Source: Rubrivivax sp.
GTDB taxonomy: Bacteria; Pseudomonadota; Gammaproteobacteria; Burkholderiales; Burkholderiaceae_C
Assembly: GCA_027490215.1 (NCBI GenBank)
Contig: JAIXYO010000065.1
Coordinates: 62,001 to 126,000, forward strand
Length of the DNA: 64,000 nt
Direction: 5' to 3'
The notes beneath the pieces were generated by a model. That model did no database searches. It had not been told where the DNA came from and saw only the letters and a list, made by a program, of their open reading frames with translations. Below, in pieces: positions 1-64,000 of this stretch. Every line of letters starts with the position of its first letter. Position 1 is the first letter of the stretch. A program made the translations under genes and the position numbers.

Positions 1-156
1 GAACTCTACGGGGTGTTCGATGCATGGGAGCTGGCGCACTGGTTTGCACGGCCGAACTCGGCGCTGGATGGGCTGACCCCGGCCGAGGCGTTCCGCGACG
101 ACCCCTCGATGGTGCTGCAGGCCGCGCGCACCGATCGATTCGCGATCGAGGGCTGA
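1..156 (+). CDS. C-terminal part of Xre/MbcA/ParS-type antitoxin (DUF2384-like), cut by window edge
   Basis: The first 51 codons are an open frame with no start inside the window, ending in TGA at 154-156. The sequence WFARPNSALDGLTPAEAF followed by DDPSMVLQAA fits the toxin-binding C-terminal domain of Xre/MbcA/ParS antitoxins: an aromatic residue, an N-x-A-L-x-G-x-x-P core, then a helix ending the protein. Such antitoxins normally pair with a RES or similar toxin. The partner is not downstream, where an unrelated hydrolase begins 116 bases later, so it would lie upstream or be absent. The call is moderate because only the tail is visible. Confidence 0.6.
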   Translation, partial: ELYGVFDAWELAHWFARPNSALDGLTPAEAFRDDPSMVLQAARTDRFAIEG

Positions 157-272
157 TCACCTGCGCTTTGGGGTCAGGGCGCTGCTGTCCTACAGCCAGC
201 GCCCGAATCGTCCGACGGCAGAGGCGCCCGGCGCGGCGCAGTCTTGGGTTCATCCTCAACGGAGTACCCAGC

Positions 273-1097
273 ATGAGCTTTCTGACCACCGGCGACCACA
301 CCCGACTCTTCGTCAAGGACTGGGGCAGCGGCCGACCCGTCATCTTCCTGCACGGCTGGCCCCTGTCTTCTGACAGCTGGGACGACCAGGCGATGCCGAT
401 GGCCGACGCCGGCTTCCGAACCATCGCCTACGACCGCCGCGGCTTCGGCCGATCCACGCAACCGTGGAGCGGCTACGACTACGACACGCTCGCCGATGAC
501 CTGGCCTCGGTAATCGAGCAGACCGGCGCCAAGGACGCCGTGCTGGTCGGCTTCTCGATGGGCGGAGGCGAAGTCGCGCGCTACATGTCGCGCCACGGTG
601 GGCGCCATGTCTCGAAAGCGGTGCTGGTGTCCTCGGTGGTGCCTTTCATGCTGAAGACGGCCGACAACCCTCAGGGCACCGAGCAGAGCGCGTTCGACGA
701 CATGGCTGCCAGCATCAAGGAAGACCGCGCGCACTTCTTCGCGGGCTTCGCCAAGGACTTCTACGGCGTGGGCCTGATCTCGAACCCGGTCAGCACCGAG
801 ACGCTGGAATGGACACGCAGCCTTGCGATGCAAGCGAGCCTCCAGGCCACGCTGGCGTGCGCGAAGGCGCTCTCCTCCACCGATTTCCGGCGCGACCTCG
901 CTGCCTTCAAGGTGCCCACGCTGATCATCCACGGCACCGCCGACAAGACCGTACCCATCGACGCGGCCGGGCGCGCGGCGGCTGCGGGCATTGCGAACGC
1001 GACGCTGGTCGAGTACGACGGCGCGCCGCACGGCCTGTTCGCCACTCACAAGGACCGGCTGACCAGCGACCTGCTCAGCTTCATCCGGAGCGCATGA
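273..1097 (+). CDS. alpha/beta hydrolase, chloroperoxidase/arylesterase type
   Basis: A 274-residue single-domain alpha/beta hydrolase. The oxyanion strand is LHGWP at 26-30, the nucleophile elbow is GFSMGG at 93-98 with Ser95, and the acid and histidine of the triad are probably Asp224 (HGTADKTVP) and His253 (GAPHGLF). This arrangement is typical of cofactor-free (non-haem) haloperoxidases and arylesterases, which hydrolyse small esters; the natural substrate cannot be read from sequence. The frame is open further upstream, but ATG 273 follows a GGAG about 8 bases before it and matches the family N-terminus (MSFLTTGD). The stop overlaps the next start (ATGA, 1094-1097), so the two genes are probably translated together. 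Confidence 0.85.
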   Translation: MSFLTTGDHTRLFVKDWGSGRPVIFLHGWPLSSDSWDDQAMPMADAGFRTIAYDRRGFGRSTQPWSGYDYDTLADDLASVIEQTGAKDAVLVGFSMGGGEVARYMSRHGGRHVSKAVLVSSVVPFMLKTADNPQGTEQSAFDDMAASIKEDRAHFFAGFAKDFYGVGLISNPVSTETLEWTRSLAMQASLQATLACAKALSSTDFRRDLAAFKVPTLIIHGTADKTVPIDAAGRAAAAGIANATLVEYDGAPHGLFATHKDRLTSDLLSFIRSA

Positions 1098-1480
1098 TGA
1101 AGATCCACACCCAACCGAATGCCGAGCTCCAGAAGCTCGCAACCCTCATCCAGCCGATGGCCGGCGTGGCGATGCTCACCAGTCAGGACCCCGATGGCGC
1201 GCTGGTCAGCCGACCGATGGCGCCGCTGGAAATGGACGATCACGGCGATCTGGAGACCGATCGCGGCCACATCAAACGCCTGTGGTCGCCGCTGGCGCGA
1301 CCCTGGTTTCCCGAGGGCACCGATTCCGGGAACCTGGCACTGCTCAAGTTCACGCCAAGCGCAGCCGAGTACTGGGACGCCGTCGACACGAAGATGGTGC
1401 ACCTGTTCGCGACAGCGGTGTCGGTGATCGCCGCCCGGCCGATCGGCATGGGCGAACACGGCCACATCGACCAGCTTTGA
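1094..1480 (+). CDS. PNPOx-like (general stress protein 26 type) protein with apparent internal deletion
   Basis: Encodes 128 residues. The N-terminal half (AMLTS, DGALVSRPMAPLE) and the C-terminal half (ETDRGHIKRLW, PWFPEG, NLALLKF, AEYWD) match the two ends of the split-barrel FMN-binding family related to pyridoxamine 5'-phosphate oxidase. In relatives I know, roughly 40-45 residues lie between the DGDLWFFT strand and the SVSGTAEV strand. Here residue D-L (about base 1252) runs straight into E-T-D-R without a frame break. The missing part carries central barrel strands, so flavin binding is doubtful. Starts at ATGATG overlapping the hydrolase stop, and its TGA touches an ATG (TGATG at 1478-1482) in frame with fumC. 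Confidence 0.7.
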   Translation: MMKIHTQPNAELQKLATLIQPMAGVAMLTSQDPDGALVSRPMAPLEMDDHGDLETDRGHIKRLWSPLARPWFPEGTDSGNLALLKFTPSAAEYWDAVDTKMVHLFATAVSVIAARPIGMGEHGHIDQL

Positions 1481-1506
1481 TGGCGGTGCAGCCGAGTGTC
1501 TCGGTC

Positions 1507-2964
1507 ATGAACGATCCGGCTCAACACACCCGCACCGAATCCGACAGCTTTGGTGCCATCGAGGTCCCTGCTGGCGCCATGTGGGGCGCGCAAACCGAGC
1601 GCAGCCTGCGCTTCTTTGCGATCGGTCAGCAGCGCATGCCGCGGGAGGTGATCCATGCGATCGCCTGGTTCAAGTGGGCCGGCGCGCAGGTCAACGGTGA
1701 GCTGGGGCTGCTCAGTGCGCCGCGAGCGCAGGCGATCACCGATGCCGCGCGGCAGGTGGCCGAAGGCGAGTTCGATGCGCAGTTTCCGCTGTCGGTCTGG
1801 CAGACGGGCTCGGGCACGCAAAGCCACATGAATGTCAACGAGGTGGTGGCGCATCTGGCCTCGCGCGCGCTGGTCGGCGAAGACCTGTCGGCTGTCGCGG
1901 CCGTGGCCATCCACCCGAATGACGATGTGAACCTGGGGCAATCGTCGAACGACGTGTTTCCCAGTGCGATGCACCTCGCGGTGGCGCTCGAAGCGCGCGA
2001 TCGGCTGTGGCCGGCACTGACCGAGCTTCGCATGGCCTTGGCGGCCAAGTCGATCGCCTTCGCCGAGGTGTTGAAGATCGGTCGCACCCACTTGCAGGAT
2101 GCAACGCCCGTCTTGCTGGGGCAGGAGTTCGGCGGTTATGAAGCGCAGCTCGCGTTGTGCCAGGCGTCGCTGCGGCAAGCGCTGATGGCCGTCCACACGC
2201 TGGCGATCGGCGGCACGGCGGTGGGCACGGGCCTGAACACGCACCCCGAATTCGGTTCACGCGTTGCCGCCACACTGGCGCGTCGCTTCGACCTGCCCCT
2301 GTCGCAGGCGGACAACCTGTTCGCCGCGATGGCCGGACATGAAGCGCTGGTTGCTTTCCATGGCGCGCTGAAGATGCTGGCGATCGCACTCACCAAGATC
2401 GGCAACGACATCCGCCTGATGGGCAGCGGACCGCGCGCCGGGCTGGGTGAGTTGCGCCTGCCCGAGAACGAACCCGGCAGTTCGATCATGCCGGGCAAGG
2501 TCAACCCCACCCAGGTCGAGGCGCTGACCATGGTCTGCGCCCAGGTGATGGGTCATGACGTCGCAGTCGGCTTCGCCGCGAGCCAGGGGCAGTTCGAGCT
2601 CAATGTCTACAAGCCCTTGATCGCGTTGAACACGCTGGACAGCCTGCGTCTGCTCGCCGATGCGATGAACAGCTTTGACCGACATTGCGTCGCCGGGCTG
2701 ATGGTCAACTCGGCGCGCGTTGAGCAGATGCTGCAAGGCTCGCTGATGCTGGTCACCGCCTTGGCGCCGCACATCGGCTACGGCCGCGCCGCGCAGATCG
2801 CCAAGTGCGCCCACGACCACGGCACCACGCTGCGCGAGGCCGCGCTGGCGCTGGGCGCGGTGACGGCCGAGCAGTTCGACGAATGGGTCGATCCGCGACG
2901 GATGCTGGGCCCTCGTTTCCCTGCTGAGCCACTCAATCTCCCGCTGTGTTCGCCAGCGCACTGA
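1507..2964 (+). CDS. fumC: class II fumarate hydratase
   Basis: A 485-residue fumarase of the FumC/aspartase superfamily, interconverting fumarate and malate in the TCA cycle in the cytosol without an iron-sulphur cluster. The superfamily signature GSSIMPGKVNPTQ is present, as are TGSGTQSHMNVNEV, the HPNDDVNLGQSSNDVFPSAMH block and GRTHLQDATPV. Length is slightly above the usual 460-470. The start is ambiguous: ATG 1507 gives the family-like MNDPAQHTRTESDSFGAIEVPAG, while ATG 1480 would add nine residues and create a TGATG overlap with the preceding gene. No strong ribosome site precedes either. Function is secure, the exact start is not. Confidence 0.93.
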   Translation: MNDPAQHTRTESDSFGAIEVPAGAMWGAQTERSLRFFAIGQQRMPREVIHAIAWFKWAGAQVNGELGLLSAPRAQAITDAARQVAEGEFDAQFPLSVWQTGSGTQSHMNVNEVVAHLASRALVGEDLSAVAAVAIHPNDDVNLGQSSNDVFPSAMHLAVALEARDRLWPALTELRMALAAKSIAFAEVLKIGRTHLQDATPVLLGQEFGGYEAQLALCQASLRQALMAVHTLAIGGTAVGTGLNTHPEFGSRVAATLARRFDLPLSQADNLFAAMAGHEALVAFHGALKMLAIALTKIGNDIRLMGSGPRAGLGELRLPENEPGSSIMPGKVNPTQVEALTMVCAQVMGHDVAVGFAASQGQFELNVYKPLIALNTLDSLRLLADAMNSFDRHCVAGLMVNSARVEQMLQGSLMLVTALAPHIGYGRAAQIAKCAHDHGTTLREAALALGAVTAEQFDEWVDPRRMLGPRFPAEPLNLPLCSPAH

Positions 2965-3036
2965 GTTGAGCGGCGCAAACACCTACGCTGAGCTCAGCCG
3001 TTTCCTCCACTTTCGTTTCACTCAGACAGGATCGCC

Positions 3037-3267
3037 ATGAACATCTCCACCTTATTCGCCGCGTTGCTCGTGACCGCCAGCCTGGCTGCCTGTGACAAGC
3101 CCACCACTGTCAATGTGCCGCCGCCCACGGTGGGCACGCCCGGCCCGGCCGGACCCCAGGGCACTCCCGGCAACACCGGCAGTGATGGCCTGAAGGGCGA
3201 CACCGGCAAGACCGGCGATGCCGCCACGGTGATCGTTGTGCCACCTGCGTCGTCGCCGTCCAACTGA
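3037..3267 (+). CDS. small collagen-like lipoprotein
   Basis: A 76-residue protein. Residues 1-18 form a lipoprotein signal peptide (MNISTLFAALLVTASLAAC) with lipobox LAAC and Cys19 as the expected lipidation site. A short proline-rich linker (VPPPTVGTP) follows, then a run of Gly-X-Y triplets (GPAGPQGTPGNTGSDGLKGD, then TGKTGDA) like a mini collagen. The tail is hydrophobic and then proline/serine rich. Predicted location is an envelope membrane, displaying a short triple helix if it trimerises. It stands 72 bases after fumC and 35 before a DUF3309 gene. Function unknown; the collagen-like reading comes directly from the residue pattern. Confidence 0.75.
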   Translation: MNISTLFAALLVTASLAACDKPTTVNVPPPTVGTPGPAGPQGTPGNTGSDGLKGDTGKTGDAATVIVVPPASSPSN

Positions 3268-3302
3268 GCCCAGCTCAAACACTCAATGCAAAGGAGCACA
3301 CC

Positions 3303-3461
3303 ATGAGCCTCGGGACCATTCTTTTGATCGTGTTGATCCTGCTGCTGGTCGGTGCCTTTCCGAGCTGGCCGCACAGCAGCAGCTGGGGCTACGGGCCGAG
3401 CGGCGCGCTCGGCTTGGTCGTCGTCGTGCTCCTGGTGCTGCTGCTCACCGGGCGCATGTGA
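3303..3461 (+). CDS. DUF3309 family small membrane protein
   Basis: A 52-residue hydrophobic protein beginning MSLGTILLIVLILLLVGAFP, followed by a polar WPHSSSWGYGPSG turn and a second hydrophobic segment ALGLVVVVLLVLLL ending in TGRM. Two transmembrane helices around a conserved WGYGPSG loop are the signature of the DUF3309 family, found in many proteobacteria and often beside stress or envelope genes. An AGGAG lies about 8 bases before ATG 3303. No biochemical role is known. It sits between the collagen-like lipoprotein and a DUF2177 protein. Confidence 0.8.
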   Translation: MSLGTILLIVLILLLVGAFPSWPHSSSWGYGPSGALGLVVVVLLVLLLTGRM

Positions 3462-3472
3462 GTGGTGCAGGG

Positions 3473-3874
3473 GTGAGCAAGTACCTGTCTGCCTATCTGG
3501 CCACCGCCGTCGTGATGCTGGTTCTCGACATGCTTTGGCTCGGTGTCGTTGCGAAGCCGCTGTACCAGGAAGGTCTCGGTCACCTGATGGCCGAGCGGCC
3601 GAACTGGGTCGCCGCCGTGGCCTTCTATGCGCTGTACACGCTCGGCTTGATGTGGTTCGCGATCCTCCCCAACGCCGCCGATCCTGGCTGGCTGAAGACG
3701 GCTGCAACCGCCGCGGCGTTCGGGCTCGTTGCCTACGCCACCTATGACCTGAGCAACCTGGCCACCTTGAAGGACTGGCCGATCGGCCTGTCGCTGATCG
3801 ACATGGCTTGGGGTGCGTCCATCAGCGCAGCGTCGGCGACGGCAGGGCGTTTCGCGTGGGACCGGTTTGCCTGA
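3473..3874 (+). CDS. DUF2177 family integral membrane protein
   Basis: A 133-residue membrane protein with about four hydrophobic helices. The N-terminus (KYLSAYLATAVVMLVLDMLW), the motif LGVVAKPLYQ, and FYALYTLGLMWFAI and YATYDLSNLATLKDWP further on match DUF2177. I chose GTG 3473, just after the DUF3309 stop, because family members begin at the equivalent of KYLIAYLAT; the frame is open upstream but lacks family-like sequence. Function is unknown; the spacing of 11 bases suggests cotranscription with the DUF3309 gene. Confidence 0.8.
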   Translation: MSKYLSAYLATAVVMLVLDMLWLGVVAKPLYQEGLGHLMAERPNWVAAVAFYALYTLGLMWFAILPNAADPGWLKTAATAAAFGLVAYATYDLSNLATLKDWPIGLSLIDMAWGASISAASATAGRFAWDRFA

Positions 3875-4008
3875 GGCGCGCAGTGCCAGCGCCCCTGGAT
3901 CGCTGTAGGACATCAACTACCGTGCGAGGCGCCGTGCACCGGCAGCCGTGGCTTCGAGGCGAGTTCACAGTGAATCCATCGCAACCGCGTGAACCCGAAA
4001 GGAACCCG

Positions 4009-4209
4009 ATGAACACCACTTTCACCCTCAAGGCATCTCTGCTCGCCGCAACCCTCGCTGCGATGCCGTTTGCCCATGCCGACACGATGACCAAGGCCGA
4101 GTACAAGGCCGACAAGATTCGCATCAGCGCCGAGAAGTGCGATGCCTTGGCCGGTGACGCCAAGGCCAGTTGCATGTCAGCGGCCAAGCTGAAGTACGGC
4201 AAGAGCTGA
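4009..4209 (+). CDS. small secreted protein with two cysteines
   Basis: A 66-residue protein with a Sec signal peptide (MNTTFTLKASLLAATLAAMPFAHA, likely cleaved after AHA, residue 24). The mature peptide of about 42 residues is lysine and alanine rich (MTKAEYKADKIRISAEKCDAL, then SCMSAAKLKYGKS) and carries two cysteines that could form a disulphide in the periplasm. A good GAAAGGA lies 6-7 bases before the ATG. Similar short TKAEYKA-type proteins are known to me from Burkholderiales genomes near osmotic or stress genes, without an assigned function. Probably the last gene of the small-envelope-protein group. Confidence 0.7.
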   Translation: MNTTFTLKASLLAATLAAMPFAHADTMTKAEYKADKIRISAEKCDALAGDAKASCMSAAKLKYGKS

Positions 4210-4374
4210 TCGCCTGGCGCGGATGCCGCGCCAGCCATCGAACAGGCGATGCAACGTGAGTCGCCTGATTCCGACTGTACGGTTTTAAGTATGGTTCGGT
4301 TCCTATTTATGTAATTTACAGAACGCATATCCGAAAGCATGATCTGCTTCAGGTTTTCTGAAGAGGGTTTTGCG

Positions 4375-5940
4375 ATGGATCTGCCTGATGTTCTGTTCTC
4401 GGCCGGCGGCCTGGCGCCAGCCGCCTTGATGTTGACGGCGGCGCTGTTGCCTCAGCTGCCCGGAATGTCAGTCGCGGCGCTGTGGCGCGCCTTCCTCGCG
4501 CTGTCGGCGATTGCTTTGCTCGGTACCGCATTCACGGCCTTGGCGGGATCCGCCAACATGCATCTGCCAGCGGCACTGAAGGCCACATCGCTCGGCCTGG
4601 GTCTCGCCCTCCTGGTGCAATTGCTGGGCACGGTCATCGCTGCGTTTTCAGCGCGGTACCTGCAGGGGGAGGCCGGGCAAAGGCGTTATGTGTCGGCGCT
4701 GGCGTGCGTGCTGGCTGCCGTGCATCTGCTGCTGCTGGCCGATCACTGGGTGATCCTGATCATGGCCTGGGCGCTGGTGGGCGTGGCACTGCAGCAGTTG
4801 CTGTGCTTCTATCCTGATCGCGCCTTTGCCCGACTGGCGGCCCACAAGAAGCGCATTGCCGACCGCATCGCCGATGCCTTGCTGATCGGCGCCGCAGCGC
4901 TGGCCTGGTACGAGGTGGGCAGCGGATCATTTTCCGACCTCTGGACGCACCTGGACCGCGAGGGCATGTCCACCGCCTTGCAGTTCAGCGCCGTGGGGCT
5001 GGTGCTGGCTGTCATCCTGCGCACCGCGCTGCTGCCGGTGCACGGCTGGCTGATCCAGGTCATGGAAGCGCCCACGCCTGTGTCCGCCTTGCTGCATGCC
5101 GGCGTGGTCAACCTCGGCGGCTTTGTGCTGATCCGCTTTGCGCCCTTGCTGGAACAGGCGATGACGGCGCGCACGCTGCTGGTGGTGTTCGGTCTGGCCT
5201 CTGCCGTGCTCGCAGGCATGGTGATGCTGACCCGGATCAGCATCAAGGTGCGGCTGGCCTGGTCCACGGTGGCCCAGATGGGTTTCATGCTGCTCGAATG
5301 CGGGCTCGGCCTCTACACCCTCGCAGCCCTGCATCTGATCGGGCATTCGCTCTACAAGGCGCATGCGTTCCTGTCGGCTTCGACGGTCGTGCGGCAAACG
5401 CGCCTGCAGGTGATGCACGGCTCCGCGTCACCCCTTGCAGGCAGTCTGCTGATGGCCCCGGCCATTGCCATCCCGACCGTGCTGCTGGTTCAGTGGGTCT
5501 CTGGCCAAAGCGCTTGGCCATGGTGGTGGAGCGCCGTTCTGGGGCTGGCCTGGGCGCCGCTGCTGTGGCTGCCTGCCGAGCGCGCTGACCTTCGTACGCT
5601 TTCCTGGCAGCTGGCATCTGGCGTGCTGATGATGGCGGGCCTCACTGGCGCTGCGCTGCTGGCCCACACGGTGCCGCTCGGCATTCAAGACGTGCCCCAT
5701 CACGCACTCGGGATGCTCGCGCTGCTGGGCATGGTGGGGCTCTACCTCTGCCTGGTGGTGTTGCAACTGCAGCCGCACAGCCTGCGCACCTGGCGGCGCT
5801 GGAGTTATGCGGGCTTTTATGTGGACGAGGTCTACACCCGGCTGGCCCTGCAGCTCTGGCCAGCCCGCTGGGCGCCCGAAGCCTTCAAGGCAACGGGCCC
5901 CAGGCCCGCCGCAGCACTGGCCGCTGATGCCCCGCAATGA
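4375..5940 (+). CDS. dabB: DabB, proton-translocating membrane subunit of DAB inorganic carbon transporter
   Basis: A 521-residue polytopic membrane protein of the proton-antiporter (NuoL/MrpA-like) family with some 13 hydrophobic segments. The diagnostic block HGWLIQVMEAPTPVSALLHA near residues 223-242 matches the conserved HxWLxxAMxxPTPVSALxHA of antiporter-type complex I subunits. The adjacent downstream gene is an unmistakable dabA, so this is the DabB partner rather than a complex I subunit. DabB is thought to use the proton gradient to drive CO2 hydration by DabA. Start ATG 4375 follows GAAGAGGG; the region just upstream (4278-4325) is strikingly AT rich and may hold the promoter. The gap to dabA is 21 bases. 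Confidence 0.88.
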   Translation: MDLPDVLFSAGGLAPAALMLTAALLPQLPGMSVAALWRAFLALSAIALLGTAFTALAGSANMHLPAALKATSLGLGLALLVQLLGTVIAAFSARYLQGEAGQRRYVSALACVLAAVHLLLLADHWVILIMAWALVGVALQQLLCFYPDRAFARLAAHKKRIADRIADALLIGAAALAWYEVGSGSFSDLWTHLDREGMSTALQFSAVGLVLAVILRTALLPVHGWLIQVMEAPTPVSALLHAGVVNLGGFVLIRFAPLLEQAMTARTLLVVFGLASAVLAGMVMLTRISIKVRLAWSTVAQMGFMLLECGLGLYTLAALHLIGHSLYKAHAFLSASTVVRQTRLQVMHGSASPLAGSLLMAPAIAIPTVLLVQWVSGQSAWPWWWSAVLGLAWAPLLWLPAERADLRTLSWQLASGVLMMAGLTGAALLAHTVPLGIQDVPHHALGMLALLGMVGLYLCLVVLQLQPHSLRTWRRWSYAGFYVDEVYTRLALQLWPARWAPEAFKATGPRPAAALAADAPQ

Positions 5941-5961
5941 ACCGGTAGACAGGAGAACACC

Positions 5962-8511
5962 ATGATGGAAACATTGACCCGCAGCGCGCAGTCGGCCCTT
6001 CCAGGCCGGGCCGATGCCCATGACGCGTCTGCCCAGGAGGCGGCGCTGAACGCGCAGATCGAGGCCGCCTGCCACCAGGCCTGCCAGACCATTGCACCCG
6101 CCTGGCCGCTGGATCGGGCCATCGCCGTGAACCCGCACTGGTCGCGCATCGGCATGCCGGTGCGCCGGGTGGCGGCCCGCATGGCGGTGCTCGGTGGCAT
6201 ACATGTCTTTCCGCCACGAGACAGCCAGCAAAAGGCTTGGGAAGCAGGCCGCATCAGCCGCGTCGACCTCGAGCTCGGCCTGGCTCAGGTGGCTGCCGCT
6301 GGCGCTGCAGGCTTGACCGCCGATCAATGCGCGCAAGCGCTGCGCAGCCCCCCGTCACTGCAGCAACTCCCGCTGCTGAGCGACCTGCTCGACAACGACC
6401 CGAAGCGCCACACCCGGCTGCTGTGGCGCCAGGCCATCACGCACCAGGTCAGCCAGACCTGTGCCGCCTACTTCGATGAACACCAGGCCGATTGGCAGCC
6501 CGAGCGCACGGAAGGCCTGTATGCCTTCTGGCGCGACACCCTCACACACGACCACGGCATCGGACTGCTGATGGGCGTGCCGCATCTGGGCCGCACGCTC
6601 GATGCGCTGCCCGCCACACGGCAGGATGCCGAGCGCTGGGTGATGAAGCGCCTGGGCCTGCCGCAGGCGGTGTGGGCCGATTACCTGGAGGCGGTGCTGC
6701 TCACTGTCAATGGCTGGGCCTCCTGGTGTGCCTACCTGGGCTGGCAGGCCCGCCAGGAAGGCCGCGATGACCCTCATCTGCGAGACCTGTTGGCCATCCG
6801 GCTGGCCTGGGGCGTGATCCTGCTGGAATGCAAGGATGGCGATGCATCAACGCAGGCGTTCACCGCCTTGCAGCAGGCCTGGCGCCAGGCCCCGGCGGTG
6901 TTGAAGGATGCCGAGCAGGCGCTGCTGATCGACGAGGTCTGGCAAGTGGCGCTGGAGATGGGTTACCAGCGCGATCTGGCGCAGCGTCTGCTGAGCGTCG
7001 GTGGCGAAGCCACTGCGCCACAAGCGGCTGAAGTGCAGGCCGCCTTCTGCATCGATGTGCGCAGCGAGCCCATGCGTCGTGCGCTTGAAGCCGTCTGGCC
7101 CGCCGTGCAGACCGTCGGCTTCGCCGGCTTCTTCGGTCTGCCGGTGGCCTACACACCGCTGGCCACTCAGGCGAGGCGCCCGCAGTTGCCCGGCCTGCTG
7201 GCACCGGCCATGGAGGTGATGGATCGTGTGGCTGCATCGGGCTCGGCCGACAGTGAATCCAGTGCGGCCTTGAAGGACGCCGCCGGTCGCTCCCGCCGTG
7301 ATCGTTTCGCCCTGTCCGACCAGTGGCATGCGGCCAGCCGCTGGCCCGGCGCGGCGTTTTCATTCGTGGAAGCTGCAGGGGTCGGCTACTTCGGCAAGCT
7401 CGGGAAATGGCTGCTGCCCAGCCGGGAATCCAGAGCACGAGACGATCTGGCCGGCCTGCCTACCCGCTATCGCCCGATCTGCCGGCCACAGCTTGTCGGC
7501 CTGGACCTCGAAGCCAGGGTGTCGCTGGCTGCCCGGGTGCTGCATGCCATGGGCCTGGAAAAGAACCTCGCACCGCTGGTGCTGCTGGTCGGCCATGGCA
7601 GCCAAAGCGCCAACAACGCCCACGCTGCCGCGCTGGACTGCGGTGCCTGCTGCGGCCAGACCGGCGAGGTCAATGCGCGCAGCCTCGCGCAACTGCTCAA
7701 CGAGCCGGCGGTGCGCCAGGGCTTGATCACTCAAGGCGTGGCCATCCCGGAGGCCACCTGGTTTGTGGCGGCCCTGCACAACACCACCACCGATGAGATC
7801 GAAGGCTTCGACCTCGACCTGTTGCCGCCCTCAGCGCTGACCCGCTGGGACCGCATGCAAACCATCTTCGCGCAGGCCTGTGACCAGGTGCGGCGGGAGC
7901 GCGCGCCCATGCTGGGCCTGAACCCGCGCACACCCCACAGCGAGTTGCTGGATCAACTGCGCCGTCGCGCCAACGATGGCGCGCAGACGCGCCCCGAGTG
8001 GGGCCTGGCGGGCAACGCCGCCTTCCTGATCGCGCCCCGTCAGCGCAGCCAGGGCGCGGTGCTCGATGGACGCAGCTTCCTGCACGACTACGACGCCAGC
8101 CAGGACGCCGACGGCAGCGTGCTGGAGTTGCTGATGACCGCGCCGATGCTGGTCACCCACTGGATCAACTGGCAGTACCACGCCTCCACCTGCGACCCCT
8201 TGCGGCTGGGCAGCGGCAACAAGGTGCTGCACAACGTGGTGGGCGGCACCATCGGCGTGTTCGAGGGCAATGGGGGCGACTTGCGCATTGGCTTGTCGCA
8301 GCAGTCGCTGCACGACGGCGAGCACTGGGTGCATGAGCCCTTGCGCCTCACCGTGGTCATCGATGCGCCGCAGCAGGCCATCGAGGCCGTGATCGGCAAG
8401 CATGCGGTCCTCCAGCAATTGCTGGACAACGGCTGGCTGCACCTCTGGCGCTTCGAGCCAGCGGGCATGCTGCGCTACGAGCGGGGGGGATGGCGGCCGG
8501 TGCAGCTTTAA
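5962..8511 (+). CDS. dabA: DabA, carbonic-anhydrase-like subunit of DAB inorganic carbon transporter (DUF2309)
   Basis: An 849-residue member of the UPF0753/DUF2309 family, the cytoplasmic subunit of the energy-coupled DAB CO2/bicarbonate pump. The zinc and active-site residues described for DabA from Halothiobacillus (two Cys, one Asp, one His) have clear counterparts: Cys363 and Asp365 in FCIDVRSEP, His545 in VGHGSQSANN, and Cys560 in LDCGACCGQTG. The 15-residue His-Cys spacing fits my recollection of that protein. A strong AGGAGAA lies 5 bases before ATG. The pair makes a vectorial carbonic anhydrase supplying bicarbonate for carbon fixation or for carboxylases. No RuBisCO, CbbR or carboxysome gene lies within the window. 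Confidence 0.92.
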   Translation: MMETLTRSAQSALPGRADAHDASAQEAALNAQIEAACHQACQTIAPAWPLDRAIAVNPHWSRIGMPVRRVAARMAVLGGIHVFPPRDSQQKAWEAGRISRVDLELGLAQVAAAGAAGLTADQCAQALRSPPSLQQLPLLSDLLDNDPKRHTRLLWRQAITHQVSQTCAAYFDEHQADWQPERTEGLYAFWRDTLTHDHGIGLLMGVPHLGRTLDALPATRQDAERWVMKRLGLPQAVWADYLEAVLLTVNGWASWCAYLGWQARQEGRDDPHLRDLLAIRLAWGVILLECKDGDASTQAFTALQQAWRQAPAVLKDAEQALLIDEVWQVALEMGYQRDLAQRLLSVGGEATAPQAAEVQAAFCIDVRSEPMRRALEAVWPAVQTVGFAGFFGLPVAYTPLATQARRPQLPGLLAPAMEVMDRVAASGSADSESSAALKDAAGRSRRDRFALSDQWHAASRWPGAAFSFVEAAGVGYFGKLGKWLLPSRESRARDDLAGLPTRYRPICRPQLVGLDLEARVSLAARVLHAMGLEKNLAPLVLLVGHGSQSANNAHAAALDCGACCGQTGEVNARSLAQLLNEPAVRQGLITQGVAIPEATWFVAALHNTTTDEIEGFDLDLLPPSALTRWDRMQTIFAQACDQVRRERAPMLGLNPRTPHSELLDQLRRRANDGAQTRPEWGLAGNAAFLIAPRQRSQGAVLDGRSFLHDYDASQDADGSVLELLMTAPMLVTHWINWQYHASTCDPLRLGSGNKVLHNVVGGTIGVFEGNGGDLRIGLSQQSLHDGEHWVHEPLRLTVVIDAPQQAIEAVIGKHAVLQQLLDNGWLHLWRFEPAGMLRYERGGWRPVQL

Positions 8512-8653
8512 GCGTTGCGGGTCGTGACGCTGGGCGACGCAGGCTGCCAGGTCGCGTTGTGCCGACCCAGCACGACGCAAGGCCCGCAAGGGCATGGCGT
8601 TGTAGGCCTTGCCGGTGGAACTGGCCAGCGAAGGCGGCTTCAACCTCGGGTGT

Positions 8654-9163
8654 TCAGGTGGGCAGCACGGCGGCGGGTACGCCGCAGCGCTTCATGGCGG
8701 CGAGCAGGGCCTTGTCGAGCGTGGCCAGAGGCAAGCGTCGGCGCAAGGCCAGTTCGAGGTAGCAGGCGTCGTAGGCACTCAGGGTGTGATCGGCGGCCAG
8801 GGCGTCCAGCGTCAGCAGGCTCACCGGCTCGCGGCATACCTGCAAGCGAAGGGCATTGGCAGCTGCGGCCAACTCGGTTCGCTGGGCCGCGGTGATGCGG
8901 CGGCGGCGCTGCGCGCCGTGCAGCAGGTTGGCCATTTCCGGCAGCCACAGCATGGGCACCCAGACGGCACCGGTGGCGGTGGCGTGCAGCGCGGCACGGG
9001 TGTAGTCCGTGGCTTCGTCGGGCAGGAACCAGGCGGCGCTGACGGACGCATCCACCACGAAAGCGACTGAAGGGGTGACATAGGGCGGTGGGCTTTCGCG
9101 AGCCACCAGCCGCGTGGCGGCGGGCTTGCGCGGCGAGCGCACCGCCGGCCCCTTCAGCGCCAT
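8654..9163 (-). CDS. vapC: VapC-type PIN domain toxin (RNase)
   Basis: A 169-residue PIN-domain protein read leftward. The first acidic residue is Asp38 in FVVDASVSAAW, then LWLPEMANLL supplies the conserved Glu, and LSAYDACYLELA near the C-terminus carries the Asp of the Mg2+-binding site. This is the usual D-E-D layout of VapC endoribonucleases that cut tRNA or rRNA. The ATG overlaps the antitoxin stop (TGATG across 9161-9165), giving translational coupling. That start leaves about 30 residues before the PIN core, unusually long, so an internal start is possible. Toxicity is not proven. Confidence 0.85.
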   Translation of the reverse strand: MALKGPAVRSPRKPAATRLVARESPPPYVTPSVAFVVDASVSAAWFLPDEATDYTRAALHATATGAVWVPMLWLPEMANLLHGAQRRRRITAAQRTELAAAANALRLQVCREPVSLLTLDALAADHTLSAYDACYLELALRRRLPLATLDKALLAAMKRCGVPAAVLPT

Positions 9164-9408
9164 CAGCGCCGACCTTCGCGGATCAGGTCGCGGCTCTTGA
9201 GCGTGCCCAGGCTCACGCCGTGGCTGGCCGCCTGTAGCCGGGCTACCGCGTCCTGCGCGCTGCGCTGGCGTGTGGCGTCGTCCTCAGGCGGGGCCAGGCG
9301 GGCTACCACCTTGCCGTGGCGCGTGATTTCAATCACCTCGCCGGCCAGCACACGGTCCACCAGCTCGGAGAGGCGGTTCTTGGCTTCGAACAGGGCGACG
9401 GAAGACAT
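9163..9408 (-). CDS. vapB: Phd/YefM-type antitoxin of the PIN toxin
   Basis: An 81-residue protein starting MSSVALFEAKNRLSELVDRV, followed by GEVIEITRHGKVVARL. This is the Phd/YefM DNA-binding fold, in which the N-terminal beta-alpha part dimerises on the operator and the C-terminal tail (LKSRDLIREGRR) wraps the toxin. The frame extends to an ATG at 9441, but that codon falls inside the predicted -10 box (9440-9445), which supports the start at 9408. Antitoxin first and toxin second, with overlapping stop and start, is the usual type II arrangement. Confidence 0.87.
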   Translation of the reverse strand: MSSVALFEAKNRLSELVDRVLAGEVIEITRHGKVVARLAPPEDDATRQRSAQDAVARLQAASHGVSLGTLKSRDLIREGRR

Positions 9409-9439
9409 GGCGTGAGACTCCAGCGGTGGGCGCGCCATC

Positions 9440-9468
9440 AATATAGCTAGCTAGCCAGACAACGGCAA
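9440..9468 (-). promoter_or_regulatory. vapBC promoter with overlapping palindromic operator
   Basis: Read leftward, a -35 box TTGCCG (9463-9468) is followed after exactly 17 bases by a -10 box TATATT (9440-9445), a good sigma-70 arrangement. The spacer next to the -10 contains the nested palindromes TAGCTAGCTA and GCTAGCTAGC (9444-9455). Phd/YefM antitoxins repress their own promoters by binding such palindromes, so this is the likely autoregulatory operator. The transcript would begin near 9433, about 25 bases upstream of the antitoxin start. Confidence 0.65.
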
Positions 9469-9515
9469 GGTCAGCGAGGCTTCAGACCTGTTTCCAACGA
9501 GTGCCTGCCGATCCG

Positions 9516-9545
9516 CCAGCTACCGCAGCGAGGTGTGGGCCTGTG
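9516..9545 (+). repeat. left copy of 30-bp direct repeat flanking the restriction island
   Basis: Thirty bases here match 16735-16764 with two substitutions (28/30 identical), in the same orientation, bracketing hsdR-hsdM-hsdS-mrr-HEPN. Read in the frame giving SYRSEVWAC, both substitutions are synonymous (TAC/TAT and GAG/GAA), which suggests both copies derive from a protein-coding segment. After CxRC the two copies diverge, although the CxxCN ending of the right copy resembles what follows directly here, so the left copy may be internally deleted. It could be a recombination junction or a duplicated gene end left by island insertion. Confidence 0.6.
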
Positions 9546-9597
9546 TGCGGTGCAATGCCGTGGGCGGGTCGACCGCGTGTATTTCGGCGGGGAGGGG

Positions 9598-9770
9598 CAC
9601 GATCGGGTCTCGCCTCCAATCGAACCTTTATTGCGCTGGTCAAAAGGCAAGCTCGCACCATCGCCCTTGATAATCTGAAACGCATTGCAGCTGGTCTCAG
9701 CGGTCAGAACTACGAATTTCTGATGGCACGCAAGGTCGAGCGGGCCAAAGAGAGGAAACCAGAACGATGA
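9598..9770 (+). pseudogene. remnant of Xre-family HTH regulator (C-terminal half only)
   Basis: Codons ending in TGA at 9768-9770 read LASNRTFIALVKRQ then ARTIALDNLKRIAAGLSG, then a basic tail ending KERKPER. The spacing of the aliphatic and charged residues matches the recognition helix and following helix of Cro/C1-type HTH proteins (compare IsxlERGxRxpsLdtLxrIAxaL). The N-terminal helices are missing: going upstream the frame runs into unrelated sequence and the direct-repeat segment. The fragment overlaps hsdR by ATGA (9767-9770), as a functional control gene would. I read it as a 5'-truncated regulator of the restriction operon; a frame that still makes a short peptide is possible. Confidence 0.5.
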
Positions 9771-11902
9771 CCAACGAAGCGTTCTCGCGCGTCAAGATCG
9801 ATGCCCAGCTCCGCGACCAGGGCTGGGAGATCACGAACACGAACGCCGTGCGTTTCGAGTACGTGCTGCCCGACCGCACCAAGGCCGACTACGTGCTGTG
9901 CGACCGCAACGGCCGCTCGCTGGCCGTCGTCGAGGCCAAGAAGGCCGCCATCAACCCGGCCGAAGCCGAAGACCAGGCCAAGGCCTACGCAGCGCAGCTC
10001 AAGGTCCCCTACATCTTCCTGGCCAACGGCAACGAGATCCGCTTCTGGGAGTGGCAGACCGAAGCCTTCCCTCGGCCGGTCAAGACCTTCTTCTCCCAGA
10101 GCGACCTGGAGCGCCGCGCCGCCACCGCCCAGGTCAAGCGCGACGTGCTGTCGGTCGAGATCGACAAGCACATCGTGGAGCGTGACTACCAGACCAACTG
10201 CATCGACGCCCTATGCCGCGAGATTCAGGCCGGCCGCCGCAAGCTCCTGGTCGAGATGGCCACCGGCACCGGGAAGACCCGCACGGCCGCGGCCTTCATC
10301 AAGCGTCTGTTCGAGGCCGGAACGATCACCCGCGTGCTCTTCCTCGTCGACCGCATCCCGCTGGCCAAGCAGACCGAAGACGCTTTTGCCGAACACCTGA
10401 GCGACTTCCCCGCCTACGTGCTGCGCGCTGGGAGACTCTTTCAGGACCACAAACGAATCACGATCACCACGCTGCAAAGCATGGTGAACATCTATCACCA
10501 GTATTCCGCCGGCTACTTCGATCTGGTGATTTCGGACGAGTGCCACCGCTCGATCTATGGAAAGTGGAGCGGCGTGCTCAAGCACTTCGACGGCGTGCAG
10601 GTGGGCCTCACGGCCACCCCCTGCATCGCGGACCCGTCGACTTTCGGGGACGACGACGACAAGCTCGCCATCCGCGACACCCTGCGTTTCTTCGAGGTGG
10701 ACCGGCCCACCTTCAGCTACAAGATGAAGGACGCCATCCGCGAGGGCTACCTCGTGCCGTACCAGATCTACAAAGCCAAGACCGTCAAGACGGCGGCCGA
10801 AGGTGGCTTCGAGGTCGCGCGCGACGAGCTCGACTGGTCGGCGATGGACGCCACCACCCGGACCGAGCTGGAAGAGATGTTCGATGGCGCCAAGACCATC
10901 ACCATCGACCCGGCCGCCCTTGAACGCAAGATCACTATCCCCGAGCGCAACCGCGCCATGGTGCGCGAGTTTCGCCAGGTCATGGACAACGGCTACATCG
11001 ACGCCAAGGGCGTGCTGCGCAAGCCGCTTCTGGGCAAGGTGATCGTCTTCGCGGTCACCAAGCGCCACGCCGAAACGCTGGCCAACATGTTCGACCTGGC
11101 CTTTGCCGACAAGAAGACCTCGCCCGAGGTGCGCTATGCCGACTACGTCGTCTCCGGCATGGGTGACGACGACACGGTCGACGGTATGACAAAGATCAAG
11201 CGTTTCAAGAAGGAGACCTTCCCCCAGATCCTGGTGTCGGTGAACATGCTCGATACCGGCTTTGATTGCCCGGAGGTGGTCAGCCTGGTCTTCGCGCGCT
11301 TCACCCGGTCGACCATCCTGTACCAGCAGATGCGCGGGCGCGGTACCCGCAAAGCCAAGGGCAAGCCGGTGTTCACTATGTTCGACTTTGTCGGCGTCAC
11401 TGACTTCCATGGCGACGACGAAGCAGCGGGCGAGGGCGGCGTTGTGATGGAGCGAAAGCCACGCCCGTACAACGAACCGCGCAAGCTGCTGTCTCTGGAT
11501 GTCGATGACCACATCGACCCCAACACCCGTGCTTGGGTGACGGTCGACGAAGACGGCAACCTCGTCTTCCCCGAAGCCAGCGAGCAGCAGCAGGAACAGG
11601 TCGGCGCCCGCTTCGAGGCCTGGATCCTGGCCCGCGAAGAGGAATTCACGCCCGACCAAGAGCGCTGGCTGCGCACCGTGGGCAGCCAGCTCCGCGCCAA
11701 CGCCGACACCTGGGACGAGTTCACCGCCGGGCACTTCGCCTTTCCACCCTTCACGCTGATGGGCGGCATGCCCGAGGCGATGCGCGTGTTCGGCGGTGCC
11801 GAGGTGCTCGACGACATCCTCGAATCGCTCAGCGCTGCGGTGTTCGGCGATGTAGATCCATCCCAACCCGATCCGGGCGTGCAGCCGCGCGCGCCATCCT
11901 GA
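9767..11902 (+). CDS. hsdR: type I restriction endonuclease subunit R (EcoEI-like HsdR)
   Basis: A 711-residue motor and nuclease subunit. An N-terminal PD-(D/E)xK nuclease site is visible: Asp41 (KADYVL) and Glu56-Ala-Lys58 (VVEAKKA). A superfamily 2 translocase follows, with Walker A ATGTGKT (Lys170), DECH box (257-260), GLTATP, and later motifs MLDTGFDCPEV and QMRGRGTRKAKGK. The C-terminal third is the EcoEI_R_C-type region that binds the methylase core. With HsdM and HsdS it would translocate DNA and cleave unmodified targets. At about 710 residues it is shorter than EcoKI HsdR but normal for the EcoEI branch. The next gene starts 21 bases downstream. Confidence 0.95.
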   Translation: MTNEAFSRVKIDAQLRDQGWEITNTNAVRFEYVLPDRTKADYVLCDRNGRSLAVVEAKKAAINPAEAEDQAKAYAAQLKVPYIFLANGNEIRFWEWQTEAFPRPVKTFFSQSDLERRAATAQVKRDVLSVEIDKHIVERDYQTNCIDALCREIQAGRRKLLVEMATGTGKTRTAAAFIKRLFEAGTITRVLFLVDRIPLAKQTEDAFAEHLSDFPAYVLRAGRLFQDHKRITITTLQSMVNIYHQYSAGYFDLVISDECHRSIYGKWSGVLKHFDGVQVGLTATPCIADPSTFGDDDDKLAIRDTLRFFEVDRPTFSYKMKDAIREGYLVPYQIYKAKTVKTAAEGGFEVARDELDWSAMDATTRTELEEMFDGAKTITIDPAALERKITIPERNRAMVREFRQVMDNGYIDAKGVLRKPLLGKVIVFAVTKRHAETLANMFDLAFADKKTSPEVRYADYVVSGMGDDDTVDGMTKIKRFKKETFPQILVSVNMLDTGFDCPEVVSLVFARFTRSTILYQQMRGRGTRKAKGKPVFTMFDFVGVTDFHGDDEAAGEGGVVMERKPRPYNEPRKLLSLDVDDHIDPNTRAWVTVDEDGNLVFPEASEQQQEQVGARFEAWILAREEEFTPDQERWLRTVGSQLRANADTWDEFTAGHFAFPPFTLMGGMPEAMRVFGGAEVLDDILESLSAAVFGDVDPSQPDPGVQPRAPS

Positions 11903-11923
11903 CCTGAACCGCGAGACCCTCCG

Positions 11924-13549
11924 ATGCCTTTGACCCCAGACATGCGGCGTGATGTCGACACGATCCGCAACTACCTGTTCGGCGGCGGCTACCCCGACCC
12001 GGTCAGCAACGCCGAGCAACTGGCTTTCCTGTTCTTCTTCTACCTGGTCGAGGGCATCGACGCTGAGAACCAGGCGCGCGCCAAGGTTCTGAAGCAGCCC
12101 TACACCAGCATGTTCGACGGCTTCTGGACGCTGAAGAACCCGCTCAACGCGCCCACCAAGGGCGAGACCACCATCCCGAAAGACCGCTTCCGCTGGTCGA
12201 TCTGGGCGACGGGTCTGTCCGGCGAACCGCTGGTGCGCTTCCTGCGCGACGAGGTGTTCCCGTTCTTCACCGAGGTGGCGGGCGGCTCGGCCGTCAACTT
12301 CATGCACGGCGCTCGGCTGGTCATCGACGAGCCCACCGTGCTGACCCAGGTCGTGACCCTGGTCGATGGCCTGCGCCTGGACCGATCGGACGCCGACACC
12401 AAGGGTGACTTGTTCGAGCATGTACTCCGGCAGATCAAGCAGGCTGGCGAGCTTGGTCAGTTCCGCACGCCCCGGCACATCATCCGCACCATCGTTGAGA
12501 TCGTGGACCCCAAGATCGGCGAGACCGTCTACGACCCGGCCGCCGGCACGGCGGGCTTTCTGGTGGCGGCCTACAACCACATGCGTCTAGTCAACTCGTC
12601 ACCGGGTGCCGTCCAGCACATCGAGTTCGACGGCAAGACCCAGACGCGCGGCCTGGGCGACAAGCTGTCTAGCGCACAGCTCTCGGCCATCCAGAACAAG
12701 ACCTTCTTCGGCAACGACGTTGACCCGAAGATGATCCGCCTGGCCACGATGAACCTGACGCTGCGCGGCCTGCCCAATGTGCGCGTGCTGCTGCGCAACG
12801 TTCTGACCACCAGCTTCGACAACGAACGCAAGGCCGAGCTGGGTCTGCCCACAGAGGGCTACCACGTCGTGCTGGCCAACCCTCCGTTCTCGGGGCGCGT
12901 GGACAAGGACCGCATCGTCGATGACGTGAAGATCGGCACCAGCACGGCAACCGAGCTGCTGTTCCTAAAGTACATGATGGACAGCCTGCGCCCGGGCGGG
13001 CGCTGCGGCGTCATCGTGCCCGAGGGCGTGCTCTTCGGCTCCACCGGCGCGCACAAGGAACTGCGGCGTCAGCTCATCGAGAACAACCGCGTCGAGGCCG
13101 TGATGAGCCTGCCCGGCGGTGTCTTCCAACCGTACTCGGGCGTGAAGACATCGGTGCTGTTCTTCCGCCGCGGCGGCAAGACCGAGAACGTCATGTTCCT
13201 GCACGCCGACCAAGACGGCTACAAGCTTGACGCCAACCACGACACGCCCGTCGAGGCCGACGACCTGCCCGGCCTGGCAGAGGCCTATCGGGACCGCCAG
13301 GCCCGGCTTCAGGCCTGGGGCGCGCGGGACCCCAAGGACGAGTGGACGGCGCCCTGGTGGTTCGCCGACACCGCCGCGCTGCGCGCCAACGACTTCAACC
13401 TCGCGGCGGGTCGCTACCGGCCGATGAGCCAGGTGCAAGCGGCGCATCAGGATCCGCGCGAACTGCTGGACGAACTGGCGGCGATTGAGGCTGAGATTTT
13501 CGAGGAAGTGGCAGCGTTGCGGGCGGCGCTGGAGGAGCAGGCTGGATGA
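11924..13549 (+). CDS. hsdM: type I DNA N6-adenine methyltransferase subunit M
   Basis: A 541-residue HsdM. An N-terminal HsdM_N helical domain contains LFFFYLVEGID. The SAM-binding motif I is DPAAGTAGF (residues 204-212) and the catalytic motif IV is NPPF (319-322), the order seen in gamma-type N6-adenine methylases. It methylates adenine in the target chosen by HsdS, protecting host DNA, and is needed for cleavage. Its TGA overlaps the hsdS ATG (ATGA at 13546-13549), implying fixed subunit stoichiometry through coupled translation. Confidence 0.95.
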   Translation: MPLTPDMRRDVDTIRNYLFGGGYPDPVSNAEQLAFLFFFYLVEGIDAENQARAKVLKQPYTSMFDGFWTLKNPLNAPTKGETTIPKDRFRWSIWATGLSGEPLVRFLRDEVFPFFTEVAGGSAVNFMHGARLVIDEPTVLTQVVTLVDGLRLDRSDADTKGDLFEHVLRQIKQAGELGQFRTPRHIIRTIVEIVDPKIGETVYDPAAGTAGFLVAAYNHMRLVNSSPGAVQHIEFDGKTQTRGLGDKLSSAQLSAIQNKTFFGNDVDPKMIRLATMNLTLRGLPNVRVLLRNVLTTSFDNERKAELGLPTEGYHVVLANPPFSGRVDKDRIVDDVKIGTSTATELLFLKYMMDSLRPGGRCGVIVPEGVLFGSTGAHKELRRQLIENNRVEAVMSLPGGVFQPYSGVKTSVLFFRRGGKTENVMFLHADQDGYKLDANHDTPVEADDLPGLAEAYRDRQARLQAWGARDPKDEWTAPWWFADTAALRANDFNLAAGRYRPMSQVQAAHQDPRELLDELAAIEAEIFEEVAALRAALEEQAG

Positions 13550-14778
13550 ACCAACAGACATCTGTTCGGCTTGCTGACGTTACTTCGCAAGGCCAATACG
13601 GCCTGAATGCGGCAGCAATGAAGGAAGGGCAAGGTGTCCGCTTCATTCGCATTACGGACATTGACGAACAAGGCGAACTGCGAAGCGATGGCGCCGCCTA
13701 CGTACCAGCCTCTACCGCGAACCTAGATGCCTACTTTCTCAAAGCCGGTGATCTGCTTATTGCACGCAGTGGGGCAACAGCGGGCAAAAGCCTCTTGTTC
13801 AAAGGACTTGATGAAGAAGCCGTCTTTGCTGGCTATTTGATTCGATTTAAGCCTGACCTTTCCAAGGTGTTACCCAACTATGTTGGCTACTTCTTCAAGT
13901 CCGACGCCTACTGGAACTACATCAATACGACCAAGCGAGCAGCGGCGCAGCCAAATATCAATGCCAAGGAGCTGGCGTCGTTGCCAATGCCGCTGCCACC
14001 GCTCCCCGAGCAGCGCCGTATCGTCGATCTGCTCTCCCGCGCCGAAGGCATCGTCCGCCTGCGCCGCCAGGCGCAGCAGAAGGCCGCTGAGCTGATCCCC
14101 GCGATCTTCGTGGACATGTTCGGCGACCCGTCGACGAACCCGAAGGGCTGGCCGATGCGCGCCGTCCGGGAACTGGTCGCGCGCTTCGAGGGCGGCAAGA
14201 ACCTGCAGGCGGCCAGCGAGGGCAGCACGGACTACCGGATCTTGAAGGTCAGTGCCGTGACATCCGGCGAGTACATCGAGGCCGAAAGCAAACCGACGCC
14301 GGACGACTATGAGCCGCCCCAGAACCACGTCGTCCGTGAGGGCGACATGCTGTTCTCGCGGGCCAACACCGAAGAGCTGGTCGGCGCCACTGCCGTTGTG
14401 AGGGCAACGAACGGCCGAACCCTGCTGCCCGACAAGCTCTGGCGCTTTGTCTGGGCCGAGCCGGTCGAGCAGGCCTTCATGCACGCCCTGTTTCAAAGCG
14501 TGCATGTGCGCCAGGAACTCGGCAAGCTGTCCTCGGGAACCAGCGCGTCCATGCGCAACATCTCCCAGGCCAAGCTCTTTGAGCTGCGTCTGCCTGTGCC
14601 CCCACTGACCCAACAAAGCGTCTTTGCACGCTACGCTGAGGCGGTGCTGTCGATCCAATCGCAGCAGGCCTCGGCGCTGGAGAAGGCAACGGCAACCTTT
14701 GATGCCCTGCTTGCGCGTGCCTTCTCGGCTGAACGTGCTGCTGATGCTGTTCACGAGACTGAAGGAGCGATTGCGTGA
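13546..14778 (+). CDS. hsdS: type I specificity subunit S with two target recognition domains
   Basis: A 410-residue HsdS. The first target recognition domain (about residues 1-145) ends at the conserved spacer LPPLPEQRRIVDLLSRAEGI. The second domain (about 190-340) ends at a parallel block, VPPLTQQSVFARYAEAV. The linker FVDMFGDPSTNPKGW is common in this subfamily. Each domain reads half of a bipartite site; the site itself cannot be deduced from sequence. Bases 13555-13975, coding the first domain, are visibly richer in A and T than the rest of the operon, suggesting domain exchange. The stop overlaps a GTG start for the Mrr gene (GTGA at 14775-14778). Confidence 0.93.
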   Translation: MNQQTSVRLADVTSQGQYGLNAAAMKEGQGVRFIRITDIDEQGELRSDGAAYVPASTANLDAYFLKAGDLLIARSGATAGKSLLFKGLDEEAVFAGYLIRFKPDLSKVLPNYVGYFFKSDAYWNYINTTKRAAAQPNINAKELASLPMPLPPLPEQRRIVDLLSRAEGIVRLRRQAQQKAAELIPAIFVDMFGDPSTNPKGWPMRAVRELVARFEGGKNLQAASEGSTDYRILKVSAVTSGEYIEAESKPTPDDYEPPQNHVVREGDMLFSRANTEELVGATAVVRATNGRTLLPDKLWRFVWAEPVEQAFMHALFQSVHVRQELGKLSSGTSASMRNISQAKLFELRLPVPPLTQQSVFARYAEAVLSIQSQQASALEKATATFDALLARAFSAERAADAVHETEGAIA

Positions 14779-15695
14779 TCCCGGACTACCAGACCCTCAT
14801 GCGCCCCGTCCTGGCCTGTGCGGCGGCTGGCGAGACCAAGATCGGCGACGCCGTCGAGCAGCTCGCCGACAAGCTGGGTCTGACGCCAGACGAGCGCGCG
14901 CAGTTGCTGCCCAGCGGCAAGCAAACCATGTTCGCCAACCGCGTGCACTGGGCCAAGACCTACCTGGTCAAGGCGGGCCTGGCCGAAGGCACCCGCCGCG
15001 GCTATTACCGCATCACCGCGCGCGGCCAGGCCGCGCTGGCGGACGCTGCGGCCTCGATCAACAACGCCTACCTCGACCAGTTCAAGGAATTTCAGGACTT
15101 CAAGGTCAAGGTCAACGAGGCCGACGGCGCTACCGCGACGACGCCAGCGCAGGCGTCAGCACCGCTGAGTACCGAGACCCCGGACGAGGCCTTGCGCAAG
15201 GCTCACAGCGCCATCACCGGCGCCCTGGCCGCCGACCTGCCGGACCGCGTGCGCCAGGCCCCACCGGCCTTCTTCGAGAAGCTGATCGTCGAGCTGCTGC
15301 TGGCCATGGGCTACGGCGGCACGTCCGAGGAAGCCGGCCGTGCGCTGGGCCAGAGCGGCGATGACGGCGTCGACGGCGTCATCGACCAAGACCCGCTCGG
15401 TGTCGACCAGATCTTCGTCCAGGCCAAGCGCTACGCCGAGGGCAACAACATCGGCGCCGGCGCCATCCGCGACTTCTATGGCGCCTTGAGCCTGAAGAAG
15501 GCCCACAAGGGCATCTTCGTCACCACCTCGGCCTTCAGCCAGCCGGCAGTCGACACCGCGCGCGGGCTCGGGTCACGGATCGTTCTGATCGATGGCCTGC
15601 AACTCTCGCGGCTGATGATCCGCTACAACGTCGGCTGCCGCGATGAGGATGTGCTGCATCTGAAGAAGGTGGACGAGGACTTCTTCGAGGCATGA
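14775..15695 (+). CDS. mrr: Mrr-type restriction endonuclease
   Basis: A 306-residue protein beginning with GTG that overlaps the hsdS stop. Residues 1-90 form the Mrr N-terminal winged-helix domain (NRVHWAKTYLVKAGLAEGTRRGYYRIT). A linker rich in Ala and Thr follows, and residues 155-290 are the Mrr catalytic domain: FEKLIVELLLAMGYGG, GVDG with Asp200, then VQAK with Gln216 and Lys218, the D-QxK variant of the PD-(D/E)xK site. Mrr enzymes cleave methylated or foreign DNA and are usually solitary. Here the gene is welded between hsdS and a HEPN gene, suggesting an accessory or second-line nuclease in the same defence operon. Confidence 0.9.
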   Translation: MIPDYQTLMRPVLACAAAGETKIGDAVEQLADKLGLTPDERAQLLPSGKQTMFANRVHWAKTYLVKAGLAEGTRRGYYRITARGQAALADAAASINNAYLDQFKEFQDFKVKVNEADGATATTPAQASAPLSTETPDEALRKAHSAITGALAADLPDRVRQAPPAFFEKLIVELLLAMGYGGTSEEAGRALGQSGDDGVDGVIDQDPLGVDQIFVQAKRYAEGNNIGAGAIRDFYGALSLKKAHKGIFVTTSAFSQPAVDTARGLGSRIVLIDGLQLSRLMIRYNVGCRDEDVLHLKKVDEDFFEA

Positions 15696-16699
15696 CTCAG
15701 GCGCAAAACAGCCGGACCTACCGGGTTCGCCTCCGATTCAGACTTCTCAAGAAGCTGGGGATCGACGCGCAGGAGCATCGCTTTCAGATAGGGCAGCGCG
15801 AAGCGATCCTGAGTTCAGCTGTTCCTGACGTTCCGATCAGAGACAGCGAGTGGCTGGTCATGAACATCCGAGGGTTTCCGTCCGAGGAGGAAGCCCGCTC
15901 CTTCGGGCAGGGCCTTCGTACTGCCGTTGAACTTGCTTCCGTCTCGACACGCCTGGGGGTGGATGTCGGTCGCGACCTTGCCACTTCTGCGCTCGGCCGG
16001 CAGGTGAAGGAGCAGATCCTGCGAGAGACTGGCGCCATTGTTCGAGACAACATCCACGGGCTCGATGTACTCGAGGACGATCCGCGGGTCGTGTACTTCG
16101 CCATGAGCGGGGCGGGTACTGTTCACGCAAACCCGGAACCGTTCCTCCCGCTGGCTGCCGAGCTGCACGACCAGACTCACGCACTTTCCGAGCAATCGCG
16201 AGACCTGCTCTTGCTCTTGAACTACGCGTTGATGCGTCCCGAGCCCGTCGCGCAGATCGTTTTCGCTTTCTCCGCCGTCGAAACGCTTGGGCAAGACCTG
16301 ACTTGGTCAGATGGTCAACTAGACCTGTTGGCCCACCTTGCTCAATGCGCAGCCCAGTCAAGTCTCGCTACGGCAGAAGAACGCCAAGAGGTGGCAGATG
16401 CCCTGGGTAAGTCGTTGCATCGACTGACGCTACGTCAAGGTGTAATGCGCCTGCTCACGTCGATAGGCTTGCAGCACCTCCGGCGCCCATGGGATGCGCT
16501 TTATGGTGAGCGGAGCACCCTCGTGCATGGCCTAGCTCCCCGGCCAGGAGCGGACTACTCTGACTTGGCTCATCGTGCAGTGACGCTTTGCGGTCACATC
16601 CTTCTCAAGGCGATAGCCAAGGAAATTCAGGTGGCCGACCGGCATGCCGAAATCTACTTTCCGATCGCAGTCGCTACTACGACACCTAACCAGTCGTGA
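15692..16699 (+). CDS. HEPN-motif protein of unrecognised family, last gene of the restriction operon
   Basis: A 335-residue protein with no domain I recognise in its first 150 residues; these are mixed alpha/beta, with RLRFRLLKKLG at the N-terminus. Residues 150-320 are predicted largely helical. Near the end ERSTLVHG contains Arg274 and His279 separated by four residues, the Rx4-6H motif of HEPN ribonucleases, in the Y-x-x-RSxLVHG form seen in Apea-like HEPN proteins. HEPN domains often act as toxin RNases in defence. The ATG overlaps the mrr stop (ATGA 15692-15695), so it belongs to the operon. The gene is slightly less GC rich than its neighbours. The HEPN call rests on one motif plus context. 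Confidence 0.6.
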   Translation: MTQAQNSRTYRVRLRFRLLKKLGIDAQEHRFQIGQREAILSSAVPDVPIRDSEWLVMNIRGFPSEEEARSFGQGLRTAVELASVSTRLGVDVGRDLATSALGRQVKEQILRETGAIVRDNIHGLDVLEDDPRVVYFAMSGAGTVHANPEPFLPLAAELHDQTHALSEQSRDLLLLLNYALMRPEPVAQIVFAFSAVETLGQDLTWSDGQLDLLAHLAQCAAQSSLATAEERQEVADALGKSLHRLTLRQGVMRLLTSIGLQHLRRPWDALYGERSTLVHGLAPRPGADYSDLAHRAVTLCGHILLKAIAKEIQVADRHAEIYFPIAVATTTPNQS

Positions 16700-16847
16700 T
16701 CGTGAGTTTGGAACGATAACCTCACCTGCTGCGGCCAGCTATCGCAGCGAAGTGTGGGCCTGTGCGAGGTGCCAATACCCGGTGTTGCGACCCTGGGCTG
16801 ACCACACCTTCGCCGAGGCGCGGCGTTGCCAGTGGTGCAATCCGTGA
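16644..16847 (+). other. short frame encoding a CxxC-CxxC zinc-ribbon-like peptide, possibly a gene remnant
   Basis: A frame ending in TGA at 16845-16847 encodes SYRSEVWACARCQYPVL, a spacer, then RRCQWCNP. The two CxxC pairs could bind one zinc. The part up to CxRC recurs at 9519-9555 with only synonymous changes over SYRSEVWAC, which supports past or present coding on this strand. The first ATG (16644) lies inside the preceding gene in another frame and has no clear ribosome site, so this may be the tail of a larger gene lost when the island inserted, or a decayed small gene. Function unknown. Confidence 0.35.
16735..16764 (+). repeat. right copy of 30-bp direct repeat flanking the restriction island
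   Basis: Matches 9516-9545 at 28 of 30 bases in the same orientation. The two copies lie about 7.2 kb apart and enclose all five restriction/HEPN genes. It starts 36 bases after the HEPN gene stop, which fits an island boundary. No tRNA gene or transposase is next to either copy. Confidence 0.6.
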
Positions 16848-16864
16848 GCGGGGCTCCCGCGGCG

Positions 16865-17952
<1,088 letters not shown>

Positions 17953-17956
<4 letters not shown>

Positions 17957-18945
17957 GGTGCAGGTCTCACAGGGGATGTTGCAGGCGTCGAAGACGAGCC
18001 CGCGATTCTAGGAGGCTGCTCAAGCCGGGCGCGCCGCAGCATCAGCACATTGCCTGCCACCGCCAGCAGCACGCCGACGCCGGTGATCGCGTCGGGCCGG
18101 TAGCCCTCGAATCCGATCGACACCACCAGGGCGAGCATCGGCGTCATCACGCCGATGGCGCCGCTCGGGCCCGGGCCCAGGCGCTCCAGCAGCGTCAGGT
18201 AGCAGGCAAACGACAGCACCGAACCGGCCAGCGCCAGGTACACCAGCGACACCCACCATGACAACAGCGCGTGCGGCGCGAAGCGATGGCCCATCGCCAA
18301 CGCAATCGCCCCTGTGGCGAGGGCGCCATAGCCCATGCCGTAGCCCATCGAGGGCCAGAACGGCAGGCCGCGGTGGCGGTTGCGGCTGGCGATCAGGCTG
18401 CCCGACGTGCTCAGCAACACCGCGCCCACGGTGAACGCTGCGCCGATGCCGACCGAGGCTGCAGCCCCCAGCGCTCCGGCCCCGTGCGCAGTCGAGGCCA
18501 TGCCCGCCGCCGCCTTGCCGAACTCCGGCCAGAAGATCAGCGCCACACCCATCAGACCGAGAACGCCCCCACCAACAAAGCGTGCTGACACCCGCTGCCC
18601 GAACAGCGCCTGCGCACCGAGCCCGGCGATCAGCGGCGATGCCGAATAGCCCACTGCCACCAGGCCCGACGGCAGGTGTCGCTCGGCGTGATAAACGAAC
18701 ACATACGACACACCGAACATCAGCGCGCCCTGCGCCGCAAGCACCGCATGCTCGCGTGGTGAAAAGCGCAGCGGGACGCCGCGCAGCGCGCACACCGCCA
18801 GCACCAGCACCGAGGCCAACCCAAAGCGCAGGGCCACGCCGACCTCCGGCGTGGTGTGGCCCAGCTGGTACGTGATCACGTGCCAGGTCGTGCCCCAGGC
18901 GAGCACGCAGACAGCGAACAGCTGCCAGGTCTTGAACCGGCTCAT
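17953..18945 (-). CDS. DMT superfamily (EamA) transporter
   Basis: A 330-residue inner-membrane protein with ten hydrophobic segments in two EamA repeats ([29 protein letters not shown] in the first, [38 protein letters not shown] in the second). Proteins of this fold export amino acids, nucleobases or other metabolites; the substrate is not readable. The start [24 protein letters not shown] is typical, with the conserved WGTTW in helix 1. The gene begins 19 bases after the MOSC gene stop and overlaps ychF. Confidence 0.88.
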
Positions 18946-18964
18946 GACGACAAGGCGGCGGGCT

Positions 18965-19834
18965 TCAATCGAAGCGGTAGGTCGCGCCGCCCACCAGGCC
19001 CGGCCGCAACATGCAGTCGAAGCCCTCGACGATGACTGCGTTCATGCCGAAGGTCAGCGCGCCGTTCAGTCGCGCATCGGCACGGTAGGCGGCCAACGTG
19101 TCGCCGACCACGTGGCCGGTTTCGGCGGTGAGCGGGTCGACATCGGGGATGCTGCAGCGCGCGCAGGGCTTGACGAGCTTCAGCCGCACCGGGCCGTCGG
19201 GCGTGACGAAGTGAATCTCGTCGAGGTGGTCTTCGCCGTGCGCCTCCAGCCCGCTCAGCACCAGATTGGGCCGGAACCGCTGCATCGTCACCGGCGCGGC
19301 GCCTTGGGCGACTATCCGGCGATTCAGCTCATCGAGGCTGGTCTGTGAGGTGACCAGCAGCGGGTACTCGTCGGAGAACGCCGCCTCGGCCTCGATCGAG
19401 CCCGTCCACTGTGCGCTGGCCAGGCGCTTCTGCGCGGGATCGAAGCGCACCAGTCTCAGTCGCTGACCCAGGAAATCGCTGAACCATTGCGCGACGGCAT
19501 CGCCCATGTCGAAGGCCGCGACCTCGTCGTTCCACACCGTCACCCGAACATCGCCGCCGACCTCGTCGAGCGGCACCGACCAGGCCAGCATGCCCGGCGC
19601 ACGCAGCACCATGTCGCGCGCGTTCAGCGTTGTCTGGATCAGCGCCATGCGGGGCACCTGCCGCTGGGTGACGAAGCGGCCCTGCGCATCGACCACCATC
19701 CACGCCCGGTCGAATTCCAGCCCGGTCTCGATCAGCAGCGCTTCAGACGGGGCGGTGCCGCTGCAGCTCTTGATCGGATGCACGTACAGCGCAGTGAGCG
19801 TGACCTCGATATCGAAAGGGGTGTTGTCGCTCAC
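18965..19834 (-). CDS. MOSC domain protein (YcbX-like)
   Basis: A 289-residue protein starting at GTG 19834, which overlaps the AsmA stop (GTGA). The N-terminal MOSC_N beta-barrel contains LYVHPIKSCSG, GLEFDRAWMVVD and RQVPRMALI. The C-terminal MOSC domain has the characteristic RFRPNLVL and KPCARCSIPDVD with the conserved cysteines that hold sulphur or molybdenum. YcbX-type proteins reduce N-hydroxylated base analogues using molybdenum cofactor; this one lacks the C-terminal ferredoxin domain of E. coli YcbX. Confidence 0.9.
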   Translation of the reverse strand: MSDNTPFDIEVTLTALYVHPIKSCSGTAPSEALLIETGLEFDRAWMVVDAQGRFVTQRQVPRMALIQTTLNARDMVLRAPGMLAWSVPLDEVGGDVRVTVWNDEVAAFDMGDAVAQWFSDFLGQRLRLVRFDPAQKRLASAQWTGSIEAEAAFSDEYPLLVTSQTSLDELNRRIVAQGAAPVTMQRFRPNLVLSGLEAHGEDHLDEIHFVTPDGPVRLKLVKPCARCSIPDVDPLTAETGHVVGDTLAAYRADARLNGALTFGMNAVIVEGFDCMLRPGLVGGATYRFD

Positions 19835-22290
19835 TTGAACAGGTCCTTCAGAACGCCCTTGAGCGCATCCTTCGGCTTGGTGGCCGGGGCGGACGCCGCG
19901 GGGTCGGCCGGCTTCAGGCCCAGCTTTTCCTCCAGCCGATTGCGCACTTCGTTTTTCAGGCCCTGTGTCACCGCGCCGGCCACCACCGAGGACCACTCGA
20001 TCTTCCAGTCCAGCGCGGCGAACGGGCCGGACAACCGCACCGGGACCTGCAAGCCCTTCAGCGCTGCCAGGTCGGCGCCGTCCTGGCCCTTGGAGGTGCC
20101 GGTGACGGTGGCCCGCGCCAGGTAGTCGATGCGGCTCTGGCCGATGTCGATCGCGCCCTCGCCGACCAGGCGCAGGAAGGGGCTTTTCACATCCAGATCC
20201 TTGTTGCTGGCCACGCCGTTCGCGATCTGGAAGCTCGCGCTCATTTCACTGAAGTCGGTCTTTTCGGTCTCGCTGGCTTTCTGTACCGCGTCCTGCTGCA
20301 GACCGATCGCCGCCTTGGCCTGGCGCAGGCTCTTCGCGAGATTGATGCCCTTGATCGCGCCGTCGCGCAGCTGCAGCGCCATCTGGCCTTGCAGCTTCGA
20401 TTTCAGCGCGTTGACGCTGCGGCCTGTCGCTTCGACATCCATCGCCACGCGACCGGTGCCGTCCATCCAGTCTTTCGCCGCCACATCCTTCAGCGCGCTG
20501 TTGATGTTGATGCCGCTGGCCGTGCCCTTGAAGCCAACGCGCCCGGTCGCAGCTTCGGCCAGCGCCGATGCATCGATGCTGCCGCCCCAGACCTTGCCCT
20601 GCAGTGTCGTCACCCGGAGCACGCCGCTGTTCAATGTGGCGTCGATGCGCGCTGCTGCCACCCTGTAGCGCTGGGCGGCGAAGTTGGTGGCTTGCAGGCT
20701 GAACTGCCCGTCGAGGCTCCGCAGTGCGCTCAGGTCGACCGGGGTGTCGGCCTCTGCGGCAGCGGGAGCATTCTTGGCAGGGGCCGCGCCAGCTTCGGCC
20801 GGCGCATCGGCCAAAGCGGGGTTCAAAAGAAGCCTGTTCAGGTCCAGGGTGTCGAAGCGGGCTTTCGCGCTGACCTTCGGTACCGCACCGCCAAGCAGCG
20901 CCGTGCCGTCGGTATTGAAGACGCCACCGTTGATGTCGCCAGACAGCGTCCATGCCGCTCGTTCGGCGGAGGCACTCGCACTGCCCTTGGCATCGATCTT
21001 CAGGGGCTGCAGTCCGGGGTTCTGGATCAGGCTTTGCAGCGTCAGCGCATCGGCGGTGATCGATGCCGGCGTGGCCGCGCCGTTCTTGCCGCTGGTGGCG
21101 GCCTGCGCCTGCTTGAGCAGCAGGTTGGCCTTGAGCGTGGCGGCCAGCTGGCGCTGTGCGCCACGGCTGTCGAGGGTGGCCTCGAAGCCGGGCAGGCGCA
21201 GCGCGTCGAAGCTGCCGGTGGGGGCCGCACTCTTGAAGGCCACGTCCAGGGGCGCTGTGCCACCGCGCTGAAGGCGCCCGCTGAAGGCGCTGCCCTTGAT
21301 CTGATCGCCGGTAGCGGCCAGCTCGGGCCAGGTGAGCGCGAGATTCAGGGGCTGACCATCCTGAGTCCCTTTCAGCTGTAAAGCCAGTTTGGAGAGCGCG
21401 ATGTCCTTGGCCGCAGGGTTGAAGGCGAACCGCTCGATGGCCAGGGTGCTGTCGTCGATCTTGATGCCGCCTGCGGTCGCGGCCAGCGTCAGCTGTAGCG
21501 CCTGGGCATCGATCGCCGATGCCGCGCCGTCCCAGCCGACGTTGCCCTTCAGCGCGGCGCGGATCGCCTGGATGCCGACGGCATCGCCGTTGAACGCGAG
21601 GCGGGTGTCGCGAAGCGTGACCGAGCTGGTGGCCAGATCCAGCTTCAGCTGGGTGTTGCCGCTCATGTCGCCCTTGACGGCGGGCGAGGCCAGGTCGATC
21701 TGCAGTTCGAAGTCGACGGGCGATTCGGCCTGGTCCTGCAAGCGGCCGGTCGTCAGCGACTTCAAGGACAGCGTGCCTGCCAGATCCGCCAGATCGTCCT
21801 TCACGCGCAAGCTGACGTTTTCCAGCGCCACGCGGTTCACGTCGAGCCGTGGCGGCTTCTTGCTGCCGGGGCCGCCCTCTGCGGGGGCCGGGGCGTTCAG
21901 CAGATCGTCGATGTTGCGAACGCCCTCGGCGTTGCGCAGATAGACCGCACGCACGCCGCGGGCGGCCACCCGGCCGATCACCAGTTCGCGATTCAGCAGC
22001 GGCAGCACGTCGACCGCCAGCTCGGCGCGCTCGATCGCCGCAAATTCATCAGGCTTGTTGGCTTCGCTCAGGCTGACATCGGCCAGCGTGATTTCCAGCC
22101 GCGGGAACAGCGACAGGCCAATCGGCCCATTGATCGCGAGCGTGCGCTGATGCTGCGTCTGCATCCACTCGATGGCGACACCCTTGTAGCGGTTGGCATC
22201 GAAGCCCATCACCAGCCAGGTGAGCACCGCAGCGAGCACCAGCAGCAGGCCCAGCACCCCGAGCGCGATACGGCGAATCCAGATCGACAT
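19831..22290 (-). CDS. AsmA family outer-membrane homeostasis protein
   Basis: An 819-residue protein with one N-terminal membrane anchor (IALGVLGLLLVLAAVLTWLV) and a long periplasmic region rich in beta-strand repeats, typical of AsmA-like proteins now viewed as bridge-like lipid carriers between membranes. The N-terminus carries the AsmA block (NGPIGLSLFPRLEITLADVSL) and the last third the AsmA C-terminal domain (LQGQMALQLRDGAIKGINLAKSLRQ). An Ala/Pro-rich insertion lies near residues 490-510. Length is in the normal range. Divergent from the UbiH-like gene across an 88-bp gap; GTGA overlap with the MOSC gene. Confidence 0.93.
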   Translation of the reverse strand: MSIWIRRIALGVLGLLLVLAAVLTWLVMGFDANRYKGVAIEWMQTQHQRTLAINGPIGLSLFPRLEITLADVSLSEANKPDEFAAIERAELAVDVLPLLNRELVIGRVAARGVRAVYLRNAEGVRNIDDLLNAPAPAEGGPGSKKPPRLDVNRVALENVSLRVKDDLADLAGTLSLKSLTTGRLQDQAESPVDFELQIDLASPAVKGDMSGNTQLKLDLATSSVTLRDTRLAFNGDAVGIQAIRAALKGNVGWDGAASAIDAQALQLTLAATAGGIKIDDSTLAIERFAFNPAAKDIALSKLALQLKGTQDGQPLNLALTWPELAATGDQIKGSAFSGRLQRGGTAPLDVAFKSAAPTGSFDALRLPGFEATLDSRGAQRQLAATLKANLLLKQAQAATSGKNGAATPASITADALTLQSLIQNPGLQPLKIDAKGSASASAERAAWTLSGDINGGVFNTDGTALLGGAVPKVSAKARFDTLDLNRLLLNPALADAPAEAGAAPAKNAPAAAEADTPVDLSALRSLDGQFSLQATNFAAQRYRVAAARIDATLNSGVLRVTTLQGKVWGGSIDASALAEAATGRVGFKGTASGININSALKDVAAKDWMDGTGRVAMDVEATGRSVNALKSKLQGQMALQLRDGAIKGINLAKSLRQAKAAIGLQQDAVQKASETEKTDFSEMSASFQIANGVASNKDLDVKSPFLRLVGEGAIDIGQSRIDYLARATVTGTSKGQDGADLAALKGLQVPVRLSGPFAALDWKIEWSSVVAGAVTQGLKNEVRNRLEEKLGLKPADPAASAPATKPKDALKGVLKDLFK

Positions 22291-22378
22291 GGTGAATAGG
22301 CCCTATGCCACCTGAGAACCGCGGATTGTGCCTGCGCACCCACGATGTGGTCACACGGGCTACCTACAATCCCGCTGG

Positions 22379-23500
22379 ATGAAACCCTATGACGTGCAGG
22401 TGCGCGGGGCTGGCCTGGTCGGGCCGGCATTGGCCCTGTCGTTGGCGAGCATCGGCCTGCGCGTGGCGCTTGTGGCCGATGACGCTGGGCCCGCGCGCGG
22501 GCCCGATGTGCGTGCCTTTGCGCTGAACGCGGCGTCGGTCGCCTTGTTGCGCGGCCTGAAGGTCTGGGATGCGCTGCCTGCTCACGCGACCACCGCGGTG
22601 CACGAGATGCGTGTCGAGGGCGATGCGCCTGGCGCTGCGCTCGAGTTCTCGTCGTGGCAACAGCGGGTGGGTGAGTTGGCCTGGATCGTCGACGCGGCCG
22701 TGCTCGAACGTGAACTGGCCACGGCGGTGCGGTTTTCGCCGCATGTCACGGTGGTGACGAGCACGCAGGCCGGCTCGGCGGCTGCGCCGCTGACTGCCAT
22801 CTGCGAAGGCAAGTCGTCGGCCACCCGCAATGCGCACCGCGTGCCGCTGGATCGTCGCCCCTACGGCCAGCGTGCGGTGGCCGCACGGCTGGTCAGTTCC
22901 TTGCCGCACGGGGGCACCGCGCGGCAATGGTTTGGCTCGCCGGATGTGCTGGCCTTGCTGCCGTTCGATGCCCCGCAACCGTTTGCCTCGTATGCGCTGG
23001 TGTGGTCGGTGCCTGATGCACGCGCAGACGCGTTGCTGGCGTTGGACCCCACGGCGTTCAATGCGGCCCTGATGCAGGCCACCGCGGGTGCCGCGGGGGA
23101 TTTGCAGTTGACCGGTGAACGCGTGGCCTGGCCACTGACCCGTGCGCAGGCCGCCACCTGGTGCGGACCCGGCTGGGTGCTGTTGGGCGATGCCGCCCAC
23201 GTGGTACACCCGCTGGCCGGCCAGGGGTTGAACCTGGGGCTGGCCGATGTTGCGGCCCTGACCGCGGTGATGGCAACGCGTGAGCCGTGGCGCGAACTCG
23301 GCGACGAGAAGCTGCTGCGTCGCTACGCCCGCGAGCGTCTGCTGCCCACCCGCGCGATGGTCGAGATCACCGACGGCCTGATGCAACTTTTTGCCCACCC
23401 GGCGCCTTTGGCGCGGGAACTCCGGAACCGCGGCCTGAGTCTGGTCAATCGGCTGACGCCGATCAAGCGCTGGCTGACCACGCAGGCGCTGGACTCCTGA
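22379..23500 (+). CDS. FAD-dependent UbiH/Coq6-family monooxygenase
   Basis: A 373-residue flavoprotein hydroxylase. The ADP-binding motif is VRGAGLVGPALALSLA at 7-22 and the second FAD motif is GDAAHVVHPLAGQGLNLGLADV. These define the UbiH/UbiF/UbiI family, which hydroxylates the ubiquinone ring. The intermediate DG motif is degenerate (ICEGKSSATRN in place of a typical DGxxSxxR), so substrate assignment within the family is not safe. Starts at ATG 22379 with a poor ribosome site; ends 54 bases before dsbC. Confidence 0.88.
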   Translation: MKPYDVQVRGAGLVGPALALSLASIGLRVALVADDAGPARGPDVRAFALNAASVALLRGLKVWDALPAHATTAVHEMRVEGDAPGAALEFSSWQQRVGELAWIVDAAVLERELATAVRFSPHVTVVTSTQAGSAAAPLTAICEGKSSATRNAHRVPLDRRPYGQRAVAARLVSSLPHGGTARQWFGSPDVLALLPFDAPQPFASYALVWSVPDARADALLALDPTAFNAALMQATAGAAGDLQLTGERVAWPLTRAQAATWCGPGWVLLGDAAHVVHPLAGQGLNLGLADVAALTAVMATREPWRELGDEKLLRRYARERLLPTRAMVEITDGLMQLFAHPAPLARELRNRGLSLVNRLTPIKRWLTTQALDS

Positions 23501-23554
23501 GTCGGCACTCACCACGCAAACGCGACTTCGTTCGCTCACCTGAAAGCAACTCCC

Positions 23555-24328
23555 ATGGCGTCGTCATTGCTTCGAAACATCCAGCGTGCTGGCCTGCGCA
23601 CCATCTGTGGCAAGGTCGCTGCCGCGCTGGCGCTGGCGATCTTCGCAACCGCGCCCGCCCACGCCGGTGAAGCCGAGATCCGCAAGGCGCTTGCCGAGCG
23701 GCTTGTCGATCTGGGCAAGGTTGACGAGGTCACCAAGTCACCGATCTCAGGCCTGTACGAAGTGCGGATCGGCGTCGAGATCTACTACACCGACGAGAAC
23801 GGCAACTACCTGATCGAAGGCCAGTTGCTGGACACCAAGACCCGCACGAACCTGACCGCCGCGCGCGTTGCCAAGCTGACCGCGATCGACTTCGCCAGTC
23901 TGCCGTTGAAGGACGCAGTCGTCTGGAAGCAGGGCGATGGCAGCCGCAAGCTGGTGGTGTTTGCCGATCCGAACTGCGGTTACTGCAAGCGCTTCGAGCG
24001 CGAAGCCCGTGCCGCCAAGGACGTCACCATCTATACCTTCCTGTACCCCATCCTCGGTGCCGATTCGGCGGACAAGTCGCGCAACATCTGGTGCGCCAAG
24101 GATCGTGGCAAGGTGTGGGCAGACTGGATGATCGATGGCGCTCTTCCGCCGAAAGTCATGGGCGAATGCGATGTCTCGGCGCTGCAGCGCAATGCGGCGC
24201 TCGGACGCAAGCACAAGATCAATGGCACGCCGGCGCTGGTGTTCGAGGACGGCAAGCGCGTGCCAGGCGCGTTGACGCTCGACGACCTCGAGAAGCAATT
24301 GCTGGCGTCTGCGAAGAAGCCCGGTTGA
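23555..24328 (+). CDS. dsbC: periplasmic thiol:disulphide isomerase DsbC
   Basis: A 257-residue DsbC. A Sec signal peptide ends near THA/AHAGEA (residue ~37), then the DsbC_N dimerisation domain (GLYEVRIGVEIYYTDENGNYLIEG) and a thioredoxin fold with the active site Cys141-Gly-Tyr-Cys144. A second cysteine pair (IWCAKD and GECDVS) corresponds to the structural disulphide of DsbC, and the cis-Pro loop is NGTPALVF. It corrects wrong disulphides in exported proteins and is kept reduced by DsbD. Its TGA overlaps a TTG start for the next gene (24325-24328). Confidence 0.95.
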   Translation: MASSLLRNIQRAGLRTICGKVAAALALAIFATAPAHAGEAEIRKALAERLVDLGKVDEVTKSPISGLYEVRIGVEIYYTDENGNYLIEGQLLDTKTRTNLTAARVAKLTAIDFASLPLKDAVVWKQGDGSRKLVVFADPNCGYCKRFEREARAAKDVTIYTFLYPILGADSADKSRNIWCAKDRGKVWADWMIDGALPPKVMGECDVSALQRNAALGRKHKINGTPALVFEDGKRVPGALTLDDLEKQLLASAKKPG

Positions 24329-25590
24329 TTCCACCGCTGCAAGACTTCTTCAACTTCGAGCCGACGCACGCCGAAGCACTGCGCCGGCTCGATGCGGTGC
24401 ATCCCGGCGAATACGCGCGCACCCGAAATGCGCTCGATGGCGCCGTCACCGGGCTGTCGCCCTACTTCACCCACGGGGTGATCGGCATGCGCACCGCGGT
24501 CGCCCGGGTGCTGCAGAAGCACCGGCTGGGTTACGACGACAAGCTGATGTTCGAATTCGCCTGGCGCGAGTTCTTTCATCATGTCTGGAGCCGTTGCGGT
24601 GAGCAGGTGCTGGCCGACATGCGACCAAGCGCTGCAGGGCCCGGCGCCTATTCCTCTGACGTGCCGGCCGACTTGCGCGAAGCCCGTACCGGCGTGCCCG
24701 CGATCGACACCGCAGTGCGTCAGCTCTACGCCACCGGCTACCTGCACAACCATGCGCGCATGTGGTTGGCGAGCTATGCAGTGCACCTGCGCAAGGTGCA
24801 CTGGCGCGCTGGGGCCGACTGGATGTACGGCCACCTGCTCGATGGCGACGTGCCGAGCAACCACCTGAGCTGGCAATGGGTGGCTGGCACGTTTTCGAGC
24901 AAGCCCTACCTGTTCAATGCGGACAACGTCGCGAAGTACGCGCCTCGTGCCGCGCTCGGCGCGTGGCGAGGTACCGCCACGGTGATCGATCAGGACTACG
25001 AGGCGCTCGAGCGCATCGCGCGGCACGAAGGTGATGTCGGACCTGAACCAGGCGTGCACCCAGGCGTGATCGAGCCCCTGCTGTGGGCGGCCCCACACGC
25101 CGACTGGGTGGCCGAAGCGACACGACCACTGGTCGCCAGCGCTGTGCCGCGGCGACGCGAGATCGAGCTGGTCACGTTATGGGCCATGGGCGAGCGCGAA
25201 GGCGGTTCGGGTGCAGGCGCTGGTGGCCCGTGGCGGCTGGGCGTGATCCATACGCCTTCGCATGCCTTGCTGCCGTGGAGCGAAGCGCGCTGGCGCTGGG
25301 TACTGAGGCGTCTGGGACAGGTCACCGATGCGGTGTTCGTCGGCGACCTCGGCTCGTCCGTGCCGTGGAAGGCTGGCGCGCCGAGCTGGCCGGGGCCGGG
25401 CATGGTGACTGCCGCGCGTGCGCCGATGCCTGGCTATGACGCTGCGCTGGCTGCGCTCGCCAGCTTGCAGCCCGCACCGCGCCTGCTGCCCAACCCCGAG
25501 ACGATGTGCCGGTCATTCAGCGTCTTCTACGAGAGCGTCAAGCGACAATCACGGTCGCTTCAGACGCAGTTGAACGGAGAGTTTTCTTGA
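24325..25590 (+). CDS. photolyase/cryptochrome-like FAD-binding protein lacking the N-terminal antenna domain
   Basis: A 421-residue protein whose first ~200 residues match the helical FAD domain of photolyases: GLSPYFTHGVI, FEFAWREFFHHVW, TGVPAIDTAVRQLYATGYLHNHARMW, WMYGHLLDGDVPSNHLSWQWVAGTFSSKPYLFNADNV. The alpha/beta antenna domain that normally precedes it is absent. Instead about 190 residues follow it, including WRLGVIHTPSHALLPWSEARWRWVLRRLG, possibly a permuted or degenerate antenna-like domain. The likely start is TTG 24325 (TTGA overlap with the dsbC stop); no nearby ATG fits the family. DNA repair activity is uncertain; light sensing or another flavin role is possible. Confidence 0.75.
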   Translation: MIPPLQDFFNFEPTHAEALRRLDAVHPGEYARTRNALDGAVTGLSPYFTHGVIGMRTAVARVLQKHRLGYDDKLMFEFAWREFFHHVWSRCGEQVLADMRPSAAGPGAYSSDVPADLREARTGVPAIDTAVRQLYATGYLHNHARMWLASYAVHLRKVHWRAGADWMYGHLLDGDVPSNHLSWQWVAGTFSSKPYLFNADNVAKYAPRAALGAWRGTATVIDQDYEALERIARHEGDVGPEPGVHPGVIEPLLWAAPHADWVAEATRPLVASAVPRRREIELVTLWAMGEREGGSGAGAGGPWRLGVIHTPSHALLPWSEARWRWVLRRLGQVTDAVFVGDLGSSVPWKAGAPSWPGPGMVTAARAPMPGYDAALAALASLQPAPRLLPNPETMCRSFSVFYESVKRQSRSLQTQLNGEFS

Positions 25591-26051
25591 GCGGTCGCAC
25601 CCAGGCCCTGCCAACGCCGGCATCGACGAACCAGCCGGACCGGGCCACCCTGCGTCTGGCCTATGCCGGCCTGTTGCCGTTCGTGATCGGCGCAGTGCTG
25701 TTGTGGATCGTGCGGCCCGATGCGCATCCGTATGTCGCCGCAGCTTTGTCTGCCTATGCCGGCGTCATTGTTTCGTTCCTCGGCGGCATCCACTGGGGCT
25801 TCGGCTTTCGTGCGCAGCCGGCCGACCCGGCCCGCTTCGTCTGGGGCGTCGTACCCTCGCTGGTGGCCTGGGTCGCGGTGGTGATGCCCGCGTATGCCGG
25901 TCTGGTGGTGCTGGGGGTGATGCTGGTGGTTTGCTACCTGGTGGACCGCCGTGTCTACCCGGTGCATTTTTCAGGCGCCTGGCTCATCCTGCGTTTCCGG
26001 CTCACCGTCGTTGCCAGCCTGGCCTGCTTCATCGGCGCGGCCGGCAGTTGA
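25587..26051 (+). CDS. DUF3429 family membrane protein
   Basis: A 154-residue inner-membrane protein with about four to five helices. The motifs LAYAGLLPFVIGAVLLW, YAGVIVSFLGGIHWGFG and the terminal YPVHFSGAWLILRFRLTVVASL match DUF3429. TTG 25587 is taken as the start because it follows GGAGA by 6 bases and overlaps the stop of the preceding gene (TTGA); an upstream extension would read through that gene. In many proteobacteria DUF3429 genes lie next to photolyase genes, as here, but their function is unknown. Confidence 0.78.
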   Translation: MSGRTQALPTPASTNQPDRATLRLAYAGLLPFVIGAVLLWIVRPDAHPYVAAALSAYAGVIVSFLGGIHWGFGFRAQPADPARFVWGVVPSLVAWVAVVMPAYAGLVVLGVMLVVCYLVDRRVYPVHFSGAWLILRFRLTVVASLACFIGAAGS

Positions 26052-26066
26052 TCGGCGCAACAGGCC

Positions 26067-26903
26067 ATGCCCGAAGGCCCGGAAATACGCCGTGCGGCGC
26101 AAGCGCTGCACCGTGGCATCGCAGGTCATCCGGTACGGATGACGCTGTCGCACCCGGCACTGGCACCGATGGAACGCGCACTGCGCGGTGCCAGCGTCGA
26201 GTCGGTCAGTGCGCGCTCGAAAGCGATGCTGACGCGCTTCTCCACCGGCGACGTGCTGTATTCGCACAACCAGCTGTACGGCGAGTGGGTGGTCGACCGG
26301 CCCGATGAGCCCTTGCGTTCCCGCGCGATCCGTCTGGTGCTTGAAACGAGTGCGCAGCGGGCGGTGCTGTACAGCGCGACCGATTTCGCCTGGCTGCGTC
26401 ACGGCGCGGAAAACGCGCATCCCTATATCGCCAGGCTCGGTCCCGAGGTGCTCGACGATGCGACGACGGTGCGCGACATCGCCGCGCGTCTGGCGCAGTT
26501 TCCGCGTCGGCGCATCGCCGCTGCGCTGCTCGATCAGCAGGTGCTGGCCGGCCTCGGCAACTACCTGCGCAGCGAGATTGCCTTCGTCGCGAAGCTGAAC
26601 CCGTGGCGCCGCCTGGGCGAACTCAGCGATGCCGAACGGCATCGGCTGGCCAAGGCGGTTCACGACATCACCCATCGCAGTTTCCGCACCGATGGTGTGT
26701 GCGTGCCCATGGCGCTGTACCGTGCGCAGCGACAACAGGGCGCGAGCTTCGAGGCGGCGCGATTCTTCGTCTTTGACCGTGAGCAGCAGCCGTGCCACGA
26801 GTGCGGCGCCACCATCGAGCGCGCCACGCTCGCAGGGCGCAAGCTGTTTGTCTGCATCGCCTGCCAGGGCGTGTTCCCGCTGCCTGACGAGCTGTGGCGC
26901 TGA
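26067..26903 (+). CDS. nei: endonuclease VIII (Fpg/Nei family DNA glycosylase)
   Basis: A 278-residue base-excision repair enzyme. It begins MPEGPEIRRAA, giving the catalytic Pro2/Glu3 after Met removal. The helix-two-turn-helix is at LLDQQVLAGLGNYLRSEIAF, and a C-terminal zinc finger is formed by CHEC and CIAC. Endonuclease VIII removes oxidised pyrimidines and nicks the AP site. The order photolyase-like, DUF3429, nei suggests a small DNA repair group; the gap to the DUF3429 gene is 15 bases. Confidence 0.93.
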   Translation: MPEGPEIRRAAQALHRGIAGHPVRMTLSHPALAPMERALRGASVESVSARSKAMLTRFSTGDVLYSHNQLYGEWVVDRPDEPLRSRAIRLVLETSAQRAVLYSATDFAWLRHGAENAHPYIARLGPEVLDDATTVRDIAARLAQFPRRRIAAALLDQQVLAGLGNYLRSEIAFVAKLNPWRRLGELSDAERHRLAKAVHDITHRSFRTDGVCVPMALYRAQRQQGASFEAARFFVFDREQQPCHECGATIERATLAGRKLFVCIACQGVFPLPDELWR

Positions 26904-26945
26904 TGCCGCGATACCCATCACTCACCGATTCCATTCGACTCGCCC

Positions 26946-28748
26946 ATGATTTCCTACCGAATTGACGTCCACAACCCGAACGCGCACCTTTTCCGCGTCA
27001 CGCTGACCGTGCCCCAGCCCGCGGCCATGCAGCGGCTGAGCCTGCCGGTGTGGATCCCGGGCAGCTACTTGGTTCGCGAGTTCGCGCGCCACCTGAGCGG
27101 GATCGAGGGGAAGCAGGGCAGTCGCGCGGTCCCGCTGGCGCAGCTGGACAAGGCGACCTGGCAGGCCGAGTGCAACGGGCGCGGTGCGTTGGTGGTGACG
27201 TATCTCGTCTATGCCTTCGACACCTCGGTGCGCGCCGCCTTCCTGGATGCGCAGCGTGGCTTCTTCAACGGCACCAGCCTGTGCCTGCGTGTCGAAGGCA
27301 GGGAGGCCGAGCCTCACCGCATCGATCTGCGTTCGCTGCCGCGCGGCTGGCGCATTGCAACGTCGATGTCTGCCACCTCGATGCCGGCGGCCGCGGCCAC
27401 CGTGTTCGAAGCGCGCGATTACGACGAGTTGGTCGATCACCCCTTCGAACTGGGCAACTTCTGGCGCGGCGAGTTCAAGGCCCACGGCGTGCCGCATGAA
27501 CTGGTGGTGGCCGGTGCGCTGCCTGACTTCGACAGCGCCCGGCTGCTCGCCGACACGAAACGCATCTGCGAGACCGAGATCGCTTTCTGGCACGGCGATG
27601 CGCCCAAGCGCGGCGACGTTCCGTTTCAGCGCTATGTCTTCATGCTGAACTGCGTCGACGACGGCTACGGCGGACTGGAACATCGCGCGAGCACCGCGCT
27701 GATCGCTTCTCGGCGTGACCTGCCGCGGGTGCTTGCTGCCAACGCGGCCCCGAGCGCCCGTTCCGAGGAAAAGAGCGACAGCTACGTGACGCTGCTGGGC
27801 CTGATCAGCCACGAGTATTTCCACACCTGGAACGTCAAGCGCCTGAAGCCGCGAGACTTCGCGCCCTATGACTACACCCGCGAGAACTACACCGAACTGC
27901 TGTGGTTCTTCGAGGGCTTCACCTCGTATTACGACGACCTGCTGCTGCGCCGCGCCGGGCTGATCGACGAGGCGCGCTACCTGAAGGCGGTGGCCAAGAC
28001 CGTGACCGGTGTGCTGGGCATGCCGGGGCGGCAGGTGCAAAGCGTGGCGCAGTCCAGCTTTGACGCCTGGGTGAAGTACTACCGCAGCGACGAGAACACC
28101 CCGAACGCGACCATCAGCTACTACACCAAGGGTTCGCTGGTGGCGCTGGGGCTGGATCTGAGCTTGCGTGCCGCCGGATCGCGCCGCCAGGCCACGCTCG
28201 ATGCGGTGATGCGCGGCTTGTGGGCACGCAGCGCCGGTGGCCCGATCACTGAGGGCGATGTCGTCGATGTGCTGCGCGAGGTCGCCGGCCCCGCACAGGC
28301 CGATGCGCTCAGTTGCCACCTGCGCGAGTGGGTGCACGGCACCAGTGACTTGCCACTGCAGGAGTTGCTTCAGCGCTTCGGCGTGCAGTGGCAGACGTCA
28401 CCTGCCACGCTGACCCAGCGCCTCGGTGTGCGCGTCAGTGAAAGCGCGTTGACCGGCATCAAGGTCACGCATGTGCTGCGCGGCGGTGCCGCTGAACGTG
28501 CCGGGCTGTCGGCTGGGGACGAGGTGCTGGCACTCGGTGACTGGCGATTGCGCCGGCTGGACGATGTGCTGCGTGTTCTGACGCCTGGTCAGGCGTCAGC
28601 ACTGCTGGTGTCACGCGACCAGCGTCTGCTCACGCTGTCGCTGGAAGTGCCCGAGTCAACCGATGTGACGGGTGCGGTCACATTGACGACCGATGCCAAG
28701 GCCCCGCGTGCCGCGCTCGCGCTGCGCAGCGCCTGGCTGGGCTGCTGA
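26946..28748 (+). CDS. M61 family metallopeptidase with PDZ domain
   Basis: A 600-residue M61 glycyl-aminopeptidase-like protease. The N-terminal M61_N beta domain (LPVWIPGSYLVREFARHLSGIEG) precedes the catalytic domain with zinc motif His289-Glu290-Tyr-Phe-His293 (ISHEYFHTWNVKRLKP) and the third ligand in LLWFFEGFTSYYDDL. A PDZ domain lies near 490-560 (GIKVTHVLRGGAAERAGLSAGDEVLAL). No signal peptide is visible, so it is probably cytoplasmic unless the start is wrong. The DUF3108 gene starts 25 bases after it. Confidence 0.94.
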   Translation: MISYRIDVHNPNAHLFRVTLTVPQPAAMQRLSLPVWIPGSYLVREFARHLSGIEGKQGSRAVPLAQLDKATWQAECNGRGALVVTYLVYAFDTSVRAAFLDAQRGFFNGTSLCLRVEGREAEPHRIDLRSLPRGWRIATSMSATSMPAAAATVFEARDYDELVDHPFELGNFWRGEFKAHGVPHELVVAGALPDFDSARLLADTKRICETEIAFWHGDAPKRGDVPFQRYVFMLNCVDDGYGGLEHRASTALIASRRDLPRVLAANAAPSARSEEKSDSYVTLLGLISHEYFHTWNVKRLKPRDFAPYDYTRENYTELLWFFEGFTSYYDDLLLRRAGLIDEARYLKAVAKTVTGVLGMPGRQVQSVAQSSFDAWVKYYRSDENTPNATISYYTKGSLVALGLDLSLRAAGSRRQATLDAVMRGLWARSAGGPITEGDVVDVLREVAGPAQADALSCHLREWVHGTSDLPLQELLQRFGVQWQTSPATLTQRLGVRVSESALTGIKVTHVLRGGAAERAGLSAGDEVLALGDWRLRRLDDVLRVLTPGQASALLVSRDQRLLTLSLEVPESTDVTGAVTLTTDAKAPRAALALRSAWLGC

Positions 28749-28773
28749 ACGCCGTCCCGATTCAACGACCGCG

Positions 28774-29943
28774 ATGACGTCCACGGCGCAAGCCCCGGTG
28801 GCCGGCCGCAAGCGGATCGCAGGCGGCGTGGCGCTGGTCGCCGCTGTTCTGGTGATGCACGCCTGCGTGGTGCGCAGCATCAAGGACAGCTTGATCGATT
28901 TCGACCAAGGCGGGAAGCCGGCACGCATCGAACTGGTGGCGGGGCAGGACATGGCGTTCAGCGCGCCGCCCGAACCCGCGGCCGCACCCCCGCCGCCAGC
29001 CCCCGTCGCGCCCCCGCGGCCACCACGGCAGGCTGCACCGGTGGCGGAGGCGGCATCAGCTCCTGCCGAGGCGGCCTCCGCGCCTGCCGCGGATCCTCTG
29101 CTTGCTGCAGAGTCAGCCGAACGTCTTGCCAGTGCGCCTGAGCTTGCGGCATCGACCGCGGCCCTGCCGGTGGTCGCCGCTGCCGCAGAACCTGCAGCGT
29201 CGCTACCGGTGGTGGCTGCAGCAGCTGCGCCCGCACTCGCGCCGGCATCAGCTCCCGCGGCGACCACAGAGACCTTCGGCTGGCCACCTTCCACCCGCAT
29301 CACCTACGAGCTGACCGGCAACTTCCGCGGCGAGGTCTACGGCAGCGCGCAGGTCGACTGGGTGCGTGTCGGCGAGCGCTACCAGGTGCACCTGGATGTG
29401 GTTGTCGGTGCTTCGTTCGCGCCGTTGTACTCGCGCCGCATGAGCAGCGACGGGCAGCTGACCGACGCCGGCCTGGTTCCCGAGCGCTATGACGAGGAAA
29501 GCAAGGCCGCGTTCAAGGACCGCAAGCGTGCCAGCGTCACGCTGGAGCCTGATTCGGTGGTGCTCAACAAAGGACAGCGCATCGAGCGCGTGCCTGGCGT
29601 GCAGGACACGGCCAGCCAGTTCGTGCAGCTCACCTACCTGTTCACCCGGCAGCCTCAGCTCCTGAAGCCCGGTGGCACGATCGAGTTGCCATTGGCCCTG
29701 CCACGGCGCATGAGCGTGTGGACCTACGACATCCGCGAGTCCGAGCCGGTGTACACCCCGTTCGGCGCCGTTGACGCGATCCCGCTGCAGCCGCGCCGCG
29801 AGTCGCGCAAGGGTGACGAGCTGTCGGCCACCGTCTGGTTCGCGCCGAGCCTGAAGTACCTGCCCGTACGCATCCGCATCCAGCAGGATGCCGAGACCTA
29901 CATCGACCTGATGATCAAGCAGCGGCCGCAGCTGATGCAGTGA
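28774..29943 (+). CDS. DUF3108 protein with membrane anchor and Ala/Pro-rich linker
   Basis: A 389-residue protein. Residues 13-28 form a single membrane segment ([21 protein letters not shown]). Residues ~60-165 are a low-complexity linker of Ala, Pro and short repeats ([27 protein letters not shown]). Residues ~168-389 form the DUF3108 domain ([57 protein letters not shown]), a beta-rich periplasmic fold related to lipoprotein-carrier-like proteins. The N-terminal half resembles the proline-rich stalk of TonB-type proteins spanning the periplasm. Function is unknown. Confidence 0.82.
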
Positions 29944-30040
29944 GGGTGCCCCCCAGTCGCTGCGCTCCTGCCCCCGAGGGGCGTTGCCCGGCTTCGGGCG
30001 GCCGGGCGCCGGGCAGAGCCCCCCTTCGCTAAAGTCAACT
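29944..30040. repeat. GC-rich palindromic intergenic element
   Basis: The spacer between the DUF3108 and enoyl-CoA hydratase genes contains CCCCCGAGGGG, then an 8-bp perfect stem TGCCCGGC/GCCGGGCA (29985-29992 with 30008-30015) enclosing a further GC-rich palindromic stretch. Similar CCCCCAGTCGCTGCGCTCC...CCCCCGAGGGG sequences are familiar to me as multi-copy intergenic palindromes in Burkholderiales chromosomes. It may act as a transcript-end hairpin; there is no T run. A second copy was not found in this window. Confidence 0.45.
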
Positions 30041-30061
30041 CAATCTAATCAGGAGTCCGCC

Positions 30062-30850
30062 ATGCCACACGAATTCATCCTCATCGACACCGTGGGCGAC
30101 GGCCCGCTGAAGACTGGACTGATCACGCTGAACCGGCCGAAGCAGCTCAATGCCCTGAACGATGGCCTGATGAGCGAGCTGGGCGCGGCGCTGCAGGCCT
30201 TTGATGCTGACGAGGGCATCGGCTGCATCGTCATCACCGGCAGCGAGAAGGCGTTTGCCGCTGGTGCCGACATCGGCGCGATGGCGACGCTGACTTACAT
30301 GGAGGCCTACAAGGGCGACTTCATCACACGCAACTGGGAAACGCTGCGCAGCGTCCGCAAACCGGTGGTCGCGGCCGTGGCGGGTTTCGCGTTGGGTGGT
30401 GGCTGCGAGCTGGCGATGATGTGCGACTTCATCATCGCCGCTGACACCGCGAAGTTCGGCCAGCCCGAGATCAAGCTGGGCATCATCCCCGGCGCGGGCG
30501 GCACCCAGCGTTTGCCGCGTGCGATCGGCAAGGCCAAGGCGATGGACATGGTGCTGACCGGCCGCATGATGGATGCGGCCGAGGCCGAGCGAGCCGGCCT
30601 GGTGTCACGCGTGGTGCCGGCAGCCGAGTTGATGGCGGTCGCGCTGGCCGCCGCGCAAAGCATCTGCGAATTCAGCGGGCCGAGCGTGATGATGGCCAAG
30701 GAGTGCGTCAACCGCGCGTTTGAAGGCACGCTGGCCGATGGCGTCAGTTACGAGCGCCGGATGTTCCACTCGCTGTTCGCGACCGAAGACCAGAAGGAAG
30801 GCATGGATGCCTTCGTGAACAAGCGCAAGCCGGTGTTCAAGCACAGATAG
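30062..30850 (+). CDS. enoyl-CoA hydratase
   Basis: A 262-residue crotonase-family enzyme. [13 protein letters not shown] near the N-terminus, the oxyanion-hole loops [10 protein letters not shown] and [15 protein letters not shown], and [22 protein letters not shown] are present; the Glu of GGGCELAM and the Glu of PEIKLGI are in the positions of the two catalytic glutamates of beta-oxidation hydratases. It hydrates trans-2-enoyl-CoA in fatty acid or phenylacetate-type degradation. AGGAG lies 7 bases before ATG 30062. Single gene, followed by a long non-coding region. Confidence 0.92.
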
Positions 30851-31375
30851 GACTCCGCTCGAATCCCGTTCGGATGTCTCGAACGGCTGTCCGTATGCGA
30901 ACCTGGTTGCGGTGCTGCCGAGGCCATGAGGTGACCGGCTCCGCTCGTGCCTGGGGACAGAGCCCCCAGGCGCTCGTCAGGCACAAGCAGTCCTCAGGAC
31001 TGCTTGTGTCCGGGCTTGCTCCCCCGGGCCGGGTCACCTCCCAAACGCTTGGGTAGGACCGATCCGGCCTTCCTCCTTTACTTCGCTGCGCCGGTCACCC
31101 CACGCCCTCGGCAGCCGGCACCACCGTTGCACACCCAGATATCACCCCCGCGGACGTTTCGGTGGTTGTAGGAGCGCTGTGACGGGCCGTTGTGTGGAGC
31201 GAAGTAAAGGAGGAGGGCCTGTCTTTTCAGGCCCGGGGGACATGAGCGCAACACAACGGCTCGGCGCAGCGCTCACGCGCGGACCCAGCTACGTCAGCTT
31301 CGATACTGCGCCGGCGCCTGCCGAACAAGCAGCAGGGTGTCATCAGCAAAGTCGGTCGTTTTGCGCCGCGCGCGT
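30851..31375. other. 525-bp non-coding region with stacked hairpins and a long inverted repeat
   Basis: No convincing gene is present. Visible structures are: a hairpin at 30949-30971 (8-bp stem GCCTGGGG); a near-perfect palindrome at 30982-31008 (13-base arms, CACAAGCAGTCCT); flanking GAGGTGACC (~30928) and GGGTCACCTC (~31030), which can pair outside these; and an inverted repeat of 22-base arms (31066-31087 and 31198-31219, 21/22 complementary, core CCTCCTTTACTTCGCT) with 110 bases between. The nested hairpins suggest a structured RNA or a non-autonomous repeat element rather than a promoter region. The rightmost ~150 bases show nothing recognisable. Confidence 0.5.
31066..31219. repeat. 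22-bp inverted repeat with 110-bp spacer
   Basis: Left arm 31066-31087 and right arm 31198-31219 are reverse complements at 21 of 22 positions. The arms could pair in RNA to close a large loop, or be the ends of a small non-autonomous element. No short target-site duplication was evident beside the arms by eye. Located between the enoyl-CoA hydratase and lysS genes, which point toward each other. Confidence 0.55.
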
Positions 31376-32938
31376 TCAACCTTCCTTGCGCAGCGACGGG
31401 AACAGGATCACGTCGCGGATGCTCGGGCTGTCGGTGATCAGCATCATCAGGCGGTCGATGCCGATGCCGCAGCCGCCGGTCGGCGGCATGCCGATCTCCA
31501 GGGCGCGGATGAAGTCGGCGTCGTAGTACATCGCCTCCTCGTCACCGGCGTCCTTGTTGGCCGCCTGGGCCTGGAAGCGCGCGGCCTGGTCTTCGGCATC
31601 GTTCAGTTCGGAAAACCCGTTGGCGTATTCGCGGCCAGTGATGAAGAGCTCGAAGCGTTCGGTGATCGACGGGTCGGTGTCCGAGGCGCGGGCCAGCGGG
31701 CTGACTTCGACCGGGTAGTCGATGATGAAGGTCGGGTTCCACAGCTGTTCCTCGACCACCGCCTCGAACAGGCCGAACTGCAGTTCGGGCAGCTTCCAGT
31801 GCGCCGGCGGTTCCTCGCCCAGTGACTTCAGCTTCGCGCGCAACACCTGCACATCGCCTGCTTCAGCGGCGCTCAGGCCGGCGTAGGCGACCAATGAATC
31901 GCGCACCGTGAGTCGGGTGAACGGCGCATCCAGGTCGACCGTCTTGCCGCCATAGCTGAGCGTGGCCGAACCGGTGGCGCCGCGCGCCGCGTGGCGCAGC
32001 ACCTGCTCGGTGTAGTCCATCAGGTCGTGGTGGTTCCAGTAGGCGGCGTAGAACTCCATCATCGTGAATTCGGGGTTATGCCGCACGCTGATGCCTTCGT
32101 TGCGGAAGCTGCGGTTGATCTCGAACACCCGCTCGAAGCCGCCCACGATCAGCCGCTTCAGGTACAGCTCGGGCGCGATGCGCAGGAACATCTGCTGATC
32201 GAGCGCGTTGTGGTGGGTGACGAAGGGTTTCGCGTTCGCGCCACCCGGGATCGGGTGCAGCATCGGCGTCTCGACTTCCATGAAGCCGTGGTCGACCATG
32301 AACTGGCGTATCGAACTCAGCGCCTTGCTGCGGGCGGTGAAACGCGCCCGGGCGGCGTCGTCGGTGATCAGGTCGACGTAGCGCTGGCGGTACTTCTGCT
32401 CCTGGTCGCTCATGCCGTGGAACTTGTCGGGCAGCGGGCGCAGGCTCTTGGTCAGCAGGCGCAGCGTGGTCACCCGCACCGACAGCTCGCCGGTCTTGGT
32501 CTTGAACAGCAGTCCCTCGGCGCCGAGGATGTCGCCCAGGTCCAGGTGCTTGAACGATTCGTAGGCTGCCTCGCCCAGCGCGTCCTTGGTGACGAACAGC
32601 TGGATGCGCCCGCCAGTGGCGCCGAGTGATCCGTCCTGCAGAGTGCAGAAGCTGGCCTTGCCCATCACCCGTTTCAACAACATCCGACCGGCCACGCTGA
32701 CGGTGAGGTTCAGCGTTTCGAGTTCCTCGTTACTGCGCTCGCCGTATGCCGCAACCAGTTCGGCGGCGCGGTTCGCGGGTTTGAAGTCGTTCGGGAAGGC
32801 GACACCGCCACTGGCTTTCGCGGACTCGCGGATGGCGGCAAGCTTCTCGCGGCGCTCGGTAATCAGCTGGTTCTCGTCAGCCGCAGGGCCTGTGGTGCTC
32901 GGCGCGGGCGCTGAGGAAGGGGTGTGTTCTGGGGTCAT
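31376..32938 (-). CDS. lysS: lysyl-tRNA synthetase, class II
   Basis: A 520-residue class II aminoacyl-tRNA synthetase. The N-terminal OB-fold anticodon domain contains [21 protein letters not shown]. The class II motifs follow: motif 2 as [22 protein letters not shown] and motif 3 as [15 protein letters not shown] near the C-terminus. It charges tRNA-Lys. The frame continues upstream, but ATG 32938 (MTPEHTPSS) is the first sensible start; the first 20 residues are a Ser/Pro/Ala extension before the conserved [12 protein letters not shown]. Transcribed alone, leftward into the structured non-coding region. Confidence 0.96.
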
Positions 32939-33111
32939 GAGTGCGCGGTCGGTGTGATCGTTGATTTTAGGTTGGGGCATTCCAACCAATGCTGCAGCGG
33001 GCGTGCCTAAAATCCCGCGCATGCCCGAACACGCATTTGCAGACGCCGCACGATGAGCACTTGTGTCGCCACCGTGGGCATGCCGTGCCGCCGTGATCGG
33101 CGAGCCAGCCG

Positions 33112-33699
33112 ATGAGCCTGATTCATCCGACGGCGGTGATCGACCCAGGTGCGCAGCTCGGGGCGGGAACCCGGGTGTCGCACTTCGTGCATGTGTGTGC
33201 AGGTGCCCGCATCGGTACCGACTGCGCTCTGGGCCAGGGCGTCTACATCGGCAATGAAGTCAGCATCGGGCGCAACGTCAACATCCAGAACAATGTGTCC
33301 GTGTACGACGCGGTGACCCTCGAAGACGACGTCTTCTGCGGTCCGAGCGTGGTCTTTACCAATGTCTTCAACCCGCGCGCCGCGGTGTCGCGCGATGGAG
33401 AGTTGTGCAAGACGCTGATCCGCCAGGGCGCGACGCTCGGCGCCAATTGCACCGTGGTTTGCGGCACCACCATCGGTCGCCACGCCTTCGTCGGCGCCGG
33501 GGCGGTCGTCAGCCGCAACGTGCCGGATTTCGCGCTGGTGGTCGGCGTGCCCGCCCGCCAGATCGGCTGGATGAGCCGACACGGCGAGCCGCTGGCCTTG
33601 CCGCTCAAGGGCGACGGCATCGCTTCGTGCCCGGCCAACGGGGAGCGTTATGTGTTGCGCGAAGGGTTATGTAGTCTGGCGACGGAAGTGCCGGCTTGA
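33112..33699 (+). CDS. left-handed beta-helix acyltransferase, WbpD/WlbB-like sugar N-acetyltransferase
   Basis: A 195-residue hexapeptide-repeat protein ([59 protein letters not shown]). The block [17 protein letters not shown] is characteristic of the WbpD/WlbB enzymes that acetylate the 3-amino group of UDP-2-acetamido-3-amino sugars from acetyl-CoA. Other amino-sugar acetyltransferases such as PglD share the fold, so the amino position is inferred. It opens the plus-strand glycan cluster. Confidence 0.82.
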
Positions 33700-33728
33700 G
33701 CGATCTCTGATCTGCCGCATTCGCCCTC

Positions 33729-34502
33729 ATGCGCCATGAAGACCGCTGGATCGAAAGCAAGTATGTGCTGCGCCGGGGGCGCTTGCGAGCCTCGCGTGAT
33801 TCAACTGAGGTCGGAATCGGCTCCCGACTGATCACGGACCGCATTGCGTCGCTGTATGACCAACATCTGCCTCACTGTGCCCGTGGCCGGCTGATCGACC
33901 TGGGTTGCGGCAAGGTTCCGCTCTACGGCGCCTATCGCCGCCTGGTCGACGACGTGACCTGCGTGGACTGGCCGCAGTCGGTGCGCACCAGTGCCCACCT
34001 TGATCTGCAAGCGGACTTGTCGCAACCGCTTCCCTATGCCAATGCGAGCTTCGACACGATCATCCTGTCCGATGTGCTGGAACACGTGCCAACGCCCGAC
34101 GCCCTGTGGTTCGAGATGGCGCGCCTGCTGGCCCCGGGCGGGTACGTTCTGCTGAACACACCCTTCCTTTACGGTGTGCACGAGGCGCCGCACGACTACG
34201 GCCGCTACACCGAATATGCGCTGCGGCGTTTCGCGCTGCAGGCCGGACTGGAGGTGCGCTTGTTGCTGCCGGTCGGTGGCAGCCTGCATGTGCTGGCCGA
34301 TCTGCTGGCCAAGCACCTGGCGCACCTGCCGGCCGTCGGCGGCGCGCTGGCTTCAGCTGTTCAGGGCGTCGTCGCGCTGCTCGACCTCAGCCGCTTCGGG
34401 CGGCGTGTGTCCACGCGCACCGCCACACGATTTCCGCTGGGCTATTTCATGGCGGCCCAGCGCCCGCTGGCGGCCGGCGCTGCGCTGGCTGCTGTCGGAT
34501 GA
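33729..34502 (+). CDS. class I SAM-dependent methyltransferase
   Basis: A 257-residue Rossmann-fold methyltransferase. Motif I is LIDLGCGKVPLYGAY, the acidic end of strand 2 is VTCVDW, and post-I DTIILSDVLEHVPTPDALWFEMARLLAPGGYVLLNTPF is the Methyltransf_11 pattern. The substrate is unknown; placement suggests a sugar or lipid-linked glycan. Its TGA overlaps the flippase ATG (34499-34502), starting a chain of coupled genes. Confidence 0.85.
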   Translation: MRHEDRWIESKYVLRRGRLRASRDSTEVGIGSRLITDRIASLYDQHLPHCARGRLIDLGCGKVPLYGAYRRLVDDVTCVDWPQSVRTSAHLDLQADLSQPLPYANASFDTIILSDVLEHVPTPDALWFEMARLLAPGGYVLLNTPFLYGVHEAPHDYGRYTEYALRRFALQAGLEVRLLLPVGGSLHVLADLLAKHLAHLPAVGGALASAVQGVVALLDLSRFGRRVSTRTATRFPLGYFMAAQRPLAAGAALAAVG

Positions 34503-35695
34503 GGCCGTCGCAGCGCGCATTGCTGACCTACGTTGCGGCCCGTGTCGTCCCGGCGATCGCGTCGATGGCGCTGACCTTGCTGTGCATCGACGCGCTGCGA
34601 CCGGAGGACTATGCGAGCTACAGCCTGACGTTGCTGGCCGCGGGTGTGGCTGCGGGTTTTGTCGGTGGGGTCAGCGCGCAGGCGATGCTGCGCTATGCGC
34701 GGGAGTTGTCTGCGTCGGCCTTGCGGCGCGGGCTGCTCGGCGTGCCCTTGTTGGCGTCGGCTCTGGCCTGCCCGCTGGTCGCGGCTTACCTGGCGTGGCG
34801 CGGCCAGTGGTCGGCGGCGGCGCTGATCGCGATCGCGGCCATACCGGCGCTCGCGGTGATGGACACCCGGCGCAGCCTCTTCGTTGCCGTCGCGCGTGCC
34901 GATGCGGTGTTTGCGCTCGATGCCTGGCGCGCTGGCCTCGCCCTGCTGCTGACCTTCGTTCTGTTGAATCTGTGGGGCGCGCGCCCGGAGTCACCGTTGT
35001 TGGCGCAAGCACTGTCGGTGTTGGCCGGCCTGCTGCTGGTGGGCAGCCGGCGCGCCGCGATGGTTCCCGCCGGCAGTCGCGCCATCGATGCCCGGTACCT
35101 GGGCTACGGCGTCGGTCTGGCGGGCTGGATGGCGGTGATCGTCGCGCTGTCGCTGGCCGAGCGGTCGGTCGTGGCTGCCGCCTCGGGGCTGGCCGCCAGC
35201 GGGCGCTATGCCGCGCAGGCCGATGTGATCAATGCGGTGTTCGCGGCGCTGGGCGGTGCGCTGGCCCAGGCGATGATGCCGGCCTACCTGGCACAAGCGG
35301 CCGATCCCGACCAGGCTGCCTTGCGTCGCCTGCGCCGGCTCGCGCTGCTCGGCGTGCTGGCGATAGGCGGCTTGTGTGTGCTGCTGGGGGGCGCGTTGGC
35401 GGTGTCGGGCCTCGGGCGAATCTCGACGGCATTGACCGATGACAGGTCGACCGCCTTCGTCCTGGTTGCGGCGGGCGCGCTGTGGACCGCTGCTGGCTTC
35501 GTGCAGAAGCCCATCGAACTGCGTGGCCGCACGCACTGGCTGTTTGCCGGAGTCGGGTTGTCGCTGCTGCTGTTCCTGCTGATCGCACCGATGCTGGCCG
35601 AGCGCCACGGCCCGATCGGTGTGGCCGCGGCCAAGCTGATCGCCGGGCTGGCCTACACCGGCATGGCCTGGCAGCTGTGCCGCACACGCCGATGA
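34499..35695 (+). CDS. Wzx-like polysaccharide flippase/membrane protein
   Basis: A 398-residue, very hydrophobic protein with about 12 membrane segments, beginning MRPSQRALLTYVAARVVPAIASM. The layout fits the MOP-type exporters (Wzx/RfbX) that flip undecaprenyl-PP-linked oligosaccharides across the inner membrane, and the gene lies among glycosyltransferases. There is no single diagnostic motif, so an alternative membrane role cannot be excluded. ATGA overlaps join it to the genes on both sides (34499-34502 and 35692-35695). Confidence 0.7.
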   Translation: MRPSQRALLTYVAARVVPAIASMALTLLCIDALRPEDYASYSLTLLAAGVAAGFVGGVSAQAMLRYARELSASALRRGLLGVPLLASALACPLVAAYLAWRGQWSAAALIAIAAIPALAVMDTRRSLFVAVARADAVFALDAWRAGLALLLTFVLLNLWGARPESPLLAQALSVLAGLLLVGSRRAAMVPAGSRAIDARYLGYGVGLAGWMAVIVALSLAERSVVAAASGLAASGRYAAQADVINAVFAALGGALAQAMMPAYLAQAADPDQAALRRLRRLALLGVLAIGGLCVLLGGALAVSGLGRISTALTDDRSTAFVLVAAGALWTAAGFVQKPIELRGRTHWLFAGVGLSLLLFLLIAPMLAERHGPIGVAAAKLIAGLAYTGMAWQLCRTRR

Positions 35696-36681
35696 CATTC
35701 GCGGTGGTCATCGTCAACTGGAATGGGGCGGCCGACACGCTGGCCTGCCTGGAATCCATTTATGCCGGCTCCGATCAGGCGCTGGCCATCATCGTCGACA
35801 ACGGATCGTCTGACGATTCGATCTTGCGGATCACGAACGCGCTGGTGCAACAAGGCATCGAATTGCTTCGGGTTGCGCCCACCGTCATGCCCACGACGTG
35901 GGGCGGTGCCCGCGTCCTGCTGATCGAGGCTGGCGAGAACCTCGGCTTCGCAGCGGGTTGCAACCTCGGGTTGCGCGCCGCGGCTGCGACGGCCTGCGAC
36001 GCCACCGTGTTCCTGAACAACGACACCGTGGTCGAAGCCGATGCACTCGATCGCATCGTGGCGCGGCTCATCGGCGACCCCGCGTGCTACGCCTGCCTGC
36101 CGATGCTGACAGTGCACGGCAGCGACCGCATCTGGAATTGCGGCGGTGCGGTTTACCCGATCGGTGTGCGGCGCTATCACCTGGCCGGTCGGCCTCGTGC
36201 CGAGGGCGCGCAGCGCGGCGAAATCAGCTGCAGCTTCTTCACCGGCTGCTGCTTCGCGGTGCGTACTGCCGATTTCGCGGCCCGGGGCGGGTTCTCCGAG
36301 CGCTTCTTCTTTGGCGAGGAAGACTTCGAACTCGCGCTGTGGATGCGCGACCGCGCACTGTCGGCGGTGTGCCTGACGACCGCCGTGGTGCAGCACAAGG
36401 TCAGCGCGTCATTCAATGCGGCAGCGGGCCCGCGCCAGAATGCCCGGGTGTTCATCTACTACCTCAACCGCTTCATCCACATGCGCCTGCGCTTCGGTGC
36501 AGTGCGCTGGTGGTGCTGGCTCGCGGCCTACCTGCCCTATGTTGCCGTGCTGTTGTGGCGCAGCGGTCGCTGGTCACCGGGTGAATTGCGTGGCTTTCTG
36601 CGTCGTCTGGTGCAGCGGGCGCGGACCATGGATCGGGTGACCCGCGATGATTTCGAGGCGGTGATGGCGGGCCGGCTGTGA
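35692..36681 (+). CDS. family 2 glycosyltransferase, rhamnosyltransferase-like
   Basis: A 329-residue GT2 enzyme. The N-terminus FAVVIVNWNGAADTLACLESI is typical of rhamnosyltransferase-type GT-A proteins. VDNGSSDDS binds the nucleotide, NLGFAAGCNLGLRAA and FLNNDTVVEADAL include the metal-site region, and RFFFGEEDFELALWMRD supplies the catalytic acidic motif. A C-terminal hydrophobic segment (WWCWLAAYLPYVAVLLW) may attach it to the membrane. dTDP-rhamnose genes at the other end of the locus make rhamnose a reasonable donor. Its stop overlaps the next GTG start (GTGA, 36678-36681). Confidence 0.87.
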   Translation: MTFAVVIVNWNGAADTLACLESIYAGSDQALAIIVDNGSSDDSILRITNALVQQGIELLRVAPTVMPTTWGGARVLLIEAGENLGFAAGCNLGLRAAAATACDATVFLNNDTVVEADALDRIVARLIGDPACYACLPMLTVHGSDRIWNCGGAVYPIGVRRYHLAGRPRAEGAQRGEISCSFFTGCCFAVRTADFAARGGFSERFFFGEEDFELALWMRDRALSAVCLTTAVVQHKVSASFNAAAGPRQNARVFIYYLNRFIHMRLRFGAVRWWCWLAAYLPYVAVLLWRSGRWSPGELRGFLRRLVQRARTMDRVTRDDFEAVMAGRL

Positions 36682-37664
36682 GTGCGGTTCCGCGTCTCGA
36701 CTCAGGGCCGCGCTGCCGCATCTGCCACAGCCTCGGCCCCTTCCAGGATCACCGTGTGCGCGACATGATGTTCGGCCCGGGCGAGCATTTCGACTACCGG
36801 CTGTGCGCGGCCTGCGGTTGCCTTCAGATCGCCGAGATCCCGGCGGACTTGTCGCGCCATTACGGCGCGGGCTATTACTCGTTTGGCGAGCGCACGACAC
36901 CAGGTCGCCTGAGCGGTCTGCTGGTGCGCGCGCGCAACCGTCATCTCATCGGGCGCAAGAACCCTCTGGGCTGGGCGCTGGCGAAGCTGCGGCCTTTCCG
37001 CGCGCTGGCTTCGCTGCAGCCCTTGGGTTTGCGGCTTGACGTGCGCATCGTCGATGTCGGCTGCGGTAGCGGCGAACTCCTGCTGGCCTTGCAGTCGGCC
37101 GGCTACACACGGCTGCACGGTGTCGACCCGTTCATCGAGCAAGACCTCGACCTGGGCGGTGGGCTTCGCGTGCAGAAGGCCGAGTTGGAGGCCTTGCCTG
37201 CATCGGCGTTCGATCTGGTGATGTTCCACCATTCGCTCGAACACATCGTCGACGAGCCCGCGGCCTTGCGCGCGGCGCACCGACTGCTGGTGCCCGGTGG
37301 TCGCTGTCTGGTGCGCATCCCGACCGTCAGCTCGCACGCCTGGCAGCACTATGGCGTCGACTGGTGCGCGCTCGATGCGCCCAGGCATCTGGCGCTGCAT
37401 TCGCGGCAGAGCATCGGTTTGCTGGCCGAGCGTTGCGGGTTCAGGGTGTCCCGCATCACCGACGATGCCGACGCCTTCCAGTTCTGGGGCAGCGAGCAAT
37501 ACCGACGCGGCATCCCGCTGATGCGCAGCGGCTGCCACGACATCGCGCCGGCGCCGGGTGCGTTCACGGCCGCGCAGTTGCGGGACATGGATCGCCGCGC
37601 CGATCGGTTGAACCGCGAGCAAGCGGGCGACCAGATCGCAGTCGAGCTGCAGCGCGTCGAATGA
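36678..37664 (+). CDS. SAM-dependent methyltransferase with N-terminal zinc-binding segment
   Basis: A 328-residue protein starting at GTG. Residues 12-50 hold paired cysteines (CRIC and CAAC), an N-terminal zinc-ribbon as found in some sugar C-methyltransferases and related proteins. The methyltransferase domain follows, with motif I RIVDVGCGSGELLLALQSAGY and FDLVMFHHSLEHIVDEPAAL then LVPGGRCLVRIPT. Likely modifies a sugar or a lipid-linked intermediate of this locus; which position is not readable. Confidence 0.83.
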   Translation: MSAVPRLDSGPRCRICHSLGPFQDHRVRDMMFGPGEHFDYRLCAACGCLQIAEIPADLSRHYGAGYYSFGERTTPGRLSGLLVRARNRHLIGRKNPLGWALAKLRPFRALASLQPLGLRLDVRIVDVGCGSGELLLALQSAGYTRLHGVDPFIEQDLDLGGGLRVQKAELEALPASAFDLVMFHHSLEHIVDEPAALRAAHRLLVPGGRCLVRIPTVSSHAWQHYGVDWCALDAPRHLALHSRQSIGLLAERCGFRVSRITDDADAFQFWGSEQYRRGIPLMRSGCHDIAPAPGAFTAAQLRDMDRRADRLNREQAGDQIAVELQRVE

Positions 37665-37710
37665 ACAGGCCGCTGCACGGACCCCGAGGCCGGTCGATCG
37701 CCACCGCCCG

Positions 37711-38823
37711 ATGAAGCTGCTGATGCTCGCGCCGGCCAGCGTGATCCACACCCAGCGCTGGGTCGAGGCGCTGCACGAGCGTGGTATTCAACTGGTGCTG
37801 GCGACGCAGCACGATGAAGGGTCGTGGCAAGTGCCGGACGGCGTGCGGCTGGTTCGCCTGCCGCACCGCGGAACGCCGGGCTACTTTCGCAATGTGCCTG
37901 CGCTGAGGCGGCTGCTGCGCGAGGTACGGCCCGATCTGCTCAGCGCGCACTACGCCAGCGGCTACGGCACCACCGCTGCGCTTGCCGGCTTCCGGCCCTG
38001 GTTGCTGTCGGTCTGGGGCAGTGATGTCTACGACTTCCCGTACGAGGGCTGGCTCCAGGGCTGGCTGCTGCGCTGCAACCTGCGACACGCCGATGCGGTG
38101 GCATCGACCAGCGAGGCGATGGCGCAGCAGGTGCGCCGACTGGTGCCCGGCATCGGCCCGGTCGCGGTGACGCCTTTCGGCATCGACACCGAGCGTTTCG
38201 CGCCGCAGCCGCAGCCTCACGAAGGCATCGTGATCGGCACCGTGAAGACGCTGGCGCCGAAGTACGGCATCGATCTGCTGCTTCGGGCGTTTGCGCAGGT
38301 GCTCTCTGCTGCGGGCCCGAGCGCCTTGCTGTCGCTGGTCATCGTGGGTGACGGCCCGCAGCGCGCTGAGCTCGAGGCATTGAGCGCCACGCTGGGTATC
38401 GCGGCCCACGTGCGTTTCGCCGGTGCCGTGCCGCACGCCGAGGTGCCGCTGTGGTTGAACCGCTTCGACCTCTACGTGGCCGCGAGCCGGCTCGACAGCG
38501 AGAGCTTCGGCGTCGCGGTGCTCGAAGCGTCGGCCTGTGCTTTGCCCGTCGTGGTCAGTGATGTTGGGGGCCTGCCCGAGGTGGTGGTGCAGGGCGAGAC
38601 AGGCTGGGTCGTTCCGCGCGAAGACGTACCTGCATTGGCGCAGGCGATTCAGCGGCTGATCGACGCACCCGAAATGGGCCGCCGTCTCGGTGCAGCCGGG
38701 CGCGAACGGGTACTCGCGCACTACCGCTGGCAGCACAGCGTCGATGAGATGCTGCGCTGCTTCGAAGCCGTCATTTCGCACCGTGCGCAGCGGCGCACCG
38801 TGTCGGCAGGCACTCTCCAATGA
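37711..38823 (+). CDS. family 4 glycosyltransferase
   Basis: A 370-residue GT-B glycosyltransferase. The N-terminal domain begins MKLLMLAPASVIHTQRWVEAL and includes LLSVWGSDVYDFPY. The C-terminal domain carries VTPFGIDTERFAPQ, then the GT4 donor-site motif ESFGVAVLEASACALPVVVSDVGGLPEVV with the conserved E-x7-E glutamates. It transfers a sugar from a nucleotide donor with retention, probably to the growing lipid-linked glycan. Its stop overlaps the next ATG (38820-38823). Confidence 0.92.
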   Translation: MKLLMLAPASVIHTQRWVEALHERGIQLVLATQHDEGSWQVPDGVRLVRLPHRGTPGYFRNVPALRRLLREVRPDLLSAHYASGYGTTAALAGFRPWLLSVWGSDVYDFPYEGWLQGWLLRCNLRHADAVASTSEAMAQQVRRLVPGIGPVAVTPFGIDTERFAPQPQPHEGIVIGTVKTLAPKYGIDLLLRAFAQVLSAAGPSALLSLVIVGDGPQRAELEALSATLGIAAHVRFAGAVPHAEVPLWLNRFDLYVAASRLDSESFGVAVLEASACALPVVVSDVGGLPEVVVQGETGWVVPREDVPALAQAIQRLIDAPEMGRRLGAAGRERVLAHYRWQHSVDEMLRCFEAVISHRAQRRTVSAGTLQ

Positions 38824-39854
38824 ATCAGGCGATGAACCTCGTCAGCGTGATCGTGCCCTGCCGCAACGAGCGCGCGCACATCGCCTCGTTCTGCGCCGAT
38901 CTCGCCCGCCAGACCCTGCCTGAGGGTTGGGCCCTGCAGGTGCTGATCGCCGATGGCCGCAGCGACGACGGGACGCGCGAGCTGCTGCACTCCCTGTGCG
39001 CCGACGACCCGCGCTTGCAGCTGATCGACAACCCGCAGCGCATCGTCTCCACGGGGTTGAACCGGGCGATCGACGCGGCGCGCGGCGAGATGATCGTGCG
39101 CATGGATGTGCACACTGCCTATGCGCCCGACTACATCGCCGAGTGTCTGGCCGCATTGCAGGCGACCGGGGCCACCTGTGTCGGCGGGCCCTGGCGGCCA
39201 GTGGGCGAAGGCTGGCCGCAGGCGGCGATTGCGCTGGCGTTTCAAAGCCGATTCGGCTCCGGTGGTGCCGCCTCCCGGCGCGTGGATTACAGCGGCCCTG
39301 TCGATACCGTCTATCTGGGCGCCTGGCGCCGCGAGGATCTGTTGCGACTCGGCGGCTTCGACGAGTCGCTGGTGCGCAACCAGGACGACGAGCTGAACCT
39401 GCGTATCGTGCGCAGCGATGGCAGTGTCTGGCAGAGCGCGACCATCCGCTCAAGCTACGCGCCGCGCGGCTCGTTCGCGGCGCTGTTTCGCCAGTTCCAC
39501 CAGTACGGCTACTGGAAGGTGCCGGTGATCCGAAAGCATCGGCTGCCCGCGTCGCCACGGCATCTGGCGCCGTTTGCCTTCGTGGCCGGGCTCGGCGGGC
39601 TGGCCCTCCTGGCGCCCTGGTCGATGCTGGCGCGTGCCGCACTGGTCGGGGTCATCGGTGTCTATGCGTTGACAGCGCTCGTCAACGGTGCCGCCCTCGC
39701 GCGCGCCCCGCATCGTCTGCGCGATACGGTGGGTATCGCAGCAGCGATCGCCTGCATGCATCTGGGTTACGGCCTGGGCTTTGGGCGGGCGCTGGTTGAA
39801 GTGCTGCTGTTGAAGCGCACGCCGGGCGCCGCGGCTACTCGCCTGACACGCTGA
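38820..39854 (+). CDS. family 2 glycosyltransferase, ExoA-like, with C-terminal membrane helices
   Basis: A 344-residue protein. The N-terminal GT-A domain has VSVIVPCRNERAHIASFCADL, LIADGRSDDGTRELL, the metal-site motif RMDVHTAYAPDYI and a conserved acid in RNQDDELNLRI. About residues 250-320 form two to three membrane helices. This layout matches ExoA-type beta-glucosyltransferases that act on undecaprenyl-linked substrates at the inner membrane. Donor and acceptor are unknown. Confidence 0.88.
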   Translation: MNQAMNLVSVIVPCRNERAHIASFCADLARQTLPEGWALQVLIADGRSDDGTRELLHSLCADDPRLQLIDNPQRIVSTGLNRAIDAARGEMIVRMDVHTAYAPDYIAECLAALQATGATCVGGPWRPVGEGWPQAAIALAFQSRFGSGGAASRRVDYSGPVDTVYLGAWRREDLLRLGGFDESLVRNQDDELNLRIVRSDGSVWQSATIRSSYAPRGSFAALFRQFHQYGYWKVPVIRKHRLPASPRHLAPFAFVAGLGGLALLAPWSMLARAALVGVIGVYALTALVNGAALARAPHRLRDTVGIAAAIACMHLGYGLGFGRALVEVLLLKRTPGAAATRLTR

Positions 39855-39877
39855 CCTGACGCGCGGACAATTCTCCC

Positions 39878-40597
39878 GTGAGCACAACGCCCCAGCACAA
39901 CGACGAACCGATGGCGGTGGCCGAACGCTACGCCCGGCGTGCGGCGCGCGGTGTTGGCGACGAGCTCTACAGCCCGTTGCGCCCGGAGGTGACGCTGGCG
40001 CGGCAGGAACGGCAGCGGGTCATGCTGGATCTGCTGTCTCGCCATTCACTGCAGCCACTGGACCAGTTGCGAGTTCTTGAGGTCGGTTGCGGCAGTGGCA
40101 GCAACCTGCTCGAGCTGGCGAGCCTTGGCTTCGACGCCAGTCGGTTGGTCGGTAATGAACTGCTGCCCGAGCGTGCAGCGGCCGCGCGCCGCCAGCTGCC
40201 GGCCGCGACCGTGCTGCACGAAGGCGATGCCACCCAGCTGCCGTTCCACGGCGACAGCTTCGATCTGGTCTATCAGTCGACGGTGTTCAGCTCGCTGCTC
40301 GACGACGTGTTCCAGCAGCGGCTGTCCGACGCGATGTGGCGCTGGGTTCGGCCGGGCGGTGCCGTGCTCTGGTACGACTTCACTTACAACAACCCGCGCA
40401 ACCCCGATGTGCGTGGCATGCCGTTGACTCGGGTGCAGGCGCTGTTCCCGAGTGCCCGCATCGATGCACGGCGTGTCACGCTGGCACCGCCGCTCAGCCG
40501 CCGTGCAGCGCGCATTCACCCGAGCGTCTGCCAGTGGCTGAGCGGGCTGCCACTGCTGCGAACGCATCTTCTCTGCTGGATCGGCAAACCCCGATGA
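39878..40597 (+). CDS. class I SAM-dependent methyltransferase
   Basis: A 239-residue methyltransferase beginning at GTG 39878. Motif I is [41 protein letters not shown] and [25 protein letters not shown] follow, as in Methyltransf_11/25 proteins encoded in glycan loci. Third methyltransferase of the cluster, so methylated deoxy-sugars are a likely feature of the product. ATGA overlap with the aminotransferase (40594-40597). Confidence 0.84.
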
Positions 40598-41778
40598 CCA
40601 CCCCGCCTTCAACCCCCTTCATCCCCTTCGCCCTGCCTGACATCGGCGACGACGAGATTGCCGAAGTCGTCGACACGCTGAAATCGGGCTGGATCACGAC
40701 CGGGCCGAAGACGCGGAGATTCGAGGAAGACTTCAGCGCCTTCCTCGGTGCATCGAACCCGGCTGAAGCCCCGCTGCATGCGATGGCCGTCAATTCGGCC
40801 ACGGCCGGGCTGCACCTGGCGCTCGAAGCCCTTGGCATCGGCCCGGGCGACGAGGTCATCACCACCACGCACACCTTCACTGCCACCGCCGAGGTGGTGC
40901 GCTACCTCGGCGCCGACGTGGTGCTGGTAGACATCGACCCAGCTACCTTGTGCATCGATGTGGCAGCCGTCGAGGCTGCCATCACGCCGCGCACCAAGGC
41001 AGTGATGCCGGTGCATTACGCCGGGCTGGCGGCCGACATGGAAGCGCTGCTGCCTCTCGCGCGGCGCCACGGCCTGAAGGTCGTTGAAGATGCTGCCCAC
41101 GCGCTGCCGACCACCTGCGGCGGCCGACTCGTCGGCACGCTGGCGAGCGACGCCACGGTGTTCAGCTTCTATGCCAACAAGACGATGACCACCGGCGAGG
41201 GTGGCATGGTGGTGACGCGCGATGCCGATCTCGCCAAGCGCATCCAGGTGATGCGGCTGCATGGCATCAACCGCGATGCCTTCGACCGCTTCACCGCCAA
41301 GGTGCCGAGCTGGTACTACGAGGTGATCGCCCCCGGCTTCAAGTACAACCTGACCGATATCGCCTCGGCGATCGGCATCCACCAGCTGAAGCGGGCGATA
41401 GCCTTCCAGCAGGTCCGCGCCGACATTGCCGCACGCTACGGCGCGGCGTTCGCCGAACTGCCGGTCATCAGGCCGCCGCAGCCCCTGCCGGGCGATACCC
41501 ACGCCTGGCATCTGTATGCGCTGCGTCTGGCCGAGGGTGCAAAGCTGACCCGCGAGGAATTGATCGAAGGCCTGTATGCCGCCGGCATCGGCTGCAGCGT
41601 GCACTACATCCCGCTGCATCTTCAGCCTTACTGGCGCGACCGATACCAGTTGCAACCGCAACAGTTCCCACACAGCCAGCGGGCCTACGAGCGGATGCTC
41701 AGCCTGCCGCTGTACACCCGGATGGGACCGGCCGCGGTGCAGCGCGTCATCGATGCGGTGCGCTCCCTGCTGGGCTGA
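40594..41778 (+). CDS. DegT/DnrJ/EryC1 family sugar aminotransferase
   Basis: A 394-residue PLP enzyme of the sugar aminotransferase class. The PLP lysine is Lys196 in [26 protein letters not shown] supplies the Asp binding the pyridine nitrogen, and the N-terminus shows [25 protein letters not shown]. These enzymes aminate 3- or 4-keto-UDP/dTDP sugars. The neighbouring CapD/PglF-like dehydratase makes a UDP-4-keto-6-deoxy-GlcNAc, so the PglE-type reaction (4-amino) is the best guess; the WbpD-like acetyltransferase would fit a 3-amino product. Confidence 0.9.
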
Positions 41779-41794
41779 TCGCGTCGACGCATCG

Positions 41795-42415
41795 ATGGCG
41801 AAGCGACTGTTCGATTTGTGGGCCTCAAGCCTCGGCCTGCTGCTGTTGGCGCCTTTCCTGGCGCTCATGGCCATCGCGATCAAGCTGGATTCGCCCGGGC
41901 CGGTGTTTTTTCGGCAGGTGCGGGTCGGGCGTGATGGCGTGGAGTTCCGCATCCACAAGTTCCGCACGATGACGCACCGGGATGCTGGTGCCGATGCCGC
42001 CACCGCGCAGATCACCATCGGTGCCGATCCTCGCATCACCCGCGTCGGGGAACTGTTGCGCCGCACCAAGCTCGATGAACTGGCGCAGTTGATCGATGTC
42101 TTCGTTGGGCGCATGAGTCTCGTTGGCCCGCGACCGGAAGTGCCCCGCTATGTCGCGCTGTATCCGAAGCACCTGCGCGACAAGGTGCTCAGTGTGCGCC
42201 CCGGCATCACCGACCCAGCCTCGTTGGCCTATCGCGACGAATCAGCCCAGCTGGCGCGCGCGGCGGACCCCGAGCGCGAGTATGTCGAGGTGCTGCTGCC
42301 CGCCAAGCTGCAGCTGTCGGTGCGCTATGTGGAAGAGGCCAGTTTTACCGGTGATCTTCGGCTGATCGCCGCGACGCTTCATGCGTTGTTGATGCGCAAG
42401 CCGCCATCGCGATGA
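41795..42415 (+). CDS. small monotopic phosphoglycosyl transferase (PglC/WcaJ catalytic core)
   Basis: A 206-residue bacterial sugar transferase consisting only of the catalytic core: a single re-entrant hydrophobic helix (LFDLWASSLGLLLLAPFLALMAIAIKLDSPGPVFF), the motif KFRTM, LRRTKLDELAQLIDVF with the catalytic Asp-Glu, and MSLVGPRPEVP. It moves a phospho-sugar from UDP-sugar to undecaprenyl phosphate, starting glycan assembly. The small PglC-like size and adjacent PglE/PglF-like genes suggest a diamino-trideoxy sugar as first residue. Starts 16 bases after the aminotransferase stop. Confidence 0.92.
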   Translation: MAKRLFDLWASSLGLLLLAPFLALMAIAIKLDSPGPVFFRQVRVGRDGVEFRIHKFRTMTHRDAGADAATAQITIGADPRITRVGELLRRTKLDELAQLIDVFVGRMSLVGPRPEVPRYVALYPKHLRDKVLSVRPGITDPASLAYRDESAQLARAADPEREYVEVLLPAKLQLSVRYVEEASFTGDLRLIAATLHALLMRKPPSR

Positions 42416-42466
42416 CGATATCGGTGACCTTGGTGTCTGGCATCGCGCCAACATAATCGGCGCCTC

Positions 42467-44344
42467 ATGTTCTGGCACCGCATCGATCGCTTCCTGGCCC
42501 GCTGGCGACCGCACCGCCGGCCACTGACGCTGCTCATCGACGCCGCGGTGATCGCCCTCTGCTGGAACTTCACCTACCTGTTCCGGCTGGGCTTCGAGCG
42601 CTGGTGGAGCCACCGGCCGGCTTACGACGGATGGGTGCTGCTGGGCGTCGTCGTGACCTACCTGTCGGTGTTCGCCGTGGCCGGTGTGCCCCGAGGCATG
42701 TGGCGCTTCTCGGGCTTCGGCGAGGTCAAGCGACTGACCTGGTGCTGCGGCATCGCGGGTGCGCTGTGTGCCACTGGTGTGTTGATGCTGCAGCTCTACC
42801 AGGTGCCGCGCGCGGTGCTGGCCTTGCACCCCATCGTCTCCCTGATGGGGCTGTGCATGACGCGCATCGCCTACCGCATGCTTTACGAACACGCCCGCGC
42901 GCAAATCACCGGTGCGAACGGCGAGGGCCATGGCGAGGTGCGGCGTGCCATCGTGATGGGGGCCGGCGAGGCCGCGCGGCTGCTGGTCGCCGGGCTGCCT
43001 CAGCAGGGTTGGACGGTGCTCGGCCTGCTCGATGACGATCCCGCCAAGCGCGGCGCGCGCATCTCCGGTGCCCCGGTGCTGGGCCGCTTCGACGAGCTGA
43101 GCGATCCGCGCGTGATCGCCGGTGCTACGCACATCATCACGGCGCTGCCGAGCGCCACGGCCGCCCAGCGGCGCCGTGCGATCGAGCTGGCGGCCGCCAC
43201 GGCGCTGCCGGTGCTGACGGTGCCCTCGGTCAGCGAGTTGCAATCGGGCAGCGCGCGCGTCGAGCGCATCCGTGCCATCGAGCCCGACGACCTGCTGGGG
43301 CGCGAGCCCGTGGTGCTCGACGAGGCTGGCATTGCCGAGCTGGTGTCCGGCAAGACGGTGCTCGTGACCGGCGCGGGTGGTTCGATTGGCAGCGAGCTGT
43401 GCCTTCAGATCGCTCGCTATGGCCCGGCACGGCTGGTGCTGTATGAGCTGAGCGAGTTCGCGCTTTACCAGATCGAGCAGCAGCTGGGCGAGCTGCATCC
43501 CGGTCTGCCGCTGGTGCGCTTGATGGGCGATGTGAAGGATCTGTCCCATCTGCGAGCCACCTTCGCGACGCATCGGCCACAACTGGTGTTTCACGCGGCG
43601 GCGTTCAAGCATGTGCCACTGATGGAAGAGGACAACGCCTGGGCCGCGCTGCAGAACAACACGCTGGGTACGCACCATGCCGCGCTGGCCGCGATGGAGA
43701 GCGGCGCCGAGCGCTTCGTGATGATCAGCACCGACAAGGCGGTCAACCCGACCAATGTGATGGGCGCCAGCAAGCGCGCCGCCGAGCGGGTGCTGTCGCA
43801 CCTGGCCACGCAGGGCTCGGGCACGATGTTCTCGGCGGTGCGTTTCGGCAATGTGCTGGGCTCCAGCGGCAGCGTGATCCCGAAGTTCAAGGAGCAGATT
43901 GCCCGCGGTGGTCCAGTGACGGTCACGCATCCGGACATCACGCGTTACTTCATGACCATTCCCGAGGCCGTGCGGCTGGTGCTGCAGTCGGCGGTGCTGG
44001 CCCGCAGCGGGCAGGTCTATGTGCTGGACATGGGCGAGCCAGTGAAGATCGTCGAGCTGGCGCGCGACCTGATCCGTCTCGCCGGTCATCGTGAGCGCGA
44101 GATCGGCATCGTCTTCAGCGGTTTGCGACCGGGCGAAAAGCTCTACGAGGAACTGCTGGCCGACGACGACCTGACACAGCCCTCAGCCCATCCGCGGCTG
44201 CGCATTGCACGGCTCAATGACGATGCCGCCGAGGGATGGATGCACGAGCTGCTGAACTGGCTCGCCCAGCCGCAGGACGGGCGAACCCCCGTTGATCAGC
44301 GCGCTGCGCTGGCCCGCTTCGTTCCCGAATACCAGCCGCGCTGA
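42467..44344 (+). CDS. CapD/WbpM/PglF-like UDP-HexNAc 4,6-dehydratase
   Basis: A 625-residue membrane-anchored nucleoside-diphosphate-sugar dehydratase. Four N-terminal membrane helices (through about residue 140) precede a first Rossmann region (VMGAGEAARLLVAGLPQ) and the catalytic SDR domain starting at Gly302 (TGAGGSIGSELCLQIA). STDKAVNPTNVMGASKRAAE contains the Met in place of the classical SDR tyrosine, as in WbpM/PglF. It converts UDP-GlcNAc to UDP-4-keto-6-deoxy-GlcNAc. Last plus-strand gene of the cluster, 22 bases from the convergent WecA-like gene. Confidence 0.94.
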   Translation: MFWHRIDRFLARWRPHRRPLTLLIDAAVIALCWNFTYLFRLGFERWWSHRPAYDGWVLLGVVVTYLSVFAVAGVPRGMWRFSGFGEVKRLTWCCGIAGALCATGVLMLQLYQVPRAVLALHPIVSLMGLCMTRIAYRMLYEHARAQITGANGEGHGEVRRAIVMGAGEAARLLVAGLPQQGWTVLGLLDDDPAKRGARISGAPVLGRFDELSDPRVIAGATHIITALPSATAAQRRRAIELAAATALPVLTVPSVSELQSGSARVERIRAIEPDDLLGREPVVLDEAGIAELVSGKTVLVTGAGGSIGSELCLQIARYGPARLVLYELSEFALYQIEQQLGELHPGLPLVRLMGDVKDLSHLRATFATHRPQLVFHAAAFKHVPLMEEDNAWAALQNNTLGTHHAALAAMESGAERFVMISTDKAVNPTNVMGASKRAAERVLSHLATQGSGTMFSAVRFGNVLGSSGSVIPKFKEQIARGGPVTVTHPDITRYFMTIPEAVRLVLQSAVLARSGQVYVLDMGEPVKIVELARDLIRLAGHREREIGIVFSGLRPGEKLYEELLADDDLTQPSAHPRLRIARLNDDAAEGWMHELLNWLAQPQDGRTPVDQRAALARFVPEYQPR

Positions 44345-44366
44345 ACGCCACTTGGGCAGCGCCGGT

Positions 44367-45458
44367 TCAGCGGCGTGGCAACAGCCACTTCGGCACCCTG
44401 AAGCGCACGATGCGCCAGTACAGCACCACATACGAGACCATGAACAGCACCAGAAAACCCGTCAGCACCGCGGTGTCCCGCCACCAGAGCACGGCCGGGA
44501 TCACCGTCAGACTGCAGAGCAGCCAGAGGTAGGGCGAGGTCATTGAATTGCGTGCGGTGAGTCGGTTCGTTGAGGTCTCGCCGATCATCTGCCGCACCAG
44601 ACGGCGGTGGATCAGCGAGTGCATGTGGATGCCGTCAGGCTGAGATGAGGCCACGCCCTTGAGCACCTTGCGCCGGTACATCGAGAACAGCGTCTCGAAG
44701 ATCGGGTAGGCGCACAGCAGCAGCGGAAACAGCGGCGAAACGTCGGCGTTGCGCACGATCAGCAGCACGCCGATTTCCGCGACCATGAATCCGAGCAGGT
44801 AGGCGCCGCCGTCCCCCAGGAAGACCAGGCCGCCGGGGAAGTTCCAGACGAAGAAGCCCAGCACGGCGCCGGCCGCGATCAAGGCGGCGGTCAGCACCAG
44901 ACGGTCCTGCACCTGCAGGCCCACATACGCCAGCGCCATCAACATGATCAGCACGCACATCGACGCCAGGCCGTTGAAGCCGTCAATGATGTTGATCGAG
45001 TTGGACACGCCGGTCACCACCAGCAGAGTCAGCGCGACGGCGAGCGGCTCGAGCTGGATCAGGATGTCAACGCCGGGGATGGCGGTGTGGCGCACGACGG
45101 TCTCCAGCAGCCACACCGCGAGGGCGGCCGAAATGACCGCAGCGATCAGTCGCCACGCCGCCGGCACCTTTTTCGTCATGTCTTCGGCGAAACCAGCCAT
45201 GAACGCTGGCAGCGCAGCTGCCAACAACAACCACAGCGACTCGCTGAGCGCCGGCCGCGTGAACTGTGCCAGCAGTGCGCCGGCGAACATGGCCAGCAGC
45301 ACGCCAACCCCGCCGATGCGCGGGACGGGGCGGGTGTGAAACTTTTGCGGCCCCGAGATCTCCGTGTCGGCCGACAGTCCTCCGTGGCGATCGGCAGAGC
45401 GCAGCACCGCCAGGGTGCTCAGCAGCGACACCGTGAAACTCAGCAGCAAAAAACTCAT
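44367..45458 (-). CDS. WecA/WbcO-like polytopic phosphoglycosyl transferase
   Basis: A 363-residue integral membrane enzyme of the MraY/WecA family with about 11 helices. Conserved loops: FHTRPVPRIGGVGVLLA, SNSINIIDGFNGLASM and FLGDGGAYLLGFMVAEIGV; the cytoplasmic HMHSLIHRRLVR near 270-285 is the His-rich family motif. It transfers HexNAc-1-phosphate to undecaprenyl phosphate. It follows rfbC by 51 bases in the minus-strand operon. Its presence beside a PglC-type initiating enzyme means the locus encodes two different initiating activities. Confidence 0.92.
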   Translation of the reverse strand: MSFLLLSFTVSLLSTLAVLRSADRHGGLSADTEISGPQKFHTRPVPRIGGVGVLLAMFAGALLAQFTRPALSESLWLLLAAALPAFMAGFAEDMTKKVPAAWRLIAAVISAALAVWLLETVVRHTAIPGVDILIQLEPLAVALTLLVVTGVSNSINIIDGFNGLASMCVLIMLMALAYVGLQVQDRLVLTAALIAAGAVLGFFVWNFPGGLVFLGDGGAYLLGFMVAEIGVLLIVRNADVSPLFPLLLCAYPIFETLFSMYRRKVLKGVASSQPDGIHMHSLIHRRLVRQMIGETSTNRLTARNSMTSPYLWLLCSLTVIPAVLWWRDTAVLTGFLVLFMVSYVVLYWRIVRFRVPKWLLPRR

Positions 45459-45509
45459 GCGAGACGTCGAGCGCCCGGTCCCGCTGTGTTCATCAGCGCC
45501 ATCGCTGGC

Positions 45510-46046
45510 TCAACGGCCGAACGGCGGCGCCGCGGCGTCCTTGGCCGACAAGGCGGGCGTGCTCCCATTCAGCGGCCAGGCGATGGACAGCGTGGGGTCG
45601 TCCCAGCGGATCGAGAACTCGGCATCGGGGCGGTAAAAGGCGGTCGTCTTGTAGAGGAAATCGGCGCTGTCGCTGGTCACCAGAAAGCCGTGCGCCAGGC
45701 CTGGCGGGATCCAAAGCTGCCGGTGGTTGGTGCCGCTGAGTTCGACGCCCACCCACTGGCCATAGGTGGGGCTGTCGGCACGCACGTCCACGGCCACATC
45801 GAACACGCTGCCTTGCGTGACGCGCACGAGCTTTCCTTGCGCATGTGGCTCACGCTGCCCGTGCAGGCCGCGCAGCACACCGCAGGCGGAGCGTGAATGG
45901 TTGTCCTGCACGAAGTCGATGTCCTGACCCACCGCCTGATTGAATGCCTGCTGATTGAAGCTTTCGAGGAAGAACCCGCGTTCGTCGCCGAACACCTTGG
46001 GTTCCAGGATCAGCACGCCATCGATGGCTGTCGGAATCACCTTCAT
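45510..46046 (-). CDS. rfbC: dTDP-4-dehydrorhamnose 3,5-epimerase
   Basis: A 178-residue RmlC cupin epimerase, third step of dTDP-L-rhamnose synthesis. [49 protein letters not shown] with the catalytic His, and WIPPGLAHGFLV are family hallmarks. Its ATG overlaps the rfbA stop (TGATG at 46044-46048). Confidence 0.96.
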   Translation of the reverse strand: MKVIPTAIDGVLILEPKVFGDERGFFLESFNQQAFNQAVGQDIDFVQDNHSRSACGVLRGLHGQREPHAQGKLVRVTQGSVFDVAVDVRADSPTYGQWVGVELSGTNHRQLWIPPGLAHGFLVTSDSADFLYKTTAFYRPDAEFSIRWDDPTLSIAWPLNGSTPALSAKDAAAPPFGR

Positions 46047-46936
46047 CAGAACACCTGGTTGTTGACGATCTGCATCAAATACTGGCCGTAGCCGTTCTTC
46101 AGCATCGGACGCGCCAGCGCTTCCAGCTGGGCCGCGTCGATCCAGCCGGAGCGGAATGCGATTTCCTCGGGGCACGCCACTTTGAGGCCCTGCCGTTTTT
46201 CCAGCGTGGCGATGAACTGGCCAGCTTCGAGCAGGCTGTCGTGCGTGCCGGTGTCGAGCCAGGCATAGCCCCGCCCCATGATCTCGACACTCAACTGCCC
46301 CTGCGCCAGGTAGCGTGCGTTGACGTCGGTGATCTCCAGCTCGCCGCGTGAGGAGGGCTTGATGTCCGCAGCGATGTCGCAGACCTGGTGGTCGTAGAAG
46401 TACAGGCCGGTGACCGCATAGTTGCTCTTCGGTGCTTTCGGCTTTTCCTCGATGCTCATTGCACGCTTCTGGGCGTCGAAGGCGACCACGCCATAGCGCT
46501 CCGGATCCTGCACGTGGTAGGCGAATACCGAGGCGCCGGTGATGCGCTCGTCAGCGGCCGACAGCAAGCCCTGCAGATCGTGTCCGTGGTAGATGTTGTC
46601 GCCCAGTACCAGCGCACTCGGCGCGCCGGCGACGAAGTCCCGGCCGAGGATGAAGGCTTGCGCCAGCCCGTCGGGGCTGGGCTGAACGCAATAGCTGATC
46701 TGAATGCCCCAGCGGTTGCCGTCGCCCAGCAAACTCTCGAAACGTGGCGTGTCCTGTGGGGTGCTGATCAGCAGTATGTCGCGGATGCCGGCCAGCATCA
46801 GCGTGCTCAGCGGGTAATAGACCATCGGCTTGTCGTAGACCGGTAGCAACTGCTTGCTGATGGCGAGCGTGGCCGGGTGCAGGCGGGTACCGGAGCCACC
46901 GGCCAGCAGGATGCCTTTTCGGCTGGGGGTGTTCAT
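46046..46936 (-). CDS. rfbA: glucose-1-phosphate thymidylyltransferase
   Basis: A 296-residue RmlA, first step of the dTDP-rhamnose pathway (dTTP + glucose-1-P to dTDP-glucose). The nucleotide-binding loop is [50 protein letters not shown] holds the metal Asp. The frame extends upstream, but ATG 46936 (MNTPSRKG) is the family-like start, 25 bases after rfbD. Confidence 0.96.
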
Positions 46937-46961
46937 GCGCGAAGGACGTCCAAGGATGAGG

Positions 46962-47852
46962 TCATAGGATTTCCGCCAGCAGCCGATCGACACCGGTCTG
47001 CCACGCCGGCAGGCGCAGACCAAAGCTGTGTTGCAGCTTGCGGGTGTCCAGCCTTGAATTGCGGGGCCGCTGAGCGGGTGTCGGGAATGCGCTGGTCGGG
47101 ACCGCTTCGATCGCGCCGGGTGCCACGCGGACCGGACGGCCCGCAGCCCGCGCGTGCTCGATCACATGCCGTGCGTAGCCATGCCAGCTGGTCTGGCCAC
47201 CAGCGACAGCGTGGTAGGTGCCGCTGAGTTCAGGCTGCCGCGCGAGTTGGCGCAGCGCATGCGCCGAGATGTCAGCCAGCAGGTCGGCGCCCGTCGGCGC
47301 CCCGATCTGATCGTCGATGACCTTCAATGCGTCGCGCTCGGCCGCCAGCTTCAGCATGGTCTTCGCGAAATTGCCGCCGCGAGCAGCGTAGACCCAGCTG
47401 GTGCGCAGAATGAGGTGTTGGCAGCCGCTGCGGCGGATCTCTTCTTCGCCTTCGAGCTTGGTCGCGCCGTACACACTCAGTGGGCCGGTCGCCGCCTCTT
47501 CCACCCAGGGTGCGCTGCCACTGCCGTCGAACACATAGTCGGTGCTGTAGTGCAGCAGCGTGGCGCCAAGGGCCGCCGCTTCGCGGGCCAGCACGCCGGG
47601 GGCGGTCGCGTTGATGGCACGTGCCAGTTCGGGTTCGCCTTCAGCCTTGTCGACGGCGGTGTGCGCCGCGGCATTGACGATCCACTGCGGCGCCACGGCG
47701 CGCACGGTCGACGCCAGCGCTTCGGGGTTGGCAAAGTTGGCGTGCCAATCGGTGCTGTCGGCGTCGAGCGCGACCAGTTCACCCAGCGGTGCCAGCGCAC
47801 GCTGCAGTTCCCAGCCGACCTGCCCACTCTTGCCGAACAACAGGATCTTCAT
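46962..47852 (-). CDS. rfbD: dTDP-4-dehydrorhamnose reductase
   Basis: A 296-residue RmlD of the extended SDR family, final step giving dTDP-L-rhamnose. N-terminal NAD(P)-binding motif [29 protein letters not shown], and catalytic YSTDYVFDG with YGATKLEGE (Tyr-x3-Lys). ATG 47852 overlaps the rfbB stop (ATGA). Confidence 0.96.
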
Positions 47853-48928
47853 GGCGGGGTGTTGCTGGCGTTGCGCGCTGAGTAATTGGCATCGACCCAT
47901 TCACGGTAGGCGCCGCTTTGCACCCGGGCCACCCAGTCGGTGTTCTCGAGGTACCAGCGCACCGTCTGGCGAATGCCGGTCTCGAAGGTCTCGGCTGGCT
48001 TCCAACCGAGCTCCCGCTCGAGCTTGCGGGCGTCAATGGCGTAACGGCGGTCATGGCCGGGGCGGTCGGTGACGTGGGTGATGAGTCGGCGGTAAGGGCC
48101 GGCCGCATCGGGGCGCATCTCGTCGAGCAGCGCACACACCGTGTGCACGATGTCGATGTTGGGTTGCTCGTTCCAGCCGCCGATGTTGTAGGTCTCACCG
48201 ACCCGGCCGCCTTCCAGCACGACGCGGATCGCAGCGCAGTGGTCCTTCACATACAGCCAGTCGCGCACCTGCCGGCCGTCGCCATAGACCGGCAGCGGCT
48301 TGCCCGCCAGCGCATTGACGATCAGCAGCGGGATCAACTTCTCGGGGAAATGGAAGGGCCCGTAGTTGTTGCTGCAGTTGGTGGTCAGCACCGGCAAGCC
48401 GTAGGTGTGGTGCCAGGCGCGTACCAGGTGATCGCTGGCGGCCTTGCTGGCCGAATACGGGCTGTTCGGCTCGTACAGATTCGTTTCGGTGAACGGTGGG
48501 TCGTTCGGGCCGAGCGAGCCGTAGACCTCGTCAGTGGACACATGATGGAAGCGGAACTGGCTCTTTTCGGCGTCCGGCAGCGTCAGCCAGAAGCCCCGCG
48601 CCGCTTCCAGCAGGCTGAACGTGCCCTGCACATTGGTATGGATGAATGCGCCAGGCCCGTGGATGCTGCGATCGACATGGCTTTCGGCCGCGAAATGCAC
48701 CACCGCACGAGGGCGATGGATGGCAAACAGGCTGTCGAGAAGTGCGCGGTCGGTGATATCACCATGGACGAACACATGGCGCGCGTCGCCGTCCAGCGAG
48801 CGGAGATTCTCGCGGTTGCCCGCGTAGGTCAGTGCATCGAGGTTGAGTACCGGCTCGCTGGAATGACTCAGCCAGTCAAGAACGAAGTTTGCACCGATGA
48901 AACCGGCGCCGCCTGTCACGAGGATCAT
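47849..48928 (-). CDS. rfbB: dTDP-glucose 4,6-dehydratase
   Basis: A 359-residue RmlB, second step of the pathway. [18 protein letters not shown] binds NAD+, [15 protein letters not shown] and [12 protein letters not shown] are diagnostic (Asp-Glu catalytic pair), and [15 protein letters not shown] has the Tyr-x3-Lys. First gene of the minus-strand operon rfbBDAC-wecA-like; a TAGAAT -10-like hexamer on the minus strand at 48986-48991 is a possible promoter element, without a convincing -35. Confidence 0.97.
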
Positions 48929-49048
48929 GGGTGCTGGGGCTGAGTCTGGGGGTGCGAATCGGCTGGAGATGCCGAGCTGAGAACCATTCTAGGGGCGACT
49001 TTTGACGAGCTCTCGCTCTTGCCGGGCGCCAGCGGCGATAATCAATCG

Positions 49049-50575
<1,527 letters not shown>

Positions 50576-50619
50576 CCGCCATCGGATGACGGTTGCTGCC
50601 CTGCAGCTGTCGGGCGAGA

Positions 50620-51393
50620 TCAGGCGAGCAAGGAAAACACCGCGGGTATGTCGTTCGGCATCGATGCCGGCCTGGATTTCCAGTCTGCGACTGTATCTGT
50701 CCGGCTCCAGCCCTGGGCGAGTGTCAGGGCACAACTGACAGACAGGCGCGTTCCGCCATTCAGCGCGTCCAGCAAGGCGCCCAGCAGGGCTGTGTTTCTG
50801 TAGGGCGTTTCGATCATCAGCTGCGTCTGCTGTGCCCGGCGAGACATCGATTCCAACTCGCGAATGCGCGCTGCGCGCGCGACGGCATCGACGGGGAGGT
50901 AACCCACAAAAGCAAAGCTTTGGCCATTGAGCCCGCTGGCTGCCAGCGCCAGCATCAGCGAGCTGGGTCCTGACAGCGCCTCGACGCGGAGCTTCATGCC
51001 GTGCGCCGCTTGCACGAGCGCTGCGCCCGGATCGGCTACTGCAGGCAATCCGGCTTCTGAGATCAGCCCGATGTCCTGGCCATCCAATGCGGGCGTCAAC
51101 AGCGCGTTGAGGGATGAACCAGGTGGCTGCAGAGCGCCCTTGTTGGCGCGAGGCAATTCGACGATCCGGATCGCCTGCAGGGGTTGCGAGAGCGGCACGA
51201 CCTCGTTCACGCGCTTCAGGAAAGCACGTGTCGTCTTCGCGTTCTCTGCCACCCAGCAAGGCAGCCGCGCGGCGATGCGTATCACGCCCAGAGGCAGCAC
51301 GTCCTGCAGATCTGGCAAGGCGCCCGCGCCCTGACCAAGAGGCGCCACGCCGAAATCCAGTGTGTTGGGCACCAGGTACAGCGTGCCGTTCAT
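50620..51393 (-). CDS. RsmI-like SAM-dependent (tetrapyrrole methylase fold) methyltransferase
   Basis: A 257-residue protein. It begins GTLYLVPNTLDFGV, has IGLISEAGLPAVADPGAALVQAA (the DAGxPxxSDPG region) and VEALSGPSSLMLALAASGLNGQSFAFVGYLP as in RsmI, the 16S rRNA 2'-O-methyltransferase. However the N-terminus lacks the strict VATPIGNLxD and EDTR signature of RsmI, so it is better called a paralogue of unknown target. Its ATG overlaps the maf stop (ATGA, 51390-51393). Confidence 0.82.
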   Translation of the reverse strand: MNGTLYLVPNTLDFGVAPLGQGAGALPDLQDVLPLGVIRIAARLPCWVAENAKTTRAFLKRVNEVVPLSQPLQAIRIVELPRANKGALQPPGSSLNALLTPALDGQDIGLISEAGLPAVADPGAALVQAAHGMKLRVEALSGPSSLMLALAASGLNGQSFAFVGYLPVDAVARAARIRELESMSRRAQQTQLMIETPYRNTALLGALLDALNGGTRLSVSCALTLAQGWSRTDTVADWKSRPASMPNDIPAVFSLLA

Positions 51394-51992
51394 GAGCCTG
51401 AGCGCCCCAGCGGATCGATCCCTGCCTGACGCAGCAACGCGCAGGTGCGGATCAACGGAAGTCCGATCAGCGCTGTCGGGTCATCCGACTCGACCGCGTC
51501 GAGCAGTGCGATGCCGAGGGTTTCGACCTTCGCACTGCCTGCGCAGTCATAAGGGCGATCGATGCGCAGGTAGTGTTCAATCTCGGTGTCCGACAGATAC
51601 CGGAAGGTCACGCTGACGCGTGCCAGGGCACTCGCTTCGAAGCCGCTGTTGGCACACACCACGGCCACCGCAGTGTGGAAGACCACCTGCCGGCCGCGCA
51701 TTGCACGCAGTTGTTGTACCGCCGCCTCGTGATGGCCTGGCTTGCTCACCGCATCTCCGTCCAGTTCGGCGACCTGGTCCGAGCCAATCACCACTGCCCA
51801 CGGATGCCGCGCTGCCACTGAACGGGCCTTGGCCAGGGCCAGGCGTGCGGCCAGTGATTCCGGCGGCTCCGCCGGTTGCGGTGATTCGTCGACATCTGGC
51901 GCCATCACATCGAACGGCATCTGCAGCCGCCGCAGTAATTCCTGCCGGTACACCGAGGTGGAAGCCAGAATCAGCGGTGCGTGCATGTGCAT
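51390..51992 (-). CDS. maf: Maf/YceF nucleoside triphosphate pyrophosphatase
   Basis: A 200-residue house-cleaning NTPase. LILASTSVYRQELLRRL matches the Maf N-terminal motif (S-x-x-R), VIGSDQVAEL carries the catalytic Asp, and SVTFRYLSDTEIEHYL with AGSAKVETLGIALLD completes the fold. It hydrolyses noncanonical or modified nucleotides such as m7GTP. Two in-frame ATGs (51992 and 51986) are six bases apart; either may be used. Divergent from the yceD gene with a 66-bp gap. Confidence 0.93.
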   Translation of the reverse strand: MHMHAPLILASTSVYRQELLRRLQMPFDVMAPDVDESPQPAEPPESLAARLALAKARSVAARHPWAVVIGSDQVAELDGDAVSKPGHHEAAVQQLRAMRGRQVVFHTAVAVVCANSGFEASALARVSVTFRYLSDTEIEHYLRIDRPYDCAGSAKVETLGIALLDAVESDDPTALIGLPLIRTCALLRQAGIDPLGRSGS

Positions 51993-52058
51993 TTTCGGGA
52001 TTGTCCCATCGGGTCGAGCACTGCCTGTGCTGCCTGCCCCCACCGTACACTCGCTGCC

Positions 52059-52610
52059 ATGACGGTGCGTGTATTCGACCCCCTGTGCGTGGACATGGCT
52101 ACGTTTGCCAAAGAAGCCGTCGAGACGGCGGGGACTTGGCCGCTGGCAGCGCTTGATCGGTTGTGCGGGGAGGCTCACATCGACGCCAAGCCGGCGACCG
52201 GCGAGCAGGTCGAGTGGCAGGCAACCGGTGAATCCCGTGCCTGCCGTGGCAGTGAACCTCAGATCTGGCTGCACTTGGAATGCCGTGCGCGGCTCGGTTT
52301 GGTCTGTCAGCGCTGCCTGCAGCCGGTAGACACGCCGGTGGACGCTCAGCGCAGTTTTCAATTTGTTGCCGATGAAGCACTGGCGGCAGAAATCGACGCT
52401 GACAGCGAAGAGGATGTGCTGGCGCTCAGCCGCACGCTGAACCTTATTGAGCTCATCGAGGACGAACTGCTGCTGGCCCTTCCTCTGGTGCCACGCCATA
52501 CAACATGTCCGCAGCCCTTGAAGCCGCCTGAGAATACCGAGCCCTTCGAGGAGCGTGCCAACCCCTTTGCGGTGCTGGGCGAGCTGAAGCGAAAGTCACT
52601 GCCCAATTGA
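52059..52610 (+). CDS. yceD: YceD (DUF177) protein, 23S rRNA accumulation factor
   Basis: A 183-residue DUF177 protein. ECRARLGLVCQRCLQPVDTPVDAQRSFQFV includes the conserved CQRC pair, followed by an acidic stretch (DADSEEDVLAL) and LIELIEDELLLALPLVPRH with a conserved downstream Cys. YceD is needed for normal 23S rRNA levels and is almost always upstream of rpmF, as here. Confidence 0.92.
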   Translation: MTVRVFDPLCVDMATFAKEAVETAGTWPLAALDRLCGEAHIDAKPATGEQVEWQATGESRACRGSEPQIWLHLECRARLGLVCQRCLQPVDTPVDAQRSFQFVADEALAAEIDADSEEDVLALSRTLNLIELIEDELLLALPLVPRHTTCPQPLKPPENTEPFEERANPFAVLGELKRKSLPN

Positions 52611-52620
52611 TGCATGCTGC

Positions 52621-52629
52621 TGATATACT
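52621..52629 (+). promoter_or_regulatory. extended -10 promoter element before rpmF
   Basis: TGATATACT combines a TATACT hexamer (52624-52629) with the TGn extension, placed just after the yceD stop. No good -35 lies 16-18 bases upstream, which extended -10 promoters tolerate. It would start an rpmF transcript near 52636 with a 120-base leader of unknown structure. Confidence 0.4.
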
Positions 52630-52755
52630 CATGGGCTTTTCGGCAGGTGTTGTCCCCAGGGTTCAATCCGGGCCAACTGGCCGCAGGCTCTGACAAGGGC
52701 CCGTCCCGCAGTGGTTCGCCACCGGGCGCCACCACCAACGTATGCGGAGATTCAC

Positions 52756-52938
52756 ATGGCTGTCCAGCAAAACAAGAAGTCGCCCTCGAAGCGCGGCATG
52801 CACCGTTCCCACTATGCGTTGAATACGCCGGGAACCGCCATCGAGCCGACCACCGGTGAATCGCATCTGCGCCATCACATCAGCCCCAATGGCTTCTACC
52901 GCGGGCGCAAGATCTTCAAGACCAAAGCTGACGCATGA
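52756..52938 (+). CDS. rpmF: 50S ribosomal protein L32
   Basis: A 60-residue L32: [19 protein letters not shown] at the N-terminus and [15 protein letters not shown] near the end. GCGGAGA lies 7 bases before the ATG. The metal-binding cysteines seen in some L32 proteins are absent, so this is the zinc-free form. Followed by a 183-bp spacer without a clear terminator, then plsX. Confidence 0.97.
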
Positions 52939-53121
52939 GCGTTTGACGCCCAGTCGATCAAAAGCGTTGCGCCGCCGCAGCGCTTGGATCGATGAGCCCC
53001 TGTCACCGATGGCCCGGCCGCTGCACACTTGCAATGCCGGGCTTTTGCATTTCTGTCAGGCCCCTGTGGTCCCCGCGGACCCTCAACCGGTGAGCGTCAC
53101 TGTGATCGCTGTCTCGACAAC

Positions 53122-54231
53122 ATGAATCAGGGTGCCTTGCGCGGGACGGTACGTCTGGCCGTCGATTGCATGGGCGGTGACCATGGACCATCAGTCACCT
53201 TGCCAGCCTGCCAGGCTTTCCTGGCCCGTCACCCACACGCTGAATTGATCTTGGTCGGGCGTCCCGATGCGTTGCTGCCCGCGGCCGATTGGGCGCGGTG
53301 TCGGCGCGTCGAGGCACCTGAAGTCGTCGAGATGCACGATGCGATCGAAGTTGCCTTGCGCCGCAAAAAGCGATCCTCGATGCGCATGGCCATCGACCTC
53401 GTCAAACCCGATGACGAGGGGGTTTCAGCTGCCGATGCTTGCGTATCGGCCGGCAACACAGGTGCCTTGATGGCGGTTTCGCGGTACGTGCTGAAGACCC
53501 TGGAGGGCATAGACCGTCCTGCGATCGCCACTGTGATGCCCAATCAGCGAGACGGCTACACCACCGTGCTCGACCTCGGTGCCAACGTGGACTGCACCGC
53601 CGAGCATCTGCTGCAGTTTGCGGTCATGGGTAGTGCGCTGGTGTCGGCGGTCGAGGGCAAGGAGCATCCGAGCGTCGGCTTGTTGAACATCGGCGAGGAA
53701 GCCATCAAGGGCAGCGACACCATCAAGCGGGCCGCCGAACTGCTGCGTGCTGCAGCGGCAAGCGGGCACCTGAACTTTCACGGCAATGTCGAGGGCAACG
53801 ATATCTTCAAGGGCACGGCCGACATCGTTGTGTGCGATGGTTTCGTCGGCAATGTGGCCCTGAAGACCGCCGAAGGCCTGGTGGCCATGCTGTCGGACTT
53901 CATCAAGCAGGAATTCAAGCGCAACCTGCTCACCAAGATTGCAGCCTTGGCGGCCATGCCCGTGCTGAACCGCTTCAAGGCGCGTGTCGATCACCGGCGC
54001 TACAACGGCGCCGCGTTGCTTGGATTGCGAGGGTTGGTTTTCAAGAGCCATGGCTCCGCCGATTCGTTTGCGTTCGAGCAGGCGCTGAACCGGGCTTATG
54101 ATGCCGCCCGCAACGGGTTGCTCGACACCGTACACGACCGCATTCGCGACACCCTGCAGGCCATGCCGGCTCATCCGCTTACTGGCGACAACGACAACCC
54201 CAAGATGATGGCGTCCCGCCTCACCGCATGA
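53122..54231 (+). CDS. plsX: phosphate acyltransferase PlsX
   Basis: A 369-residue PlsX converting acyl-ACP to acyl-phosphate, the first committed step of phospholipid synthesis in most bacteria. [54 protein letters not shown] and [36 protein letters not shown] are hallmarks. ATG 53122 gives a normal N-terminus. Its stop overlaps fabH (ATGA 54228-54231). Confidence 0.96.
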
Positions 54232-55238
54232 ATCGCACGGTCTTCACCGCAGTTGGATCGGCGGTGCGCTATTCGCGCATCGCAGGGACCGGTGGCTACT
54301 TGCCTGCCAGGCGATTGACCAACAGCGCCCTGGCCGATCAACTCGCCGCGCGTGGGGTCGAGACCTCCGACGAGTGGATCGTTGAGCGCACTGGCATCCG
54401 GGCACGGCATTTCGCTGCCGAGGGAGAGCAGTGCAGCGATCTTGCCGTGGCTGCTGCGCGGCGAGCACTTGAGGCTGCCGATTGCGATGCCGCCTCAATC
54501 GACCTGATCATCGTCGCCACCTCTACGCCTGATATGGTGTTCCCATCGACGGCCTGCATCGTTCAGCAAAAGCTCGGTGTTTCCGGCTGTCCGGCATTCG
54601 ACATCCAGGCGGTGTGTTCCGGGTTCGTGTATGCGCTGACGGTGGCCGATTCGATGATCCGCACCGGCGCAGCCAACAAGGCCCTGGTGATCGGCTCCGA
54701 GGTGTTCTCTCGCCTGCTTGACTTCGATGACCGAGGAACCTGCGTGCTGTTCGGCGACGGTGCCGGCGCAGTGGTGCTGCAAGCCAGCGATACGCCGGGT
54801 CTTATCGCCAGCGAGCTGCACGCTGACGGCCGACATGTCGATATCTTGTGCACACCCGGCAGCATTGCTGGCGGCCAGGTTCGAGGTGATCCCACGCTGA
54901 AGATGGATGGCCAAGCGGTGTTCAAGCTGGCGGTCGGTGTGCTGGAAGACGTGGCCCGCTCGGTACTGGTCAAGGCGGGCCGCAGCGAAGCCGACATCGA
55001 TTGGCTGATCCCGCACCAGGCCAACATCCGCATCATGCAAAGCACCGCGCGCAAGCTGAAGCTGTCGATGGAAAAAGTGATCGTCACCGTGGCCGACCAC
55101 GGCAACACGTCTGCCGCGTCGATCCCGCTGGCGCTCGATGTCGCTGTACGCGACCGGCGTATCAGGCGGGGCGACACTGTCATGCTCGAAGGCGTGGGCG
55201 GTGGGTTCACCTGGGGCGCTGTGCTGTTGGATTTCTGA
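54228..55238 (+). CDS. fabH: beta-ketoacyl-ACP synthase III
   Basis: A 336-residue KAS III that condenses acetyl-CoA with malonyl-ACP to start fatty acid synthesis. Catalytic Cys130 in [13 protein letters not shown], His in [12 protein letters not shown] and Asn in [14 protein letters not shown] form the triad. The coupled ATG gives about 13 extra residues before the usual start at [13 protein letters not shown]. Confidence 0.96.
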
Positions 55239-55295
55239 GGTTGCTGCCGCGGCTGGGCCTGTCGTGCGCTGCCTTGTTTCTCTTGTTTCTTTTCC

Positions 55296-56240
55296 ATGTC
55301 GATCACTTCATTCGCTTTTCTATTTCCTGGTCAGGGCTCACAGGCTGTGGGCATGCTCGATGCCTGGGGCGACCACCCCGCAGTTGCGCGGACCCTTGCA
55401 GAGGCTTCTGATGCGCTGGACTCTGATCTCGCGAGGCTCGTCCGCGAGGGTCCGAAGGAGCAACTCGACCTGACGACCAACACGCAACCGGTGATGCTGA
55501 CAGCAGGTATAGCTTGCTACCGCGCCTGGATGGCCGAAACCGGGCTGGCGCCAGCGGTGGTCGCCGGGCATTCGCTGGGTGAGTACAGCGCGTTGGTGGC
55601 CGCCGGCTCATTGAGCTTGGCCGATGCCCTGCCGCTGGTGCGATTTCGAGCGCAGGCGATGCAGGAGGCGGTGCCGGTTGGCATCGGTGCGATGGCAGCG
55701 ATCCTCGGGCTCGATGCCGACGCGGTGCGCGCCTGCTGCGCCGAGGCCGCGGCGGCCAGCGGCGAAGCCGTGGAGGCGGCCAACTTCAATGATCCGAAGC
55801 AGACCGTGATTTCCGGCTCGCAAGCCGGCGTGTCGAAGGCGTGTGAGTTGCTGAAGGCTGCAGGCGCCAAGCGCACCTTGCCTTTGCCCGTGTCCGCGCC
55901 ATTTCATTGCAGCCTGATGAGGCCTGCCGCCGAGCGCTTGAAGGAGCGGCTGGCGTCGGTGACGTTCCAATCCCCGGCTGTGCCGGTGGTGAACAACATC
56001 GACGTGACCGCCGAAATCGACCCGATGCGCATCCGCGATGCGCTGTATCGGCAGGCTTTCGGACCGGTGCGCTGGTTCGAGACCGTTCAGGCCATCCGTG
56101 CGCGGGGCGTTACTCATCTGATCGAATGCGGCCCTGGGAAAGTGCTTGCAGGCATGGTCAAGCGCATCGATGCCGAGGCGATCTCGGCAGCGCTGTTTGA
56201 TCCTGTTTCGCTGGCTGACGTGCGTGGAGTGCTGGGATGA
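55296..56240 (+). CDS. fabD: malonyl-CoA:ACP transacylase
   Basis: A 314-residue FabD. FLFPGQGSQAVGML at the N-terminus, nucleophile GHSLGEYSALVAAG, and His in LPVSAPFHCSLM form the active site. It loads malonyl groups on ACP. The upstream spacer is T-rich (TTTCTCTTGTTTC) with no clear ribosome site. Stop overlaps fabG (ATGA, 56237-56240). Confidence 0.97.
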   Translation: MSITSFAFLFPGQGSQAVGMLDAWGDHPAVARTLAEASDALDSDLARLVREGPKEQLDLTTNTQPVMLTAGIACYRAWMAETGLAPAVVAGHSLGEYSALVAAGSLSLADALPLVRFRAQAMQEAVPVGIGAMAAILGLDADAVRACCAEAAAASGEAVEAANFNDPKQTVISGSQAGVSKACELLKAAGAKRTLPLPVSAPFHCSLMRPAAERLKERLASVTFQSPAVPVVNNIDVTAEIDPMRIRDALYRQAFGPVRWFETVQAIRARGVTHLIECGPGKVLAGMVKRIDAEAISAALFDPVSLADVRGVLG

Positions 56241-56986
56241 CGACTGAACAAACAACGACCCGTATCGCGCTGGTGACCGGTGCCTCGCGCGGCATCGGCC
56301 GGGCGATTGCGCTTGAACTGGCTCAACGCGGTCTGACGGTGATCGGTACTGCGACGACTGAATTGGGAGCGCAGGCGATCAGCGAGGCGCTGGCTGCTTT
56401 TCCGGGTTGCTCCGGCGCCTGTCTTGACGTGAACGATGCGACCGCTGTCGATCAGACGGTCGACGCTGTTCTGAAGGCCCATGGCGCACTGCATGTGCTG
56501 GTCAACAACGCCGGCATCACCCGCGACAACCTGTCGATGCGGATGAGGGATGCCGATTGGGACGCGGTCATCGACACCAACCTGAATGCTGTGTTCCGCC
56601 TCAGCCGAGCCGTGATTCGGCCCATGGTCAAGCAGCGGTACGGGCGCATCATCAATATCACCTCGGTCGTGGGCGCCAGCGGCAATGCCGGTCAGGCTAA
56701 CTACGCTGCGGCCAAGGCCGGCGTGGCTGGCATGACCCGCTCTTTGGCGCGTGAGCTGGGCAGCCGCAGCATCACGGTGAACTGCGTGGCGCCGGGCTTC
56801 ATTGCCACAGACATGACCGACGCCCTGCCAGCCACGCAGAAGGAAGCCCTGCTGACGCAGATTCCGCTCGGCAGGCTCGGCAGTGTCGACGATGTGGCCC
56901 ATGCGGTGGCCTTCCTCGCGTCCGATGCCGCGGGCTACATCACCGGCACCGAACTGCATGTCAACGGCGGCATGTTCATGAACTGA
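56237..56986 (+). CDS. fabG: 3-oxoacyl-ACP reductase
   Basis: A 249-residue classical SDR. NADPH motif TGASRGIGRAIALEL, NNAGITRDNLSMRM, catalytic Ser in INITSVVGASGN, and Tyr/Lys in NYAAAKAGVAG. Reduces 3-oxoacyl-ACP in each elongation cycle. Confidence 0.97.
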   Translation: MTTEQTTTRIALVTGASRGIGRAIALELAQRGLTVIGTATTELGAQAISEALAAFPGCSGACLDVNDATAVDQTVDAVLKAHGALHVLVNNAGITRDNLSMRMRDADWDAVIDTNLNAVFRLSRAVIRPMVKQRYGRIINITSVVGASGNAGQANYAAAKAGVAGMTRSLARELGSRSITVNCVAPGFIATDMTDALPATQKEALLTQIPLGRLGSVDDVAHAVAFLASDAAGYITGTELHVNGGMFMN

Positions 56987-57073
56987 CCGCCCTCGGCGCA
57001 TCAATCCATCGAACCGGATTGCCCGGCCGGCCGAAGCGCGCACCGTCTCCGTGAGGCGACATGTTGCAACCTT

Positions 57074-57079
57074 TAGAAT
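57074..57079 (+). promoter_or_regulatory. candidate -10 element for acpP
   Basis: TAGAAT lies 35 bases before the acpP ATG, between fabG and acpP. No strong -35 is seen at 16-18 bases upstream. A separate promoter would fit the usually high expression of acyl carrier protein, but the evidence is a single hexamer. Confidence 0.3.
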
Positions 57080-57114
57080 CCCGGGCTGTTTCAGACAACA
57101 CTCCTGGAGGAGTC

Positions 57115-57354
57115 ATGAGCGATATCGAATCCCGTGTCAAGAAAATCATCGCCGAACAACTGGGCGTACCCGAATCTGACGTCTCCAACGAAAAGGCCTT
57201 CGTCGCTGATCTGGGTGCGGATTCACTCGATACGGTCGAACTGGTGATGGCCCTCGAAGACGAGTTCGGTATCGAGATTCCAGACGAAGAAGCCGAAAAA
57301 ATCACCACGGTTCAACTCGCGATCGACTACGCGTTGAAGCACCAAAAGGCCTGA
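57115..57354 (+). CDS. acpP: acyl carrier protein
   Basis: A 79-residue acidic ACP. The phosphopantetheine attachment is Ser37 in [21 protein letters not shown] strong CTGGAGGAG precedes the ATG by 3-11 bases, one of the best ribosome sites in the window, in keeping with high expression. Confidence 0.98.
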
Positions 57355-57448
57355 GACCGAGCCTCCATTGCATGCATTTCCGCCCGCCATGTTCGATTGA
57401 TCCAGCCTGCTTGACAACCAGCGGGCTCGCTCCACATTGGGGATGCCA

Positions 57449-58693
57449 ATGACCCGGCGTCGCGTTGTGGTCACCGGACTGGGACTGATCAGCCCAGTTG
57501 GCAATTCGGTCAAGGAAGGCTGGGCCAACATCCTGGCAGGCCGCTCCGGCATTGCCAACATCACCCGCTTCGATGCGTCCAGCTTCTCGTGCCGTATCGC
57601 GGGAGAGGTGAAGAACTTCAATGTCGAGGACTACTTCCCCGCGAAGGAAGCCCGACACATGGATGTCTTCATGCAGTTCGGCATGGCGGCATCAATTCAG
57701 GCGGTGCGCGACTCCGGTCTGAACACCAATGACGAGCTGAGCGAAGAGCAGGCCGAGCGAATCGGCTGTCTGGTCGGCTCTGGCATCGGTGGCCTGCCTT
57801 TGATCGAGGCCACTCACGCGGAGCTGTCGGCACGCGGCCCCCGCCGCATTTCTCCGTTCTTCGTGCCAGCCTCGATCATCAACATGATCTCTGGCCACCT
57901 GTCGATCAAGTTCGGTTTCCAGGGGCCCAACCTGGCGATCGTGACGGCCTGCACCACTGGCTTGCACTGCATCGGAGAAGCCGGCCGCATGATCGAATAC
58001 GGTGACGCCGACGTGATGGTCGCCGGCGGTGCAGAGGCCACAGTGTCGCCGCTGGGCGTTGGCGGCTTCGCGGCCGCGCGGGCGTTGTCCACCCGCAACG
58101 AGGACCCTGCAACCGCGTCGCGCCCGTGGGACAGAGACCGTGACGGCTTCGTTCTGGGGGAAGGCGCTGGTGCCATGGTGCTTGAAGAGTACGAGCATGC
58201 GAAGCGGCGCGGCGCCACGATTTACGCTGAGCTGGTTGGCTACGGCATGGGTGCTGACGCGCATCACATGACTGCGCCCAGCGTGGATGGCCCTAAGCGG
58301 TCCATGCGCGCGGCCCTGCGCAACGCCGGTGTGTCGGCCGATCAGGTGCACTACCTGAATGCCCATGGAACATCGACGCCGCTGGGTGACGTGAACGAAA
58401 CCAACGCGATCAAGCTTGCGTTTGGTGACCACGCGCACAAGCTGGCTGTCAGTTCCACCAAGTCGATGACCGGGCACCTGCTCGGCGGTGCAGGGGGCAT
58501 CGAATCGCTGTTCACTGTGCTGGCGGTACGCGATCAGGTGGCGCCGCCGACGATCAACATCTTCAATCAGGATCCTGAATGCGACCTTGATTACTGCGCC
58601 AACGCAGCGCGCGAGATGAAAATCGAACTGGCAGTCAAGAACAATTTCGGGTTTGGGGGAACCAACGGCACGCTCGTTTTCAAGCGTGTCTGA
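57449..58693 (+). CDS. fabF: beta-ketoacyl-ACP synthase II
   Basis: A 414-residue KAS II. Begins [20 protein letters not shown]; catalytic Cys168 in [15 protein letters not shown], the two His in [11 protein letters not shown] and [15 protein letters not shown] 57449 matches the family; ATG 57443 would add two residues. It elongates acyl chains, including palmitoleate to cis-vaccenate. Confidence 0.97.
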
Positions 58694-58710
58694 GGGTCGA
58701 CTGCGGCGTC

Positions 58711-59202
58711 ATGCAAGCGGCGTCGGCAGTGCAAGTGACGGTCCGGCGCTTCGGTGTCTGGAACGCATTACTTGGCATGATCAGCGGGACGACGTTGGCC
58801 GTCGCAATGGCTTGGTTGGTCATCCACCATGACGATCCGTTCGACGGGATCAGCATGCCCCTGATCTTTTCCCTGCTGGTGAGTTTGCTCGGAACGATTG
58901 ATCTGGTGCGGCGACAGCCAATCGTGCTGAGATGGGATGCGCAGCGCTGGCACGTCACCGATCCCAGCCGCGGTGCAGTCGAGATCGAGTTGCTCGGGCT
59001 GAGCGTCGTGCTGGATCTTGGCAACTGGATGCTGCTGAAACTCCATGCCGATCTGCAGCCGTACCGTCTGCGAAGCGGATGGATCCCGGTGCAACGCCGC
59101 GGTATGGAGACCCATTGGCAGTCCTTGCGCTGTGCACTGTATGTCCGCGGCGCGCAGTCGACTCGGACCACCGCAATCGATCGGCAGGTCTCGCGTGGTT
59201 GA
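58711..59202 (+). CDS. unrecognised membrane protein between fabF and rpoE
   Basis: A 163-residue protein with two hydrophobic helices (about residues 18-38 and 49-66) and a C-terminal ~95-residue cytoplasmic region containing RRQPIVLRWDAQRWHVTD and ELLGLSVVLDLGNWMLLKL. The pattern resembles the small hypothetical proteins often found between fabF and rpoE in beta-proteobacteria, which are similar in shape to toxin CptA/YgfX (two helices followed by a WxV beta domain), though I cannot confirm homology. Starts 18 bases after fabF and ends five bases before rpoE, so it is probably cotranscribed. Confidence 0.6.
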   Translation: MQAASAVQVTVRRFGVWNALLGMISGTTLAVAMAWLVIHHDDPFDGISMPLIFSLLVSLLGTIDLVRRQPIVLRWDAQRWHVTDPSRGAVEIELLGLSVVLDLGNWMLLKLHADLQPYRLRSGWIPVQRRGMETHWQSLRCALYVRGAQSTRTTAIDRQVSRG

Positions 59203-59206
59203 TCGC

Positions 59207-59815
59207 ATGAGCGCTCCTGACGCCGACGCGCCGCTGATCGATCGGGTCAAGCAAGGTGACGTCAAGGCCTTCGAGATGCTCGTTGTCAAGTACCAGCGTC
59301 GTATCGAACGTCTGATCGGGCGCATGGTCAGGGATGTCGATCTGGTGCCTGACATCGCGCAAGAGACTTTCATCCGCGCTTACCGTGCCATTCCACAGTT
59401 CCGTGGCGAGAGTGCGTTCTATACCTGGCTCTACCGGATCGCGGTCAACACTGCCAAGAAAGCGCTGGGTGAGCTCAAGCGCGATTTGCTTGTGACCGAC
59501 GCATCGAGAGCGTCTCATGACGACGAAGATGAAACTTCCCGCACTGAGAACGAACTAACTGACGGTGAAACGCCTGAATCGTTGCTCGCCAGCAAGGAAG
59601 TGGCCATAACGGTCAACGCCGCCATCAATGCGTTGTCTGAAGATCTGCGGCAGGCAATCACTTTGCGTGAGATTGAGGGTTTGAGCTACGAAGAGATTGC
59701 AGAATTGATGAATTGCCCGATCGGCACGGTGAGATCACGGATTTTTCGCGCCCGGGAGGCGATTGCACTGCGTTTGCGACCCTTGTTGGACACTCAGGTC
59801 GGTGAGCGGTGGTGA
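59207..59815 (+). CDS. rpoE: RNA polymerase sigma factor RpoE (AlgU)
   Basis: A 202-residue ECF sigma factor. Region 2 has LVVKYQRRIERLIGRMVRD, DIAQETFIRAYRAIPQFRGES and TWLYRIAVNTAKK; region 4 has LREIEGLSYEEIAELMNCPIGTVRSRIFRAREAI. It directs transcription of envelope-stress genes and is held by RseA. ATG 59207 is taken; an in-frame GTG at 59195 is an alternative. The linker between regions is somewhat long and acidic (DDEDETSRTENELTDGE). Confidence 0.96.
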   Translation: MSAPDADAPLIDRVKQGDVKAFEMLVVKYQRRIERLIGRMVRDVDLVPDIAQETFIRAYRAIPQFRGESAFYTWLYRIAVNTAKKALGELKRDLLVTDASRASHDDEDETSRTENELTDGETPESLLASKEVAITVNAAINALSEDLRQAITLREIEGLSYEEIAELMNCPIGTVRSRIFRAREAIALRLRPLLDTQVGERW

Positions 59816-59886
59816 TCATGAGCAGGCTTTGACTGCGGTCGGGGCCTCGGGTGATGTGTGTTTTGGGGTGGGGACGGGAGATTGTC

Positions 59887-60573
59887 ATGGCAGATCATTC
59901 GGGTTCCGGGTCCGACCCGGGGCGCGCACGAGGCGAGGAGTTGTCGGCGTTGCTCGACGGCGAATTGCAGGGCGTCCCGGTCGAGCGCATCTGTTCTGAA
60001 TGGCGCGCTGATGAGCGCAGCCGTCTCACCTGGCATTCCTACGCCCTGATCGGCGACGTCCTGCGCTGCGAGGATTTGGCGCACTCCTGCGCGAGTGACG
60101 AGCAGTTTCTGCGCGATTTTCGTAAGCGGATGGCGGCCGAACCGGTCGTCCTGGCTCCGCGTGCGTTTCAGCATTCTGTCGAGGGCTCGTCGGGTGATGG
60201 CGAGTCGCCAACGGTTCGGCCCGGGCCTGCCTGGGCGTGGCCGGCGGCCTTGGCCGCGGGATTTGTGGTTGTCGTGGGTGCTGTTGTCGGTGTGCAGCAT
60301 CCCGGCGTGACCGCGAGCCCTGAGCCTCAGATTGCGGCGGTGCCCGCAGGCAATTCCCCCGACTCGCTGATGAAGGTAAGTCGTACGGAAGACGCTGCGC
60401 CTCCATCGGATGTTTACCCCGCAGGGATGGAGTTGGTGTTTGACGGGCAGATCATTCGCGATCCGCGCCTGGATCGGTACCTGCTGGCCCACAAGCAGTT
60501 TGCCAGCACCTCGGTGCTAGGGCCGTCCTCGGGTCTGTTGCGCAATGCGGCCGTCGAAGTCCCTGAGCGGTGA
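59887..60573 (+). CDS. rseA: anti-sigma-E factor RseA (MucA-like)
   Basis: A 228-residue anti-sigma factor. The N-terminal RseA_N domain begins ELSALLDGELQGVPVERICSEW and includes RLTWHSYALIGDVLR; a single membrane helix lies near residues 117-137 (WAWPAALAAGFVVVVGAVVG), and the rest is periplasmic. Regulated proteolysis releases RpoE. GGGAG precedes ATG 59887 by about 6 bases; an earlier ATG (59851) lacks a site. Confidence 0.93.
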   Translation: MADHSGSGSDPGRARGEELSALLDGELQGVPVERICSEWRADERSRLTWHSYALIGDVLRCEDLAHSCASDEQFLRDFRKRMAAEPVVLAPRAFQHSVEGSSGDGESPTVRPGPAWAWPAALAAGFVVVVGAVVGVQHPGVTASPEPQIAAVPAGNSPDSLMKVSRTEDAAPPSDVYPAGMELVFDGQIIRDPRLDRYLLAHKQFASTSVLGPSSGLLRNAAVEVPER

Positions 60574-61624
60574 GCCATTGAACGTGCACGCCGTGGATCG
60601 GCGTCGGGCGCGGGTGGTCTCGGCTGGGTCGAGGCTGATGGTGTCCCTGATGTTTCTGATCTTCGCAGCTCAGGCGGTAGCAGCCCCAGGCGTGGCGGTC
60701 GAACCGCAGGAAGTGCGAGAGTGGCTCACGCGCATCCAAGCCGCGGCTAACCAGCGGAATTTCCAGGGCACGTTCGTCGTCAGTTCTTCGGGCGCGATGA
60801 CCAGTGCGCGCATCTCGCATTTCTACGATGGCACTGACCAGTTCGAGCGGATCGAGCCGTTGGATGGACAAGCACGCCAGGTGCTCCGACATAACGGTGT
60901 CGTGCACACCGTCTGGCCTTTCGACAAGGTCACGCTGATTGAGCAGCGCGATGTGCTCGGTTCATTCCCGTCCTTGGTGCAGGGCACCGACGACAACGTC
61001 GCAGATTTCTACGACGTGCATCTGCAGCCCGCCGAACGCGTCGCTGGTCACGATGCCAATGTGCTGATGCTCAAGCCGCGCGACGAATTCCGCTACGGCT
61101 ATCGACTGTGGACTGACAAGCAAACTGGCTTGCTGCTGCGCGCTGAAATCCTCAATGCGCTGGGCGAGACGCTAGAGACCTCGGCGTTTTCAAATGTGGA
61201 CATAGGTGTGCGATCGCAGCCCAACTTGGTTCTGTTGCCGATGCGCAAGCTGGCCGGCCACCGCGTCGTCAAGCCGCAACTGACGGCGACCCGGCTCGAA
61301 GCAGAAGGCTGGCGGCTGCGCAAGACGGTCCCAGGATTCCGGCAACTGAGTTGCATCCGCAGGCCGCTTGACCTACTGGCAACCGCTGATCGGAAATCGG
61401 CATCCAACCATCTGATCCAGACGGTTTTTTCCGATGGCATCACCAACGTGTCGTTGTTCATCGAACCGTACAACGTTGATCGACACCCGCAGCCAGCCAT
61501 CACCGTCGTTGGTGCCACCCAGACGCTGATGAGCCGCCAGGGGGATTTCTGGATCACGGTGGTTGGTGATGTGCCGAGGGTGACGCTGCGGGCCTTCTAC
61601 GAAGCCGTGGATCGCAGCAAGTAA
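60545..61624 (+). CDS. rseB: sigma-E regulatory protein RseB (MucB-like)
   Basis: A periplasmic protein of up to 359 residues. The signal segment is MVSLMFLIFAAQAVAA (residues 32-47), followed by the MucB/RseB lipoprotein-carrier-like domain (EWLTRIQAAANQRNFQGTFVVSS, RISHFYDGTDQFERIEPLDGQ) and the C-terminal domain ending FYEAVDRSK. It binds RseA and protects it until lipid or LPS signals displace it. The start is uncertain: ATG 60545 overlaps rseA by 29 bases, while GTG or TTG codons at 60578-60593 and ATG 60638 would still give an exported protein. Confidence 0.9.
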   Translation: MRPSKSLSGEPLNVHAVDRRRARVVSAGSRLMVSLMFLIFAAQAVAAPGVAVEPQEVREWLTRIQAAANQRNFQGTFVVSSSGAMTSARISHFYDGTDQFERIEPLDGQARQVLRHNGVVHTVWPFDKVTLIEQRDVLGSFPSLVQGTDDNVADFYDVHLQPAERVAGHDANVLMLKPRDEFRYGYRLWTDKQTGLLLRAEILNALGETLETSAFSNVDIGVRSQPNLVLLPMRKLAGHRVVKPQLTATRLEAEGWRLRKTVPGFRQLSCIRRPLDLLATADRKSASNHLIQTVFSDGITNVSLFIEPYNVDRHPQPAITVVGATQTLMSRQGDFWITVVGDVPRVTLRAFYEAVDRSK

Positions 61625-61694
61625 GTTTTCTGTGAATAACTGATGCAGTGACTGCCATGTCAGTCACTGCCCAATTGAGACAAGAGTACCGAAC

Positions 61695-63194
61695 ATGCAG
61701 ATCTTCTTTTCCTGGGCCCAGTTTGCCCGTCGCTCCCTCATGTCCACGGCCTTGAGGGCCTCGCGCCGTTCCGTCGGTGCGCTTGCCGCCGTGCTGGTGT
61801 TGTCCGCCGGCATGCCCGTTGTCGGACAGGCGCAAGGGCTGCCGGATTTCACGGTGCTGGTCGAGAACGTTGGTGGATCGGTGGTGAATATCCGAACTAC
61901 GGAACGGCCGCGGGCAGGGCGCGGCAGCGGTGCTCCCGAGATGGACGAGGATATGCTGGAGTTTTTCAAGCGCTTCGGGGTCCCCATTCCTGGTCCGCAG
62001 AATCCGCGGCGCGCACCACAGCCATCCGCCCCCCAGGAAAGCGAGCCGCAACAACGTGGCGTGGGTTCCGGCTTCATCTTGAACGCCGAAGGTTATGTGA
62101 TGACCAACGCGCACGTGGTCGAGGGCGCTGAAGAGGTCTTCGTCACGCTGACCGACAAGCGCGAGTTCAAGGCCCGCGTCATCGGCGCTGACAAGCGGAC
62201 AGATGTGGCCGTGGTCAAGATTGAGGCAGCTGGTCTGCAGGCAGTTCGGGTCGGTGACGTCAGCCGCTTGAAGGTTGGCGAGTGGGTCATCGCGATCGGA
62301 TCGCCGTTCGGACTTGAGAACACCGTCACCGCCGGAATCGTCAGCGCCAAGGCGCGCGACACCGGTGACTTCCTGCCCTTCATCCAGACCGATGTGGCGA
62401 TCAATCCTGGTAATTCGGGCGGTCCCTTGATCAACATGCGAGGTGAAGTGGTCGGCATCAATTCCCAGATATACAGCCGATCCGGCAGCTTCATCGGCAT
62501 TTCGTTCGCTATCCCTATCGATGAGGCGATCCGTGTTGCCGACCAGCTGCGCACCAGCGGGCGCGTCATTCGCGGTCGCATCGGCGTGCAGATCGATCAG
62601 GTGACCAAGGAAGTGGCTGAATCGATCGGTCTGGGCAAGCCCAGCGGCGCGATGGTGCGCAGCGTCGAGGCAGGAGGTCCGGCGGACAAGGCAGGGGTCG
62701 AAGCCGGTGACATCATCACGAGGTTCGATGGCCGCGCGATAGATAAGGCGGGGGACCTGCCGCGCATCGTGGGCAGCGTCAAGCCGGGGACCAAGGCGAC
62801 CCTTGAGGTTTTCCGCCGGGGTGCGTCGAAGGAGTTGAGTGTGACCGTCGTGGAACTGGAGGCCGAGCGACCGCGCAGCGCGCCGGTCGAGCGAAACACC
62901 CCGAAACTACCGGCAGTGATCGGGCTTCTGGGCCTCGCAGTCTCCGACCTGAGCGACGCGCAGAAATCCGAGCTCAAGGTCAAGAACGGCGTTCGCGTCG
63001 AAGCCGTCGAAGGTGCCGGTGCCAAAGCAGGCATTCGTGAGGGAGACATCGTCTTGTCACTCGACAAGACGGAAATCAGCAGTGTCAAGCAGTTTGAGGC
63101 CGCCATCAGCAAGCTGGACAAGCCGAAATCGGTGACCCTGCTGGTCAAGCGTGGCGAATGGGTTAACTACATCGTGATCCGTCCTGCGAGGTAA
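61695..63194 (+). CDS. mucD: periplasmic serine protease MucD/DegP (HtrA family)
   Basis: A 499-residue HtrA protease. Signal peptide to about residue 50 (ending GQAQ), trypsin-like domain with His in NAHVVEGAEE, Asp in DKRTDVAVVKI and Ser in NPGNSGGPLINM, then two PDZ domains (RSVEAGGPADKAGVEAGDII and VEGAGAKAGIREGDIVLSL). Degrades misfolded envelope proteins as the effector end of the rpoE operon. An alternative start at ATG 61740 would shorten the signal peptide region. Confidence 0.95.
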   Translation: MQIFFSWAQFARRSLMSTALRASRRSVGALAAVLVLSAGMPVVGQAQGLPDFTVLVENVGGSVVNIRTTERPRAGRGSGAPEMDEDMLEFFKRFGVPIPGPQNPRRAPQPSAPQESEPQQRGVGSGFILNAEGYVMTNAHVVEGAEEVFVTLTDKREFKARVIGADKRTDVAVVKIEAAGLQAVRVGDVSRLKVGEWVIAIGSPFGLENTVTAGIVSAKARDTGDFLPFIQTDVAINPGNSGGPLINMRGEVVGINSQIYSRSGSFIGISFAIPIDEAIRVADQLRTSGRVIRGRIGVQIDQVTKEVAESIGLGKPSGAMVRSVEAGGPADKAGVEAGDIITRFDGRAIDKAGDLPRIVGSVKPGTKATLEVFRRGASKELSVTVVELEAERPRSAPVERNTPKLPAVIGLLGLAVSDLSDAQKSELKVKNGVRVEAVEGAGAKAGIREGDIVLSLDKTEISSVKQFEAAISKLDKPKSVTLLVKRGEWVNYIVIRPAR

Positions 63195-63451
63195 CTTGGG
63201 AAGTTGGCTTGTTTGTGTGCGCCCACATTCTCGGATCTACTTGCCTCGTCAATCGACTGTGTCGTGTCATTCGACTGACAGCTGCGAGTGAGATGCCGGC
63301 CCAGGAGGAGCCACTTTCCCAGGGATGCGTAGTGCCAAGATAACAGACTGTTTTCTGTGCATAAACTGTGCACAAGTTTTCTGTTGGCGATGCGCAACGA
63401 TCGCCAAACAAGCACTGGCGCGGTTCTGCGGACATGCTTTTGGCTACAATC

Positions 63452-63521
63452 AAGTCCCAACAAGCAGTTGCCAAACATTTTTGTTGGAAGGCGCGTCAAT
63501 CGTTCGACGTGCCTTTTTTTT
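63452..63521 (+). ncRNA. candidate small RNA or attenuated leader of about 70-75 nt
   Basis: A TACAAT -10 hexamer at 63445-63450 is followed by a compact two-hairpin unit: CCAACAA/TTGTTGG (63457-63463 with 63481-63487) and the terminator hairpin at 63488-63515 with its T run. The expected product, from about 63457 to 63521, has the size and two-hairpin shape of many bacterial small RNAs. The -35 region is weak. It could also be the leader of lepA ended early by the terminator. No known RNA family was recognised. Confidence 0.4.
63488..63521 (+). terminator. intrinsic terminator
   Basis: A 10-bp stem AAGGCGCGTC/GACGTGCCTT (one G-T pair) with an 8-base loop is followed directly by an unbroken T run to 63521, eight T in all with two used in the stem. 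This is the best rho-independent terminator seen in the window. It ends either the mucD operon transcript or the candidate small RNA before lepA. Confidence 0.8.
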
Positions 63522-63524
63522 AGC

Positions 63525-63595
63525 TTCAGCACAGGCCTGCGGCCTTTCACATCGCTCCGCGATTGAGAGCTTTTGCTGAAACGGCTGCGCCGTTT
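63525..63595 (+). promoter_or_regulatory. stacked-hairpin leader upstream of lepA
   Basis: An outer stem TTCAGCA/TGCTGAA (63525-63531 with 63574-63580) encloses two hairpins, AGGCC-TGC-GGCCT (63533-63545) and ATCGC-TCC-GCGAT (63551-63563), making a three-way junction. Overlapping its end is AAACGGC-TGC-GCCGTTT (63579-63595). Two loops share the sequence TGC. The region may be a structured 5' leader of lepA or remains of a repeat element. Confidence 0.4.
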
Positions 63596-63638
63596 TGGCA
63601 CCTCATCGAAGCTCCACTGAAGAACACTCGCAGTCAGC

Positions 63639-64000
63639 ATGGATCACATCCGAAATTTTTCGATCATTGCCCACATCGACCATGGCAAGTCCACGCTCGC
63701 CGATCGCTTGATCCAACGTTGCGGTGGTTTGAGCGATCGCGAGATGGAAGCGCAAGTGCTCGACTCGATGGACATCGAGCGCGAGCGCGGCATCACGATC
63801 AAGGCGCAGACAGCAGCACTTGAGTACAAGGCGCACGATGGTCGTGTCTACAACCTGAATCTGATCGACACACCGGGGCATGTCGATTTCTCGTATGAAG
63901 TGAGTCGATCTCTGTCGGCCTGCGAAGGGGCGCTGCTCGTGGTTGACGCGAGCCAGGGCGTGGAGGCGCAAACGGTCGCCAACTGCTATACCGCGCTCGA
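63639..64000 (+). CDS. lepA: elongation factor 4 (LepA), 5' part cut by window end
   Basis: The first 120 codons of LepA, a ribosome-associated translational GTPase. It starts [20 protein letters not shown] (G1), switch I is [15 protein letters not shown], and G3 is [22 protein letters not shown] 63639 is the normal family start. The remainder lies beyond the window. Confidence 0.95.

Follow-up and report, generated by a model that had tools for sequence, protein, structure and literature searches.

A conserved candidate small RNA gene between mucD and lepA in one family-level group of Burkholderiales

The gap between mucD and lepA in a Rubrivivax sp. contig (JAIXYO010000065.1, of which we analysed a stretch of 64,000 nucleotides, hereafter the window) contains a short unit that, judging by the comparison of sequences across relatives, is a conserved RNA. 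We consider it likely that this unit is an independently started small RNA gene of about 66 nt with a regulatory role, and that lepA would be fed in part by read-through from it. Its range is one family-level group, which joins Comamonadaceae genera to the line of Rubrivivax, Leptothrix, Roseateles and Aquabacterium, and not the Burkholderiales as a whole. An earlier note made from the window alone had proposed a compact small RNA unit of its own at this place, which sequence conservation now supports; that first reading overlooked a pair of DnaA-box-like sites and a palindrome further upstream. The features are as follows.

61695 to 63194, forward strand: mucD/degP-type serine protease gene (Do/DegP-type), the upstream neighbour (NCBIfam TIGR02037, E 2.4e-144).
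63356 to 63375, forward strand: tandem DnaA-box-like 9-mers TGTGCATAA and TGTGCACAA, 2 bp apart and both facing the same way, which may form a double DnaA box (1 mismatch to TGTGNATAA-N2-TGTGNATAA).
63383 to 63399, no strand assigned: palindromic element GTTG-N8-CAACG, the sole GTTGSNNNNNNSCAACG match in the window.
63437 to 63450, forward strand: predicted core promoter CTTTTGGCTACAAT, with the -10 TACAAT at 63445-63450, immediately preceded by a conserved run rich in T and a C (TANAAT count given below; sequence logo).
63456 to 63521, forward strand: predicted small RNA of about 66 nt (fold z, covariance-model matches and covariation; the 5' end is placed from the -10).
63457 to 63487, forward strand: hairpin 1, arms CCAACAA (63457-63463) and TTGTTGG (63481-63487), with covarying pairs.
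63464 to 63473, forward strand: near-invariant apical loop GCAGTTGCCA, a candidate base-pairing seed.
63488 to 63521, forward strand: intrinsic terminator, stem 63488-63497 with 63506-63515 and T8 at 63514-63521 (fold and covariation).
63639 to 63998, forward strand: start of lepA (elongation factor 4), which runs off the window (NCBIfam TIGR01393, E 2.4e-66).

The positions that the earlier note gave for TACAAT, the CCAACAA/TTGTTGG hairpin and the 10-bp terminator with T8 are confirmed, and its statement that the start is distinct from the mucD 3' end (by more than 250 bases) agrees with the 250 bases that separate the mucD stop at 63194 from the -10. Hairpin 1 has 7 to 8 bp in the window copy, and the terminator stem has 10 bp, including one G-T. 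The fold of the RNA is more stable than expected from shuffles (z -4.5, with 0 of 200 shuffles as stable), and the folds of four relatives give z values of -3.4 to -4.2. The window has a single occurrence of the composite pattern of the unit, and 100 shuffles have none. Its parts are less telling: between 62800 and 64000 there are 2 terminator-like sites against 1.4 expected in shuffles, which is not rare, and a consensus scan for -35/-10 pairs, a simple sigma-70 search, returns none in the promoter of the small RNA because this promoter has no -35 consensus. The case for something better than chance thus rests on conservation. Mechanical open frames cross the stretch, and the lengths of the copies differ by 1 to 2 nt, which is ill-suited to coding. 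The RNA combines a terminal intrinsic terminator with conserved structure, as expected of small RNAs of the terminator type, and the terminator is followed by at least six T in 169 of 174 copies.

A BLASTN search with positions 63400-63540 in 60 relatives found 25 loci at E 1.3e-6 or better, every one of them upstream of lepA. Ten of these loci served to build a covariance model, from which the -10 was left out. In the window's family it matches 254 of the 299 genomes sampled and 121 of the 141 genera (E<=0.01 in both cases); the 45 genomes without a match are soft absences, since the filters were stricter in searches that spanned more than 40 genomes. E exceeds 1e-5 for ten of the 254 matches; six of these were inspected, of which four stand upstream of lepA and two elsewhere. 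In an order-wide search of 150 genomes, 26 match, of which four belong to the family and 22 lie outside it; the latter all score below 30 bits, and the six inspected (L096-L101) have no lepA nearby, an absence that is soft for the same reason. The earlier note had proposed a search for covariation across Burkholderiales; the covariation holds within one family-level group, and no match elsewhere in the order is convincing. A pattern scan of named genomes returned at least 119 stretches. By record title, the matches listed include some from Variovorax, Acidovorax, Comamonas, Polaromonas, Rhodoferax, Limnohabitans and Delftia, from Rubrivivax, Roseateles, Leptothrix, Aquabacterium and Ideonella, and from unassigned metagenome assemblies and one assembly titled Alphaproteobacteria. 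None of the matches listed is titled Burkholderia, Ralstonia or Bordetella, which is weak evidence of absence.

The earlier proposal hung on conservation of the -10 and of the first hairpin, and both are conserved. We collected 60 loci found by the covariance model (the 30 best of the family matches and 30 more, a few of them repeating genomes of the BLASTN set), 54 with lepA and six without. Among the 54, TANAAT is present at the -10 in all and the loop GCAGTTGCC in 50. There are two loop types: A, to which the window's belongs (CAACAAGCAGTTGCC), and B, whose copies mostly read CAACTATCGCAGTTGCC. Since an alignment of both RNA types by MAFFT misplaced hairpin 1, we used a model-based alignment instead, for which 75 loci were given and 72 matched at E<=1e-5, with 71 distinct sequences. 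Across these 72 copies, 98.1% of pair cells hold standard pairs, both partners have changed in 8 of 16 pairs, and double-change cells number 49, compared with 14.1 in shuffles; when the pairing is slid by 1 to 3 columns the paired cells fall to 36-58%. Hairpin 1 has both-side changes in 5 of 7 pairs and 96.7% of its cells paired among the 71 distinct sequences, some of the changes coming from rows that are misaligned by eye and were retained (e.g., L120, L171, L067, L134). One exchange is clean, at locus L084, where CCAAC/GTTGG becomes TCAAC/GTTGA. The terminator stem has 99.1% of cells paired, and its outermost modelled pair is G-C in 41 sequences and A-U in 29.

The region upstream was characterised in 174 promoter regions (78 type A and 96 type B), of which 93 non-redundant ones (33 type A, 60 type B) make up the promoter logo. 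TACAAT and the loop are circular in this set because both are part of its selection pattern, and the figures quoted for them come from the model-found loci. In most copies the tandem boxes and the palindrome stand at fixed distances from the -10. The window pair is the only match to TGTGNATAA-N2-TGTGNATAA in the window at up to three mismatches, with 0.03 expected. Of the 174 regions, 162 have TGTnnATAA-N2-TGTnnATAA, also at up to three mismatches, some 90 bp upstream of the -10, and none has it at nine control offsets. The palindrome GTTG-N8-CAAC (up to one mismatch) is found at about -63 in 142 of the 174 and in at most three at control offsets, those of 150 bases or more omitting rows too near a stretch end; GTTGSNNNNNNSCAACG is not rare by itself, as 0.41 matches are expected in the window. 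Among the 54 model-found loci with lepA, 44 have the box pair and 36 the palindrome. In four loci without boxes (L084, L086, L088 and L090), the distance from the mucD stop to the small RNA and its -10 is some 10 to 70 nt; the loop is changed in L088 and L090. One small genome (G321, loci L067 and L294) has three DnaA-box-like 9-mers; it also has a TTGACA near the usual position of the palindrome, too distant from the -10 to be its -35.

The tandem pair is mostly confined to this locus. In its strict form it occurs in five of 12 genomes, once each and always at the small RNA, and in none of the other seven. With two mismatches there are 34 matches in 26 of 38 genomes, of which 24 are at the small RNA locus, one in the same gap some 40 bp farther upstream (L280), three just upstream of dnaA (G032, G184, G253), one at a gene that we take to be dnaK (L286), one elsewhere (L298), and four were not inspected. 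The reversed pair pattern has no match in the 38 genomes. The window's own genome has no match at the two-mismatch setting, its pair being one base off the looser TGTGNATAA form. Two boxes separated by 2 or 3 bp upstream of a promoter, as at this locus, are the arrangement expected by sequence for members of the DnaA regulon, and DnaA of Escherichia coli favours boxes paired at such a distance (PMC11317965). By these sequence features, DnaA is the most likely protein at the tandem pair.

Two other readings of the control region have to be weighed against this one. The tandem TGTnnATAA repeats could bind a response regulator of the OmpR/PhoB type and not DnaA, a reading confined to the control region that we think rather unlikely but worth keeping in mind. 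Direct repeats of 11 bp are typical of such regulators, and the repeats here have this period; moreover, among 163 pairs the fourth base is T and not the consensus G in 56 first boxes (34%) and 62 second boxes (38%). Yet a DnaA box likewise leaves the fifth base free and ends in ATAA, the same tandem pair stands just before dnaA in three of the 38 genomes, and in one genome TGTTGATAA lies upstream of dnaA near TGTGGATAA, which is the DnaA box TTATCCACA as read on the opposite strand. Alternatively, DnaA might be bound only to be titrated or recharged, in a site of the datA/DARS kind to which the small RNA promoter is merely adjacent. The concentration of tandem pairs at this locus (24 of the 34) would suit such a site, and so would its position on the chromosome: on a scale running from 0 at dnaA to 1 at the opposite point, the locus lies between 0.30 and 0.65 in 21 of the 24 single-contig genomes measured (median 0.52, kinship uncorrected, and with three further single-contig genomes, G094, G186 and G325, omitted as they have no exact length). 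Against it, the spacing from pair to -10 is constant in both RNA types, which points to control of the promoter; there are usually only two boxes; and the small RNA persists where boxes were not found. We regard a titration site as improbable.

The other two readings concern the RNA itself, and the more serious of them, which we nevertheless hold unlikely, takes it to be above all the 5' leader of lepA, with hairpins acting as a transcription attenuator that sets read-through and the short RNA as a by-product. The linkage to lepA is nearly complete: its start lies downstream in 173 of the 174 regions, and the one miss (L209) ends 102 bases after the -10. The gap from the T-run to the lepA ATG has a median of 114 nt in type A and 45 nt in type B, and it is 0 nt in seven of the 173 loci (L203, L218, L116, L126, L127, L145 and L173, one of them from Aquabacterium fontiphilum). 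The short type B gap and the seven gaps of 0 nt suit a leader no less than a small RNA. With no room for another promoter, lepA would be reached at these seven by read-through only, so that the small RNA is there a leader of lepA too. These loci have no Shine-Dalgarno sequence at the usual place, because eight T immediately precede the start codon, and initiation of lepA at them looks unusual. On the other side, no frame common to the copies and no competing antiterminator helix is apparent by eye, the best-conserved part is the loop and not a switch helix, and in type A the small RNA is conserved and the stretch from the terminator to lepA is not, varying in both length and sequence. In the window, positions 63530-63600 of this stretch form by eye a run of short GC-rich hairpins; several related loci of type A show such a series too, its sequence varying between them. 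In type B loci (L020 and L070 among them) a conserved TTCAA-N-CACTT motif precedes the lepA ATG by about 15 to 25 nt, and their lepA start overlaps a TGA (TGATG), with no Shine-Dalgarno sequence apparent by eye; this overlap could reflect translational coupling to a short upstream frame. No common start codon of a leader peptide is apparent by eye before lepA in type B. The remaining reading, that the RNA is the 3' end of the mucD transcript or a read-through product halted by a plain terminator, would need only ordinary things, as terminators between two genes of one strand are common and terminator-like sites are not rare here. It accounts neither for a -10 and apical loop that are conserved besides the terminator, nor for the covariation of hairpin 1, nor for upstream promoter elements at fixed positions in most copies, and we find it very improbable. 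A free RNA and a leader need not exclude each other: the RNA probably exists as a free small RNA and also serves, in some lineages at least, as a leader of lepA.

Under the reading that we favour, an independently started small RNA gene, RNA polymerase would start at about 63456 from a promoter without a good -35, and proteins at the upstream sites would help or time transcription, DnaA being the likeliest at the tandem pair. Most transcripts would stop at T8, which would give an Hfq-type small RNA with a U tail and an exposed loop, whose GCAGUUGCC could pair with mRNAs; a fraction would read through into lepA. The near-invariant exposed loop, the U-rich tail and the presence of an Hfq gene in the genome fit a base-pairing RNA, and the small RNA probably acts in trans through its loop. 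The searches for partners of the loop count against this reading. For the complement TGGCAACTGC followed by the T-G-T-T-G spacing, only the small RNA itself was matched in each of eight genomes. The 12-mer TTTGGCAACTGC, at up to one mismatch, has 195 sites in ten genomes and is not commoner than its reversed control (222 sites). The matches listed include 48 places outside the small RNA with the core GGCAACTGC, among which we recognised no recurrent site at a start codon; at most of them the site falls within one of the three longest frames, on one strand or the other. An exact complement site common to three genomes of one genus lies inside a coding frame that we take to be leuD.

A bolder version is possible, and we put it forward tentatively: the small RNA may be timed by DnaA through the double box across the family, with its terminator also metering lepA, so that one promoter would couple the initiation of replication to a translation factor and to the mRNAs targeted by GCAGUUGCC. 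The physiological role of lepA is still debated. If the promoter is read by DnaA, then the replication clock would be tied directly to post-transcriptional control and to lepA. Even on the more modest reading, a small RNA found in 254 of 299 sampled genomes of a large group of environmental bacteria, from soil and water, for which we found neither an Rfam entry nor a paper, would be an overlooked core regulator.

Rfam has no match at gathering scores across the whole window, and around the small RNA unit only four weak matches at E up to 10. The only one of these over the unit on the same strand is to NcS25 of Burkholderia (Rfam RF02869, ncS025), at 15.9 bits and E 1.7; we rejected membership because the gathering score is 46 and the synteny differs, NcS25 lying between BCAL3007 (hypothetical) and the porin gene BCAL3008 (PMC10117139). 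The literature search covered titles and starts of abstracts in open-access journals, where we found no paper on a small RNA with lepA or in these genera, and none on a DnaA-controlled small RNA of this kind; on this scope novelty is provisional. The Burkholderia double-hairpin RNAs (Rfam RF02278; ncS03, ncS05, ncS27 and ncS62) likewise have two hairpins and occur in Betaproteobacteria, with lengths of 57 to 92 nt (PMC5688073). The window RNA has no match to the covariance model of the toxic double-hairpin family RF02278 at the gathering score or at E up to 10. In its general build it resembles Hfq-dependent trans-acting small RNAs, since it is predicted to be short, with its own -10, an exposed single-stranded stretch and a terminator, in a genome that encodes Hfq. 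Its control region resembles the DnaA regulon of E. coli, in which double boxes are described at mutH/DARS2, polA, purH, nrdA and mioC (PMC11317965): in both, two 9-mers 2 or 3 bp apart stand upstream of a transcribed unit, which here would be a small RNA. In Caulobacter, the small RNA CcnA is linked to the cell cycle, and weak DnaA boxes lie within its gene (PMC8959179); it differs in lying in the replication origin, in being presumably activated by CtrA, and in its length of 182 nt. Among the systems described in these sources, CcnA is the nearest idea to a small RNA controlled by DnaA, as may be the case here.
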